Shown in pieces: positions 1 through 46,239 of a stretch of DNA of 46,239 nucleotides. The position numbers and the translations under genes were made by a program. The notes under the pieces are model-generated. The model did no database searches. It saw only the letters and a list, made by a program, of their open reading frames with translations, and was not told where the DNA came from. Source of the DNA: Lachnospiraceae bacterium (GTDB lineage: Bacteria; Bacillota; Clostridia; Lachnospirales; Lachnospiraceae). The stretch is from contig SVEJ01000024.1 in the NCBI GenBank assembly GCA_015057435.1, positions 1 to 46,239 of the forward strand. Reading direction: 5' to 3'. Within the stretch, counting starts at the first letter, position 1. Every line of letters begins with the position of its first letter.

Positions 1-29
1 GTTTTTTCACTGTAAGCTGAAGCATTTTC

Positions 30-52
30 AACCACCCGCATAGCAGGTGGTT
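30..52. repeat. Hairpin near left edge, possibly IS200/IS605-like end
   Basis: A 7-bp perfect stem (AACCACC at 30-36, GGTGGTT at 46-52) with a 9-nt loop. A second hairpin lies at 70-90 (arms GTTTTTCG and CGAAAAAC). Paired hairpins of this style precede tnpA in IS200/IS605 elements, which would then lie left of the window and read leftward. This is inference from style only; no transposase is visible. A plain terminator is the alternative. Confidence 0.35.
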
Positions 53-120
53 TATTTGTTTTCTGTTTCGTTTTTCGGAACACGAAAAACTACACAACGA
101 AAACAGGGCCTTGCCCTAAC

Positions 121-155
121 AATAAAAAGTCCCGAAGCATCTCTACTTCAGGACT
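121..155 (-). terminator. Terminator downstream of the FMN riboswitch
   Basis: On the minus strand a stem (AGTCCTGAAG pairing with CTTCGGGACT) is followed by TTTTATT. It lies about 115 nt past the 3' end of the FMN aptamer, so it may be the riboswitch's transcription attenuator. The gap is longer than usual, so it could also belong to a transposon end. Confidence 0.6.
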
Positions 156-270
156 CGTCTAAGCAAATATTATTCGTGTACGATTTGCATAGTTGTCATC
201 ATCAAAATCATGTACCTCATACACACAACATCAATGTGAACAATATATTTTTTCACATATATGCGCATTC

Positions 271-396
271 TCTCTTCTTCCATCCAGACTATACTGTCGG
301 CACCAGAATCTCACTGGTTCCTGCCTTACGGCTCGCGGGCTCAAGAATCATCATTCTAATACCGCCGGTGGAGACTTTCACTCCGCCCTGAAGATT
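271..396 (-). ncRNA. FMN riboswitch (RFN element)
   Basis: Read on the minus strand, all conserved RFN blocks are present in order: CTTCAGGGCGGAGTGAAAG at the 5' side, ACCGGCGGTAT, AGCCCGCGAGCC, GGCAGGAACCAGTGAGATTC, GCCGACAGTATAGTCTGGAT, then GGAAGAAGAG, which closes P1 with the 5' TCTTC. In the Clostridia this aptamer controls riboflavin import (ribU) or synthesis genes. The regulated gene would lie left of position 1 and is not seen. The promoter is at 417-445 and a terminator at 121-155. Its first strand is duplicated at 6508-6531, where the rest of the aptamer is missing. Confidence 0.95.
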
Positions 397-447
397 ATAT
401 TCAATTGACCTTAGGTATTATAACGCATTATAGAACGTTATACAACC
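372..447. repeat. Left attachment-like repeat (attL)
   Basis: About 76 bp matching 6508-6583: identical in the first 24 nt (372-395, riboswitch 5' strand) and the last 31 nt (417-447, promoter), and diverged in the 21 nt between. The intact aptamer continues to the left, and element DNA with GGTGTACT repeats lies to the right. This is the expected layout of a tyrosine-recombinase junction. Confidence 0.75.
417..445 (-). promoter_or_regulatory. Sigma-A promoter of the FMN riboswitch leader
   Basis: Minus strand -35 TTGTAT (440-445), 17-bp spacer, -10 TATAAT (417-422). The predicted start is near 410, just upstream of the aptamer. The box pair lies inside a 31-bp block (417-447) repeated identically at 6553-6583. 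Confidence 0.75.
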
Positions 448-520
448 TTTATTTTATAAGGTTTTGCAGAATCTCAAAATATACAAGTCATTATAAGTCG
501 TTATAAATGTTCTTCCATTT

Positions 521-540
521 GGTGTACTTTTTGGTGTACT
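521..540. repeat. Arm-type repeats, left end (2 x GGTGTACT)
   Basis: GGTGTACT occurs at 521-528 and 533-540, immediately beyond the stop of the integrase fragment. The same pair occurs at 6436-6454 beside the right junction. Short direct repeats near both ends are typical integrase arm-binding sites. This role is inferred. Confidence 0.55.
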
Positions 541-542
541 AA

Positions 543-1472
543 TTATCCCATCTTGACTTGTAATTGTTTTAACTTCTCAATCTCACGTTTTACACGTTCT
601 GCATCCACATGGTTATACACTCTCATTGTTGTTCTAATGTCTGTATGACCCAATAAATATTGCATAACTTTTATATCACATCCAGATTCAGCTAATCGTG
701 TCGCAGCCGTATGTCTTAGAATGTGTGGTGAAATATGTGGTAATTGAATCTCTCTACTGTTATTACTACTTGGAATTTTGCCACTTCCACTTGAACTTAC
801 ATTACTTCCTTTACCAGTAACATAAGCAGAACCACTCATTAACGCACGACCTCTTGAGTCAATATGTCCGTTCTTTAAAATCTCGGAAGTTTGAATATGG
901 TTGAAAATTATGTCATTAGGCTTTGTGTTAACAAATTCATCACCATTTTCACCTATGACTCTGTACTTGCCATCTGAAACTAATATCTCCGCACCAAGTT
1001 CTCCTACTAATGCTTTACCAGAATGACCAACTCGCCATGAACCATTTGCAAATGCCGAACCAGTCCAACTAGAATTACCAGATTCACTTGTCTTACTAAC
1101 AGCAGTTTGAATTACATTCTTTACTTTGGTAATAATAGATGTACCTTGTACTTCCAAACCGATTTTAGCCGTATATGTACCATTCACAAGATTTACAATC
1201 TGCGACCTAGCATTAGCAACCTCCGATGTAATGTCAATCTTTGGTTTCATAGTCATACTGTCAACGGATTTCTTTAATCCTTGTGCATCCTCTTCTGCTT
1301 TTGACGTATCACTATTTACAGTAATAATTGAGGTTAAATCCAAGCTATTTTCATCAGCAATCTTCTGTTGTTGCTTTTGAACCTCAATAACCATTTGTGA
1401 ATTAAGTGGGTTTGCATCTATCTGCTTTTGCAACTCAAGAATCTGCTCTGTAGCCTTTTGCTTATACCACAT
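543..1472 (-). pseudogene. Tape-measure fragment fused to tyrosine integrase C-terminus
   Basis: A 309-residue open frame made from two unrelated phage genes. Residues 1 to about 240 resemble the C-terminal part of a tail tape-measure protein: an N-terminal coiled coil, then Gly/Ser-rich repeats such as GHSGKALVGELGAEIL. From about 244 (LPHISPHILRH) it is the end of a tyrosine recombinase, with the HxxR box, the LLGH box and the nucleophile Tyr286 in TMRVYNHV. The arm-binding domain and the first catalytic Arg and Lys are absent, so it cannot recombine DNA. The fusion marks a large internal deletion of a former prophage. No ribosome binding site was seen, so expression is doubtful. Confidence 0.85.
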
Positions 1473-1733
1473 TGGAAGCCATAAAGAATGATATAGAATA
1501 TAGACAAAATGCTTGATAAATAGAATAAATTGAAAAAAATAAGGTTGAAAGAATAATAATATTTTACTCTTTCAACCTTTGCTTTTTTTATTCTGTTGGA
1601 TGGTGGGCGGATAGTTTACATTCTTTCGAAATATAGTGTCCTCTCAAAAGGGTATAGCAGATGTACTCCCACGTTGCTTGCTATTTTGAACACCGAAGTA
1701 GACTCTTACCCACACCTATACTTATCTACATTT
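1473..1733. other. Intergenic stretch without a recognisable gene
   Basis: Contains a bidirectional terminator at 1541-1579. The remaining ~150 bp (1580-1733) has no supported coding frame; it may be decayed phage DNA. Confidence 0.5.
1541..1579. terminator. Bidirectional terminator
   Basis: An 11-bp perfect stem (AAGGTTGAAAG at 1541-1551, CTTTCAACCTT at 1569-1579) is flanked by a T-run on the right and an A-run on the left, so it can stop transcription both ways. It separates the 1734-2885 gene from the integrase-fusion remnant. Confidence 0.85.
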
Positions 1734-2885
1734 CTATTCTTCTATTGTCCAAGATGCAATATATTCATATTCCGTAAACTCGACATCCGTAACAAAAGAC
1801 AATTTTGCTTTATCTCCTGGAGCAAATGCAGATAAACTATTAGTATACTCACTGCCTACTTGTATTCCTTCTTCATCAATTAATTTTATTTCAACAGAAA
1901 AATAATCAAATGTCACATCCAAAGTGTTTTCTATTGTCATCTCATATGTAGTCCATCCATAGCTTGATGAAATTTTTTCAAATCCTCCTGCCATCATCTT
2001 TGTTACTTTTTCTTTTTGCTCTTCTTTTTCAATAATTGTCTTTGCCTCAGATATAAAATTGTCTAAATTATTTTGATATTCCTCTTCAACACTTAAACTA
2101 TTATCTTCCACAAATATTTTTATTAATAACGCACGTTTATCATATCCTTCGTCCCAAATACTTAGATATCTATCATTATTATTTCCATAATACTGAATAG
2201 CTTCAAGCTGAGTATTAAGTGCATCAATATAGCTAACTACATTTTCTTTCAATTTATCATCCAAAAAATCTAACTCGGCATACTTACTTATAGAGTCTAG
2301 TTCAGCATTTACTAGATTAGTACGATTACTTTTAAAATCTGCAGTATCAAGTTTATCTTCGTCAACACTATCAGATAATTTCCATCTTTTAACCAACCCA
2401 TTTGCCAAATCATTTATAAATTGTACATCTGGTGATAATTGATATTCACATTCTTCTAAAATAGATTTTGAATCTTCATAATCACCAATATCTCTTAGTA
2501 TCGTTTTCGCTTCTTCATATTTACTTACTTCGTATAATTGTTTTGCATACTCATATTTACATTTCAAAACTTTATCTTGTGAATCCTTATAACCCTCTAA
2601 ACTCAAATAAATTTCCGAAGCCTCTAAATATTTCTCGGCATCAAACAATTCATTTGCAGATTGGTAAACTCGACTATTTTCCGTCAAAAAATATATTGTG
2701 CAAGCACCTATAGCAATTATAATAAGCACAATACTCACAGATAATATAGCTTTTTTAGATATTGTCTTCTTTTTTCTTACTTTATCAGTTTTTTTCATTT
2801 TTTTTATTGGACAACCGCAATCTGGACACTGATTAGCCTTGTCAGAAATCTCTTTCCCACACTCTGGGCACTTTATAAGTGACAT
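1734..2885 (-). CDS. Zinc-ribbon membrane protein with TPR-like repeats and a C-terminal FxLYD-type domain
   Basis: 383 residues. A zinc ribbon (CPECGKEISDKANQCPDCGC) occupies residues 6-25, followed by a Lys-rich linker and one membrane segment at about 45-67. Residues 75-145 carry helical repeats of the 'A..LFDAEKYLEASEIY' kind, resembling TPR/Sel1 units. The last ~90 residues form a beta-rich domain (MTIENTLDVTFDYFSVEIKL) similar to FxLYD/DUF3426-like domains. The N-terminus is probably cytoplasmic and the repeats external. Start: ATG preceded by GAGGGGG. It has a near-consensus promoter at 2915-2943 and is divergent from an HTH gene that may regulate it. Such proteins are common in Clostridia, but the function is unknown. 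Confidence 0.85.
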   Translation of the reverse strand: MSLIKCPECGKEISDKANQCPDCGCPIKKMKKTDKVRKKKTISKKAILSVSIVLIIIAIGACTIYFLTENSRVYQSANELFDAEKYLEASEIYLSLEGYKDSQDKVLKCKYEYAKQLYEVSKYEEAKTILRDIGDYEDSKSILEECEYQLSPDVQFINDLANGLVKRWKLSDSVDEDKLDTADFKSNRTNLVNAELDSISKYAELDFLDDKLKENVVSYIDALNTQLEAIQYYGNNNDRYLSIWDEGYDKRALLIKIFVEDNSLSVEEEYQNNLDNFISEAKTIIEKEEQKEKVTKMMAGGFEKISSSYGWTTYEMTIENTLDVTFDYFSVEIKLIDEEGIQVGSEYTNSLSAFAPGDKAKLSFVTDVEFTEYEYIASWTIEE

Positions 2886-2914
2886 AAATATATCCCCCTC
2901 TTTTGTTTTTTTTA

Positions 2915-2943
2915 ATTATAGTCACTTTACTGACCATAGTCAA
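2915..2943 (-). promoter_or_regulatory. Sigma-A promoter of the zinc-ribbon/TPR gene, with repeated TGACTAT
   Basis: Minus strand TTGACT (2938-2943), 17-bp spacer, TATAAT (2915-2920). TGACTAT is present twice, overlapping the -35 and the -10, which suggests an operator for the adjacent HTH protein. The operator role is inferred. Confidence 0.75.
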
Positions 2944-2995
2944 GAATAAGACTACCCAATATGCTTATCCTATAAAGAAAAGGAGGCATTGGAAA

Positions 2996-3214
2996 ATGAT
3001 TAGTTATAATCCATTTTGGACAACGTTAAAAAAATCATCTGAAACAACTTACACTCTGATTAATAAGCATCATATTTCCAGTGCAACTATTGATAAACTC
3101 CGCAATAATAAACCCATGAACACAACTACTCTTAATGATTTATGCCGTATTCTAAATTGCAGACTAAATGATATTGCTGAATACATCCCATCCGACACCG
3201 ACCAAACATTATAA
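2996..3214 (+). CDS. Small Cro/CI-type HTH regulator
   Basis: 72 residues starting at the ATG at 2996, which has AGGAGG at 2981-2986; longer in-frame starts lack a ribosome binding site. The pattern (FWTTLKKSSETTYTLINKH, then SSATIDKLRNNKPMNTTTL and DLCRILNCRLNDIAEYI) is that of the short Xre-like HTH_26 family, which is nearly all DNA-binding domain. It is the only rightward gene in the element and lies head-to-head with the zinc-ribbon/TPR gene. It probably acts as the element's local repressor, binding the shared intergenic region. Its target is inferred from position only. Confidence 0.85.
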   Translation: MISYNPFWTTLKKSSETTYTLINKHHISSATIDKLRNNKPMNTTTLNDLCRILNCRLNDIAEYIPSDTDQTL

Positions 3215-3323
3215 TCCTTGTGTGCAGCGGGACTATATAAGGGGAGGGGGTATGTTTACAATCTGAAAATTTTAAGTACCTACTATATAAGGGTATACCT
3301 CTAAAAATTTACGAAAAAAATAA

Positions 3324-3349
3324 GGGACTCACATATTTTAGTGAATCCC
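3324..3349 (-). terminator. Terminator of the three-gene zinc-ribbon operon
   Basis: Minus strand stem GGGATTCAC / GTGAGTCCC (one G-U pair) followed by TTATTTTTTT, just past the stop at 3356. Confidence 0.85.
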
Positions 3350-3355
3350 ATCTTT

Positions 3356-3757
3356 TTACCACTTACATCCACAATTATTGCAACACATAGTATTTCTTAC
3401 ATCAGAACTAAACAATCCAAAAGCTATACCACCTAAAACTTTTTTACCAGATGATATTTTTTGTACATTGGTAGAACCACAAGTAATACATTTGGGAATG
3501 TTCAGATTGCTATTTCCCTTATTTGTAATCGAGGCTTCTAAATTGTAATTTTGTTTATATTTAATTGTTCCCATTCCAATATTAGAACATGAACTACATA
3601 TAATTTTTTCCGATTCCTTTACAATACAATAATCGTTATAAATTTTTTGGAAAATATTAATGTCTTCTATTTCTAATATTTTCCCACATTTATTACATAT
3701 AACATCAACTTCTGACGGATTGCCATTTTCATCAAAATATGCTTTGTCAAAAAACAT
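3356..3757 (-). CDS. Double zinc-ribbon protein of unknown function
   Basis: 133 residues from the ATG at 3755-3757, chosen because AGGAAG sits at the right distance; a GTG three codons upstream is too close to it. Two cysteine groups are visible: CNKCGK...CSSC in the first half and CITCGSTN...CCNNCGCKW at the end, each able to bind one zinc. Between the last pairs is a short hydrophobic stretch (VLGGIAFGLFSSDVRN). The C-terminal pattern recurs in hypothetical proteins of Firmicutes phages and islands. It is the last gene of the operon starting at 4913 and ends in a strong terminator. Confidence 0.8.
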   Translation of the reverse strand: MFFDKAYFDENGNPSEVDVICNKCGKILEIEDINIFQKIYNDYCIVKESEKIICSSCSNIGMGTIKYKQNYNLEASITNKGNSNLNIPKCITCGSTNVQKISSGKKVLGGIAFGLFSSDVRNTMCCNNCGCKW

Positions 3758-3805
3758 ATCAATCACTTCCTTTCTTAGATTCTATGTCGTTTTATCCACA
3801 ATATA

Positions 3806-4390
3806 TCAATCCAACTCTTGAACTCTTCTCTCAAAAATCATAACATCTTCACACGCAGTAGCATTGACACCAAAACCAAGTAACATCAAGGCATTTTTAC
3901 CTAATTCATTAGAGTACATCGTATGCAATTTCCAACCTTTCTTTGCATGGTCTGACAAAATCTTCATCATCTTCTCTTTATCTACTGTACCATGATTCTC
4001 ATTGATGATAGTAACTACATCGTATTCATAAAACTCATTGAATGATTTAGCATAATTTACACGTTGTAGTTCTTTCTCTTTTGCATCTGCCACTTTTTGA
4101 ATATGGTCTTGTATTCCAATACCCATTAATCTTTTAAATTTATTATCAATGTGTTTATAAAACTCTCTCTTAATGATATCTTTATCAGCAGTTGCAGTTG
4201 CTTGTTCATCAATAGTAGTTGCTATTCTTTCATAACATTCCGTATATTTATCAGCTTTATTTTCAGTATCTAGTTGAATTAATCCTGCTCCACCAAATGT
4301 AATGAAACATGGGTCACACAACAATCCATCAAAATGCTCGCCTGACATAAAACCAATTTTACATCCACAATTCGCACACGTTTTAGCCAT
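3806..4390 (-). CDS. DUF4428-like zinc ribbon fused to a DUF4177-like domain
   Basis: 194 residues. The start is the ATG at 4388-4390, supported by GGAGG eight nt upstream. Residues 3-28 form a treble-clef-like zinc site (CANCGCKIGF...LLCDPC) as in DUF4428 proteins. The middle is helical and charged. The C-terminal ~60 residues (YEYDVVTIINENHGTVDKEK, AKKGWKLHTMYSNELGK, EDVMIFERR) match the short DUF4177 fold. The start is 16 nt past the stop of the YbjQ-type gene, so the two are co-transcribed. Function is unknown; domain names are recalled from pattern, not searched. Confidence 0.82.
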   Translation of the reverse strand: MAKTCANCGCKIGFMSGEHFDGLLCDPCFITFGGAGLIQLDTENKADKYTECYERIATTIDEQATATADKDIIKREFYKHIDNKFKRLMGIGIQDHIQKVADAKEKELQRVNYAKSFNEFYEYDVVTIINENHGTVDKEKMMKILSDHAKKGWKLHTMYSNELGKNALMLLGFGVNATACEDVMIFERRVQELD

Positions 4391-4406
4391 TATTTTATCC
4401 TCCGTA

Positions 4407-4913
4407 TCAATCACTTGATTTTTCAATAACAACCGACGTTCCGTTTACTGATACCATAATCATATTACTACCTGCATACGGAACAATTTGATATGAAACT
4501 CCAACAATTGCATTTCCTTCCATAGAAATTGATTCTTTAATCATTTCTAACACAGCTAATCTTTTAGCTTCCTTTATTTTGTTGGAATATGCTTTTGATT
4601 CCACACCAAATAAATCTGATAGACCTGATTTAAAATCCGATAAAAAGCCTGTACCTAGTACAATTTCACCAGAAACTAAACCTTTATATTCTTTAATAGT
4701 AGTTTCTACAAAACTGTTTGTAGTAGTCAATTTATGATTTTTGATATCCTCATTTGAATATGGATTATTTTCTATAGACTGTTCTTCTATATCTAATAGT
4801 GTTTGTTCGTCCAATTGAGACTTATCAAATATGTATCCACATTCCCAACACATATTGGCTTCTATCATCTCTTCGGTTATCTTGTTTCCACAATTCGGAC
4901 AATTCTTAACCAT
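4407..4913 (-). CDS. Zinc ribbon plus YbjQ/UPF0145 domain protein
   Basis: 168 residues. Residues 5-26 are a zinc ribbon (CPNCGNKI...MCWECGY). From about 63 the YbjQ (UPF0145) domain follows: VETTIKEYKGLVSGEIVLGT, FKSGLSDLFGVES, A-rich helix, AIVGVSYQIVPY and a closing VSVNGTSVVIEK. YbjQ proteins form pentamer-like rings and are linked to metal or stress roles, without a settled function. It is the first gene of a three-gene operon behind an extended -10 (TGGTATAAT) and a GGGGAGGG ribosome binding site. Confidence 0.88.
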   Translation of the reverse strand: MVKNCPNCGNKITEEMIEANMCWECGYIFDKSQLDEQTLLDIEEQSIENNPYSNEDIKNHKLTTTNSFVETTIKEYKGLVSGEIVLGTGFLSDFKSGLSDLFGVESKAYSNKIKEAKRLAVLEMIKESISMEGNAIVGVSYQIVPYAGSNMIMVSVNGTSVVIEKSSD

Positions 4914-4948
4914 ATAGTACCCTCCCCATAAATTAAATTTACAACCAA

Positions 4949-4957
4949 ATTATACCA
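4949..4957 (-). promoter_or_regulatory. Extended -10 promoter of the YbjQ operon
   Basis: Minus strand TGGTATAAT, a TGn-extended -10 box. No good -35 is seen. It is the only strong box between the 4996-5029 terminator and the gene start at 4913. Confidence 0.55.
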
Positions 4958-4995
4958 TTTAATTTATATTCATTCCACCATCAATAAAAAAAATA

Positions 4996-5029
4996 AGGCA
5001 TACCAGATAACTTAATATCTGATATGCCT
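4996..5029 (-). terminator. Terminator after the HslV-like gene pair
   Basis: A 14-bp stem with one mismatch (arms 4996-5009 and 5016-5029, loop of 6), followed on the minus strand by TTATTTTTTTTATT. It separates the HslV-like unit from the YbjQ operon. Confidence 0.9.
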
Positions 5030-5035
5030 ATATAT

Positions 5036-5236
5036 TTACTGAAACATTAACATTCGCATAATAGAATCATCTAATATTTTTACATTTTCTTTTACTACAG
5101 CTACATTCTCATTAATGTTTGAAAATATAGAGTAGTTTCTCTTAAATCTATCTAATCTCATCTGTTGTATTTTTTGTTGAAATGTTTCTTCATTTTTCCA
5201 ATAGTTAGGAGATAAATTAATATATCCATCAATCAA
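5036..5236 (-). CDS. Small helical protein downstream of the HslV-like gene
   Basis: 66 residues if the TTG at 5234-5236 is the start. No clear ribosome binding site is present, so the start is uncertain and an internal ATG (residue 26) is possible. The sequence is charged and helical (YWKNEETFQQKIQQMRLDRF) with no cysteine, membrane segment or known motif. The frame opens 14 nt after the stop of the HslV-like gene and ends 7 nt before a strong terminator, so it is probably expressed by coupling with that gene and could be its partner or substrate. This is position-based inference. Confidence 0.5.
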   Translation of the reverse strand: MIDGYINLSPNYWKNEETFQQKIQQMRLDRFKRNYSIFSNINENVAVVKENVKILDDSIMRMLMFQ

Positions 5237-5250
5237 ACCAATATTATTAT

Positions 5251-5856
5251 TTATATAACATCAACCTTTCTTATTCTTTCAAATGTTGCCTTATTATTAA
5301 TTGAATCATCTAATTTAATGCCGATTTGCAAGACATTCTTAAAAATATTTTTCATTTGAGTAATATTTATAATAGAGACACTTTTACCAAATTCTATAGC
5401 ATTATTATAATGTACATTTAATCCACAACTGACAACTCGTACAGTTTCGGCATCCTGAGGTGTCAAATCATGAATTCCATTCTTATTAGGATTATCGTCT
5501 TTAGTAAAGAAAGCTTTTCCAGTCATTTTAACACCATCCCATCCACACAAAACACTGTGAACATTATGAACTTGTAAATAATCATAATTATCATAATAAG
5601 ATTTACAAAGTGATTTGCATATATCATTATAAGATACACACGAAAAATCTCCTCTTAATGAAAAATCTGAATTAATAAATTCTGAAAACAATTTAGCATT
5701 ACCTTCAATTGTTCCTGTCATTCCAATAATTGCAGTATCACTTATTTTTCTTACCTTAACAAAATTCTCTAGTATTTCACCATTGTTTAATTTTGCTCGT
5801 TGTTCACCAGCAACTACTATAAAATCTCTATAAATATAAGCTTGAACCAAACTCAT
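5251..5856 (-). CDS. HslV/proteasome-like Ntn hydrolase with N-terminal Ser
   Basis: 201 residues from the ATG at 5854-5856. GGAG lies nine nt upstream, favouring it over a TTG five codons earlier. After Met removal the protein begins S-L-V. Numbered from that Ser, the first 37 residues align without gaps to HslV from recalled sequence: IVVAGEQRAKLNN at 12-24 matches VVIAGDGQATLGN, Glu17 replaces Asp17, and Lys33 is kept in KVRKI. Then IIGMTGT follows as in AGFAGG. These are the catalytic landmarks of the threonine/serine peptidase fold; Bacillus CodW also uses Ser1. No HslU/ClpY ATPase lies nearby, and the C-terminal half is diverged. A peptidase role is likely but unproven, and a non-proteolytic Ntn fold is possible. 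Confidence 0.8.
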   Translation of the reverse strand: MSLVQAYIYRDFIVVAGEQRAKLNNGEILENFVKVRKISDTAIIGMTGTIEGNAKLFSEFINSDFSLRGDFSCVSYNDICKSLCKSYYDNYDYLQVHNVHSVLCGWDGVKMTGKAFFTKDDNPNKNGIHDLTPQDAETVRVVSCGLNVHYNNAIEFGKSVSIINITQMKNIFKNVLQIGIKLDDSINNKATFERIRKVDVI

Positions 5857-5938
5857 TTTTACCATCTCCAATCATCAATACTGTAACTAATATTATATAT
5901 CAATAATTGGAATATAGCAGTACAAATTATTTAATAAG

Positions 5939-5967
5939 GTATATCGAATATTTCTACTCAATATACC
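5939..5967. repeat. Inverted repeat between the HU-like and HslV-like genes
   Basis: GGTATAT at 5939-5945 and ATATACC at 5961-5967, a 7-bp perfect dyad without a U-tract. It could be a weak terminator or an operator. Confidence 0.35.
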
Positions 5968-6018
5968 TATAATAATTAATCCTCAACAAAAGGTTTTACT
6001 TCATACTTTAACAACGCA

Positions 6019-6201
6019 TCATGGGATAATTGTACCCACTTTAGAAATCTGTACTCGCTCACCATTTATCATGCACTTGCGAACCTCATCTGCATACATT
6101 CGTAGAATATCTTTAATTATATCTTGCTTATATAAGTTATCTTCACGATTGTATATCCTTGCAGCCATCTTCACTTCACTCATTGTTGACTTAGTAGCCA
6201 T
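6019..6201 (-). CDS. HU/IHF-like protein, probably truncated
   Basis: 60 residues from the ATG at 6199-6201, preceded by AAGGAGG. It resembles the N-terminal two-thirds of phage HU-family proteins: two helices (LYKQDIIKDILRMYADEVRK) followed by GERVQISKVGTIIP, matching the 'GekVqi.gfGtf' beta strand of HU. HU proteins are about 90 residues with DNA-binding beta arms, and this one stops just before the arms. The +1 frame stays open for a further 15 codons after the stop. Either a frameshift cut it or a short phage form exists. It is the first gene of the element's leftward set at the right end. Confidence 0.7.
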   Translation of the reverse strand: MATKSTMSEVKMAARIYNREDNLYKQDIIKDILRMYADEVRKCMINGERVQISKVGTIIP

Positions 6202-6246
6202 GTTTTCTTTCCTCCTTTTTGTCAATAAAATGTATATTTTAAATAG

Positions 6247-6303
6247 TGGCTATAATCCAACCACAGAAACCTTATAGAACACTCTGTAAGGCTCATATAG
6301 CCA
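6247..6303. repeat. Structured hairpin upstream of the HU-like gene
   Basis: Outer 8-bp stem TGGCTATA (6247-6254) / TATAGCCA (6296-6303) with an inner 5-bp stem CCTTA/TAAGG. It could be a leader structure on the minus strand or a recombination or packaging site. Its role is not known. Confidence 0.45.
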
Positions 6304-6341
6304 TTTTAATGTTGTTCGTGCGAATTTCTTCCACACGATAG

Positions 6342-6401
6342 ATTTGAACACTAAAATAAGCCTACTATCAAACGATAATAGACTTATGGTAAAGTTCAAA
6401 T
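6342..6401. repeat. Long bulged hairpin near the right element end
   Basis: Outer stem ATTTGAAC (6342-6349) / GTTCAAAT (6394-6401), with inner ATAAG..CTA..ATC pairing with GAT..TAG..CTTAT around an AAAC-type loop. No U-tract follows, so it is not an ordinary terminator. Being 35 bp from the arm repeats suggests a role in element mobility. Confidence 0.45.
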
Positions 6402-6435
6402 ATTTAATTCATATTAAGGCTCTTTTTTGGCAATT

Positions 6436-6454
6436 GGTGTACTTTTGGTGTACT
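6436..6454. repeat. Arm-type repeats, right end (2 x GGTGTACT)
   Basis: GGTGTACT at 6436-6443 and 6447-6454, in the same orientation as the left pair at 521-540 and with nearly the same spacing and flanks (TTGGTGTACT, then TAA or TAAG). Confidence 0.55.
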
Positions 6455-6507
6455 AAGCCATTTTCAAGTAGCTCTAAGTATTGATTTTACAAGGTTTTCT
6501 TCAAAAC

Positions 6508-6583
6508 AGACTTTCACTCCGCCCTGAAGATACTATTTAATTTCCGTAGGTCATTATAACGCATTATAGAACGTTATACAACC
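6508..6583. repeat. Right attachment-like repeat with truncated FMN riboswitch and promoter
   Basis: Second copy of 372-447. It keeps the promoter (minus strand TTGTAT at 6576-6581, 17 bp, TATAAT at 6553-6558) and the first 24 nt of the aptamer, then switches to element sequence. The promoter therefore fires into the element with an incomplete, non-sensing aptamer. Confidence 0.75.
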
Positions 6584-6624
6584 CTTATTTTCCAATGGTT
6601 TCAAAGAATGGCAATGCACATCTG

Positions 6625-6948
6625 TCATTTTTTTCTATACTTTGACTCAATCTTTACGGTATACACCACAGCTACTACTATTACCTCTAGCATCACGCCT
6701 ACAATAGAGATAAAAAATAGTGGTGAATTTTGCTCAGCTATTAAAAATGGAAATCCAAGCAATGCCAAAACAGTTGCGAATGCACACCATAATTTTCCAA
6801 CCGCACAATTATAAGCTTTCACATTCTCTATCTCTGGCGGTTTCACATTTGACCAGAACCCAACCGGTTTGTCTGCTTTAAATGAGAAAACTCCAAATCC
6901 CAAAAATATCAAACATACCAAAAGCCAAATCACAAGACCGATTATCAT
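6625..6948 (-). CDS. Small integral membrane protein
   Basis: 107 residues with three hydrophobic segments (about 2-22, 52-72 and 76-97) separated by a charged stretch (KPPEIENVKAYN). The size and arrangement recall small DUF3784/SdpI-like membrane proteins of Clostridia; this is a weak resemblance. The ATG is preceded by GGAGGG. The gene ends about 40 bp from the right copy of the riboswitch promoter, so it is the original chromosomal neighbour of the FMN leader. It lies downstream of the 7007-7471 gene and is probably co-transcribed with it. Confidence 0.75.
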   Translation of the reverse strand: MIIGLVIWLLVCLIFLGFGVFSFKADKPVGFWSNVKPPEIENVKAYNCAVGKLWCAFATVLALLGFPFLIAEQNSPLFFISIVGVMLEVIVVAVVYTVKIESKYRKK

Positions 6949-7006
6949 TGCACATCCCTCCGATTTCCTTCTTCATCATAATTTCTTTGTAACGGCATTA
7001 CGGTCT

Positions 7007-7471
7007 TTACTTCATATACAATCCAGCTAGTTTATATTCTTTATCAAATGTAAGCGTATACGTTACCACTTTATCTCCATATGTTACCGGTAGTTGTGCA
7101 ACTGCATACAGTTTCCCTGACTGCTCCATTTCTACGATTGATGCATCGCCAAACGATACATTTGCCTTCCAATCTACATCCATTTTTTCTTTCGCTGAAT
7201 CCATCTTTTCCTTGGTCAGAAATTCTTTCATTGTTTCGTCTGCATAATCTTGTTGCAATGTTTCATAATCTTCCATGTTCAACGCAAATACAACAGCCAG
7301 ACACTTCACTTCCAACTCGTCTTTCGTAAAGGTTGTACTCTCTTCAATCGGAACAGTCTTCGGCATCATGTAGTTCGACAACACTATTAAGCCTGCCAGC
7401 ATTATACCTAAAATCACAATAATTAGAATTATAATCTTTTTCTTACTCATTTTCTCTTTTTGCTTTTCCAT
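7007..7471 (-). CDS. Membrane-anchored DUF3887-like extracytoplasmic protein
   Basis: 154 residues. A Lys-rich cytoplasmic start and one membrane segment at about 13-33 are followed by an external domain of about 115 residues. That domain (LNMEDYETLQQDYADETMKE, then AVAQLPVTYGDKVVTYTLTF) resembles DUF3887, an NTF2-like fold found in exported Firmicutes proteins. No lipobox Cys is present. The ATG follows AGGAAGGA. The gene has its own promoter at 7505-7533. The ligand is unknown. Confidence 0.75.
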   Translation of the reverse strand: MEKQKEKMSKKKIIILIIVILGIMLAGLIVLSNYMMPKTVPIEESTTFTKDELEVKCLAVVFALNMEDYETLQQDYADETMKEFLTKEKMDSAKEKMDVDWKANVSFGDASIVEMEQSGKLYAVAQLPVTYGDKVVTYTLTFDKEYKLAGLYMK

Positions 7472-7504
7472 GTATCTATCCTTCCTTCTTTTTTTATCCT
7501 CCTC

Positions 7505-7533
7505 ATTCTACCACGTCTATTGTATTAGTACAA
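7505..7533 (-). promoter_or_regulatory. Sigma-A promoter of the 7007-7471 gene
   Basis: Minus strand TTGTAC (7528-7533), 17-bp spacer, TAGAAT (7505-7510). Confidence 0.6.
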
Positions 7534-7541
7534 TAAAACAA

Positions 7542-7562
7542 GGGAGAAGATTATCTTCTCCC
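7542..7562 (-). terminator. Terminator of the PilZ gene
   Basis: Perfect inverted repeat GGGAGAAGAT / ATCTTCTCCC followed on the minus strand by TTGTTTTATTG, 25 bp past the PilZ stop. Confidence 0.8.
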
Positions 7563-7587
7563 CCTCATATCCATATCATCAACATGC

Positions 7588-8208
7588 TTATTTGTCCTTA
7601 CTTCTGCGATTCTTTTGCTGTTTCATGCTGATGTAAGTAGACAAATCTTTGCATAGATTCCGTGTCTCCATTCCATAAATAATCATATGTTCCATCTCTT
7701 CTAACCGAACAACACGTCCTATCAGCTTTAGATTATAGCCCATGTCACTAAACACAACCGTCAATTCATCACCAAGCTCTAACTCCAGATTCTTATCTCT
7801 GTCAGCAATGGAAAATCCGGACAAGCTAACATCTCGGATCATAACATCCGTACCCTGCCTTCCAATCATAGCCATTCTGGCATACACTCCAACACTGACA
7901 CGAAAACAGCTTCTTCGATTATGGCGCACACCTTCCCCTGCAACCTGCAAAACATATTGTCCTTTCACATTCACAATACGGGCTGCTCTCCAGATAAACG
8001 GAACCCCATCTTCCGGCGCATATTCTATATTCAGCTGTACATTTTCAAAATTCAGAGTACGCCCATCCTGAAAAATAATCTCAATAATTGCGACATTCTC
8101 TTTCAAGACTTTTTTCACAAACCCTTGTAGCTTCATCTCACCCATGTCTGTACTTGCTATAATGGTCAATGCGTCTCTTTCTTCTAAATCTGATAACTTA
8201 AGCCCCAA
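7588..8208 (-). CDS. YcgR-like flagellar-brake/PilZ domain c-di-GMP receptor
   Basis: 206 residues. The N-terminal half is a YcgR-type beta-barrel domain (LTIIASTDMGEMKLQGFVKK). The PilZ domain follows, with both c-di-GMP motifs visible: RSCFR (RxxxR) at about 98-102 and DVSLSG (DxSxxG) at about 126-131. Such proteins bind c-di-GMP and change motility, adhesion or secretion. The start is the TTG at 8206-8208 with GGAGG eight nt upstream; no better ATG exists. No flagellar or diguanylate cyclase gene lies in the window, so the downstream target cannot be named. Confidence 0.9.
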   Translation of the reverse strand: MGLKLSDLEERDALTIIASTDMGEMKLQGFVKKVLKENVAIIEIIFQDGRTLNFENVQLNIEYAPEDGVPFIWRAARIVNVKGQYVLQVAGEGVRHNRRSCFRVSVGVYARMAMIGRQGTDVMIRDVSLSGFSIADRDKNLELELGDELTVVFSDMGYNLKLIGRVVRLEEMEHMIIYGMETRNLCKDLSTYISMKQQKNRRSKDK

Positions 8209-8535
8209 ATTGTACCCTCCGTGTGTAAATCAAAACACAATCGCTTGTAATACCCATACATATCAACACCTTGTATTTATTATAACAAATGAAAAACCAT
8301 TTGAACACTACAATCCGTGCTAATTTTCAAAAAAATTTCAACTTAAATGCTCTAATTAAAGTATGCATTTCATTAATAAAAGGAAGTTTCTACAAAAAAT
8401 ACTCAAATAATCATAAATTTCTGTCACTTTTTTTACTTGCCAGTTCTTCTATTGCTTGTTATACTCATTTGTGGTAAAAGACAAAAAGTCAGGCTATTAT
8501 TGACATAAACTCATATGAAAAAAGGAGCATATATC
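8209..8535. other. Divergent intergenic region between the PilZ and PurF-like genes
   Basis: About 330 bp, very AT-rich. The minus strand holds an extended -10 (TGTTATAAT, 8279-8287) likely serving the PilZ gene. The plus strand has TTGACA at 8499-8504 and TATTAT at 8494-8499, but no well-spaced box pair for the PurF-like gene. No purine, PRPP or ppGpp riboswitch core was recognised. Confidence 0.5.
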
Positions 8536-9945
8536 ATGGGCGGATTTTTCGGAGTCGTTTCAAAAGAAGATTGTATGTTTGATCTATACTTTGGAACAGA
8601 TTATCATTCTCATCTAGGCACCAGACGTGCCGGTTTAGTAGTATACGGAGACAAAGGATTTGATCGTGCAATTCACAATATTGAGAATTCACCATTCCGT
8701 ACAAAATTTGACAAAGACTTTCATAAAATGCAGGGACATATGGGAATCGGTTGTATTTCCGATTACGAACCTCAACCATTAATGGTTCGCTCCCATCACG
8801 GAACATATGCCATTGCTACTGTTAGCAAAATCAACAATGCTGATGCAATTGTAGAGTCTCTTTTTGCAAACGGAAACTCTCATTTTTTGGAAATGAGTGG
8901 TGGAGATATTAATCCTACTGAATTAGTAGCCGCTATGATTAACCAAAAAGAAAACTTAATTGATGGTATCAATCACGCTTTAGATTTGGTAGATGGCTCC
9001 CTTTCTATTATGTTGATGACTTCCAAAGGAATTTACGTCGGACGTGACAAACACGGACGTACACCAGTTGTTATCGGTAAGAAAGAAGAAGGTTATTGTA
9101 TTACTTTTGAAGACTTTGCATATCGTAATCTTGGCTATGATGATTACAAAGAATTAGCCCCGGGCGAAATTGTAGTGGTTGCAGAAGATGGTGTTAAAAC
9201 TCTTATGACTGCTGGCAAAAATATGAAAATCTGTACCTTCCTATGGGTATATTATGGATATCCATCTAGCTCCTACGAAGGGATCAGTGTCGAACAAATG
9301 CGCTACAATTGCGGTGCCCGCATGGCACAGCGAGATAATGTAAAGCCTGATATCGTAGCCGGTGTACCAGATTCCGGAATGGCACATGCCATTGGTTATT
9401 CCAACGCATCAGGAATTCCTTTTTCAAGACCATTTATCAAATATACTCCTACATGGTCTCGCTCATTTATGCCAACCATTCAAAGCAAACGTGAACACAT
9501 TGCCAAGATGAAATTGATTGCTGTTCATGATTTGATTAAAGGAAAGAGCCTGTTGTTAATTGATGATTCTATCGTTCGTGGAACACAGCTTAGTGAAACA
9601 ACCGAGTTCTTGTATGCAAGCGGTGCAAAGGAAGTACACATTCGTCCTGCCTGCCCACCAATCATGTATGGTTGTAAGTATTTGAATTTCTCCCGTTCCA
9701 CATCTGAGATGGACTTGATTTCCAGAAGAATGATTTGCAAGCTTGAGGGAACAGAGGATGTTCCAGAAGAGGTATTACAGGAGTACACCAATCCAGAGTC
9801 TCCAAAGTACGACCAGATGGTAGAGGAAATCCGCAAGGAATTGAACTTCACTACACTTCGCTACAACCGCTTAGATGATATGTTAGATGCGGTTGGAATT
9901 CCAGTTGAGAATCTTTGTACGTACTGCTGGGATGGTAAGGAATAA
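8536..9945 (+). CDS. PurF-like amidophosphoribosyltransferase paralogue lacking Cys1
   Basis: 469 residues from the ATG at 8536, chosen for AGGAG eight nt upstream; an ATG at 8515 has none. Residues 1-220 have the PurF class-II glutaminase layout and residues 220-469 the phosphoribosyltransferase domain, with the PRPP loop LLIDDSIVRGT at about 340-350. PurF normally begins M-C-G-I and uses Cys1 to free ammonia from glutamine. Here the protein begins MGGFFGVV and the usual Asn-Gly pair is also gone, so glutaminase activity is not expected. Cysteines at the [4Fe-4S] ligand sites of Bacillus PurF seem kept (Cys233 in KICTFLW, PIMYGCKY, LCTYC). It may use free ammonia, be regulatory, or have another substrate. 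Confidence 0.85.
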   Translation: MGGFFGVVSKEDCMFDLYFGTDYHSHLGTRRAGLVVYGDKGFDRAIHNIENSPFRTKFDKDFHKMQGHMGIGCISDYEPQPLMVRSHHGTYAIATVSKINNADAIVESLFANGNSHFLEMSGGDINPTELVAAMINQKENLIDGINHALDLVDGSLSIMLMTSKGIYVGRDKHGRTPVVIGKKEEGYCITFEDFAYRNLGYDDYKELAPGEIVVVAEDGVKTLMTAGKNMKICTFLWVYYGYPSSSYEGISVEQMRYNCGARMAQRDNVKPDIVAGVPDSGMAHAIGYSNASGIPFSRPFIKYTPTWSRSFMPTIQSKREHIAKMKLIAVHDLIKGKSLLLIDDSIVRGTQLSETTEFLYASGAKEVHIRPACPPIMYGCKYLNFSRSTSEMDLISRRMICKLEGTEDVPEEVLQEYTNPESPKYDQMVEEIRKELNFTTLRYNRLDDMLDAVGIPVENLCTYCWDGKE

Positions 9946-9974
9946 GAAAACCTATATATTTATGTATACAGAAA

Positions 9975-10006
9975 GAACCGACATCATAGGATGTCGGTTC
10001 TTTTGT
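9975..10006 (+). terminator. Terminator of the PurF-like gene
   Basis: 11-bp stem GAACCGACATC / GATGTCGGTTC followed by TTTTGTTTG; it sits between convergent genes. Confidence 0.88.
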
Positions 10007-10009
10007 TTG

Positions 10010-10510
10010 TTACTGTTGATTATACCAGTTCCATTCTTTATTAAAATCAAAAGTTCCTTTTACAGCCAAGTAACCTGCCCAAATCAAGAGTATTCCGCTC
10101 ATACGACCATTAAGAATCAATGTTATTACTGAATTCAAAATTGAATATCCCAGCAAAACGCATGCACAAGCACGACTTTGCTTGAACTGAACCCCCAACG
10201 CAAGCACTACTAATAGAATAATATCAAACCATGCAATATTACCATCTAATATCATGGAACCTAACAAGATATTAATTGCCGCCATCACATACACAATAAT
10301 AGATGCAACCGTAATATTACTTCTTTCTTTATGTCTTTCAATACTCTTATAATACTCTGCTCTAGATTTCTTTGGCTCAGTTGTACTAACATATGGTGCA
10401 TCATCCTGTATGCTCCAGCTATAATCTAATTCCTCTTGCTGAACATTGTTAAACCGCATGTTTTCTTCCGACGTTGTCTGTACATTTTCTTCTTCTGTTC
10501 TTAATTGCAT
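10010..10510 (-). CDS. Membrane protein of unknown function
   Basis: 166 residues from the ATG at 10508-10510, which has AGGGGA upstream. The first ~70 residues are polar and acidic (EEENVQTTSEENMRFNN) and end in a basic stretch (SIERHKERSN). Four hydrophobic segments follow (about 72-90, 94-112, 117-135 and 139-155). No catalytic motif was recognised. It starts 43 nt after the stop of the thioredoxin-reductase-like gene and may share its transcript. A link to redox function is not shown by the sequence. Confidence 0.75.
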   Translation of the reverse strand: MQLRTEEENVQTTSEENMRFNNVQQEELDYSWSIQDDAPYVSTTEPKKSRAEYYKSIERHKERSNITVASIIVYVMAAINILLGSMILDGNIAWFDIILLVVLALGVQFKQSRACACVLLGYSILNSVITLILNGRMSGILLIWAGYLAVKGTFDFNKEWNWYNQQ

Positions 10511-10553
10511 AATTTCCCCTCTCAATCTCATTATTTAGATTTTCATATTGTAT

Positions 10554-11453
10554 CTACATTTGCCTTATATAATGTTCTGCGGAAACTGCTGCATTGGCTC
10601 CATCAGATACAGCTGTCACCACTTGGCGAAGTCCTTTTGTACGGACATCTCCTGCAACAAAGAATCCATCTGCTGAGGTCTTACCTGTCTCATCTGCCAC
10701 GATATATCCGTTCTGATCAAGTTCTACCACATCTTTCACTGAAGTCGTCATCGGAACCATGCCCACTGCTATAAATATACCATCCACATCCAGATTTCTT
10801 CCATCCTCTAATAGCAACTTTTCTACCATATCTGTTCCCATAATTGAAGATGGCTTTTCCTCTAATACAAATTCTACATTCTCCTTTGCACGCAACATCT
10901 CCACAGTGCTTGCAGAACCTCGAAATTCCGTTCTTCTATGGACAAGATATACTTTACTACATATATCCGACAAAAATAATGCATCATCCAAAGCGGTGTC
11001 ACCACCACCAATCACTGCAGTTCTTCTCCCCCTATAGAATGCTCCATCACAGGTTGCACAATAAGAAACACCTTTCCCTGCATATTCCTGTTCCCCTGCT
11101 ATTCCCAAGTGTCGATGAATGGCTCCGGCTGCATAAATCACGGTTCTTGTTTCCAATATCTCCCCAGATTGCAGATGTACTTTCCATCCACCTTCATATA
11201 TTTCAAAGTGTTCTGCCTCTCCATCCTTGAATTCCACACCAAGTTTTAATGCATGTTCTCTAAATTTTTCTCCAAGCTCATAACCATTGATTCCTGGCAA
11301 ACCAAGATAGTTATCCACTTGATGACTCTCTGCAATCTGACCTGTACCAAAATACACTTTTTCTACTACTAACACGTTTAAATTGGCCCTTTTAGAATAA
11401 ACTGCGGCAGATAATCCTGCCGGACCACTACCGATGATTACCACATCTAACAT
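10554..11453 (-). CDS. trxB: Thioredoxin reductase family FAD/NAD(P)H flavoprotein
   Basis: 299 residues from the ATG at 11451-11453 (GGAG nine nt upstream; the ATG five codons earlier overlaps that site). The FAD motif GSGPAGLSAAVYS is at about 8-20, the redox pair C132-A-T-C135, the NAD(P)H motif GGGDTALDDA at about 149-158, and the FAD-binding end FFVAGDVRTKGLRQVVTAVS. The length fits TrxB (about 310). It transfers electrons from NAD(P)H to thioredoxin or a related partner. No thioredoxin gene is adjacent, so a ferredoxin-type or other partner cannot be excluded. Promoter at 11523-11551. Confidence 0.9.
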   Translation of the reverse strand: MLDVVIIGSGPAGLSAAVYSKRANLNVLVVEKVYFGTGQIAESHQVDNYLGLPGINGYELGEKFREHALKLGVEFKDGEAEHFEIYEGGWKVHLQSGEILETRTVIYAAGAIHRHLGIAGEQEYAGKGVSYCATCDGAFYRGRRTAVIGGGDTALDDALFLSDICSKVYLVHRRTEFRGSASTVEMLRAKENVEFVLEEKPSSIMGTDMVEKLLLEDGRNLDVDGIFIAVGMVPMTTSVKDVVELDQNGYIVADETGKTSADGFFVAGDVRTKGLRQVVTAVSDGANAAVSAEHYIRQM

Positions 11454-11522
11454 ATCTATCAACTCCATTTAAAATCTATAGATTCACAATATCAATTCTT
11501 GTTTTTTATATTCAACACTACT

Positions 11523-11551
11523 ATCATACCCCTCTTTGCAATAAATATCAA
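11523..11551 (-). promoter_or_regulatory. Sigma-A promoter of trxB
   Basis: Minus strand TTGATA (11546-11551), 17-bp spacer, TATGAT (11523-11528). Confidence 0.6.
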
Positions 11552-11597
11552 TTCTTATTAGCAATTTATTATATCCATTAAATCATTTATCACACCA

Positions 11598-12848
11598 TCA
11601 AAACAGGCGGAGAAATGATCTCCGCCTGTCGTCTACATCTGCTGTTAATCTGTCATACTTGCAAGTTCTTATCGGTAATTTCGTAATATGATGAATATAT
11701 CTGGTTTCATCTCCTGCGAGTAACATCCCCATCGTTTTTCTAAATGAACTAACCATAATACGGTCCACTGCATTCAAACTTGTCCCATTGTCATCCAAGC
11801 TTAAGCGATAAAAGTTGGATGCCGACTCATAACAGGTGTAAATCGCATCTCCTTGTATTTCAATATCCTCACTCATATTCGGACATGAAAATTGACCTAA
11901 TCTCTCTTTGTGACATAACACATCATTGTAATCCTTTTCCATCTGATATACGGTTATGTTTGCCTCATTCTCTCTTCCGTAAGATGCTGAAACCAACATA
12001 TACACCTTATCGTTCCACTCTGCAAAGGAAACGCCTTGCGCATAATACGGAATCTCCAAGGCATACTTTGTAAGAAGCGTTCCCTCTGCATCGAAGGCTA
12101 CCATACGATTGGCAAACCATTCTCCCCACCTTTTTCGTGCAAACTGCCCCACATATAAATGTCCATCATAATAAGAAAGCAATGACGGACAATAACCTTG
12201 TGTGTCAATTGCACCACTATCAAATTCTAACACGTCATCATGCGCATCCTTACCGTTATTAACCCAACATTCTATCTTATCCATCGATACACGTTGTACC
12301 AATCCGTTGTTTGAATCCGCAACATACACAATGCGCTCATCCGGATTATACGCAAGCGCCCCCACATGACACTTTGTATTCAATGTAATCGTAGTAAGAT
12401 ACTGTCTACTTTCTACATCCATAACGTATAGTACAGATTTCTGTTTTTTTGAACCCTTAAGATCTGTATCAACCACAACTTTGTGACTAGCATCATATGC
12501 AGAAATAATCAGATATTCATCCGCAACACAAATCCCTTGTGGTATCATTCCGTTCGACACTTTTTTATTGCGAATATTGGTCTGGTCAATCCCGGGAATC
12601 ACATACGAATCCCCATAATTCAAGGTCGATATATAATCGCCAAAAACCTGCTCATCCAACGAATCCAGCAATTCATCATAAGTCTTATTCAATACGCTTT
12701 CCGTCGATGTATATATTGCGTCTTCTTCACTTGTCGAAGCTTCCACCGGCATTCCCCAAATACAAACCAGCGAAGCAATTAATAACAACACCCCTCCGAT
12801 ACGAACTCTAAAATCAACTTGCTTACTTGGTCTGTTTCTCTTCTCCAT
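11598..12848 (-). CDS. Secreted beta-propeller-like protein
   Basis: 416 residues from the ATG at 12846-12848, preceded by GGAGGGG. A basic N-terminus and hydrophobic core (VLLLIASLVCIWGMPVEAS) form a signal peptide or signal anchor. The mature part has repeated beta-strand units with 'YVADSNNGLVQRVSMDK', 'LYVGQFA' and 'VYMLVSASYGRE' patterns, suggesting a WD40/YVTN-like propeller. No catalytic motif was recognised. The last nine codons (RRRSFLRLF) are written by the terminator hairpin at 11603-11629, so the stop lies in the U-tract. It is a single-gene unit with unknown ligand. Confidence 0.8.
   Translation of the reverse strand: MEKRNRPSKQVDFRVRIGGVLLLIASLVCIWGMPVEASTSEEDAIYTSTESVLNKTYDELLDSLDEQVFGDYISTLNYGDSYVIPGIDQTNIRNKKVSNGMIPQGICVADEYLIISAYDASHKVVVDTDLKGSKKQKSVLYVMDVESRQYLTTITLNTKCHVGALAYNPDERIVYVADSNNGLVQRVSMDKIECWVNNGKDAHDDVLEFDSGAIDTQGYCPSLLSYYDGHLYVGQFARKRWGEWFANRMVAFDAEGTLLTKYALEIPYYAQGVSFAEWNDKVYMLVSASYGRENEANITVYQMEKDYNDVLCHKERLGQFSCPNMSEDIEIQGDAIYTCYESASNFYRLSLDDNGTSLNAVDRIMVSSFRKTMGMLLAGDETRYIHHITKLPIRTCKYDRLTADVDDRRRSFLRLF
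11603..11629 (-). terminator. Terminator overlapping the 3' end of the beta-propeller gene
   Basis: Perfect stem ACAGGCGGAGA / TCTCCGCCTGT with a 5-nt loop, followed on the minus strand by TTTTGATGG. The stop codon TGA (11598-11600) falls in the tract. Confidence 0.85.
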
Positions 12849-13041
12849 ATGTAACCCCTCCATAACTTTTCAGCAATTCATATTCTTTTCAATATTCAGT
12901 TATTTCGCCGATTGACATCCCCCAAAATGATGTCATCAATACTCTAAAAAAACTAATATTATTATACTATTTTTTCAGATTTTTTGCTCTAATTTATTGT
13001 AACCGATTTGTAACTTTTTTATGAACGAAATAAATGATACA

Positions 13042-14427
13042 TTACGAATTCTCAAAAGCTTTCGCATCCCTCACAACCTCGTTACTAAGCAGCAACACGC
13101 AGATAAGATTAGGCACTACCATCAACCCATTGGCGATATCCGACATCCCCCACACAAGCTCCAAAGATTGGGTTGCGCCTACAAACGCCATATAGGAAAA
13201 CAAGATACGATATACGACATTCCACTTGTGTGTTCCCACAAGATACTCAAAAGCTTTCTCGCCGTTATACTCCCAACCAAGAATTGTTGCAAAAGCAAAC
13301 AACGTAATCCCAACAGACACAAAAAGTCCGCCGGCTGGGCCTAACACAGTTTCAAATGCTTGGATAGTAAGAGCTGTCCCTATCACTTCTTCTCCGGCAG
13401 TTTCTAATACTCCGGAAGCTGCAATCGCAAGTCCGGTTACACTACACACTACTATGGTATCCCAGAAGGTTCCCGTCATACTGATATAACCTTGTCTCAC
13501 ATGATTGTTCGTTGATGCAGCCGCAGCAGTGATTGCTGAAGACCCCATTCCGGCCTCGTTAGAAAACACACCTCTTGCAATTCCGTAACGTGCAGCTTTT
13601 ATCATTGATATTGTGATCGTACCAACAGCACCACCGGAAACTGCATGAAGAGAAAATGCAGACATGAACATATCTGCTATTCCTGACGGAACATTTTCGA
13701 CATTTCCAATAATTACAATGATTGCACATATCATATAGAAAACAGCCATTACCGGCACAATCACAGAGGATACTTTCGAAATACTCTTAATTCCGCCAAC
13801 AATAATTAAAAGTGCAGCAATCGTTATCACAATACCGGTATCTGCAACCGGTATTTGAAAAGTTTCATACAATGCCAAAGCAATTGAATTGGCTTGTGTC
13901 ATATTTCCAATTCCAAAGGAGGCACATACTGCAAACAACGAAAAACACCATGCAAGTACCTTGCCAAGTCTGTCATTCTTCAATCCCTTTCGCATAGTGT
14001 ACATCGGACCACCGGACATTTCTCCATTCTCATTTACCTCTCTGTATTTCACAGACAACATACACTCTGCAAACATCGTCGACATACCAAAACATGCAGA
14101 TATCAGCATCCAAATCAAAGCACCGGGACCACCCGCTACCATAGCGGTTGCAACACCTACAATATTCCCTGTTCCGATTGTTGCTGCAAGAGTTGTGGTA
14201 AGTGCTGAAAAAGAAGACACATCTCCTTCACCTTTCGTAGTTCTCGCATCCTTACTCAATGTTATCTTCAAAGCATAGGGAAGTCTTTTCCACGGAAGAA
14301 ACCGCATCCGAATTGTCAGATAGACCCCTGTTCCCATCAACAAACACAATGTCAACGGCCCCCATACAATATCATCTATACAATAAATCATTTCCGCAAA
14401 TGGCATATCAAAAGCTACTTTCTTCAC
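13042..14427 (-). CDS. AGCS family Na+:alanine/glycine symporter
   Basis: 461 residues with about ten hydrophobic segments. The family signatures are clear: GVYLTIRMRFLPWKRLPYA near the N-terminus, TTLAATIGTGNIVGVATAM at about 82-100, GPGALIWM, and GGPMYTMRKGL at about 139-149. The later block FSNEAGMGSSAITAAAA is also conserved. AGCS carriers import alanine or glycine with Na+ across the cytoplasmic membrane. The GTG at 14425-14427 gives this length but has a weak ribosome binding site; the ATG eight codons later is possible. Monocistronic by position. The exact substrate is not determined. Confidence 0.93.
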   Translation of the reverse strand: MKKVAFDMPFAEMIYCIDDIVWGPLTLCLLMGTGVYLTIRMRFLPWKRLPYALKITLSKDARTTKGEGDVSSFSALTTTLAATIGTGNIVGVATAMVAGGPGALIWMLISACFGMSTMFAECMLSVKYREVNENGEMSGGPMYTMRKGLKNDRLGKVLAWCFSLFAVCASFGIGNMTQANSIALALYETFQIPVADTGIVITIAALLIIVGGIKSISKVSSVIVPVMAVFYMICAIIVIIGNVENVPSGIADMFMSAFSLHAVSGGAVGTITISMIKAARYGIARGVFSNEAGMGSSAITAAAASTNNHVRQGYISMTGTFWDTIVVCSVTGLAIAASGVLETAGEEVIGTALTIQAFETVLGPAGGLFVSVGITLFAFATILGWEYNGEKAFEYLVGTHKWNVVYRILFSYMAFVGATQSLELVWGMSDIANGLMVVPNLICVLLLSNEVVRDAKAFENS

Positions 14428-14487
14428 ACACTCTTTACATACTATGTTTCATGTAGGCAAAACATACTATGTACCACACATTCAAAA

Positions 14488-14517
14488 AAGACGCACAGGA
14501 CAATTCCCATGCGTCTT
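14488..14517 (-). terminator. Terminator of the FtsX-type ABC operon
   Basis: Arms AAGACGCA / TGCGTCTT plus inner GG/CC pairs, followed by TTTTTTGAATG on the minus strand. Confidence 0.85.
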
Positions 14518-14530
14518 ATGCATTTCCCAT

Positions 14531-17500
14531 TTATTCCACACTTTTTAATGACTCAGCCATATCAATCTGTTCGAGTTTACCTGTCATTGTCCAATTCACA
14601 ATCTGGTTAAATAACAAGGTCAACACAACACTTATGACATAACTGACCGGTTCAATATGAATGTCAAATGCTACCATATCAACCTGAATCTCGCTTAAGG
14701 CAAATCCATGCAGTGCCCATCCAAGCACCAGGCCGAGCAGACTGCCTAACAGTGTTAATACTGCATTTTCTCGAAATACATAGGAGTTCGTTTCCTCTTT
14801 GTAAAATCCTAATACTTTGATCGTTGCAATCTCTCTGATACGCTCCGTAATATTGATGTTGTTAAGATTATAGATTACTACGAATGCTAACATAGCACCG
14901 AATGCAATCACTAATACAACAACATAATAAAGACTCTTTAACATATCCGTAATCTGTTCTTTCATATCCTTACTGATGCTAACGCGACTGACACAATCCT
15001 GTTTCATCAACGAAGAGGATACCTTATAGACATCTTCGTCATTTCCGACATTTGCAAACATGAGGTTATATTCAACTAATTCTCCAAACAAGGCCTCATA
15101 GGTATCCGGTTGCAACAATACATAATTGTCAATATAACTTTCATAGATAGCTGATACTGTTACGTCCCCGCCTTTCAAATCGCTATTTTGCAATCGAACA
15201 ACATCTCCAACAGAAAGTTCAAACCGATCAGCTAATTTAAACGGTATCGCAATCTCGCCATCGCCTGGCAAAGATAATTGTTCACCTTCTTTTGTTCGAA
15301 GATTCATATATTTTCCAAATGCATCTTCTTCTGATATAATAAGCAGATTTTCTCCTTTTGTCTTATCTCCAACCAAAATATCCGCACTTTTTCCGGATAA
15401 TAATAACGTATCTGTTATTCCTTCTACCATGTTCGGTTCTTCATCAATATTCACCATCATATCATACAATGAAATTTCATTATATTGTGTTTCGGCAATT
15501 GTTCCAATAGAATCCTTAACGCCAAATGCTGCAACAAGCAATGCCGTACAACCACTAACACCAATAATCATCATAAAAAAGCGACGTTTGTAACGGAAGA
15601 GATTTCTTACTGACACCTTATCCAAGAATTTTAACCGATTCCACACAAACGCTATCTTTTCAAGCAATACACGTTTCCCCGCCTTCGGTGCTTTTGGACG
15701 CATAAGTGTTGCCGCCATATCATTTAATTCCTGTCTGCAGGACACAAATGTTGTACCTGCAGAACATAAAAATGCGACGAGCGTAGAAATCACTAACAAC
15801 CCTATATCCATAACATAGGACATATCTCCCATGTCATACATCATTTTATACGATATCCATATCACAATTGAGAACAACCATGTCCCGCCAAAGTATCCAA
15901 GCACTGAACCAATTAGCGCTGCGCTTCCGGAATAGGTGAGATATTTGCCAATAATGGATGCACTCGAATATCCAAGTGCTTTTAACACACCAATCTGTGT
16001 TCTTTGTTCTTCTACCATTCTTGACATTGTTGTCATACAAACCATTGCAGCAACCATGAAGAAAAATACAGGAAACACCTTCGCAACACCGGAAATAATT
16101 GCTGAATCATTTTCAAAGCTTGCATATCCCATATTCGTTTCCCGTCCCAATACATATACTTCCGGTTTTTCCAAATCTCTCAATTCTTCTTTTCCGTCAG
16201 CAATCTCTTTTTCTGCATCAGCAATCTTTTCTTCAAATTCTTTCTTTCCCTCTTCGTACTCCTTTTCACCATCCAAAAGCTCGATTTTCGCATCTTCTAA
16301 TTTTCTTTCGTTCGATGCAATTTCTATCTTTGCATCTGCAAACTGTTGCTTTGCATCATCAATTTGCTTTTTGCCATCATCCAACTGTTTTTTCGCTTCA
16401 TCAAGTTCTTTTTTTGCCCGATCCAGCTTTTTCTTTGCAGCAATTAGTTGTTTGTCCGTTGCATCTAACGTTGCCTTTGCTTGTTCCAACTGAGGTGCCG
16501 CAGCATCTAATTGTGCTTTTGCAGTTGCCAATTGTGTCGCAGTCGCATCCAATTTCCCTCTCCATGTGGCAAGTTCCGCTTCTGTCTTGGTCCTTTCTTC
16601 TAAAGACATATAATCCTTATAGGTATCAAACTGTGCTTTTGCCGCCGCATACTCTTTTTCAGCAGCATCATATGCAACCTTCCCATTATTATATTGCTCC
16701 AGTGCATCCTTATACGACTTATATTGCACATTATACTCCGCAAGTCCCTTGTCATAAGCAGCTTTGCCCTTATCATATTCTTTCTTTCCCTTGTCGTATT
16801 CCTTCTTTCCCTTATCGTATTCCTTTCGTCCTTTTTCATATTTCTCTTGTTCTTTTTCAAAAGTCTTCTCATTATCCGCAAGTGTTTTCTTCGCAAAAGA
16901 TAGCTTATCTATTCCATCTGCTAATTCCTGTTTTCCATCAGTAATCTCTTTCCATGCATCCGATAGTTCCTGTTCACCTTCTTGTTTCTTTTCAGACAAT
17001 TCTTTTTCTCCATCGGTAATCTCTTCCATCGCCTCTGCATAGATTCTGTCATATCTGGCATCCGCAACTGTTTGTGTAACACCTTCCCATATTGTTTCTC
17101 GTGTTTCCATAAAGTCTTTATATTCATCAGAATAAATGACACCATCCTGATCAAAAACAACATAAATCTCTGTATCATAATCCATGTCAAAAGCACGTTC
17201 GTCCACATAGATATAACCGGAAAGACTACCATCTCCCACATCCGTGTTACCGCGACTAAGTAATGCATATAACGGAGAACGCACCAATCCTACAATCGTA
17301 TATTCCTGCACTTTAAAATTATCAGCATCCTCTGCTTCATTGTTTCCGGATACTGTTACCTTTTTCCCAAGATCGTCTGCAGTAAATGCCTGTACATCAA
17401 CAATACATTCCGTTTCATTCTCCGGCATACGTCCCTCTAGTAATTCTACAGTATTAACTGTATCGGTAATTGATAGTATCTTAAATGCCATATCTACGCC

Positions 17501-17797
17501 ATCTTCATTACGCACTAATACATCTGCACTCTTTGCTCCTTCTGCAGCTAGGACATCCTCTTGTTTCATTAATACTTCACTTGCATTTTCATCAAAACCA
17601 ATTGTAGAAACAAGCTGATAATCAAATAATTTTAACCGCTCCCAATATCCGTTTGCAGAATGTATCATCACCTCGTAAGAAATCTTCAAGCCGGAAAAAA
17701 AGCCCACGCCAAGTGCGACAATTAATAAAATTGCCATATATCTGCCAAAGCTACTCTTAATTTCTCTAAAAGTCGTCTTTCTCATTCCGCTACTCAT
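14531..17797 (-). CDS. Large FtsX-type ABC permease with an extracytoplasmic coiled coil
   Basis: 1088 residues from the ATG at 17795-17797 (an upstream GTG would add nine). A first membrane segment lies at about 20-42. A MacB-type external domain follows, then a coiled coil of about 300 residues at roughly 250-550, rich in Lys/Glu/Asp and containing repeats of EYDKGKK. FtsX domain 1 is at about 600-700 (MVEEQRTQIGVLKALGYSSASI) and domain 2 at the C-terminus (NITERIREIATIKVLGFYKEE). This architecture is found in Firmicutes exporters acting on lipids, peptides or cell-wall stress. The ATPase is encoded just upstream (17839-18543). No adjacent two-component pair is present. The substrate is unknown. 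Confidence 0.88.
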   Translation of the reverse strand: MSSGMRKTTFREIKSSFGRYMAILLIVALGVGFFSGLKISYEVMIHSANGYWERLKLFDYQLVSTIGFDENASEVLMKQEDVLAAEGAKSADVLVRNEDGVDMAFKILSITDTVNTVELLEGRMPENETECIVDVQAFTADDLGKKVTVSGNNEAEDADNFKVQEYTIVGLVRSPLYALLSRGNTDVGDGSLSGYIYVDERAFDMDYDTEIYVVFDQDGVIYSDEYKDFMETRETIWEGVTQTVADARYDRIYAEAMEEITDGEKELSEKKQEGEQELSDAWKEITDGKQELADGIDKLSFAKKTLADNEKTFEKEQEKYEKGRKEYDKGKKEYDKGKKEYDKGKAAYDKGLAEYNVQYKSYKDALEQYNNGKVAYDAAEKEYAAAKAQFDTYKDYMSLEERTKTEAELATWRGKLDATATQLATAKAQLDAAAPQLEQAKATLDATDKQLIAAKKKLDRAKKELDEAKKQLDDGKKQIDDAKQQFADAKIEIASNERKLEDAKIELLDGEKEYEEGKKEFEEKIADAEKEIADGKEELRDLEKPEVYVLGRETNMGYASFENDSAIISGVAKVFPVFFFMVAAMVCMTTMSRMVEEQRTQIGVLKALGYSSASIIGKYLTYSGSAALIGSVLGYFGGTWLFSIVIWISYKMMYDMGDMSYVMDIGLLVISTLVAFLCSAGTTFVSCRQELNDMAATLMRPKAPKAGKRVLLEKIAFVWNRLKFLDKVSVRNLFRYKRRFFMMIIGVSGCTALLVAAFGVKDSIGTIAETQYNEISLYDMMVNIDEEPNMVEGITDTLLLSGKSADILVGDKTKGENLLIISEEDAFGKYMNLRTKEGEQLSLPGDGEIAIPFKLADRFELSVGDVVRLQNSDLKGGDVTVSAIYESYIDNYVLLQPDTYEALFGELVEYNLMFANVGNDEDVYKVSSSLMKQDCVSRVSISKDMKEQITDMLKSLYYVVVLVIAFGAMLAFVVIYNLNNINITERIREIATIKVLGFYKEETNSYVFRENAVLTLLGSLLGLVLGWALHGFALSEIQVDMVAFDIHIEPVSYVISVVLTLLFNQIVNWTMTGKLEQIDMAESLKSVE
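16746..16850 (-). repeat. 21-bp tandem repeat in the permease coiled coil
   Basis: Five consecutive 21-bp units starting CCCTT(A/G)TC on the plus strand (16746, 16767, 16788, 16809, 16830), encoding the heptad EYDKGKK and variants. The reading frame is kept, so the copy number can vary without breaking the gene. Confidence 0.75.
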
Positions 17798-17838
17798 AAT
17801 CGAATCTTCTTTCTCTTTCTTCACTCAAAAACGTTCTG

Positions 17839-18543
17839 TTACCATTCTAATGTCTCTACATCCACCGGATGTTCATTCATACGCATACTTGACACACGTC
17901 CATTCTTCACCTTAATGACGCGATCAGCCATCTCTGTTATCGCTTGATTATGTGTAATCACAACAACCGTTGTTCCTGTCTCTTTGCATGTATCCTGCAA
18001 AAGCTTAAGTACCGCCTTACCGGTCTGATAATCAAGTGCTCCCGTAGGTTCATCACAAAGCAACAACTTGGGATTCTTAGCAAGTGCTCTTGCGATTGCA
18101 ACACGCTGCTGTTCACCACCTGATAATTGTGCTGGAAAATTCTGCATTCTATCCTGTAATCCTACCTGCTCTAATACCTTTCTTGCATCCAACGGTTCTT
18201 TACATATCTGTGATGCAAGCTCTACATTTTCAACCGCAGTCAAATTTCCAACCAGGTTGTAAAATTGAAAAACAAATCCCACATCATAACGACGATACGT
18301 AGTAAGTTCCTTTTTATTCAATGCCGAAATCTTCTTTCCATCCAAAAGCACTTCACCACTTGTCAAAGTATCCATACCGCCCAATATATTCAAGATTGTC
18401 GTCTTGCCTGCACCGGAGGCTCCCACGATAATACAGAACTCTCCTTGCTCAATCTCAAAATCTACTCCGGAAAGTGCATGAATCTCTATCTCTCCGGTTT
18501 TATAAGATTTTGTTACATTTTTAAATTCTACAAATGCACTCAT
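17839..18543 (-). CDS. ABC transporter ATPase (LolD/MacB type)
   Basis: 234 residues. Walker [10 protein letters not shown] at about 42-50, Q-loop [16 protein letters not shown], signature [15 protein letters not shown] at about 140-154, Walker [13 protein letters not shown], and the H-loop [10 protein letters not shown]. The length and EPTGALD motif fit the LolD/MacB/FtsE group that drives FtsX-type permeases mechanically. GGAG precedes the ATG. It is followed after 41 nt by its permease and forms a two-gene operon ending at 14488. Confidence 0.95.
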
Positions 18544-18706
18544 TTTATCTACTCCATTATTCTATTCAAATATCATTTACAAATTGTAACCAAAATGGTA
18601 TTCTATCAAAACTAAGGATCTGTTTAAATTCAATCTTGTTATAGAAGAACCCTAACATATTATATTACGAACCATATATGTAATCAATGAAAAGAGTGTG
18701 ACTTTT

Positions 18707-19609
18707 ATGTACTTATATAGAGAAATCAAAAAGAATTTCATACTGCCAAATGCTTATAATGATTGGAAAGAATACCGAAATGCTGTCACTGACTATGTGA
18801 TTGAAGAAACCAATCAAGTAAACGTTCCCCTAACCTTTTCCTCCAATATGGACGAAACATCGCTTTTACCAACCTTAGCGATTGTAGGTGCAGGTGCTTG
18901 CAACGACCTCAACTTATGTAAACTAACATCTCACTTTTCAAAAATCACATTATTAGATTGTGATTCAGATGCTATACATACTGCATTGCAGACTTATCAC
19001 CTGCAAGATTGTTCTCAGATTGAATGCCAAGTTATAAGCCTTAATGGATTACATGAATCTCATTACGAAGCGTTTTGTGACCAATTACAGGCTTATGTAC
19101 AAGAACAATTTGACACCCTTACTCCCGAACAATTTGAAGCCTATGCAATTTCATTACTACAGAAGTATCTATACGAAACACAGAATTATATCATTCCATT
19201 ACCTGCACATACTTATGACTACATCTGTTGCTTTGGCGTTCACAGTCAATTACAAGCAATGTTTTCATATATCTACAAAGCATTTGAAATAAATTTACGA
19301 GAGATAAAATTTGCTGATGCGCCTAACCTCAACTCACACTTTAACAGTTATCTTCAAGCAGAAAACGAGCGTTTCATTCCGCTTTTTCACGATGCACTTT
19401 TCAACTGTGCAAAACAAGGGGTATTTTTAGGTTTAGAAAAAAAACGCACCAATAATGATGATGCCATCGAAGGTGCATATCAGGGAATAATAGATATCCA
19501 AAAACGAAATCTCACAACAAAATGTTCCTCTGTCGTATGGCCATTTCTTCCCTCAGAGGATATCTATTACGAAATGTTACTATTCAATATTCAATTGCCA
19601 CAAAAATAA
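18707..19609 (+). CDS. Rossmann-fold protein, probable SAM-dependent methyltransferase-like
   Basis: 300 residues from the ATG at 18707 (AAAGAG about 10 nt upstream; the GTG at 18698 is too close). Residues 52-75 read TLAIVGAGACNDLNL followed by ITLLDCDSDAI, a Rossmann motif I with an acidic residue ending strand 2, as in SAM methyltransferases. The C-terminal part is helical with no recognised target domain. The N-terminus (YREIKKNFILPNAYNDWKEY) looks like a separate helical cap. It is a single-gene unit ending in a bidirectional terminator. The methyl acceptor is unknown and catalysis is not proven. Confidence 0.7.
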   Translation: MYLYREIKKNFILPNAYNDWKEYRNAVTDYVIEETNQVNVPLTFSSNMDETSLLPTLAIVGAGACNDLNLCKLTSHFSKITLLDCDSDAIHTALQTYHLQDCSQIECQVISLNGLHESHYEAFCDQLQAYVQEQFDTLTPEQFEAYAISLLQKYLYETQNYIIPLPAHTYDYICCFGVHSQLQAMFSYIYKAFEINLREIKFADAPNLNSHFNSYLQAENERFIPLFHDALFNCAKQGVFLGLEKKRTNNDDAIEGAYQGIIDIQKRNLTTKCSSVVWPFLPSEDIYYEMLLFNIQLPQK

Positions 19610-19640
19610 GGTGGACGAATCCCTGCGAAACGTCCACCTT
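19608..19640. terminator. Bidirectional terminator
   Basis: 10-bp perfect stem AAGGTGGACG / CGTCCACCTT between convergent genes; on the minus strand it is followed by ATTTTTG. Confidence 0.85.
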
Positions 19641-19656
19641 ACTTATTGCATCATTC

Positions 19657-21042
19657 TTATCTTTCATCTATTGGTATATATGATTGTTTCTTCTTCACTG
19701 CTTTATATGCAGGACGAATAATCTTTCCTTGGTTAATCAATTCTTCCAGTCTATGTGCACTCCAACCTGCCATACGCGCAACAGCAAATAACGGAGTAAA
19801 CAACTCTGTCGGTAACCCAAGCATCTGATATACGAAACCGGAATAAAAGTCCACATTCGCACTAACACCTTTGTATATCTTACGCTCTTCCGCAATCACT
19901 TCCGGTGCCAGACGCTCTACATTAGAATACAACTGATATTCCTTTTCAAATCCCTTCTCAACAGAAAGCTGTTCAACGAATTTCTTAAACACCTTCGCTC
20001 TTGGATCTGACAACGAATATACTGCATGGCCCATACCGTAGATAAGTCCTGCTTTATCAAATGCTTCCTTGTGCAATAATTTCTTAAGGTAATCCTTTAT
20101 CTGTTCATCATCATTCCAATCCTTAACTTGCACCTTCATGTCATCAAACATCTTGGTTACTTTGATGTTAGCACCACCATGTTTCGGTCCTTTTAACGAA
20201 CCTAATGATGCAGCCATAGATGAATATGTATCCGTTCCTGATGATGTTACAACATGGGTTGTAAATGTAGAATTATTACCACCACCATGTTCAGCATGTA
20301 ATACCAATGCCAAATCCAAGATTCTGGCCTCTAATTCTGAATACTGACAATCTGGTCTTAACAGATACAACAAATTCTCTGCTGTTGACAAATGTGGCTG
20401 TGGTGCATGAATATACAAACTATTACCGTCATGATAATGACTATATGCCTGATATCCATAAACTGCCAACAACGGTACAACCGAAATCAACTGCAAACAC
20501 TGTCTTAACACATTCGGAACAGATGTATCATCTGCCTTATCATCATAAGCATACAAGGTAAGAATACTTCTCTGCAAGGTATTCATCATATCCTTACTCG
20601 GTGCTTTCAAAATAATATCCCTTACAAAATTAGTAGGTAACGAAAGTCTGTAATCAGATAAAATCTTCTTCATCTTATCCAATTCTTCCGGTGCAGGAAG
20701 TTGACCAAATAATAGCAAATATGTGGTCTCTTCAAAACCAAATCTTTTTTCTTTGATAAATCCTGCCACAATGTCTTCTACATCGACACCCTGATAATAA
20801 AGCTTGCCTTCGCAAGGAATCATATCATTATCTTCTACAATATAAGACTTAATCTTAGATATATCCGTAAGACCTGCCAAAACACCCTTACCATTGATGT
20901 CACGAAGACCTCTTTTTACTTCATATTGCGAATAAAGCTCCGGATCAATCGGCAAGTTTTCTAAGCAAAGATTTGCCAATTCCGAAATTTCATCTGTTAT
21001 TCTTGAATATGTACTAATTCTGTCATTGTGGTTGTTATACAC
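19657..21042 (-). CDS. Citrate synthase
   Basis: 461 residues from the GTG at 21040-21042, which has AAAGGGTG seven nt upstream; a TTG ten codons earlier lacks a site. It condenses acetyl-CoA and oxaloacetate to citrate. Family blocks: LAVYGYQ, LVLHAEHGGGNNSTFTTHVV with the first active-site His, LKGPKHGGAN, and GMGHAVYSLSDPRA with the second His. The length is slightly above the common 370-430 because of an N-terminal extension. It is homologous to Si-type synthase, not the Re-type of some Clostridia. No aconitase or isocitrate dehydrogenase is adjacent. An extended -10 (TGATATACT) lies just upstream of the start. Confidence 0.93.
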   Translation of the reverse strand: MYNNHNDRISTYSRITDEISELANLCLENLPIDPELYSQYEVKRGLRDINGKGVLAGLTDISKIKSYIVEDNDMIPCEGKLYYQGVDVEDIVAGFIKEKRFGFEETTYLLLFGQLPAPEELDKMKKILSDYRLSLPTNFVRDIILKAPSKDMMNTLQRSILTLYAYDDKADDTSVPNVLRQCLQLISVVPLLAVYGYQAYSHYHDGNSLYIHAPQPHLSTAENLLYLLRPDCQYSELEARILDLALVLHAEHGGGNNSTFTTHVVTSSGTDTYSSMAASLGSLKGPKHGGANIKVTKMFDDMKVQVKDWNDDEQIKDYLKKLLHKEAFDKAGLIYGMGHAVYSLSDPRAKVFKKFVEQLSVEKGFEKEYQLYSNVERLAPEVIAEERKIYKGVSANVDFYSGFVYQMLGLPTELFTPLFAVARMAGWSAHRLEELINQGKIIRPAYKAVKKKQSYIPIDER

Positions 21043-21168
21043 GCAATCACCCTTTCCCAAATTTCTAATCAAAATTACTCCAGATGATAGTATATCACAA
21101 AACCCACAATTTACCTAGTCATAATTGTTAATCTTCACGAAATATTCATTTTTCTAACAATTATCATC

Positions 21169-22113
21169 CTATCTAGACGTAGCTCGAACATTTCCATCAA
21201 ACATTCTGCTATATCCTAACCATTCTTCACCTTTGTCATGATTACTATCAAGCAATTCTATAAATCCTTCTAACTTTGCATCTGTATTATCAGCAAATGC
21301 CAAAGCTACTGCTTCAATTAACGCAGGTTTCTTCGGAGAGCCAAATTCCAATTCTCCATGATGCGATAATATGCAGTGTTTTAATTCATTGGCAAGCTTT
21401 TCAGGAAAACCATCGATTGTTTTAATTCTTTCATCAAGCATAATTGTTCCGGTTACAATATGACCAATCAGCTGGCCTTCATCCGTATAATCATTCTCCG
21501 GAAAAGAAGATATTTCATGTACCTTACCAATATCATGACAAAGCGCTGCCGTTACCAACAAATCTCTATTCAACACAGGATAACAAGTTGCATAATAATC
21601 ACATAGCTTTGCAACAGAGAGGCTATGTTCTAATAACCCGCCCACAAAATTATGATGCATTGTTTTTGCTGCCGAATGTACTTTGAATGTTTTCGCAAAA
21701 GCTGCATCTTCCACGAAAAACGACTGCAACAACTGCAATAAATGCGTATTCTTTACTGTATGTATTACTGTAACCAATTCATCGTACATCTCATTCAGAT
21801 TACGCTTAGAACACGGCATATAATCAGTCGGATCATATTCTCCTTCTTGTGCTCTTCTTACTCTTCTCACATTCATCTGCAATGCACCTTGAAAACTCGT
21901 CACCTGTGCATCTACATAGATGTAGTCCATCGAATCAAAGTGATCAATGCCATTCGACAAATCCCATACCTTGGCATCAACCGATCCTGTCTTGTCATGC
22001 AATTGCATGGAATAATAATTCTTTCCTGCCTTTGTCTGTAATGTTCTTTTATCCTTACATAGATAAATGGAAGAAATCATATCCCCTTCTCTTAATTCTG
22101 CAACAAATCTCAT
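21169..22113 (-). CDS. yhaM: 3'-5' exoribonuclease YhaM family
   Basis: 314 residues, the usual YhaM length. Residues 1-95 form an OB fold (GKNYYSMQLHDKTGSVDAKV) and residues 150-290 an HD domain with HHNFVGGLLEHS, CHDIGK and ILSHHGELEFGSP, which supply the metal-binding His/Asp residues. YhaM trims RNA, and acts on DNA in some assays, in the cytoplasm of Firmicutes. It is the last gene of the long leftward string that starts at the VanW gene, 24 nt after the sensor kinase stop. Confidence 0.93.
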   Translation of the reverse strand: MRFVAELREGDMISSIYLCKDKRTLQTKAGKNYYSMQLHDKTGSVDAKVWDLSNGIDHFDSMDYIYVDAQVTSFQGALQMNVRRVRRAQEGEYDPTDYMPCSKRNLNEMYDELVTVIHTVKNTHLLQLLQSFFVEDAAFAKTFKVHSAAKTMHHNFVGGLLEHSLSVAKLCDYYATCYPVLNRDLLVTAALCHDIGKVHEISSFPENDYTDEGQLIGHIVTGTIMLDERIKTIDGFPEKLANELKHCILSHHGELEFGSPKKPALIEAVALAFADNTDAKLEGFIELLDSNHDKGEEWLGYSRMFDGNVRATSR

Positions 22114-22137
22114 ATTCTTGCTCCTTCTATTATTAGA

Positions 22138-23568
22138 TTAACTATTATGCTCATGACTCTCATTCGTCATAAGTGAAAATACAAACTCACTTCCGGCACC
22201 TTCCGTACTAATCAGATTAATATTCTCTCCGTGTGCCTTAATAATCTCTTTCGTAATAGCGAGTCCAAGTCCTGTTCCCTGTTTATCTTTTCCTCGTGAC
22301 GAATCTGTCTTGTAAAAACGATCCCATACCTTTTTTTGATGCTCTTTTTCAATTCCGGGACCTTGATCCTTTACAGAAACAAAGACTTTATTATTCTTAT
22401 CGTAGATTGTAACTTCAATCCGACCTTTTTTCGGACTGAACTTAACAGCATTATCCATCAGATTATGTACGACCTGGCCGATCTTCATCTTGTCAGCATA
22501 TACAATCGTATCTTCAGCCGGACAATTAATACGGATATCTATTTTCTTTTGTTCACAGACACCTTCTAATGTGTTTCTGGTTTCTTTTACAACATCCACA
22601 ATATCAAATTTCGATTTTTTCAGAATCGGTCCGTATGTATCAAAATCATTCAATTCGAGCAACCCGGATGTTAGCTTTGTAAGACGCTTGGATTCATTCA
22701 ACACAATATTGAGATATCTGTCATATCTCTCCGGCGGAATGGTTCCGTCCAACATTGCCTCTAAGTAACCTTTGATAGATGTAAGCGGCGACCGGAAATC
22801 ATGTGAAATATTCGCGATAAAATTCTTTCTGTACTCATCTAATTTACTAAGTTCCGATGCCATATATTCCAAAGAATCCGACAACTCACCAATTTCGTCC
22901 TTACGAACTACTCCGGTCTTTTTCTCGAAATTACCTTTTGCATATTCTCTCGCTGCAATATTCAACTTCGCAATTGGTTTAATAATCATACGTGACAAAT
23001 ACATCAATACCAAGACAATCATCAAAAGCATTACAAAAAACGGCATATACATAATGCTCAACATATCTTGTTGAAGGCTTGCAACTTCTTCCATTGCTGT
23101 GTGTAATACCAGATATCCTGTCGGTTCTCCTTGTACAGAAATCGGAATACCAATACTAATCATTGTCCCCGGAAAAACCTGATAAAAGTCTCCCGTTTGG
23201 GTAAATCCTTTGTCCAAATGAATCCCTTCATCCAACTGCAAAATGTTATGCGGAATCTTTGATAAATCACTTCGATTAGAAGCTGCAATTAATTCTCCGT
23301 TCTCTGAAAAAAGCCACACTTTTGTCTGAAGTGCATCGTCGAATTCATCAAGTCTGATTTGCAGATATTCCAAAGAGGTAATTCCTTGAAAATAAGACAA
23401 TATCGTCTGTTCTGCCAAAAGATGTGCTTCGTTCATCAAATTATTCTGCTTTTCTTGTACCAACGCTTTTTGTGTTGCATAGGTTGTATAGCTTGCAAGC
23501 AGAATGAAAATGGTAGCGAACATCATAATAATTACAATAACAATCTTATCTAAAATCGTTTTTTTCAA
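22138..23568 (-). CDS. Membrane sensor histidine kinase (PhoR/WalK type)
   Basis: 476 residues. Membrane segments at about 8-30 and 170-193 enclose an extracytoplasmic sensor of about 140 residues. A HAMP linker follows at about 194-245, HisKA has the phospho-acceptor His256 in ISHDFRSP, and the HATPase domain contains NLMDNAVKFSPKKG, DQGPGIEKEH and GTGLGLAITK. The signal is unknown. The gene lies 15 nt after its response regulator, and both sit inside the mutS2 gene string. Confidence 0.95.
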   Translation of the reverse strand: MKKTILDKIVIVIIMMFATIFILLASYTTYATQKALVQEKQNNLMNEAHLLAEQTILSYFQGITSLEYLQIRLDEFDDALQTKVWLFSENGELIAASNRSDLSKIPHNILQLDEGIHLDKGFTQTGDFYQVFPGTMISIGIPISVQGEPTGYLVLHTAMEEVASLQQDMLSIMYMPFFVMLLMIVLVLMYLSRMIIKPIAKLNIAAREYAKGNFEKKTGVVRKDEIGELSDSLEYMASELSKLDEYRKNFIANISHDFRSPLTSIKGYLEAMLDGTIPPERYDRYLNIVLNESKRLTKLTSGLLELNDFDTYGPILKKSKFDIVDVVKETRNTLEGVCEQKKIDIRINCPAEDTIVYADKMKIGQVVHNLMDNAVKFSPKKGRIEVTIYDKNNKVFVSVKDQGPGIEKEHQKKVWDRFYKTDSSRGKDKQGTGLGLAITKEIIKAHGENINLISTEGAGSEFVFSLMTNESHEHNS

Positions 23569-23583
23569 TAATTCTCACCCCGA

Positions 23584-24288
23584 TTACTTTACTTCAAACT
23601 TATATCCAATCCCCCACACAGTTGCGATAGACCAATTCTCTCCGTCTTTGATCTTTTCGCGAATACGTTTTACATGAACATCCACTGTTCGTGTATCACC
23701 TATATAATCATATCCCCATATCTTATCCAACAACTGTTCTCTTGTAAAAACCTGATTCGGACTATTAGCTAAAAAGAACAGTAATTCCATTTCTTTCGGC
23801 GGCATATCAATCTGCTTACCGTTATATATCACTGCATAACTTGTTAGATTAACAACCAATCCGTCATAAGAAACCACATCTCCCGGCGTTACTATATTCG
23901 TTTCTTGTTTATCCTCTGTATGTGTTACTCTTCGTAAAATAGCCTGTACTCTTGCAACCAATTCATTCGAGTCAAACGGTTTTACCATATAATCATCTGC
24001 ACCGATTTTCAGTCCTAATACCTTATCAAACACTTCACCCTTTGCGGATAACATAATAATCGGAACCTGACTATCTTTTCGAATCTCACGACACACGTCA
24101 TATCCATCCATTCCCGGTAACATGATATCTAACAAAACCAAATGTGGTTGATATTGTTTGAATACCTTTATTGCCTCCTCACCATTTGACACTATTTCTG
24201 TATCAAAACATTCTTTCACCAAATACAATGAAATCAACTCTGCAATATTTTCATCATCATCCACAATCAAAATTCTTTTTTTATCCAT
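23584..24288 (-). CDS. OmpR/PhoB-family response regulator
   Basis: 234 residues. Receiver domain 1-120 with the acidic pocket DDDEN, the phosphorylation site Asp54 in LLDIMLPGMDG, Ser/Thr in MLSAKG, and Lys in VKPFDSNEL. Winged-helix DNA-binding domain at about 130-232 (FTREQLLDKIWGYDYIGDTR, VDVHVKRIREKI). GAGGAGG precedes the ATG. Partner of the downstream sensor kinase. Target genes cannot be read from the window. Confidence 0.96.
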   Translation of the reverse strand: MDKKRILIVDDDENIAELISLYLVKECFDTEIVSNGEEAIKVFKQYQPHLVLLDIMLPGMDGYDVCREIRKDSQVPIIMLSAKGEVFDKVLGLKIGADDYMVKPFDSNELVARVQAILRRVTHTEDKQETNIVTPGDVVSYDGLVVNLTSYAVIYNGKQIDMPPKEMELLFFLANSPNQVFTREQLLDKIWGYDYIGDTRTVDVHVKRIREKIKDGENWSIATVWGIGYKFEVK

Positions 24289-24309
24289 AGTAACCTCCTC
24301 TTCTCATAC

Positions 24310-26697
24310 CTATAGTTCAACAATTGTAACACCGGCATCGCCCTCGCCAAATTCCCCCAAACGAAATGATTTCACATAGGATTGGCGTTTCAAATATTCA
24401 TGAATACCTTTTCTGAGTGCTCCCGTACCTTTTCCGTGTACAACCCGTACAGAATTAAGATGCGACAGACATGCATCATCTAAGTATTTATCAAGTTCCA
24501 TAATTGCATCATCAACCGTCATTCCAAGCAGATTAATCTCCGGCTTTATATGCATAGATTTATTGACTGAAGCACGGTATTGATTTGTCTTTTCCTGCTT
24601 CGTCTGCTTCTTTTCCTGTATAATTTCAACATCTGTAATCTTGACAGTACTTTGTAAAATACCCATCTGAACAGTTATCTCGTTTTTCTGGTTTGGTAAT
24701 GAACGCACTGTTCCTTCGAGATTCAGGCTGATAACATGCACGGTATCGCCAAGCTTGAAATCCCCCGGTTTGTGGCTTGATTTCCGATTCTTTTGTTTGA
24801 CTGCCAATTTGTCATTCACTGCATTGATCTTACCTCGAATCTCATCACGTGCCTTTTCCATGTCTTTGTTATTGGCATTTTGTTTCTTATCCCAATGATT
24901 ATACTTACGAATCGATTCGTCAGCAAACGCTTTTGCTTCTTCTAAAATTTCTCGCGCTTCCTCACGTGCATTACGAAGAATATCTTGTTTTCTTTGTTCA
25001 ATATGTTCATTCTTTGAAGATAATCTGTCTTTTAACTTCTGGATTTCTGCCTTGTTCGCAGCAATTTCTTCTTGTTCCTGTTCAATCTTTTGCTTAGATT
25101 TCTCAAGATCAGCAAGCAAACTTTCCATATCTATTGCGGAACTATCAATCTGAGACTTAGCACCATCAATAATCTGTCTGCTTAATCCTAATTTTTGTGC
25201 AATTGCAAACGCATTTGACTTACCCGGTATTCCGATCATCAAACGATATGTCGGACTCAACGTCTCCACATCAAATTCACACGATGCATTTTCTATCCCC
25301 TCCGTTGTCATAGCAAACGTCTTAAGCTCACTATAATGCGTCGTAGCCATACAACGAATATCACGATTATGCAAGTCATTGAGAATCGCAATCGCTAAAG
25401 CTGAACCTTCCACAGGGTCCGTTCCACCACCCAATTCATCAAAAAGAACAAGTGTATCTCTATCTGCATGTTTCATAATATATACAATATTGCTCATGTG
25501 TGATGAAAATGTACTTAAGCTTTGCTCAATACTTTGCTCATCTCCAATATCTGCAAACACGTCCTTAAAAATTGCTAATCGAGACCCCTGAAATGCAGGT
25601 ATGTGTAAACCGGATTGTCCCATCAATGTAAACAATCCCAACGTCTTTAAAGAAACTGTCTTACCACCGGTATTCGGACCTGTAATAATCAACATTGTAA
25701 ACTCTTCGCCTAAGCGAATATCAATTGGTACAACCTTATGTTTATCTAGCAGCGGATGTCTTCCCTGTTTGATAATAGTTACACCTTCGTCATTCAACTC
25801 CGGTTCCGTACCATCGTAAGACTTTGCAAAACTTGCTTTAGCAAAAATAAAATCAAGCTTCGTCAATATCTCAACATTACTTTCAATGCTCTCCTTTGAC
25901 ATTGCCACCTGCTCACTCAGATTGGAAAGTATTTTTTCAATCTCTATTGCTTCCTTTGCAGCAAGTTCCTTTAATTCGTTATTCAAATTGACAACCGCCA
26001 TCGGTTCGATAAAAAATGTAGAACCTTTTGATGACTGGTCATGTACCATCCCCTGAAACTGACTTTTGTACTCTGCTTTGACCGGAATACAATATCTTCC
26101 GTTACGCATCGTTACAATAGAATCCTGTAACATCATCTGATTGGTCTGCTTCGCAACAATTCCATTCAATACATCGTGTACTTTCGCATTAATCTGCTTC
26201 ATATCACGACGTATTTCCTTAAGACTTGCCGAAGCATCATCTGCAATTTCATCTTCAGACAATATACATCGATTAATCTCTCTTGCAAGGTGCTCTAGCG
26301 GCATAAGACTCTCAAAATATCCTGTCAAAGAATCCTGACGAATTGATAACCCCTCTTCAGCCTTATCCGTTTCCTGTTCACCATATTGTCTTGCACGCTC
26401 TGCCACCTTCAACAACTTCGCAACATCCAAAAGTTCTGCAATTGAAAGGGCGGCTCCTACAGCCACACGTTTCATTGCTTCACCAATCGGATAGACTCCG
26501 GAAAATGAAAGTCCGCCATGCTGATATATCCTTGTCAGTGCATCCTTCGTTTCTTCCTGGCTTTTTCGAATCTCCAACAAATCCGTTGCCGGCTTCAACT
26601 GGCTACACATTCTCTTTCCTGTCGGACATGTTGCAAAACTTGTAAGTTGCTCTATAATCTTATAATATTCTAATATTCTTAATGTTCGCTTATTCAT
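24310..26697 (-). CDS. mutS2: Endonuclease MutS2
   Basis: 795 residues, typical length. MutS core with Walker A GPNTGGKTVSLKTLG at about 335-349, Walker B LVLFDELGGGTDPVEGSALA, and a clamp and coiled-coil region at 515-620. A KOW-like stretch (FKLGDTVHVISLNLEGTVRS) is followed by a C-terminal Smr domain with INLLGMTVDDA and the nuclease loop VVHGKGTGALRKG. MutS2 suppresses recombination and resolves collided ribosomes in Bacillus. Upstream is trmL, downstream a two-component pair 21 nt away. Confidence 0.97.
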   Translation of the reverse strand: MNKRTLRILEYYKIIEQLTSFATCPTGKRMCSQLKPATDLLEIRKSQEETKDALTRIYQHGGLSFSGVYPIGEAMKRVAVGAALSIAELLDVAKLLKVAERARQYGEQETDKAEEGLSIRQDSLTGYFESLMPLEHLAREINRCILSEDEIADDASASLKEIRRDMKQINAKVHDVLNGIVAKQTNQMMLQDSIVTMRNGRYCIPVKAEYKSQFQGMVHDQSSKGSTFFIEPMAVVNLNNELKELAAKEAIEIEKILSNLSEQVAMSKESIESNVEILTKLDFIFAKASFAKSYDGTEPELNDEGVTIIKQGRHPLLDKHKVVPIDIRLGEEFTMLIITGPNTGGKTVSLKTLGLFTLMGQSGLHIPAFQGSRLAIFKDVFADIGDEQSIEQSLSTFSSHMSNIVYIMKHADRDTLVLFDELGGGTDPVEGSALAIAILNDLHNRDIRCMATTHYSELKTFAMTTEGIENASCEFDVETLSPTYRLMIGIPGKSNAFAIAQKLGLSRQIIDGAKSQIDSSAIDMESLLADLEKSKQKIEQEQEEIAANKAEIQKLKDRLSSKNEHIEQRKQDILRNAREEAREILEEAKAFADESIRKYNHWDKKQNANNKDMEKARDEIRGKINAVNDKLAVKQKNRKSSHKPGDFKLGDTVHVISLNLEGTVRSLPNQKNEITVQMGILQSTVKITDVEIIQEKKQTKQEKTNQYRASVNKSMHIKPEINLLGMTVDDAIMELDKYLDDACLSHLNSVRVVHGKGTGALRKGIHEYLKRQSYVKSFRLGEFGEGDAGVTIVEL

Positions 26698-26709
26698 CTT
26701 GTTGCCTTT

Positions 26710-27201
26710 CTACCATTCATATCTATGCAACTGGCCTTCTAGCTGAAAGTTCGAAAATCCTTGCTGACGAAGTGCTTCATAAAGTACGATTGCAACGGAA
26801 TTCGATAAGTTCAATGAACGAATCTCATCAAGCATAGGAATTCGAATGCAAGTTTCCTTATTATCTAATAAAATCTCTTCAGGAATTCCGGCACTTTCCT
26901 TCCCGAACATGATATAACAATCCTCTTCATAAGCTACTTCTGTATACGTCTGCTTAGATTTTGTTGTTGCCATATAGATCTTCGCACCCGGATTTTTCTC
27001 CAGGAATTCATCATAATTCACATATGTTCTCACATCAAGCTTGTGCCAATAATCCATTCCTGCACGTTTTAACATTTTATCATTGATACGAAATCCCAAA
27101 GGTTCAATCAAATGTAATCTTGCACCTGTAGCAACACATGTTCTTCCAATATTCCCTGTATTAGCCGGCATTTCCGGCTCATGTAAAACAATATTAATCA
27201 T
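26710..27201 (-). CDS. trmL: tRNA (cytidine/uridine-34-2'-O)-methyltransferase TrmL
   Basis: 163 residues from the ATG at 27199-27201, with AGAGGA at good distance; a start seven codons earlier has none. SPOUT-fold motifs: EPEMPANTGNIGRTC at the N-terminus, FGKESAGIPEEIL at about 105-117, and the knotted C-terminal IRIPMLDEIRSLNLSNSVAI, which binds SAM. It methylates the wobble ribose of tRNA-Leu in the cytoplasm. Co-oriented with mutS2 12 nt downstream. Confidence 0.94.
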   Translation of the reverse strand: MINIVLHEPEMPANTGNIGRTCVATGARLHLIEPLGFRINDKMLKRAGMDYWHKLDVRTYVNYDEFLEKNPGAKIYMATTKSKQTYTEVAYEEDCYIMFGKESAGIPEEILLDNKETCIRIPMLDEIRSLNLSNSVAIVLYEALRQQGFSNFQLEGQLHRYEW

Positions 27202-27243
27202 CTCTATATCCTCTTCATACATACTTTCTCTATTCAGTAGGCT

Positions 27244-28245
27244 CTAGACAGGAATCGGCTGTCCGTAAAATACCGCATTCAATGCATCGCCTTTTGGCGG
27301 GACAAGAAATCGTTCTTCATCTCCGACTAAAATCTTGCGGTCTTTTGATGATGTCGTCTTGCCTATAACAGCAGCTTCAATACCGGCTTCTTGCATCATG
27401 GAAACCAGGTAATCACCATTCGTTGACACAAGCAACAAACTACCTTGACCATTCATCATATACGGATTGATATCAAAGTATTCACTCACCTCAATAATCT
27501 CTTGTTTGACCGGTATCGATGTAATATCACATTCAGCACCAATATTACATGCGGATAACAACTGCCACAATGCACCGAATAATCCTCCGTTCGATACATC
27601 ATGCGCTGCCAATATCAGATTGGTATCATTTTCAACCAACTTTTCAATCACGGAAAGCTCCGGCATCAGACTCGTATAGTCCATATATGTTTCTGCTACC
27701 TCGATATAACTTTTCGGATATCTGGTTACAAGGTCTTCTTTTTTCACCTTTGATAGGACGGCACCTCCATACAACCCTACCCATTTTGTCATAACAATAT
27801 CCATGTCGGCTGTTACCTTGTTATGCTGATTATCCCATATTTTTTTACCATATGCCGTAACGGTAATTGTCGGAGAAGTAACAGTCGGAACAAGCTCCGT
27901 GTGGCCGCCTATCATGTCAACCTTGTACAATTCTGCTCTCTTAGCCAGACGGTCTGCTATCCCTCTAAGCGTAGCTTCTTCACTATGCTCAGGAAGCAGA
28001 ATTGCTACACTAATTGCAAATGGACTACCGCCTGCTGCTATTACGTTATTAATTGCGTTATCTAGAGCATATCGTTCATTTCCTTCATAATAAAAGGCAG
28101 TGGTGGCCATGGCCGTAACCATATTGCCAAACACTGCCCCATCATGTCCAATCGCATTTCGAAAAGTAACTTCCTCGTTACGATATCGAATCGGATTCAG
28201 CACGGATCGTTTGAACGTATGCTCTGGTAATTTACCAGTTCTCAT
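27244..28245 (-). CDS. AIR synthase-related (PurM/HypE-like) protein
   Basis: 333 residues with the PurM fold: an N-terminal dimer domain containing IGHDGAVFGNM and AINNVIAAGGSPFAISVAILLP, the central GGHTELVPTV at about 128-137, and the C-terminal domain with LAAHDVSNGGLFGALWQL. These are the ATP-binding landmarks of AIR synthase-related proteins; it is too diverged to call PurM, ThiL or HypE. It starts 2 nt after the VanW gene stop and is thus translationally coupled. The substrate is unknown. Confidence 0.85.
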   Translation of the reverse strand: MRTGKLPEHTFKRSVLNPIRYRNEEVTFRNAIGHDGAVFGNMVTAMATTAFYYEGNERYALDNAINNVIAAGGSPFAISVAILLPEHSEEATLRGIADRLAKRAELYKVDMIGGHTELVPTVTSPTITVTAYGKKIWDNQHNKVTADMDIVMTKWVGLYGGAVLSKVKKEDLVTRYPKSYIEVAETYMDYTSLMPELSVIEKLVENDTNLILAAHDVSNGGLFGALWQLLSACNIGAECDITSIPVKQEIIEVSEYFDINPYMMNGQGSLLLVSTNGDYLVSMMQEAGIEAAVIGKTTSSKDRKILVGDEERFLVPPKGDALNAVFYGQPIPV

Positions 28246-28247
28246 AT

Positions 28248-29807
28248 CTATTCTCCTTCGGTTGGTTCAGTTGGCGTTTCTTCCGGAACTTCTGCCGGTG
28301 CTTCTGTTGCAGCCTCTGTTGGCGCTTCTGTCGAAGTATCTGTTTCACCACCTTCAGTCGCATCACCTGTACCTTCCGTTGTTTCCTCATCATCCTTTTT
28401 ATCTTTGTCTTTGTTCTTGTCTTTATCTTTGACTTTCTTGGTTCCGATTCTTACTTTTGCCGCCTGTGCATTGTACTTACTTGGTGCCACCTTCACGCAT
28501 TCCACTTCCACACCATCCACATACACATGCTTCCATACTTCTACATAATATCCTGTATATGCATTCTGCTCTGTCTTCTTCTCACCTTTTTCCAACTCAG
28601 GATCTTCAATCTCCTCAGGCTCACCCGGCTCATATGTCTCAATCACCTTCGACTCAAAAGAAATCGTTCTGTTAGATGGTCTTGTATCATGTCCGTACAC
28701 TGCAAATGAAATCGAACCACCACCGGCATATCCTTCAATATAGATTGGATATTCCGTACTGTTAGTAAACTTGAAATCCATGTAATCTCCGGCAATCGCA
28801 GCATCCATGCCCAATTTTACATAACTTACAGTTAATGAGTGTGGATATCTTTCATCGACTTGTAACTCTGACTTCAAAACAGCATTATATAGTGTTGTAG
28901 AAACCTGACAGATTCCGCCGCCCAAGCCATCTACTAACTCTAATTCTTCACCATTGCTTACATACTGTCCCGCATTCGCATAACCATTCTCCTCTGTAAA
29001 TGGCGCTACCGTATCATACACAGAAAACTGTTCACCCGGCATCAATACCGTTCCGCTAATCTTGCTCGCTCCGGTTGCAAGATTCTGACTTCTCGCTGAG
29101 TTACCCGGATTATAATCTGTAACAGCCTGTCCTAATACGCTATCAATTGCATAAAAATCTTCTTCTGTGTATTGAGGCTCTTTTTCCTCAACAACAGCTT
29201 TAATTTCAATATCTTCCTGTTTCCACTCTTCCTCAAAAACCTTTTCTAAAAGCGCAACTGTCTCGTCCACCTTAATTGTCACACCTGTCTTACCCGGATG
29301 CACTACAAACTCTCCGTTCGATCTTGTAATAGATGCATTCTCAGGCTCTGTAACAAGCTCTGCTGTTTCTGTGGCAAGCTTTTCTTTTAAAATCTCCTTA
29401 TCAAAGCTCTTATCAGGAACTAAAATCGCATTCTCTTCTTCTAAGCCTTTTATCTCCTTGAAACGAGATAAAATGTTACCGCGTCTTCCGTAATTGTATG
29501 CTTGATCTACCGCATTCTCCACAGACACCTTAACGTCAAGATCTGCAAGTGTTGTAGAATAAGTACCCTGTACTGTAGAAATCGTAACTTTCAAATCTTC
29601 AACACCATTAATGTAATCATCATACTCTTCCATGGCTTCTTCTTTCGTAAGACCACCTACATATACACCATCTAAGTAAACACCCGCATGTATTGTCTGC
29701 TTATCGCTTTTCTCTGCCAAAGCAACATTACATGCTGATGATACGCCAAATCCCATCATCAAAAATAATACAAATACACCAATGAATCGTTTCATTCTTA
29801 ACTTCAT
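28248..29807 (-). CDS. VanW-domain cell-envelope protein
   Basis: 519 residues from the ATG at 29805-29807 (AGAGG nine nt upstream; the earlier ATG abuts it). Signal peptide at about 1-28 (FIGVFVLFLMMGFGVSSACN). Repeated putative peptidoglycan-binding domains lie at 35-230 (HAGVYLDGVYVGGLTKEEAM), and the VanW domain at about 240-370 (GTVLMPGEQFSVYDTV, GGGICQVSTTLYNAVL, YPHSLTVSYVKLG). A G5-like stretch is followed by a low-complexity Lys/Asp and Thr/Glu/Pro tail of about 70 residues that may span the wall. VanW is found beside vancomycin-resistance genes but its activity is unsettled. First gene of the long leftward string. Confidence 0.92.
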   Translation of the reverse strand: MKLRMKRFIGVFVLFLMMGFGVSSACNVALAEKSDKQTIHAGVYLDGVYVGGLTKEEAMEEYDDYINGVEDLKVTISTVQGTYSTTLADLDVKVSVENAVDQAYNYGRRGNILSRFKEIKGLEEENAILVPDKSFDKEILKEKLATETAELVTEPENASITRSNGEFVVHPGKTGVTIKVDETVALLEKVFEEEWKQEDIEIKAVVEEKEPQYTEEDFYAIDSVLGQAVTDYNPGNSARSQNLATGASKISGTVLMPGEQFSVYDTVAPFTEENGYANAGQYVSNGEELELVDGLGGGICQVSTTLYNAVLKSELQVDERYPHSLTVSYVKLGMDAAIAGDYMDFKFTNSTEYPIYIEGYAGGGSISFAVYGHDTRPSNRTISFESKVIETYEPGEPEEIEDPELEKGEKKTEQNAYTGYYVEVWKHVYVDGVEVECVKVAPSKYNAQAAKVRIGTKKVKDKDKNKDKDKKDDEETTEGTGDATEGGETDTSTEAPTEAATEAPAEVPEETPTEPTEGE

Positions 29808-29861
29808 ATCTATCATCCTCTAATTCCTATTTTTTCGTAAATTTACACCTATACGTACATC

Positions 29862-29889
29862 ATTTTAACACAAACGGTCATCTTTTCAA
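29862..29889 (-). promoter_or_regulatory. Promoter of the VanW-mutS2-yhaM gene string
   Basis: Minus strand TTGAAA (29884-29889), 16-bp spacer, TAAAAT (29862-29867) with an upstream TG (extended -10). Confidence 0.6.
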
Positions 29890-29963
29890 GTACTTAAAAT
29901 AATACTGTCACATTTTACCAAGAAATTGACTTTTGTCTTATCATTTTGTATATTTTATCTTAT

Positions 29964-30003
29964 AAAAAAGGAGCATGTTTTTCATCACGAAAAACATACC
30001 CCT
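29964..30003 (-). terminator. Terminator of the 35-residue peptide gene
   Basis: Minus strand hairpin with arms GGGGTATGTTTTTC and GAAAAACATGCTCC (two G-U pairs), followed by TTTTTTATAAG. Confidence 0.8.
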
Positions 30004-30035
30004 CAGATTATTTCATTATTAACAATCGTTCAACA

Positions 30036-30143
30036 CTAGAAAATCGCTGTTGAAATACAACTGATAACCATTACAAGCACTAAGAATATAGCAATAACAG
30101 ATGAAACGATTCGTTTTGTTTTCTTGTTACTAAAATTAATCAT
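30036..30143 (-). CDS. 35-residue single-pass membrane peptide (Prli42-like?)
   Basis: A short gene with ATG at 30141-30143, GAGGTG upstream and a TAG stop, followed by its own terminator. The peptide starts with a basic stretch (NFSNKKTKRI) and then has one hydrophobic helix (VSSVIAIFLVLVMVISC). The layout matches tiny positively charged membrane peptides such as Prli42, the stressosome anchor of Bacilli (consensus starting MSNKK). No stressosome gene is in the window, so that link is only a resemblance. The codon structure, ribosome binding site and terminator make a real gene likely. Confidence 0.7.
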   Translation of the reverse strand: MINFSNKKTKRIVSSVIAIFLVLVMVISCISTAIF

Positions 30144-30174
30144 ATATACACCTCTTTTCTGAAAGGACTATGTT

Positions 30175-30807
30175 ATGAAATTTCTAATATTACCTTCCAT
30201 CACGATATTAGTGTTGGTATTAAACCACAACGTAAGAAAGAACAAAAGCAAAGATCCGCGTTCCGTTCATTCCTATCTGTCAAGAGAGGATGCGGCAAAC
30301 GCAACAAGACGAAAAGACTTGTCCAACCTTGCTTATATTGAAATTCCATTTGATACACTTCCATTAGATATTACATTAAATGATTCAAAAAAGCAATCTC
30401 AGATTTCACAATATATAAAAGAAATTCATGCTTTATCTGACAAAAAAATGTTGAATCTAATTGGTATTTCCAATACCGAATTAAAAGAACAATACGGACC
30501 GGCTAACTTAGAACTGCTTACAATGTATGATATGAACTATTCCCGTTACATTCGCAATCTCAATCTATTGGCACAATGTATTTACGAGGAATATCCCAAA
30601 GAAGCTGTTGCAGTATGGGAATATTGTCTATCAATTGGCACAGATATATCAGGGACATACGAAGGATTGGGACTACATTATGTCAACCATAATCTAACCG
30701 ACGAATTCCAAGCCCTCTATGACCGTATTCCACAAAAAGACAGTATCAGCGGCAAAACAATCTTACGAAAATTAGATACTTTGAAAGAGACTATAGAATG
30801 CAGATAA
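30175..30807 (+). CDS. Membrane-anchored protein of unknown function
   Basis: 210 residues. One N-terminal membrane segment (FLILPSITILVLVLN) is followed by a cytoplasmic or external helical domain. Segments such as LNLLAQCIYEEYPKEAVAVWEYCLSI and GLGLHYVNHNLTDEF look like TPR-type helical pairs at about 125-190. The ATG has AAAGGA upstream. It is divergent from the 35-residue peptide gene, with starts 31 bp apart, and ends in its own terminator. No named family was recognised. Confidence 0.75.
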   Translation: MKFLILPSITILVLVLNHNVRKNKSKDPRSVHSYLSREDAANATRRKDLSNLAYIEIPFDTLPLDITLNDSKKQSQISQYIKEIHALSDKKMLNLIGISNTELKEQYGPANLELLTMYDMNYSRYIRNLNLLAQCIYEEYPKEAVAVWEYCLSIGTDISGTYEGLGLHYVNHNLTDEFQALYDRIPQKDSISGKTILRKLDTLKETIECR

Positions 30808-30830
30808 CCATCTATCTGCATTTTCTTTTT
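30798..30830 (+). terminator. Terminator after the 30175-30807 gene
   Basis: ATGCAGATA / TATCTGCAT stem overlapping the stop region, followed by TTTTCTTTTT. Confidence 0.85.
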
Positions 30831-30934
30831 AAATTTTTTATTTTTGTTGCAACACTTTTCGAATATTATCACACTACTGCTATGAAAGGATTGATAATGC
30901 AACAATATAACCAGAAAGCTGAGGTGATTTGAAT

Positions 30935-31468
30935 TTGAATCAGGAAGAAATCATTGCGCACGTATTGCTTGCCAAAAACGGAGATTCCGCTTCTTTTTGC
31001 AAGCTCTATGAGCTCTATTACAAAGATATGTACCGATTTGCTTACTATACACTCGGAAATGAACAAGACGCCGAGGATGTGATTAGTGAAACGGTATTAG
31101 ATGCATTCAAAGGAATTCGAAACTTAAAAAAACCGGAAAAATTCAAAAGCTGGATTTTTCAGATTCTATCGACAAAATGTAAACGTCAGATTGCCGTTTA
31201 TATTTCAAACAGAGAACATCTGACAGATGATTCCAAAACGGAAACAGCTATTACTGACGACCATCTGTATGCAGAATATATTGATGTCAAAAAAGCGTTT
31301 TCCATACTGAACGAAACAGAGAAATTAATCATTTCCCTTATGGTATTTGCCGGATATAACAGCAAAGAAACCGCGAAGATGTTACATAGCCGTGAAGGCA
31401 CAATTCGCTCAACGAAGAGTCGTGCATTATCAAAAATGTCTCAATATCTAAAGGAGGAGTTTGCATGA
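30935..31468 (+). CDS. ECF-type RNA polymerase sigma factor
   Basis: 177 residues from the TTG at 30935-30937, placed seven nt after GAGGTGA; the TTG two codons earlier is too close. Region 2 is visible (LYELYYKDMYRFAYYTLG, NEQDAEDVISETVLDAFKGI) and region 4 (LNETEKLIISLMVFAGYNSK, EGTIRSTKSRALSKM). It would direct RNA polymerase to a stress regulon. Its stop overlaps the start of the beta-propeller membrane protein (ATGA), so the two are translationally coupled and that protein is the probable anti-sigma or sensor partner. TGCAACACTTTT at about 30847-30858 may be an autoregulated -35. Confidence 0.92.
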   Translation: MNQEEIIAHVLLAKNGDSASFCKLYELYYKDMYRFAYYTLGNEQDAEDVISETVLDAFKGIRNLKKPEKFKSWIFQILSTKCKRQIAVYISNREHLTDDSKTETAITDDHLYAEYIDVKKAFSILNETEKLIISLMVFAGYNSKETAKMLHSREGTIRSTKSRALSKMSQYLKEEFA

Positions 31469-33696
31469 ACGAACAGGATCTTATGAATCAGATAAATGAA
31501 CAAACGAAGAATATTCCGATTCCTGACAGCATTTCTCCGGAAAACATGAAGAGAATGCTAGACGAATATTCAAAAAATGAAGATACACACGAAAAGAAAG
31601 AAAACGATAACATTACACAAATCAACAAAACCGGTAAGCGAAATCACATTGCAAGAAGATTTGCCACCGCTGCCTGCTTCGTTCTTTGTATAACGGGCGG
31701 AATCATTGCCATTACTGCAAGTCAGCGTACGCTTGACACAACCATGAAAGATACTGACATGATGGAAGCGGCAGATTCCGTTGCCGCCGATGAAGAATGT
31801 GCCGATGAAAGCGCTACCGACGACAGTTCGAAGGACATCTTGACAGAACAGACGTTACAATCTCCATCAAGTTATGATGCTTATTATGAAACGCTGACAA
31901 AGGCTTTTTCAGAATATTATGACAGTCTTGCTACTGTTACCAACGAAGATACTTTTTACTACGAAGAATCCGCTGCAGGTAGTCTCCGCGGTGAAGCGGT
32001 AGCAAGAGCAGCTACTGCTGAATCAGAGCAAAAAACACAAAACAGTATGACTGACAGTGTAGAAGACAGTTCTGCTACAAAAGAAAGCGCGGATTCAGAA
32101 GATTTTTCAAAGACCAACACCCAGGAAGAAGCAATCGACGAGGGAGACATCATTAAAACGGATGGGCGATATATCTATAAGATGATTCAACGATATGATG
32201 AGACGTGCGGTTATTACCGTTCACACCTTACTATTACGGAAACTGATAACGGAAACTTAAGATTTCTTTCTTCCATTGATTTATCTGCACTTGCTAATGG
32301 AGAAAAAGACCTAAACTTATACGTTGAGGAATTCTATCTGCATGATAACTATATCTTCATCATGTATACAAACACAGATTACACTAACGAATTAAGTACG
32401 AATCAGACGTGTATTACAATCTATGATATAAGCGACAGAGAAAACCCAAAACGCTTAAAGACACTAACACAATCAGGACATTACGAAAGTTCCCGCATCA
32501 GCGATGGTTACCTCTATACAATTAGTAATTTCAATGAAGCCAACCTCGATACACCAAAGCCTTATACGAACTATATTCCGTGTATCAACGGTGCAACAAT
32601 TGATTGTTCTGACATTTACTATCCAAGAGATATTCTGTTGCAGTCAACACATGTCGTAACAAGTGTGAAGCTTTCACACCCACAGGATTTTACAGATGCA
32701 AAAGCGATTCCAACCAACGGTGGTGAGGTATATGTCGGTGATTCGTCCATCTATCTCTACACAACATTGTATACAGACGGGACAAAGACAGAACTTATCA
32801 AAATCGGATACAAAGATGGCGTGTTAACACCGGGAGAAAATGCAATTATTTCAGGATACTTATACGGCAGTTTCGCCTTGAGCGAATACAAGGATCACCT
32901 TCGTATCGTGGCAACCATTCCTGCGAACGACGCTTCTATGCTGCCAAGACCGGTGAGAAGCATCAGTGAAGAGGATGTTACAAATGCAGCCAAAAAGGAA
33001 TTGCGCGTCAGAGCAGATATCAACGTATTGTATATCTTAGATAAGAACATGAAACTAACAGGTAAGATATCCGGCATAGCTCCGGGAGAGAAAATCTACT
33101 CTGCACGTTTCATGGGAGACATCGGATACTTTGTTACATTCAGGAATATGGATCCTTTGTTCTCTGTAGATTTATCCAATCCGGAAAACCCGAAGATTCT
33201 CGGACAATTAAAAATCCCCGGATTTTCGAATTATCTGCACGCTTACGATGACGGACTCCTCTTAGGATTAGGTGAGGAATATGACCCGGAAACCATGAAA
33301 TTTCTTGGACTTAAGTTATCCATGTTCAATACCAATGATCCAAGCAACGTGACCGAACAGGATAAATACATAATTAAGAATTCCATCTGGGCTGAGGCAC
33401 AATATAACCACAAAGCGTTGATGATTGACCCCGAAAAAAACACATTCGGATTCTTGTACGAGGAACAAATCGAAGGAACTTATTCCTACAACTGCTATTA
33501 TGTGACTTATACCTATGATAAGACAGAAGGATTCGTTGAAACAGCACGTTATGAAATCAGCTTAGACGACAGAGAAGATACCGGAATGATACGCGGTATC
33601 TACATTGGGGATTATCTATACATTGCGACCAACACTTCTATCTCAAGTTATCCGCTCGGCTCTAACGAGTTATTTTCTAAGATAACCTTAAAATAA
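31465..33696 (+). CDS. Membrane protein with extracytoplasmic beta-propeller (Beta_propel), probable anti-sigma/sensor
   Basis: 743 residues. The first ~65 residues are cytoplasmic and polar (IPIPDSISPENMKRMLDEYS), where an anti-sigma segment would be expected. One membrane helix lies at about 68-87 (FATAACFVLCITGGIIAITA). An acidic Ser/Thr-rich linker follows to about 225. The rest is a beta-propeller of the PF09826 type starting EEAIDEGDIIKTDGRYIYKM, with repeats such as VYVGDSSIYLYTTLY and SARFMGDIGYFVTFRNMDPL. Overlaps the ECF sigma gene by 4 nt. It likely senses an envelope signal and holds the sigma factor. No zinc-type anti-sigma motif is seen, so sequestration is inference. Confidence 0.85.
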   Translation: MNEQDLMNQINEQTKNIPIPDSISPENMKRMLDEYSKNEDTHEKKENDNITQINKTGKRNHIARRFATAACFVLCITGGIIAITASQRTLDTTMKDTDMMEAADSVAADEECADESATDDSSKDILTEQTLQSPSSYDAYYETLTKAFSEYYDSLATVTNEDTFYYEESAAGSLRGEAVARAATAESEQKTQNSMTDSVEDSSATKESADSEDFSKTNTQEEAIDEGDIIKTDGRYIYKMIQRYDETCGYYRSHLTITETDNGNLRFLSSIDLSALANGEKDLNLYVEEFYLHDNYIFIMYTNTDYTNELSTNQTCITIYDISDRENPKRLKTLTQSGHYESSRISDGYLYTISNFNEANLDTPKPYTNYIPCINGATIDCSDIYYPRDILLQSTHVVTSVKLSHPQDFTDAKAIPTNGGEVYVGDSSIYLYTTLYTDGTKTELIKIGYKDGVLTPGENAIISGYLYGSFALSEYKDHLRIVATIPANDASMLPRPVRSISEEDVTNAAKKELRVRADINVLYILDKNMKLTGKISGIAPGEKIYSARFMGDIGYFVTFRNMDPLFSVDLSNPENPKILGQLKIPGFSNYLHAYDDGLLLGLGEEYDPETMKFLGLKLSMFNTNDPSNVTEQDKYIIKNSIWAEAQYNHKALMIDPEKNTFGFLYEEQIEGTYSYNCYYVTYTYDKTEGFVETARYEISLDDREDTGMIRGIYIGDYLYIATNTSISSYPLGSNELFSKITLK

Positions 33697-33712
33697 TTAT
33701 ATCTTGCATAAC

Positions 33713-33756
33713 AAAACCGGCATTTATGTATTTTCAAAAACATAAACGCCGGTTTT
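33713..33756. terminator. Bidirectional terminator
   Basis: AAAACCGGC / GCCGGTTTT outer stem plus TTTATGT / ACATAAA inner stem, between convergent genes. Confidence 0.88.
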
Positions 33757-33772
33757 ATTCATTTCTAATCTC

Positions 33773-34567
33773 TCATTTTTTCCCAAAGGAGATTGCACAC
33801 TTTCCACATACATGGCGACATTCACCACACTGAATACATTCCGCATCTCCTACCTTTTTCACATCCATCTTACAGTGGTGTACGCAGGCATTACAGCCGT
33901 TGCAACGTTCCTCATCCACGCGCATACCAACCACAGAAATCTTATGAAACAATGCATAGAATGCACCTAGCGGACAGATGAATCTGCAAAAGCTGCGGAA
34001 GATAAATACTGCTGTTACAATGACTGCAATTAAGACTACCGTCTTCCAGGTAAACAAACCACCAAGCAAGACTTGCAAGCGTTCATCTGCAAGAATTAAC
34101 GGCACGCCACCCTCTAAGGTTCCTGCCGGACAGATGTATTTGCAAAATCCGGGAACTGCCATAGTAAGCGGTATTCCAATTACGAATACGACCAGTATTA
34201 CATACTTCAGATACGATAATCGTCTTGTCCACTTATTCTTCTTCATTTTCTTCGTTGGTATCTTATATAAAAGTTCCTGTATCAGACCGAACGGACATAA
34301 AAATCCGCACACAACTCTTCCGAACAGCACACCGAACAAAAGCAACATACCGAGGATGTAATACGGAAATCTATACCTCGATGAGAGCAATGCTGTCTGC
34401 AAACTGCCAAGCGGACAAGAACCGATTGCTCCCGGGCACGAATAACAATTCAGCCCCGGCACACACACGCCTTTTATCTCTCCCTGATAGATGGTACCCT
34501 TCGCAAATCCCACAAAATTGCAATTATACAAGAGTGCACATATCACTTGAATTATTTTCCTTCGCAT
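33773..34567 (-). CDS. NapH/CcoG-like polyferredoxin membrane protein
   Basis: 264 residues from the ATG at 34565-34567, whose A is shared with the TAA of the upstream peptide gene. About five membrane helices carry paired cytoplasmic or luminal Cys motifs (CGFLCPFG, CKYICPAG, CRFICPLG). The C-terminus has two 4Fe-4S sites (CNGCNACVHHCK and CIQCGECRHVCGKC). This is the NapH/CcoG/YccM architecture that moves electrons across the membrane. With TlpA and the CXXC peptide upstream, it probably supplies reducing power to an extracytoplasmic thiol pathway. The electron donor is not known. Confidence 0.92.
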   Translation of the reverse strand: MRRKIIQVICALLYNCNFVGFAKGTIYQGEIKGVCVPGLNCYSCPGAIGSCPLGSLQTALLSSRYRFPYYILGMLLLFGVLFGRVVCGFLCPFGLIQELLYKIPTKKMKKNKWTRRLSYLKYVILVVFVIGIPLTMAVPGFCKYICPAGTLEGGVPLILADERLQVLLGGLFTWKTVVLIAVIVTAVFIFRSFCRFICPLGAFYALFHKISVVGMRVDEERCNGCNACVHHCKMDVKKVGDAECIQCGECRHVCGKCAISFGKK

Positions 34568-34704
34568 TATCCAATCCCAATACACTCATAACAAATGCGA
34601 ATTGCCTTATTGCGGATATCTTTGAAACCACCTTCTAAAATACCCATGGATAAAAGCAACACAGCCAAGATGAGCAACCCTTTCCTGATTATATTTCGTT
34701 TCAT
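34567..34704 (-). CDS. CD1871A-family CXXC-motif membrane peptide
   Basis: 45 residues with ATG at 34702-34704 and stop at 34567-34569. One hydrophobic helix (GLLILAVLLLSMGILEGG) is followed by KAIRICYECIGIG, giving a CxxC pair at the very C-terminus. The pattern matches the small CD1871A-family CXXC proteins that occur between tlpA-like and 4Fe-4S (napH-like) genes in Clostridia. It is coupled to the NapH-like gene by a one-base stop/start overlap. It may relay thiol electrons or anchor the complex; this is inferred from neighbours. Confidence 0.85.
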   Translation of the reverse strand: MKRNIIRKGLLILAVLLLSMGILEGGFKDIRNKAIRICYECIGIG

Positions 34705-34740
34705 TCCATACACTCCGTCCATTTCATTATCTGTATGCGA

Positions 34741-35292
34741 CTATTCACCTAATGCTTTATCAATCGCATCCTTGTAAATTCTATATTGTGTTGATGCATC
34801 TGCAGCTCCCACATAGACATTCTTTACAATACCGTCTTTGCCTATTACCAGCGTATACGGTATTCCGCTGCTTGGATACGTATAGCACACATTGCCCTGT
34901 TCATCATACGCAATCGGGAACGTATATCCGGTATCCTTAATAAATTGATCGACACTCGCCTTTTCTTCCATACAATTCACTGCCAAGATTGCAATCTTAT
35001 CACCGTATTCTTCGTACAAATCCTGAAATGCCGGCATCTCTCCGACACATGGTCCACACCACGTCGCCCAGAAATTCAACAACACGACTTTTCCTTTGTG
35101 CTCTGAAAGTGTAAATGTTTCTCCACTTGCCAAAGGTGCCTGAAACTCAGGTGCCGTATCTCCTTCAACAACCTCTTTTAACACCTCCTGTGCAGGCTGC
35201 TCATGATTCGTACCCGGTTCTTCACCGCATCCAAAACACATCAGACAAATTCCAAGCATTGCAATCCAACGCATATTCTTCAATAATTTCAT
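34741..35292 (-). CDS. TlpA-like thiol:disulfide oxidoreductase lipoprotein
   Basis: 183 residues. Lipoprotein signal with lipobox MCFGC (Cys about 22), then an acidic linker. A thioredoxin fold follows: GKVVLLNFWATWCGPCVGEM with the redox pair CGPC, and SGIPYTLVIGKDG with the cis-Pro. TlpA/ResA proteins reduce or exchange disulfides outside the membrane. Its ATG overlaps the TGA of the EamA gene. The following CXXC peptide and NapH-like protein suggest an electron route to this lipoprotein. Confidence 0.94.
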   Translation of the reverse strand: MKLLKNMRWIAMLGICLMCFGCGEEPGTNHEQPAQEVLKEVVEGDTAPEFQAPLASGETFTLSEHKGKVVLLNFWATWCGPCVGEMPAFQDLYEEYGDKIAILAVNCMEEKASVDQFIKDTGYTFPIAYDEQGNVCYTYPSSGIPYTLVIGKDGIVKNVYVGAADASTQYRIYKDAIDKALGE

Positions 35293-36182
35293 TCTTCTAC
35301 CTCTTTCTCCTTATTTACCAAACTACATGCAACAATACCTGACAACACCAAGACAATGCCAAGCAGATGATTCCATAACAATGTTTCATGAAAGAGAATC
35401 ACACCTATCACTGTTGCTGTCACAGGCTCCACTGAGGCTATAATGGAAGCTTTTCCATTTTCGATATAATTTAACCCCAACGTATATAACAAATACGGAA
35501 TAACCGTACTTACGCATGCAAATACCACATAAAATCCAAGCATTACCCCATCGCCGGAGGCAGCTTTTAACACTTTGCCCATATCAGCCAAAGGAATCAC
35601 ACCAACACTTGCAAAAAGAAACGTATAAAACGTAATCGTAAGACTGTGATAGTTTCTTAATATCGCATAACGGCTAAAGATTGAATACAGTGCATATCCA
35701 AGTCCTGCTCCCAAGCCGATTAGAACACCTTGTATGCTAAGCTTTGCTTCATTTCCCATAACACCCGTCACCAATATGCAACCAACAAAGGTCGCAAGCA
35801 GTGCAAAAAACTTCACAAGTGTAATCCGTTCTCCAAACAAGAAAACAGACAGAACCATCACGATGGCAGGTGCTGTATAGAGAAGGACCGCTGCTACAGA
35901 CAACGATGTCAATGTGATTGCCTTAAAGTAACAAAAATTGAAAAACAGGATACTTAGGATTCCTGTTCCAAGGAAACACCACACATCTTTTATCCTGATT
36001 CGAAATAATCTTCTATCATAAATGAGCAAAACAAGTGCCATACTTAAAGTCGTCATAATTGCTCGTACTGCCACAATCTCAATTGTCGTAAATGAGAGGA
36101 CGTCAAATCTTCTTACATAGATTCCCATTGTCCCCCATAATATACCCGCTAGTAGTACAAGTAGCGGTGCTATCTTTTTCAT
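35289..36182 (-). CDS. EamA/DMT-family transporter
   Basis: 297 residues with ten predicted membrane helices in two EamA repeats. It opens with LLAGILWGTMGIYVRRF, contains FFNFCYFKAITLTSLSVAAVL mid-way, and the second repeat includes YIENGKASIIASVEPVTATV, a DMT hallmark. Members export amino acids or metabolites; the substrate here is unknown. First gene of a four-gene operon (EamA, TlpA, CXXC peptide, NapH-like). Coupling to TlpA by a 4-nt overlap suggests export of a thiol or redox-linked solute, which is speculative. Confidence 0.9.
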   Translation of the reverse strand: MKKIAPLLVLLAGILWGTMGIYVRRFDVLSFTTIEIVAVRAIMTTLSMALVLLIYDRRLFRIRIKDVWCFLGTGILSILFFNFCYFKAITLTSLSVAAVLLYTAPAIVMVLSVFLFGERITLVKFFALLATFVGCILVTGVMGNEAKLSIQGVLIGLGAGLGYALYSIFSRYAILRNYHSLTITFYTFLFASVGVIPLADMGKVLKAASGDGVMLGFYVVFACVSTVIPYLLYTLGLNYIENGKASIIASVEPVTATVIGVILFHETLLWNHLLGIVLVLSGIVACSLVNKEKEVEE

Positions 36183-36257
36183 AATTCTACTCCCTTTTTT
36201 GTATTTAATTGACTAGTAGCATCTATATTATTCTGCATTTTTTCACTAATTGTGTCA

Positions 36258-36287
36258 AGAAAAAAAGGAGTAGCTAATCTACTCCTT
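36258..36287 (-). terminator. Terminator of the zinc-finger membrane gene
   Basis: 9-bp perfect stem AAGGAGTAG / CTACTCCTT followed on the minus strand by TTTTTTTC. Confidence 0.88.
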
Positions 36288-36301
36288 ACATACTAAATAA
36301 T

Positions 36302-36784
36302 TTAAATATTTTGATTCTTAATATAGTCTGTCATTTTTTTATTTTTGATAATACCATATACTATTTGTACTATCTTCACTATAAATGCTAACCAACCAAT
36401 TAGCAACGATAAGAATAACTTAATAACAAAATAAATTAACCAACCAATAATAGGCATAAACAAAAAAATGTTTGGTGTTATTTTATTTAGAGCACTCCAT
36501 CCGTACGGAATACCTCCCCAAATGATAACCATTCCTATAAATTCAAAAAAATCAAAACCATTGATAGCAAATTGAGTAAAGTACATATAACCACCAAAAA
36601 TCATCATCAACGTTCCAAGAATCACATCTAAAACAAGTCTTCTTCTATTAGCATTATTGTGCTCTTGTGCACACTCTGTACATAATGGTGGACGATATAT
36701 ATTCATACACTCTTTACACAATACTTTTCCGCATTGATTACATTGTCCTACACCTTCTTTATCTGCATGATAAAAACATTTCAT
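36302..36784 (-). CDS. B-box-like zinc-finger membrane protein
   Basis: 160 residues. Residues 3-38 form a B-box-type double zinc site (CFYHADKEGVGQCNQCGK, then CKECMN, CTEC). Four hydrophobic segments follow (about 50-67, 75-92, 103-120, 122-142) and the C-terminus is basic. Such proteins are widespread in Firmicutes and usually uncharacterised. Its promoter carries a palindromic operator and it is divergent from an XRE regulator, so it is probably that repressor's target. Confidence 0.8.
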   Translation of the reverse strand: MKCFYHADKEGVGQCNQCGKVLCKECMNIYRPPLCTECAQEHNNANRRRLVLDVILGTLMMIFGGYMYFTQFAINGFDFFEFIGMVIIWGGIPYGWSALNKITPNIFLFMPIIGWLIYFVIKLFLSLLIGWLAFIVKIVQIVYGIIKNKKMTDYIKNQNI

Positions 36785-36808
36785 ATCTTTTCCTCCTCTA
36801 CAGTCACA

Positions 36809-36866
36809 ATGCTACCAAACGGTAGCATTTTTACACAATTATGCCACCGTTTGGTAACATTGTCAA
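36809..36866 (-). promoter_or_regulatory. Promoter with two palindromic operators between the XRE and zinc-finger genes
   Basis: The perfect 20-bp dyad ATGCTACCAAACGGTAGCAT lies at 36809-36828, and the related ATGCCACCGTTTGGTAACAT at 36841-36860, centres 32 bp apart. The minus strand promoter (TTGACA 36861-36866, 17-bp spacer, CATAAT 36838-36843) has the second dyad exactly in its spacer. A repressor bound there would block RNA polymerase. Confidence 0.8.
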
Positions 36867-36919
36867 TATAAATTTTGCATATACTACCACAGAATCAATC
36901 AAACGACGGAGTATACTTT

Positions 36920-37141
36920 ATGAAATATCAAAGACTACAAGATTTGAGAGAAGATCATGATTTAAGACAACAAGATATTGCCGATATATTAAATTGTCAA
37001 CGCAATGTCTATCGCCGTTACGAAAGTGGAGAACGCGAGGTTCCCGTCTGGGTTATCATCTCCCTAGCTGAATACTATAACGTAAGTACTGATTATTTAC
37101 TTGGCCTCACAAGTCAAAAAACACCCTATCCAAAAGAATAA
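36920..37141 (+). CDS. XRE-family repressor
   Basis: 73 residues from the ATG at 36920, with CGGAG upstream; an earlier in-frame start has no site. HTH_XRE motif: LQDLREDHDLRQQDIADIL then CQRNVYRRYESGEREVPVWVI, and LAEYYNVSTDYLLGL. It is essentially only a DNA-binding domain, so it probably dimerises on the two palindromes just upstream, repressing itself and the divergent zinc-finger membrane gene. Confidence 0.92.
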   Translation: MKYQRLQDLREDHDLRQQDIADILNCQRNVYRRYESGEREVPVWVIISLAEYYNVSTDYLLGLTSQKTPYPKE

Positions 37142-37158
37142 GGTGTTAAATCTTTTCT
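37120..37158 (+). terminator. Weak terminator of the XRE gene
   Basis: AACACC (37120-37125) / GGTGTT (37142-37147) plus TAT/ATA pairs, overlapping the last codons and followed by AAATCTTTTC. Confidence 0.5.
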
Positions 37159-37224
37159 AGCATTGTGGCTATGCTATAGTTCATAACAACACTACAACCA
37201 ATAGCATTCCCGACACTCTGTACA

Positions 37225-38391
37225 TTACCGTTCAGACTGCATCTCACAAAACACTTTTGCTACAACAGTTTCCATATTGTAAAGTGCATTCTCTCTTTGC
37301 ATTCGCACATCTAGCGGAATATCTTCCGGCGCGATGGCATAATATGCGTCTACTCCTTTTTCCCTACAAACCTCTGCATCTTCGCCTATGCAACCTGCAA
37401 ATGCAATCGCCTGACACTGATGTTGCTTGGCGCGTCTTGCCACGCCGATTGGTGCTTTTCCCATTGCTGTCTGTGCATCCAATCTGCCTTCCCCTGTAAT
37501 TACAATATCTGCATTTGACAATTCTTTCTCAAGCCCAATTGTATCTAATATCAATTCAACACCTGATACGAGTTTCCCATGCAGCACTGCAACAAATGCA
37601 AACCCAAGACCGCCTGCTGCTCCGGCGCCCGGATAATCTATATAAGATGTATTCTTATGTTCTGTCTCACACTCCCGTCCCATAAGAACATTTTCAATCA
37701 CCATAGCATAATGTCTCATGCCTTCGTCAACAGATTGACAAAGATGTGTCGGTAACCCTTTTTGCAGACCATAGATAAAAGTTGCACCCTGCTCGCCACA
37801 AAGCGGATTATTCACATCACAAGCAATCTGAAAATCGCAATCCTTTAACAAAGGATGTACATTCTGTGTTCTTACCGATGTAATCATTGGCAACGATTGT
37901 GCTCCCTGTTTAACCGTTTGTCCACTCTCATCAAGAAATTCATATCCCAACGCGCACAGCATTCCCATACCTCCGTCATTGGTTGCACTTCCGCCGATTC
38001 CGATTACAAACTTGCGGCAGCCCCTATCTATCGCATCGATTATCATCTGTCCTACACCATACGTTGAAGTGTATAATGGATTTCTCTCGCTATCAGTAAG
38101 TTTTGTAATGCCTGAAGCTTCGGACATTTCCATAACCGCCGTACCATCCAAAAGCACTCCATAAGTACAACGAGTCTTGCGCCCTAACGGATCAGACACT
38201 TCAATATCTATCTTTTTTGCCTGCAAACCTTCCAGGAAAGCATCAACTGTTCCTTCTCCGCCATCTGCCAAAGGAAGCACTTTTACTTGTGCATCCGGAC
38301 AGCTTCGTAAAACGCCTCTTTTCGCAGCATTACCTGCTTCTAAAGATGTGATACTTCCTTTGAAAGCATCTATTGCAATAACTACTCTCAT
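37225..38391 (-). CDS. Glycerate kinase (GarK/GlxK type)
   Basis: 388 residues. Family blocks: AIDAFKGSITSLEAGNAAKRG at the N-terminus, PLADGGEGTVDAFL, GIGGSATNDGGMGML at about 130-144, PGAGAAGGLGFAF and ADIVITGEGRLDAQTAMGKA. It phosphorylates D-glycerate with ATP in the cytoplasm, feeding glycerate into glycolysis. The length is typical (about 380). Monocistronic by position, between the XRE gene and the DUF202 gene, with TTGACA far upstream on the minus strand (about 38470-38475). No glycerate or glyoxylate transport gene is adjacent. Confidence 0.95.
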   Translation of the reverse strand: MRVVIAIDAFKGSITSLEAGNAAKRGVLRSCPDAQVKVLPLADGGEGTVDAFLEGLQAKKIDIEVSDPLGRKTRCTYGVLLDGTAVMEMSEASGITKLTDSERNPLYTSTYGVGQMIIDAIDRGCRKFVIGIGGSATNDGGMGMLCALGYEFLDESGQTVKQGAQSLPMITSVRTQNVHPLLKDCDFQIACDVNNPLCGEQGATFIYGLQKGLPTHLCQSVDEGMRHYAMVIENVLMGRECETEHKNTSYIDYPGAGAAGGLGFAFVAVLHGKLVSGVELILDTIGLEKELSNADIVITGEGRLDAQTAMGKAPIGVARRAKQHQCQAIAFAGCIGEDAEVCREKGVDAYYAIAPEDIPLDVRMQRENALYNMETVVAKVFCEMQSER

Positions 38392-38596
38392 TCAGATTTC
38401 TCCTACTTTTTCATCTTTATCTCTCTCGTACCTTCCACACTTTTTCATTTTCTTATGTTTGTTCATCTATGTCAAGAGCATGTCTGTTTCACACTCAAAA
38501 AAACACACTTTTTTCTGAATAAATTAATTGTATTTCTTGACGTCTTAAGATAAAATATAGATAGTGTCTATTTACAAAACGGAAGGGGGAATTACG

Positions 38597-39070
38597 ATGA
38601 AGAGCAAGAAAACAACCTCTCCAAAATCTGTTCCACATTTTGGGACAGAGATAGAATCCGGAACTCCGAGAGAGATTCCTGATACTATCAAGAAAAAGAA
38701 AGCGCTCGCATATAACCAGAATCAATTAGCGGTAGAGCGAACAGGACTATCAAAATATAGAACCGATCTTGCATTTACGAATAGTAAGCTTGCCATTGAA
38801 CAGACACATCTGGCATATCTTAGAACAATCGTTTCATTGATTGGTAGTGGTGCAACAATATTCAAAGCGCTACCTTTGTTAGGTATCTCGCAAGACTTTA
38901 CGAATGTTTTGACGGTATTTTTATTCGCATTTGCAATATACTTTATCTATAAGGATTTGACAACTTATCCTAAGATGAAGCGACACATCGCCGAATTAGA
39001 ACGTCAGGCCAATGAACTGGCAACGCAGACAGAAAACTCGGTGTTTAAGGTTATGCATGATAATTTATAA
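38597..39070 (+). CDS. DUF202 (YidH-like) membrane protein
   Basis: 157 residues from the ATG at 38597 (GGAAGGGGG upstream). The N-terminus is Lys-rich and polar. Residues 45-75 hold the DUF202 pattern of repeated L-A-x-x-R-T elements (LAVERTGLSKYRTDL, LAIEQTHLAYLRT). Two membrane helices at about 85-100 and 107-125 and a charged C-terminal helix follow. Function is unknown; DUF202 proteins are small membrane proteins often linked to stress. An SDR gene follows after 32 nt and may be co-transcribed. Confidence 0.85.
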   Translation: MKSKKTTSPKSVPHFGTEIESGTPREIPDTIKKKKALAYNQNQLAVERTGLSKYRTDLAFTNSKLAIEQTHLAYLRTIVSLIGSGATIFKALPLLGISQDFTNVLTVFLFAFAIYFIYKDLTTYPKMKRHIAELERQANELATQTENSVFKVMHDNL

Positions 39071-39102
39071 ATCATATATATTTTAAGGAGGTATTTGTCA
39101 AC

Positions 39103-39903
39103 ATGGGATTTTTGACAGGAAAAACAGCAATTATTACAGGTGCAGGACGTGCCGTATTAAGTGACGGACGTTGCGGTTCAATTGGTTACGGTATCGCTAC
39201 TGCATACGCAAAAGAAGGAGCAAACATTGTTATCACCGGACGTAACGTTCAGAAATTGGAAGATGCAAAAGAAGAAATTGAGCGTTTGTATGGGGTTAAG
39301 GTGTTGGTTGTTCAGGCAGATGTGAATGCCGGTGCAGACAACGAAGCAGTCGTTGCAGAAGTTGTAAAGCAGACAATGGATACATTCGGAAGAATTGATG
39401 TATTAATTAACAATGCACAGGCTTCTGCTTCAGGTGTAACCTTAGCAGATCATACAACAGACCAGTTTAATCTTGCTATGTATTCCGGATTATACGCAGC
39501 ATTCTACTACATGAAAGCCTGCTATCCATATTTGAAAGAAGCACAGGGTTCTGTTATCAACTTTGCTTCCGGTGCAGGTCTATTCGGTAACTTCGGTCAG
39601 TGTGCTTACGCTGCTGCTAAGGAAGGTATCCGTGGACTTAGCCGTGTAGCTGCTACAGAATGGGCAAAAGACAACATCAATGTCAATGTTGTATGTCCGC
39701 TTGCTTGGACAGCACAGTTAGAGCAGTTCAAGAATGCTTATCCTGAAGCATTTGATAAGAACGTACACACACCACCTGTTGGACACTTCGGTGATTCTGA
39801 AGATGAAATCGGTCGTGTATGCGTACAGCTTGCTTCACCAGACTTCAAGTATATGACAGGTGAAACATTAACACTTGAAGGCGGACTTGGAATGAGACCA
39901 TAA
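39103..39903 (+). CDS. Short-chain dehydrogenase/reductase
   Basis: 266 residues. Cofactor motif TGAGRAVLSDGRCGSIGYG, an enlarged form of TGxxxGxG with an insert, at about 12-30; NNAQA in place of NNAG; catalytic Ser in NFASGAGLFG, then Tyr and Lys in YAAAK. GRN at the end of strand 2 suggests NADP preference. Ends with a TGETLTLEGGLGMRP tail as in classical SDRs. Substrate is unknown. AGGAGG precedes the ATG. The codon choice (many GCA/GGT) looks like a well expressed gene. Confidence 0.92.
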   Translation: MGFLTGKTAIITGAGRAVLSDGRCGSIGYGIATAYAKEGANIVITGRNVQKLEDAKEEIERLYGVKVLVVQADVNAGADNEAVVAEVVKQTMDTFGRIDVLINNAQASASGVTLADHTTDQFNLAMYSGLYAAFYYMKACYPYLKEAQGSVINFASGAGLFGNFGQCAYAAAKEGIRGLSRVAATEWAKDNINVNVVCPLAWTAQLEQFKNAYPEAFDKNVHTPPVGHFGDSEDEIGRVCVQLASPDFKYMTGETLTLEGGLGMRP

Positions 39904-39929
39904 TTTCTGACACTATTTTTCAGGTAATT

Positions 39930-39994
39930 AAAAACCGACAATGCATGGATTCAACACATATTTTCTGTGATATTTCCATACTTTGTCGGTTTTT
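39930..39994. terminator. Bidirectional terminator with long loop
   Basis: AAAAACCGACA / TGTCGGTTTTT stem around a ~43-nt loop with internal TGG/CCA pairing, between convergent genes. Confidence 0.7.
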
Positions 39995-40019
39995 ATTATC
40001 CTTCAATTTATCTGTACCG

Positions 40020-41195
40020 TTACGCTATCTTCTTTCTCTTATTCGCAACAATCACAATCGTCACTGCAAAAATCACAAGTGCATAACCTGCAATCAAGCC
40101 CGTTTGCCAGAAGATTTCCTTCGCAAACTCCGGTGTCATTTCTGTCATTGCTCCAATGCTCATATTGGTTACCGCATACCAATAGGTTGGTACGAATTTG
40201 GCAACCTTTAATACGCCTTCTCCAAAAAATTCATATGGTACAAATACACCACCCAAGAAACAAAGACCAAGGCTTAGTACATTTACAAGACCACTTACTA
40301 CATCTTGATTCTTAGCAATGGTTCCGGTAAAGAATCCAAGGCTTAAGCTGAACAACAACATGGCAAACATGTTAAGTAAGAAATACGGAAGTCGTACATC
40401 CGTCAGAATACTGCCTTGGGAACGAATGATGACTACTACCATCACTGCAACCATCAGCAATACACCATATAATACAATGCCACAAATCAGACCTGTCATT
40501 CGTTCCTTCATGGTTGTGGAACTACATTCCATTCTTGCCTTTACAAGTGGTGAATTAAAGGTCAACAGGATAAGGCCAATTCCATTCATACCGAGAGTAA
40601 TGAACAGATATGGTACATAGAGCATAAACATAGTCGTTTTGTCGTTCTGATTCTCGTTAATGAAATTGGCAACCTCTACCTTGATTTCCTCACCCTGCAA
40701 ATCTATAAGCTGCTGCTGTGCTTCCTCTAAAGAATACCCTGCCTGTAACAAGCTTTTTAATTTTGCAGTATACGTAGATAATTCAGATTCAAAAAAGCTT
40801 GCGTCAAAGTATCCTGGAACCTTCATACACTTTAATTCCATGTCATCAATATCCTCATCCAACAAGCTCTTTTCAAAGCCTTTTGGAATGACTAGTGCAT
40901 AGTCCAACTTTCTCCAGTAAAGCTTATCTAGAATCGCATCCTCATCATATTCCATTTCGATGATCTTATTTCCTTCACTAAAATACTTTGTAAGACCTTC
41001 ACCAAATGTTTCTTTATCTTCATCAATAATCGTAATTTTGAGTATCTCTTCCTTCATTTTCTCCTGGTCATTATTACCATCAACAGATTGAGATTCTGAA
41101 ATCACCAATGCTACCGTAAGGAAGATAGCAAAGTACATAATAATGATACCTTTATTGCTTTTCAATAATTTGAAAAAAAGATTAAATACTTGCAT
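40020..41195 (-). CDS. ABC-2 permease (LnrN-like)
   Basis: 391 residues. One membrane helix at about 18-36, an external domain of about 150 residues, then five helices at 185-385 ending in KRKK. This is the ABC-2 type with an N-terminal helix plus large ectodomain seen in YhgE/LnrN-like exporters. AGGAGG precedes the ATG, which overlaps the previous permease by 14 nt. With 41182-42315 it forms the membrane part of a three-gene exporter similar to Bacillus LnrLMN. Confidence 0.88.
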   Translation of the reverse strand: MQVFNLFFKLLKSNKGIIIMYFAIFLTVALVISESQSVDGNNDQEKMKEEILKITIIDEDKETFGEGLTKYFSEGNKIIEMEYDEDAILDKLYWRKLDYALVIPKGFEKSLLDEDIDDMELKCMKVPGYFDASFFESELSTYTAKLKSLLQAGYSLEEAQQQLIDLQGEEIKVEVANFINENQNDKTTMFMLYVPYLFITLGMNGIGLILLTFNSPLVKARMECSSTTMKERMTGLICGIVLYGVLLMVAVMVVVIIRSQGSILTDVRLPYFLLNMFAMLLFSLSLGFFTGTIAKNQDVVSGLVNVLSLGLCFLGGVFVPYEFFGEGVLKVAKFVPTYWYAVTNMSIGAMTEMTPEFAKEIFWQTGLIAGYALVIFAVTIVIVANKRKKIA

Positions 41196-42315
41196 ATTTT
41201 GTCCTCCTTAACTTTGCAACACTTAATATGATGAATAACACACCAATTCCAAACAACGAAATCACATTCACTCCATACTGCTCATAATCGCCAAACACCG
41301 CCAAGCTCTTATAGGCATTTACAATCAAAGTTGCCGGATTGATACGGTTAATAATCGGGCAATTTTCTTCTAAGATATAAGGCATCTCCGCCATCTGCAG
41401 GCCACCAAGGAAAGAGCTTACCATGAAGAATGCAACACAGATTCCATTCTTCTGTCCTTCATTTCCCTTCACCCAGGTTGCAATTAGATATCCACCTGCT
41501 AAACCTGTAAAAGTTCCTACGATTGTAGTTAACCAGATCAAGCCAAAGTTATCCCCAAAATCCTGCCCATACACATACACTACAAACACCAATACGATAG
41601 TCATCAATACCGTGTAGATTGTCATACTAGCCATAAAATCGATGACAAACTGCTTTAGTTTCGGAGTCGGAGCTACATTTCTTCTAGCTCCCATAGTCGA
41701 TACATCTGCCTGTAAGTTATTTCCGTAAGACAAGCCATACATAGATGCAATAAGACATGCCATGGAAAGTAATGCATAGAAATACTGAGTATAAGGTGAC
41801 TTATCCTGTCCCTTTAGCTCTATCTCTTCAATTCCAATACTCTCCGCTTCAAACAAAGTCGATAAAAATGCTTCCATCTGCTCCGGGTGCTTACTTGCCA
41901 CCTCTTCAATCAAGGTATAATTTTGCTTATACTGGTCAACAAATGATTTTACCAAGGATGTGTAGATATCCATCTCACGAATCACCAACTCAAATTTATC
42001 TCCATCTACTAGAATATATGCATAGATGCTTTCATCCTGCAATGCGTCCTGTGCCTCATCTATATTCTTATATTCTGAAACCACAAACATTGGAAGATCT
42101 TCCTCCATCTCCACTTCCTTCAAGGTATCTACAAAGGTTTTATTGGCTTCCACTTCCACAACACCTACAGCTACTTCTGAGAACTGCTCATATGTGCCAA
42201 GATTGCCAAACATAAACTTGAAAATCAAACCTAAAAACAGTGGAAATATCAATGCCCAGAAGATTCCCTCTATACTTCGTAAGGACCTTTTGATTGTATA
42301 TATATACTGTTGCAT
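41182..42315 (-). CDS. ABC-2 permease (LnrM-like)
   Basis: 377 residues with the same layout as its downstream partner: first helix at about 17-34 (FWALIFPLFLGLIFKFMF), an external domain to about 175, five more helices (TQYFYALLSMACLIASMYGL onward) and a basic end. The GARRNVAPTPKL segment is the cytoplasmic loop typical of ABC-2 permeases. GGAGGG precedes the ATG, 11 nt after the ATPase stop. It probably forms a heterodimer with 40020-41195. Confidence 0.88.
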   Translation of the reverse strand: MQQYIYTIKRSLRSIEGIFWALIFPLFLGLIFKFMFGNLGTYEQFSEVAVGVVEVEANKTFVDTLKEVEMEEDLPMFVVSEYKNIDEAQDALQDESIYAYILVDGDKFELVIREMDIYTSLVKSFVDQYKQNYTLIEEVASKHPEQMEAFLSTLFEAESIGIEEIELKGQDKSPYTQYFYALLSMACLIASMYGLSYGNNLQADVSTMGARRNVAPTPKLKQFVIDFMASMTIYTVLMTIVLVFVVYVYGQDFGDNFGLIWLTTIVGTFTGLAGGYLIATWVKGNEGQKNGICVAFFMVSSFLGGLQMAEMPYILEENCPIINRINPATLIVNAYKSLAVFGDYEQYGVNVISLFGIGVLFIILSVAKLRRTKYASI

Positions 42316-42326
42316 AGCCTTCCCTC

Positions 42327-43259
42327 CTAATCTCTAAGCTCTTTTCCTGTAATCTCTAAAAATACATCATTTAAGGTTGGCAATTCTGAGTGAACACCGC
42401 CAAATCCTACTTCCTTTTCTTTCAGTACATCCAACAAGCGAATCAGATTGTGCTTACCCTTTGAAAACTTCACCTTCAATAAATGATTTTCATACGTCAC
42501 ATTCATGACATGTGGCAATTTTGCAATCTCTTCCTTCACAGCTTCAGGTAGTTCCAAAATCTCTACGCTAATGGTTTCACCAAGATCAATCATACTCTTT
42601 AACTCATCCTTGGTTCCAAGGGCGATATTCTTACCCTTATCCATAATCGCAATACGGGTACAAATCTGTTCTACCTCTTCCATGTAGTGACTAGTATAGA
42701 TTACCGTTGCCCCTTCTTCATTTAGCTTCTGAATTCCCTCTAGAATCTTGTTACGACTCTGTGGGTCAACTGCTACGGTTGGCTCATCTAAGATAATAAG
42801 CTTTGGCTTATGAGCAATTCCACAGGCGATATTCAGTCTTCTTAGCAAACCGCCGGATAACTTCTTTGGTCTGAATTTGCGATAATCCTGAAGCTCAACG
42901 AACTCGATTGCTTCCTCCACCAGTTTCTTTCTCTCATTTTTATCCTTAATATATAATCCACAGAAGTAATCGATATTTTCATATACTGTAAGCTCATCAA
43001 ACACTGCAACATTCTGCATAATTACACCGATGTTTTTCTTTGACTCGTAGCTGGTTGGTGTCATTTCCTTTCCGAACACCTCAATTGTACCTTTATCATA
43101 TTCCAATAAAGATAAGAGACAATTGATGGTAGTGGATTTACCACTTCCGTTCGGTCCCAACAAACCGAATACCTCTCCCTCTTCAATCTCCAAGTTAAAA
43201 TGGTCTAACGCAACCAAATCTCCATATCTCTTTACTAAGTTCTCAATTTTTACTACCAT
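42327..43259 (-). CDS. ABC transporter ATPase (LnrL-like)
   Basis: 310 residues. Walker A GPNGSGKSTT at about 35-44, signature LSGGLLRRLNIACGI at about 134-148, Walker B LIILDEPTVAVDPQSR, and switch VIYTSHYMEE. A C-terminal ~75-residue extension (ISVEILELPEAVKEEIAKLP) is typical of antibiotic-export ATPases (DrrA/LnrL group). Note LSGGLLRR instead of LSGGMKRR. GGAGG precedes the ATG. Divergent from the kinase gene, as expected for an inducible export module. Confidence 0.95.
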   Translation of the reverse strand: MVVKIENLVKRYGDLVALDHFNLEIEEGEVFGLLGPNGSGKSTTINCLLSLLEYDKGTIEVFGKEMTPTSYESKKNIGVIMQNVAVFDELTVYENIDYFCGLYIKDKNERKKLVEEAIEFVELQDYRKFRPKKLSGGLLRRLNIACGIAHKPKLIILDEPTVAVDPQSRNKILEGIQKLNEEGATVIYTSHYMEEVEQICTRIAIMDKGKNIALGTKDELKSMIDLGETISVEILELPEAVKEEIAKLPHVMNVTYENHLLKVKFSKGKHNLIRLLDVLKEKEVGFGGVHSELPTLNDVFLEITGKELRD

Positions 43260-43292
43260 TTGATTTTCCTCCTTGCTTTACCTTACATTTGC

Positions 43293-43321
43293 ATCATACA
43301 AAATCCAAAATCGATTTGTAA
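43293..43321 (-). promoter_or_regulatory. Promoter of the ABC exporter operon
   Basis: Minus strand TTACAA (43316-43321), 17-bp spacer, TATGAT (43293-43298). A 14-bp dyad at 43344-43357 lies about 60 bp upstream of the predicted start. Confidence 0.6.
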
Positions 43322-43343
43322 GTGAAGAATGTAAGGAATCAAT

Positions 43344-43357
43344 ATGACATTTGTCAT
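43344..43357. promoter_or_regulatory. Palindrome ATGACATTTGTCAT, possible regulator site
   Basis: Perfect 6-bp arms around TT, between the divergent exporter operon and the kinase gene. Placed where a LuxR-type response regulator could activate the exporter promoter. Inferred from position and symmetry. Confidence 0.5.
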
Positions 43358-43498
43358 CTTTTCCATTTTCATGTCGTTTTCATATGGATATTAAGCAAGG
43401 AATCCTTTATAATACAAGAGAAATAGTAATATGATAAATGATTATAATCAAAGATTTGATAAGAACATAAAGAAAGCAGAGAGGAGAATACCAACATT

Positions 43499-44569
43499 AT
43501 GTCAACCTATATAGATTCACTTATTATTTTTATATTGTGCTCCCTTCTGTTCCCGGCTAGCATGTTTGATGCGCTACACATCACATGCATTTCATTTCTG
43601 TTTGCTCTGTTTTGTTTTATTACAGTAGTCAAAAACAAGAAATTGCTTCTTATTCTTGGTATCTTGGCTCTCCCTATTACATTTATTATACCGGAGATAT
43701 CTGCCTATCTGCCACTACTGTGCTATATGTACTTCTATCGCAAGCAATATATAATACCGGTTCTATATAGCATTCCAATTGCAAACTGGTTATTCGCGAA
43801 TCACACACTTTCAAACTGGTTAATTGTTCCACTTATCGCATTAGGCTGGTATCTTTCTTATCAGACTACCAAAGGTTTAGAATTACAAAACACACTAATC
43901 ATTTCAAGAGATGACAGTGTCGAGCATGAGATTATATTGAAGGAAAAGAATCGGCAACTGTTGGAAAACCAGGATGATCAGATCTATATTGCTACATTGA
44001 AGGAGCGTAACCGAATTGCCAGAGAAATTCATGATAACGTAGGACATATGCTGTCCCGTTCCATCTTACAGGTGGGTGCGATGCTTGCCATTTGCAAGGA
44101 CGAAACATTAAAGCCTCATTTAACCACTCTTAAAGAAACTTTAGATACTGCTATGAACAGTATCCGCAACAGTGTTCATGATCTGCATGACGAATCTGTA
44201 GATTTGAAAAATGCTTTAGAAAACCTCATTGAAAACTTCACTTTTTGTGACGTACAATTAGACTGTGAGATTTCAAAACATATTCCAAAAGAAGTAAAAT
44301 ATTGTTTCCTTGCTATCACAAAGGAAGCGCTTAACAATACCATGAAACACAGTAAAGCTACCAAGGTTACCGTTACAGTCAAGGAACATCCGGCATTTTA
44401 TCAATTATTGATTGAGGATAACGGAACACAAAAAAAGACCGAAAGCGCTACTGCTGACACCGCCGGTATTGGACTTTCTAACATGAAAGAACGGGTAGAG
44501 AACCTACATGGAATTATACATATTAATGTGGAAAACGGATTTCGAATATTTGTATCAATACAGAAATAA
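43499..44569 (+). CDS. LnrJ/LiaS-like sensor histidine kinase (HisKA_3)
   Basis: 356 residues. About five membrane helices in the first 130 residues with almost no external loop, as in intramembrane-sensing kinases. HisKA_3 follows, with His178 in RIAREIHDNVGHMLSRSI. The HATPase domain has FLAITKEALNNTMKHSKATK, EDNG and GIGLSNMKERVENL. It likely senses membrane damage or drug and signals to the LuxR regulator at 45342. Kinase and regulator genes are usually adjacent; here an inverted toxin-antitoxin module lies between them. Confidence 0.92.
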   Translation: MSTYIDSLIIFILCSLLFPASMFDALHITCISFLFALFCFITVVKNKKLLLILGILALPITFIIPEISAYLPLLCYMYFYRKQYIIPVLYSIPIANWLFANHTLSNWLIVPLIALGWYLSYQTTKGLELQNTLIISRDDSVEHEIILKEKNRQLLENQDDQIYIATLKERNRIAREIHDNVGHMLSRSILQVGAMLAICKDETLKPHLTTLKETLDTAMNSIRNSVHDLHDESVDLKNALENLIENFTFCDVQLDCEISKHIPKEVKYCFLAITKEALNNTMKHSKATKVTVTVKEHPAFYQLLIEDNGTQKKTESATADTAGIGLSNMKERVENLHGIIHINVENGFRIFVSIQK

Positions 44570-44580
44570 TGGGACAAAAT

Positions 44581-44648
44581 GCAGATTTCACATTGTGCAC
44601 ATCTAGGAGTTATAAAAGCATCTTATTTGTCATCATAATGAAATCTGC
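44581..44648. repeat. 10-bp inverted repeat around the toxin gene end
   Basis: GCAGATTTCA (44581-44590) and TGAAATCTGC (44639-44648), perfect arms 48 nt apart, the right arm inside the yoeB 3' end. It could fold in mRNA from either direction or reflect the insertion junction. Confidence 0.5.
44601..44609 (+). repeat. Direct repeat ATCTAGGAG, left copy
   Basis: A ribosome-binding-site-like ATCTAGGAG about 30 nt after the kinase stop. It is repeated at 45325-45333, where it is the actual ribosome binding site of the regulator. The copies bracket the toxin-antitoxin module. Confidence 0.55.
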
Positions 44649-44886
44649 AAGAAAGAATATAGATATTTTTTTCATCAATTTTGTATATCAGCCGATCTTT
44701 ATCATTAATTCGACGACTCCAATAACCCGCTAGATTGCCCGTCAACGGTTCCGGCTTACCAATTCCTTCGTTACCGTTCCGTGCAATATCTTCAATCAAC
44801 GTATTGATTTTCTTTAACGTCTTACGATCTTCTGTCTGCCAATACACATAATCCTTCCAACCATTCGTAGTAAAAACCTTATTCAT
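44623..44886 (-). CDS. yoeB: YoeB/Txe-family mRNA endoribonuclease toxin
   Basis: 87 residues. Family blocks: WKDYVYWQTEDRKTLKKIN at the start, GIGKPEPLTGNLAGYWSRRI in the middle, DRLIYKI, and the C-terminal SCRFHYDD holding the catalytic His-Tyr. It cleaves mRNA at the ribosome and is neutralised by YefM. Its ATG overlaps the antitoxin stop by 8 nt, as in typical yefM-yoeB operons. Reads opposite to the surrounding kinase and regulator genes. Confidence 0.95.
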   Translation of the reverse strand: MNKVFTTNGWKDYVYWQTEDRKTLKKINTLIEDIARNGNEGIGKPEPLTGNLAGYWSRRINDKDRLIYKIDEKNIYILSCRFHYDDK

Positions 44887-45145
44887 CTTCCACCACCTCT
44901 ATTAAATCATGCACTTCGACTAAGCCATTCTCTAACTGTGCCTTAGACTCCATTAACCAATCGAAATTAGCCTTACTTCCCATAATGTGAGCATTTTCCA
45001 TCAAATTGTTATATGCTTCCTCTGATAGCATAACAACATTCTTATTATTCTTTCGCGTCACAATCATAGTTTCGTAATCATCTGTTACTTTATCCATTAA
45101 AGTTTTCATATTATCACGAAGATTAGTATAATTCACTGCTAACAT
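44879..45145 (-). CDS. yefM: YefM/Phd-family antitoxin
   Basis: 88 residues. DNA-binding N-terminus (VNYTNLRDNMKTLMDKVTDD, then ETMIVTRKNNKNVVMLSEEA) and a C-terminal toxin-binding helix (ANFDWLMESKAQLENG). Binds YoeB and autorepresses the operon through the two palindromes just upstream. GGAGG precedes the ATG. Confidence 0.94.
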   Translation of the reverse strand: MLAVNYTNLRDNMKTLMDKVTDDYETMIVTRKNNKNVVMLSEEAYNNLMENAHIMGSKANFDWLMESKAQLENGLVEVHDLIEVVEDE

Positions 45146-45161
45146 AACATCGCCTCCTTTT

Positions 45162-45213
45162 TACGTACAATTTTCTGTACATTTATTATAACGTACAATT
45201 TCCTGTACGTCAA
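45162..45213 (-). promoter_or_regulatory. yefM-yoeB promoter with two GTACA palindromes
   Basis: Minus strand TTGACG (45208-45213), 17-bp spacer, TATAAT (45185-45190). The dyad ACGTACAATTTCCTGTACGT (45191-45210) fills the spacer. A second one, ACGTACAATTTTCTGTACAT, starts at 45163, 28 bp away. TGTACA-type hexamers are the known YefM contact. Confidence 0.85.
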
Positions 45214-45284
45214 TATGGTGTTCTATTTATAATTATATTATTCTACCCAACGCTGTTTCTTTACATTTTGTTATATCTTTTTAT

Positions 45285-45313
45285 TTGCACCATTTCATTA
45301 CAAATGCTATACT
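45285..45313 (+). promoter_or_regulatory. Promoter of the LuxR-type regulator
   Basis: TTGCAC (45285-45290), 17-bp spacer, TATACT (45308-45313) with TG upstream. It lets the regulator be expressed independently of the kinase. Confidence 0.75.
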
Positions 45314-45324
45314 ATCCCTATCAA

Positions 45325-45333
45325 ATCTAGGAG
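45325..45333 (+). repeat. Direct repeat ATCTAGGAG, right copy (regulator ribosome binding site)
   Basis: Identical to 44601-44609. Located 8 nt before the regulator's ATG at 45342. Confidence 0.6.
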
Positions 45334-45341
45334 ATAAACAT

Positions 45342-45962
45342 ATGCGAATCGTATTAATTGACGACGACCAATTGGTCTGTATGTCACTGAAAATGATATT
45401 AGAAGCAGATTCCGACATCACGGTTGCTGCTGTTGGTAATGACGGCGCTGAAGCGCTTCCACTTTATAAACAACATAATCCGGATGTACTGCTGATGGAC
45501 ATCCGCATGAAGGGAATGAATGGAACGGATGCGTTAGCAGAATTAGTAAAAGAATACCCGGATGCAAAAGTATTATTCCTTACCACCTTTGTAGATGATG
45601 AATACATCGTAAAAGCTTTAGAGCTTGGTGCGAAGGGCTATATTGTAAAACAGAATTATGAGAACATTGTCCCTGCACTGAAAGCTGTCCACTCAGGACA
45701 GAATGTGTATGGTACGGAAGTCATGGAAAAGATTCCGGATCTTATGAAAAACGGAGATTCCTTTGATTATTCCGCATATGATATCTCTGAGAAAGAATAT
45801 GAGATTATCACGCTTGTTGCAGATGGTTTGAGTAACAAAGAAATTGCAACAAATCTATATTTGAGTGAAGGAACTGTCAGAAATTACTTAAGCTCCATCT
45901 TGGAAAAACTGGAGTTACGAGACAGAACACAGTTAGCAGTATTCTATTACCAGCATAAGTAA
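45342..45962 (+). CDS. LnrK/LiaR-like response regulator (NarL/LuxR family)
   Basis: 206 residues from the ATG at 45342 with TAGGAG upstream. Receiver domain with DDDQ pocket, Asp53 in LLMDIRMKGMNG, Thr in LFLTTF and Lys in GYIVKQN. The C-terminal LuxR HTH reads ISEKEYEIITLVADGLSNKE and LYLSEGTVRNYLSSILEKL. Partner of the kinase at 43499 and probable activator of the exporter at 40020-43259. Confidence 0.93.
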   Translation: MRIVLIDDDQLVCMSLKMILEADSDITVAAVGNDGAEALPLYKQHNPDVLLMDIRMKGMNGTDALAELVKEYPDAKVLFLTTFVDDEYIVKALELGAKGYIVKQNYENIVPALKAVHSGQNVYGTEVMEKIPDLMKNGDSFDYSAYDISEKEYEIITLVADGLSNKEIATNLYLSEGTVRNYLSSILEKLELRDRTQLAVFYYQHK

Positions 45963-45983
45963 CCCCTAATTATCACATAACAA

Positions 45984-46026
45984 AAAGCGTCCCCGCCTGC
46001 GATTCTCATCACAGACGGGGACTTTT
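45984..46026. terminator. Bidirectional terminator
   Basis: GTCCCCGCCTG / CAGACGGGGAC (one mismatch, G-U on the minus strand) between convergent genes, followed by TTTTAT on plus and GCTTTTTG on minus. Confidence 0.87.
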
Positions 46027-46036
46027 ATGGCTTTTA

Positions 46037-46239
46037 TCACTTTATCTTTTTCTTAAGTGTCTTACTGTAAGGACTATAAATCTTAACCTTCTTGTTGCCA
46101 ACTTTCACTTCCTTGTAAGCTCTCACCTTTACATAGTAAGTCTTACCCTTTTTGAGCTTCTTCAAAGTTGTCTTGGTTGTCTTTGTCTTCTTAACAAGTA
46201 CTGTTTTTGCCTTCTTGAATTTCTTACTTGTCGAATATT
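46037..46239 (-). CDS. C-terminal end of an Fn3-like surface protein (partial)
   Basis: Open on the minus strand to the window edge, with TGA at 46037-46039; 66 residues are visible. The pattern YSTSKKFKKAKTVLVKK, TTLKKLKKGKTYYVKVRAY and YSPYSKTLKKKIK is the Lys-rich fibronectin type III-like repeat common at the C-terminus of large secreted Lachnospiraceae proteins. The start and the rest lie outside the window. Likely exported and wall-associated; function is not determinable. Confidence 0.8.
   Translation of the reverse strand, partial: YSTSKKFKKAKTVLVKKTKTTKTTLKKLKKGKTYYVKVRAYKEVKVGNKKVKIYSPYSKTLKKKIK

Follow-up and report, generated by a model that had tools for sequence, protein, structure and literature searches.

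Virus-like elements appear to insert at the start of FMN riboswitches in gut-type bacteria, changing the promoter and keeping the switch whole

The window, a 46,239-nucleotide stretch of a Lachnospiraceae bacterium contig, carries an FMN riboswitch on the minus strand near its left end. The aptamer matches Rfam family RF00050 at positions 268-399 with 108 bits (gathering score 66.2), and the match covers model positions 1-138, which makes it complete and agrees with the intact aptamer claimed in an earlier note for 271-396. A terminator-like hairpin at 127-156 (minus strand, terminator scan) belongs to the expression platform, and by eye a similar hairpin precedes ribD in the relative G003. 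Directly past this terminator lies the end of a multi-copy, insertion-sequence-like repeat (1-127), inside which the contig begins; 127-128 nt of it are common to the ends of contigs C63, C57 and C65 at 98-100% identity. A hairpin-like sequence follows the repeat junction in four out of four copies as judged by eye, the terminator scan referring to the window copy only. The ribD gene of this genome is located on a separate contig (C22) behind an acetyltransferase gene. The earlier suggestion that flavin control survived the insertion is not supported at this locus, where the insertion-sequence-like repeat, in which the contig terminates, would separate the riboswitch terminator from any rib gene. 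On the other side, host flank genes are found at 6625-6948, 7007-7471 and 7588-8208 (all minus strand; the third encodes a PilZ domain, PF07238), together with a purF-like gene at 8515-9945 on the plus strand. Orthologues of the first two lie near the riboswitch in G008, and those of the PilZ gene and purF near the riboswitch in G003.

Positions 372-465 and 6508-6601 form the top-ranked direct repeat within the first 8 kb. Both copies, hereafter D and U, are 84% identical and 6136 nt apart from start to start, which corroborates the recurrence about 6.1 kb away that had been reported before. The two perfect blocks described earlier were also recovered, one of 24 nt (372-395 and 6508-6531) and one of 31 nt (417-447 and 6553-6583) that contains the −35/−10 region as TTGTAT-17-TATAAT. 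The aptamer start does recur, whereas the description of the shorter block as its first 24 nt was inaccurate, since the block corresponds to positions 5-28 of the Rfam match. The U copy is a riboswitch start without an aptamer behind it, the window containing a single FMN match at the gathering score. The repeat is genuine, and its most likely reading is that of a pair of attachment sites. The D block (372-395, minus strand), which runs from the 5′ strand of aptamer helix P1 through P2/L2, would be the downstream core with the crossover likely within 379-395, and the orphan aptamer start of the U copy (6508-6531, minus strand) the upstream core. The promoter now preceding the riboswitch was placed at 417-445 (minus strand) based on its own sequence and on relatives, and the putatively displaced one at 6553-6581 (minus strand).

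Between the copies, the C-terminal remnant of a tyrosine recombinase of a Tn916-Int-like clade is encoded at 543-770 on the minus strand (PF00589, 57.8 bits). The open reading frame 543-1472 (minus strand) retains only the last ~75 residues of the integrase, equivalent to profile positions 122-171 of 172, and the arm-binding domain PF02920 is absent from the remnant. Over the short overlap it is 89% identical to the integrase of G007. With its integrase reduced to the C-terminus, excision of the window copy by its own enzyme is not supported. The fragment fused in frame to the remnant (771-1472, minus strand) has no family match in profile libraries; 77 of its amino acids resemble a segment beside the tape-measure matches of a 176-kb fecal phage, and 86 resemble a segment upstream of an N-terminal integrase half in G288. 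When the fragment was compared with two tape-measure proteins, neither matched significantly, so that support is limited to those two stretches. Cargo reading frames follow on the minus strand at 1734-2885, 3356-3766, 3806-4432, 4407-4913 and 5251-5871, with a zinc ribbon, DUF4177, YbjQ and unknowns among their products. The first gene at the far end (6019-6225, minus strand) is HU-like, scoring 21.9 bits to PF00216, below the cut-off of 22.4, and is 44% identical over 63 amino acids to a left-end gene of G422. Within our best explanation, deletion has reduced a larger, prophage-like element to the 6.1 kb of the window copy.

The element ends contain further repeats. GTACACCAA occurs five times in the 46 kb, compared to 0.31 expected occurrences, and at least five occurrences were seen in none of 100 shuffled sequences. 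Four of the five copies form same-strand pairs at both junctions (519-527 and 531-539; 6434-6442 and 6445-6453), in line with the paired repeats noticed earlier. The pair at the integrase end (519-539, minus strand) has similar repeats in relatives and the far-end pair (6434-6453, minus strand) in five other left ends, as would befit arm-type repeats. A conserved GAGCCTTAATATG motif at 6410-6422 (minus strand) was detected in six of six left ends, as was its combination with the arm-type repeats and a conserved hairpin at 6342-6401 (minus strand). This hairpin has 29 predicted pairs, six of which changed on both sides (partly covarying), and its terminator-like inner stem at 6356-6387 suggests that it may function as a terminator.

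To relatives of the integrase we came by several routes, including a non-exhaustive scan with two peptide patterns. The integrases of G007 and G023 carry the catalytic domain PF00589 (93 and 114 bits, respectively), and that of G007 also PF02920 (50 bits, cut-off 27). With these as queries, the similarity search gave 38 matches, 30 of them with loci; of the other eight, G288:C40 was examined. Five new genomes were reached at 60-71% identity, G288 by this search and G421, G422, G423 and G424 by the peptide-pattern scan, and in all five an FMN riboswitch above the gathering score lies shortly after the integrase. The query source genomes possess a complete FMN riboswitch as well, having originally been found through riboswitch DNA. 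Over all routes, 12 genomes have an integrase or integrase remnant of 45% identity or more, and each of them shows an attachment core 106-204 nt past the end of the match and likewise a full FMN match. As a control, 28 of 29 loci of more distant integrases (37-42%) have no FMN riboswitch in their flanks, several of these flanks being shorter than the full 1.5 kb at contig ends; the exception is G238. No FMN riboswitch was found at five further Tn916-like loci or near the locus of the N-terminal half of the G288 integrase. One of the seven loci of the peptide-pattern scan, L092 from Rhodoblastus, was set aside: at 20% identity it is no close relative, and it has no FMN riboswitch. In the tree, the eight FMN-linked rows form a single branch (100/100), and G238 is their sister (99/97) on a long branch. 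In some hosts, the gene downstream of the riboswitch is ribD or ribE; in others, it encodes the S component of an ECF transporter (ribU-like). The target of this integrase clade therefore looks like the riboswitch itself, not one locus.

Five U/D pairs have both ends readable. In all five, the homology fades through the promoter, and on its right side it stops at +20 or +21. The longest stretch identical within every pair comprises 17 nt at the aptamer start, about Rfam positions 5-21, and we infer that the crossover most likely falls there. U copies lack an FMN match in six out of six loci scanned. In G421, U and D are 55.5 kb apart. Element-type sequence is also present upstream of the U copies of G421 and G007, so these sites either were occupied previously or carry elements in tandem. 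A D copy was not found for G462, and a U copy was not found for G009, G023, G423 and G424. The empty site that the earlier note had proposed to search for is represented by G440, in which the gene flanking the U copy of G462 (92% identity over 464 amino acids) stands beside a full riboswitch. G012 is a weak candidate for the empty site of G007: its upstream gene matches, but the leaders do not align. Family-wide, orphan cores were detected in one of 397 genomes (G288); the pattern used lets through only ~42% of random following letters and overlooks the genome studied here.

Together, these data make it highly probable that the two copies are attachment-site halves and that the 5′ strand of the FMN aptamer is where the Tn916-Int-like clade recombines. 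The central claim of the earlier note, a mobile element in an FMN riboswitch leader with the promoter and aptamer 5′ strand at both ends, is thereby supported: the integrase clade goes with FMN riboswitches, promoter and aptamer 5′ strand are present at both ends in relatives too, and unoccupied relatives exist. One observation is left unexplained by a single crossover in the aptamer: the 31-nt promoter block of this genome is identical in both copies and its flanks are not.

This block, and a 13-nt block near the −10 region (−37 to −25) that is identical within all five pairs, would fit a crossover of the same integration system in the −10 region, with D retaining the leader and the downstream promoter portion of the host. 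We regard this as unlikely, as an exchange 30-50 nt away would not be expected to leave the homology edge at one aptamer base, give or take 1 nt, in five of five pairs. Moreover, between the −10 region and the core, the U copy of this genome resembles, by eye, more the sequence of G008, where no integrase is present, and the D copy that of the scarred relative G003. A duplication that arose locally in the rib leader, by homologous recombination or slippage and with the integrase remnant as a bystander, could account for what the window alone offers (84% repeats and no intact integrase), but is scarcely credible in view of the riboswitches at all five newly reached integrase relatives, the left ends conserved in six of six cases and the 55.5 kb between the G421 copies. 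Equally implausible is a preference for AT-rich promoters upstream of riboflavin genes with the riboswitch merely nearby: promoter blocks are indeed common to both copies, but the sharp homology edge sits inside the aptamer, and the riboswitch leader is what both kinds of downstream genes have in common.

If recombination occurs inside the aptamer, the element's own site would consist of a copy of the aptamer start with a complete promoter ahead of it. Integration would then cut off the host promoter and put that of the element in its place, rebuild the aptamer and, as we infer, let flavin control survive. The host promoter would end up at the far end facing into the element, where the conserved terminator-like hairpin sits. 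Judging from sequence comparison, the promoter at 417-445 would have been supplied by the element, and that at 6553-6581 would be the original riboswitch promoter of the host. It seems somewhat more plausible than its opposite that a prophage-like lineage adopted a metabolite-sensing leader as its landing site, swapping promoters so that its own drives the flavin genes and that of the host drives the element end. Since G003 keeps an element-type flank beside its riboswitch without an integrase, such elements may have left a lasting change in flavin promoters.

Known systems share parts of this architecture. Tyrosine-recombinase islands and prophages at tRNA and tmRNA genes are reportedly the subject of Williams (2002). 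In elements of this kind, the attachment site rebuilds the RNA, and one RNA family can offer several loci. The elements described here likewise target a conserved RNA sequence at several loci of one RNA family and would rebuild it, whereas what would be replaced here, together with its promoter, is the 5′ part of an mRNA leader and not a stable RNA's 3′ end. A further case is that of the dusA-specific islands and prophages, which are described (PMC4482086) as integrating at the 5′ end of the gene, bringing new 5′ sequence with putative −10/−35 boxes and having imperfect direct repeats. The likeness lies in these three features, whereas their target is protein-coding and the one here is the FMN riboswitch. 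With Tn916-type integrases, the clade shares the catalytic PF00589 and arm-binding PF02920 domains, and a Tn916-Xis-like PF09035 domain is fused in one relative. Tn916 accepts loose AT-rich targets, whereas FMN riboswitches are the only sites at which the FMN-linked clade was encountered.

In titles and abstracts of the open-licence literature, we found no report of a riboswitch as an attachment site. If our reading is correct, the FMN riboswitch would be a new class of landing site, and the integrase clade would extend the range of known targets beyond stable RNAs to mRNA leaders that act in cis. Riboswitches resemble tRNA genes in their virtues as landing sites, being strongly conserved and present several times across hosts, and the clade would lead us to expect attachment sites in many bacteria carrying an FMN riboswitch. 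It would also offer a natural case of promoter replacement ahead of an intact sensor. Such elements would probably escape island searches that consider only tRNA genes or the ends of coding sequences.

A viral affinity is suggested by gene content. In the eight matches listed, a 1072-amino-acid protein encoded by the G421 element has 25-30% identity to phage proteins, of the SPbeta group and others, and two of these are annotated as yonO RNA polymerase. A YonO-like RNA polymerase was seen in the G421 element only, and not in 12 loci of other elements; a tubulin-like protein of G421 had no match among phage records. ParB-like and HU-like genes are further features shared with SPbeta-like phages. 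SPbeta uses another integrase type and another site. Capsid, portal and terminase proteins did not appear among the best 25 of 84 and the best 25 of 34 families, where structural matches were of tape-measure and tail type only. In the viral_contigs set, the exact 24-nt core had no match, integrase query A1 gave no alignments, and query A3 gave two at 21-24% identity. Every integrase match in phage and plasmid records was below 60% identity (best among the matches listed, 36.7% and 35.8%). Most copies of the element family are broken, and the integrase of G423 is cut by the contig end. The search for full-length relatives proposed in the earlier note led to G421, G422 and G436, the only three of the 12 genomes with an apparently full integrase frame, each of them at an FMN riboswitch.

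The window holds a single complete FMN riboswitch (268-399, minus strand), and its second copy at 6508-6583 comprises 24 nt of the riboswitch start together with the promoter. The coordinates that the earlier note had assigned to this repeat were borne out, as were the junction pairs of GTACACCAA, since four of the five copies of this motif in the 46 kb sit as pairs inside the two junctions. The tyrosine recombinase (Tn916-Int-like clade) beside the riboswitch is not whole in the window; only its C-terminal ~75 residues remain, within an ORF at 543-1472. Based on the comparisons below, the putative attachment target is the riboswitch itself.

Starting from the integrase, we scanned a one-genome-per-species collection with a sequence pattern and confirmed seven loci by integrase alignment. 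Two of these belong to the source genomes of the query (G007 and G023), which were known beforehand through riboswitch DNA, and four were new (G421, G422, G423 and G424; 63-68% identity). The seventh, from Rhodoblastus, was rejected as no close relative, with 20% identity and no FMN riboswitch. A family search added G288, whose integrase is in two pieces (63 and 65% identical). The earlier note had called for relatives with the same integrase, and in all five newly reached genomes the integrase is closely followed, on the same strand, by a complete FMN riboswitch, as it is in both source genomes. By comparison, an FMN riboswitch was present at only one (G238) of 29 family-search loci at 37-42% identity and was missing from the remaining 28 within flanks of up to 1.5 kb per side (less at contig ends); none of five further Tn916-like loci has one either. 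In a midpoint-rooted tree of 37 integrases, the eight FMN-linked sequences form a single branch (100/100) with G238, on a long branch, as its sister (99/97). This confinement to one lineage, together with the lack of the riboswitch at nearly all distant loci, argues that site specificity tracks the integrase lineage. An integrase or its remnant adjoins the riboswitch core, i.e. the aptamer start, in 12 of 12 genomes, 106-204 nt from the match end, a count that takes in genomes reached via riboswitch DNA and hence by a biased route. These genomes represent four genera with non-overlapping member lists (the genus of the window, g264 and the genera of G421 and G422) and additionally G423. The weight of the case is mostly on the controls and on the structure of the ends.

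Two side observations concern these integrase loci. The N-terminal piece of the G288 integrase is on a separate contig from the C-terminal piece, and a large serine recombinase ORF (PF07508, PF00239) precedes the C-terminal half (L093 and L094; contigs C40 and C38), so another mobile element is probably inserted in this integrase. Moreover, of the 34 Tn916-like integrase loci that were scanned, 10 have pemK RNA motifs (RF02913) next to them (L059, L065, L066, L070, L073, L074, L075, L077, L078 and L083).

Copies of the core at the far (left) end of the element were found in seven genomes (the window's genome G000, G007, G421, G422, G288, G436 and G462), and none of the six such loci scanned gave an FMN riboswitch match. 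The G007 contig ends in the core, its two copies being identical for 115 nt up to the contig end. Five pairs were readable on both sides (G000, G421, G422, G288 and G436). In each of them the homology breaks off at position +20 or +21, numbered from the core TTC, and fades upstream; the longest stretch identical within all five pairs covers 17 nt at the start of the aptamer, and a 13-nt run near the -10 box is likewise identical within each pair. As far as sequence can tell, a crossover inside the aptamer start and a promoter borne by the element would leave such a pattern; the element would then bring its own promoter to the riboswitch. The 31-nt promoter block of the window, identical in both copies although its flanks have diverged, is left unexplained by a crossover in the aptamer. 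G421 and G007 also contain element-like sequence upstream of the left-end copy, as if these sites had been occupied earlier.

The left ends share the order core, arm-type repeats, GAGCCTTAATATG and hairpin in six of six genomes (G000, G421, G422, G288, G436 and G462). The repeats are TTTACACMA-like, the form in the window being GTACACCAA. The hairpin has 29 predicted pairs; at six of these, one or more of the six sequences differ in both paired bases. Among the six terminator-like sites detected in 7 kb of the window (1.9 expected) is the inner stem of this hairpin. A possible role of the hairpin is to terminate transcription coming from the displaced promoter. A conserved protein of ~150 aa is encoded near the left end of G421, G422, G288, G436 and G462 (58-65% identical to that of G421); no protein of this size was found at the left end of the element in the window.

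The empty site that the earlier note had sought in relatives was found in G440. The gene upstream of the G462 left-end copy has a counterpart there (92% over 464 aa) directly upstream of a full riboswitch, and the alignment runs through the leader to the same edge. The integrase-side copy was looked for in G462 and not found. Within the genus of the window, riboswitch DNA was matched in 23 of 26 genomes (G000 included), and in G007, G009 and G023 the matching stretch extends past the riboswitch and takes in the end of the integrase. In G003, a full riboswitch carries an element-type flank and an arm repeat, with no integrase match beside it, and lies near counterparts of the PilZ-domain and purF-like genes at the flank of the element in the window. 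G008 has a full riboswitch and, 3.4 kb from it, the two other flank genes of the window; the first ORF after this riboswitch (L041) is an epimerase-family gene (PF01370) and no rib gene, and the operon seems to have been lost or moved. In G023, the catalytic part of the integrase is fused to a Tn916-Xis-like N-terminus (L039:636-1805; PF09035, 67.6 bits), apparently by deletion.

The genes behind the riboswitch differ. ribD (TIGR00326) is downstream in the genus of G421 and in that of the window (G003, G009 and G023), while an ECF transporter S component, which we take to be ribU-like, follows in G422, G423, G288, G436, G443 and G238 (PF12822 match in G422, G288 and G238). In G007, ribE directly follows the riboswitch, with ribD located past the opposite end of the element. 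The ribD gene of G000 is on a different contig, behind an acetyltransferase gene, and no FMN riboswitch was found in the stretch fetched around it. We found no report of a riboswitch as attachment site in the open-access literature searched. The nearest precedent found is that of the dusA islands, which, according to PMC4482086, replace the 5' end of the gene, with putative -10 and -35 boxes present after integration.

We call the elements prophage-like. The two copies in G421 enclose 55.5 kb (L124-L127; C2:8.5-64 kb), in which a 2990-aa tape-measure-like protein adjoins the integrase and ParB-like, tubulin/TubZ-like and HU-like proteins are also encoded. A further protein of this element shares 25-30% identity with proteins from phages, the SPbeta group among them, in the best 8 of 34 phage records, two of these eight being annotated as yonO RNA polymerase. 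Capsid, portal, terminase, relaxase and VirB4 were absent among the families listed (the best 25 of each list; ORFs of at least 110 aa, one left out). The HU-like gene of the window is similar to a gene at the left end of the G422 element (44% over 63 aa), and the fragment fused to the integrase remnant in the window resembles both a fecal-phage segment that adjoins tape-measure matches and a segment upstream of the N-terminal integrase half in G288. From these likenesses, the element in the window is most probably a member of this family reduced by deletion.

In the window, the riboswitch terminator is followed by a repeat. This sequence (1-127) is multi-copy and recurs at the ends of the G000 contigs C63, C57 and C65. 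It contains small hairpins of its own, and in each of the four copies observed, as judged by eye, its end abuts a sequence resembling a hairpin. The repeat may be a candidate insertion sequence targeting terminators.
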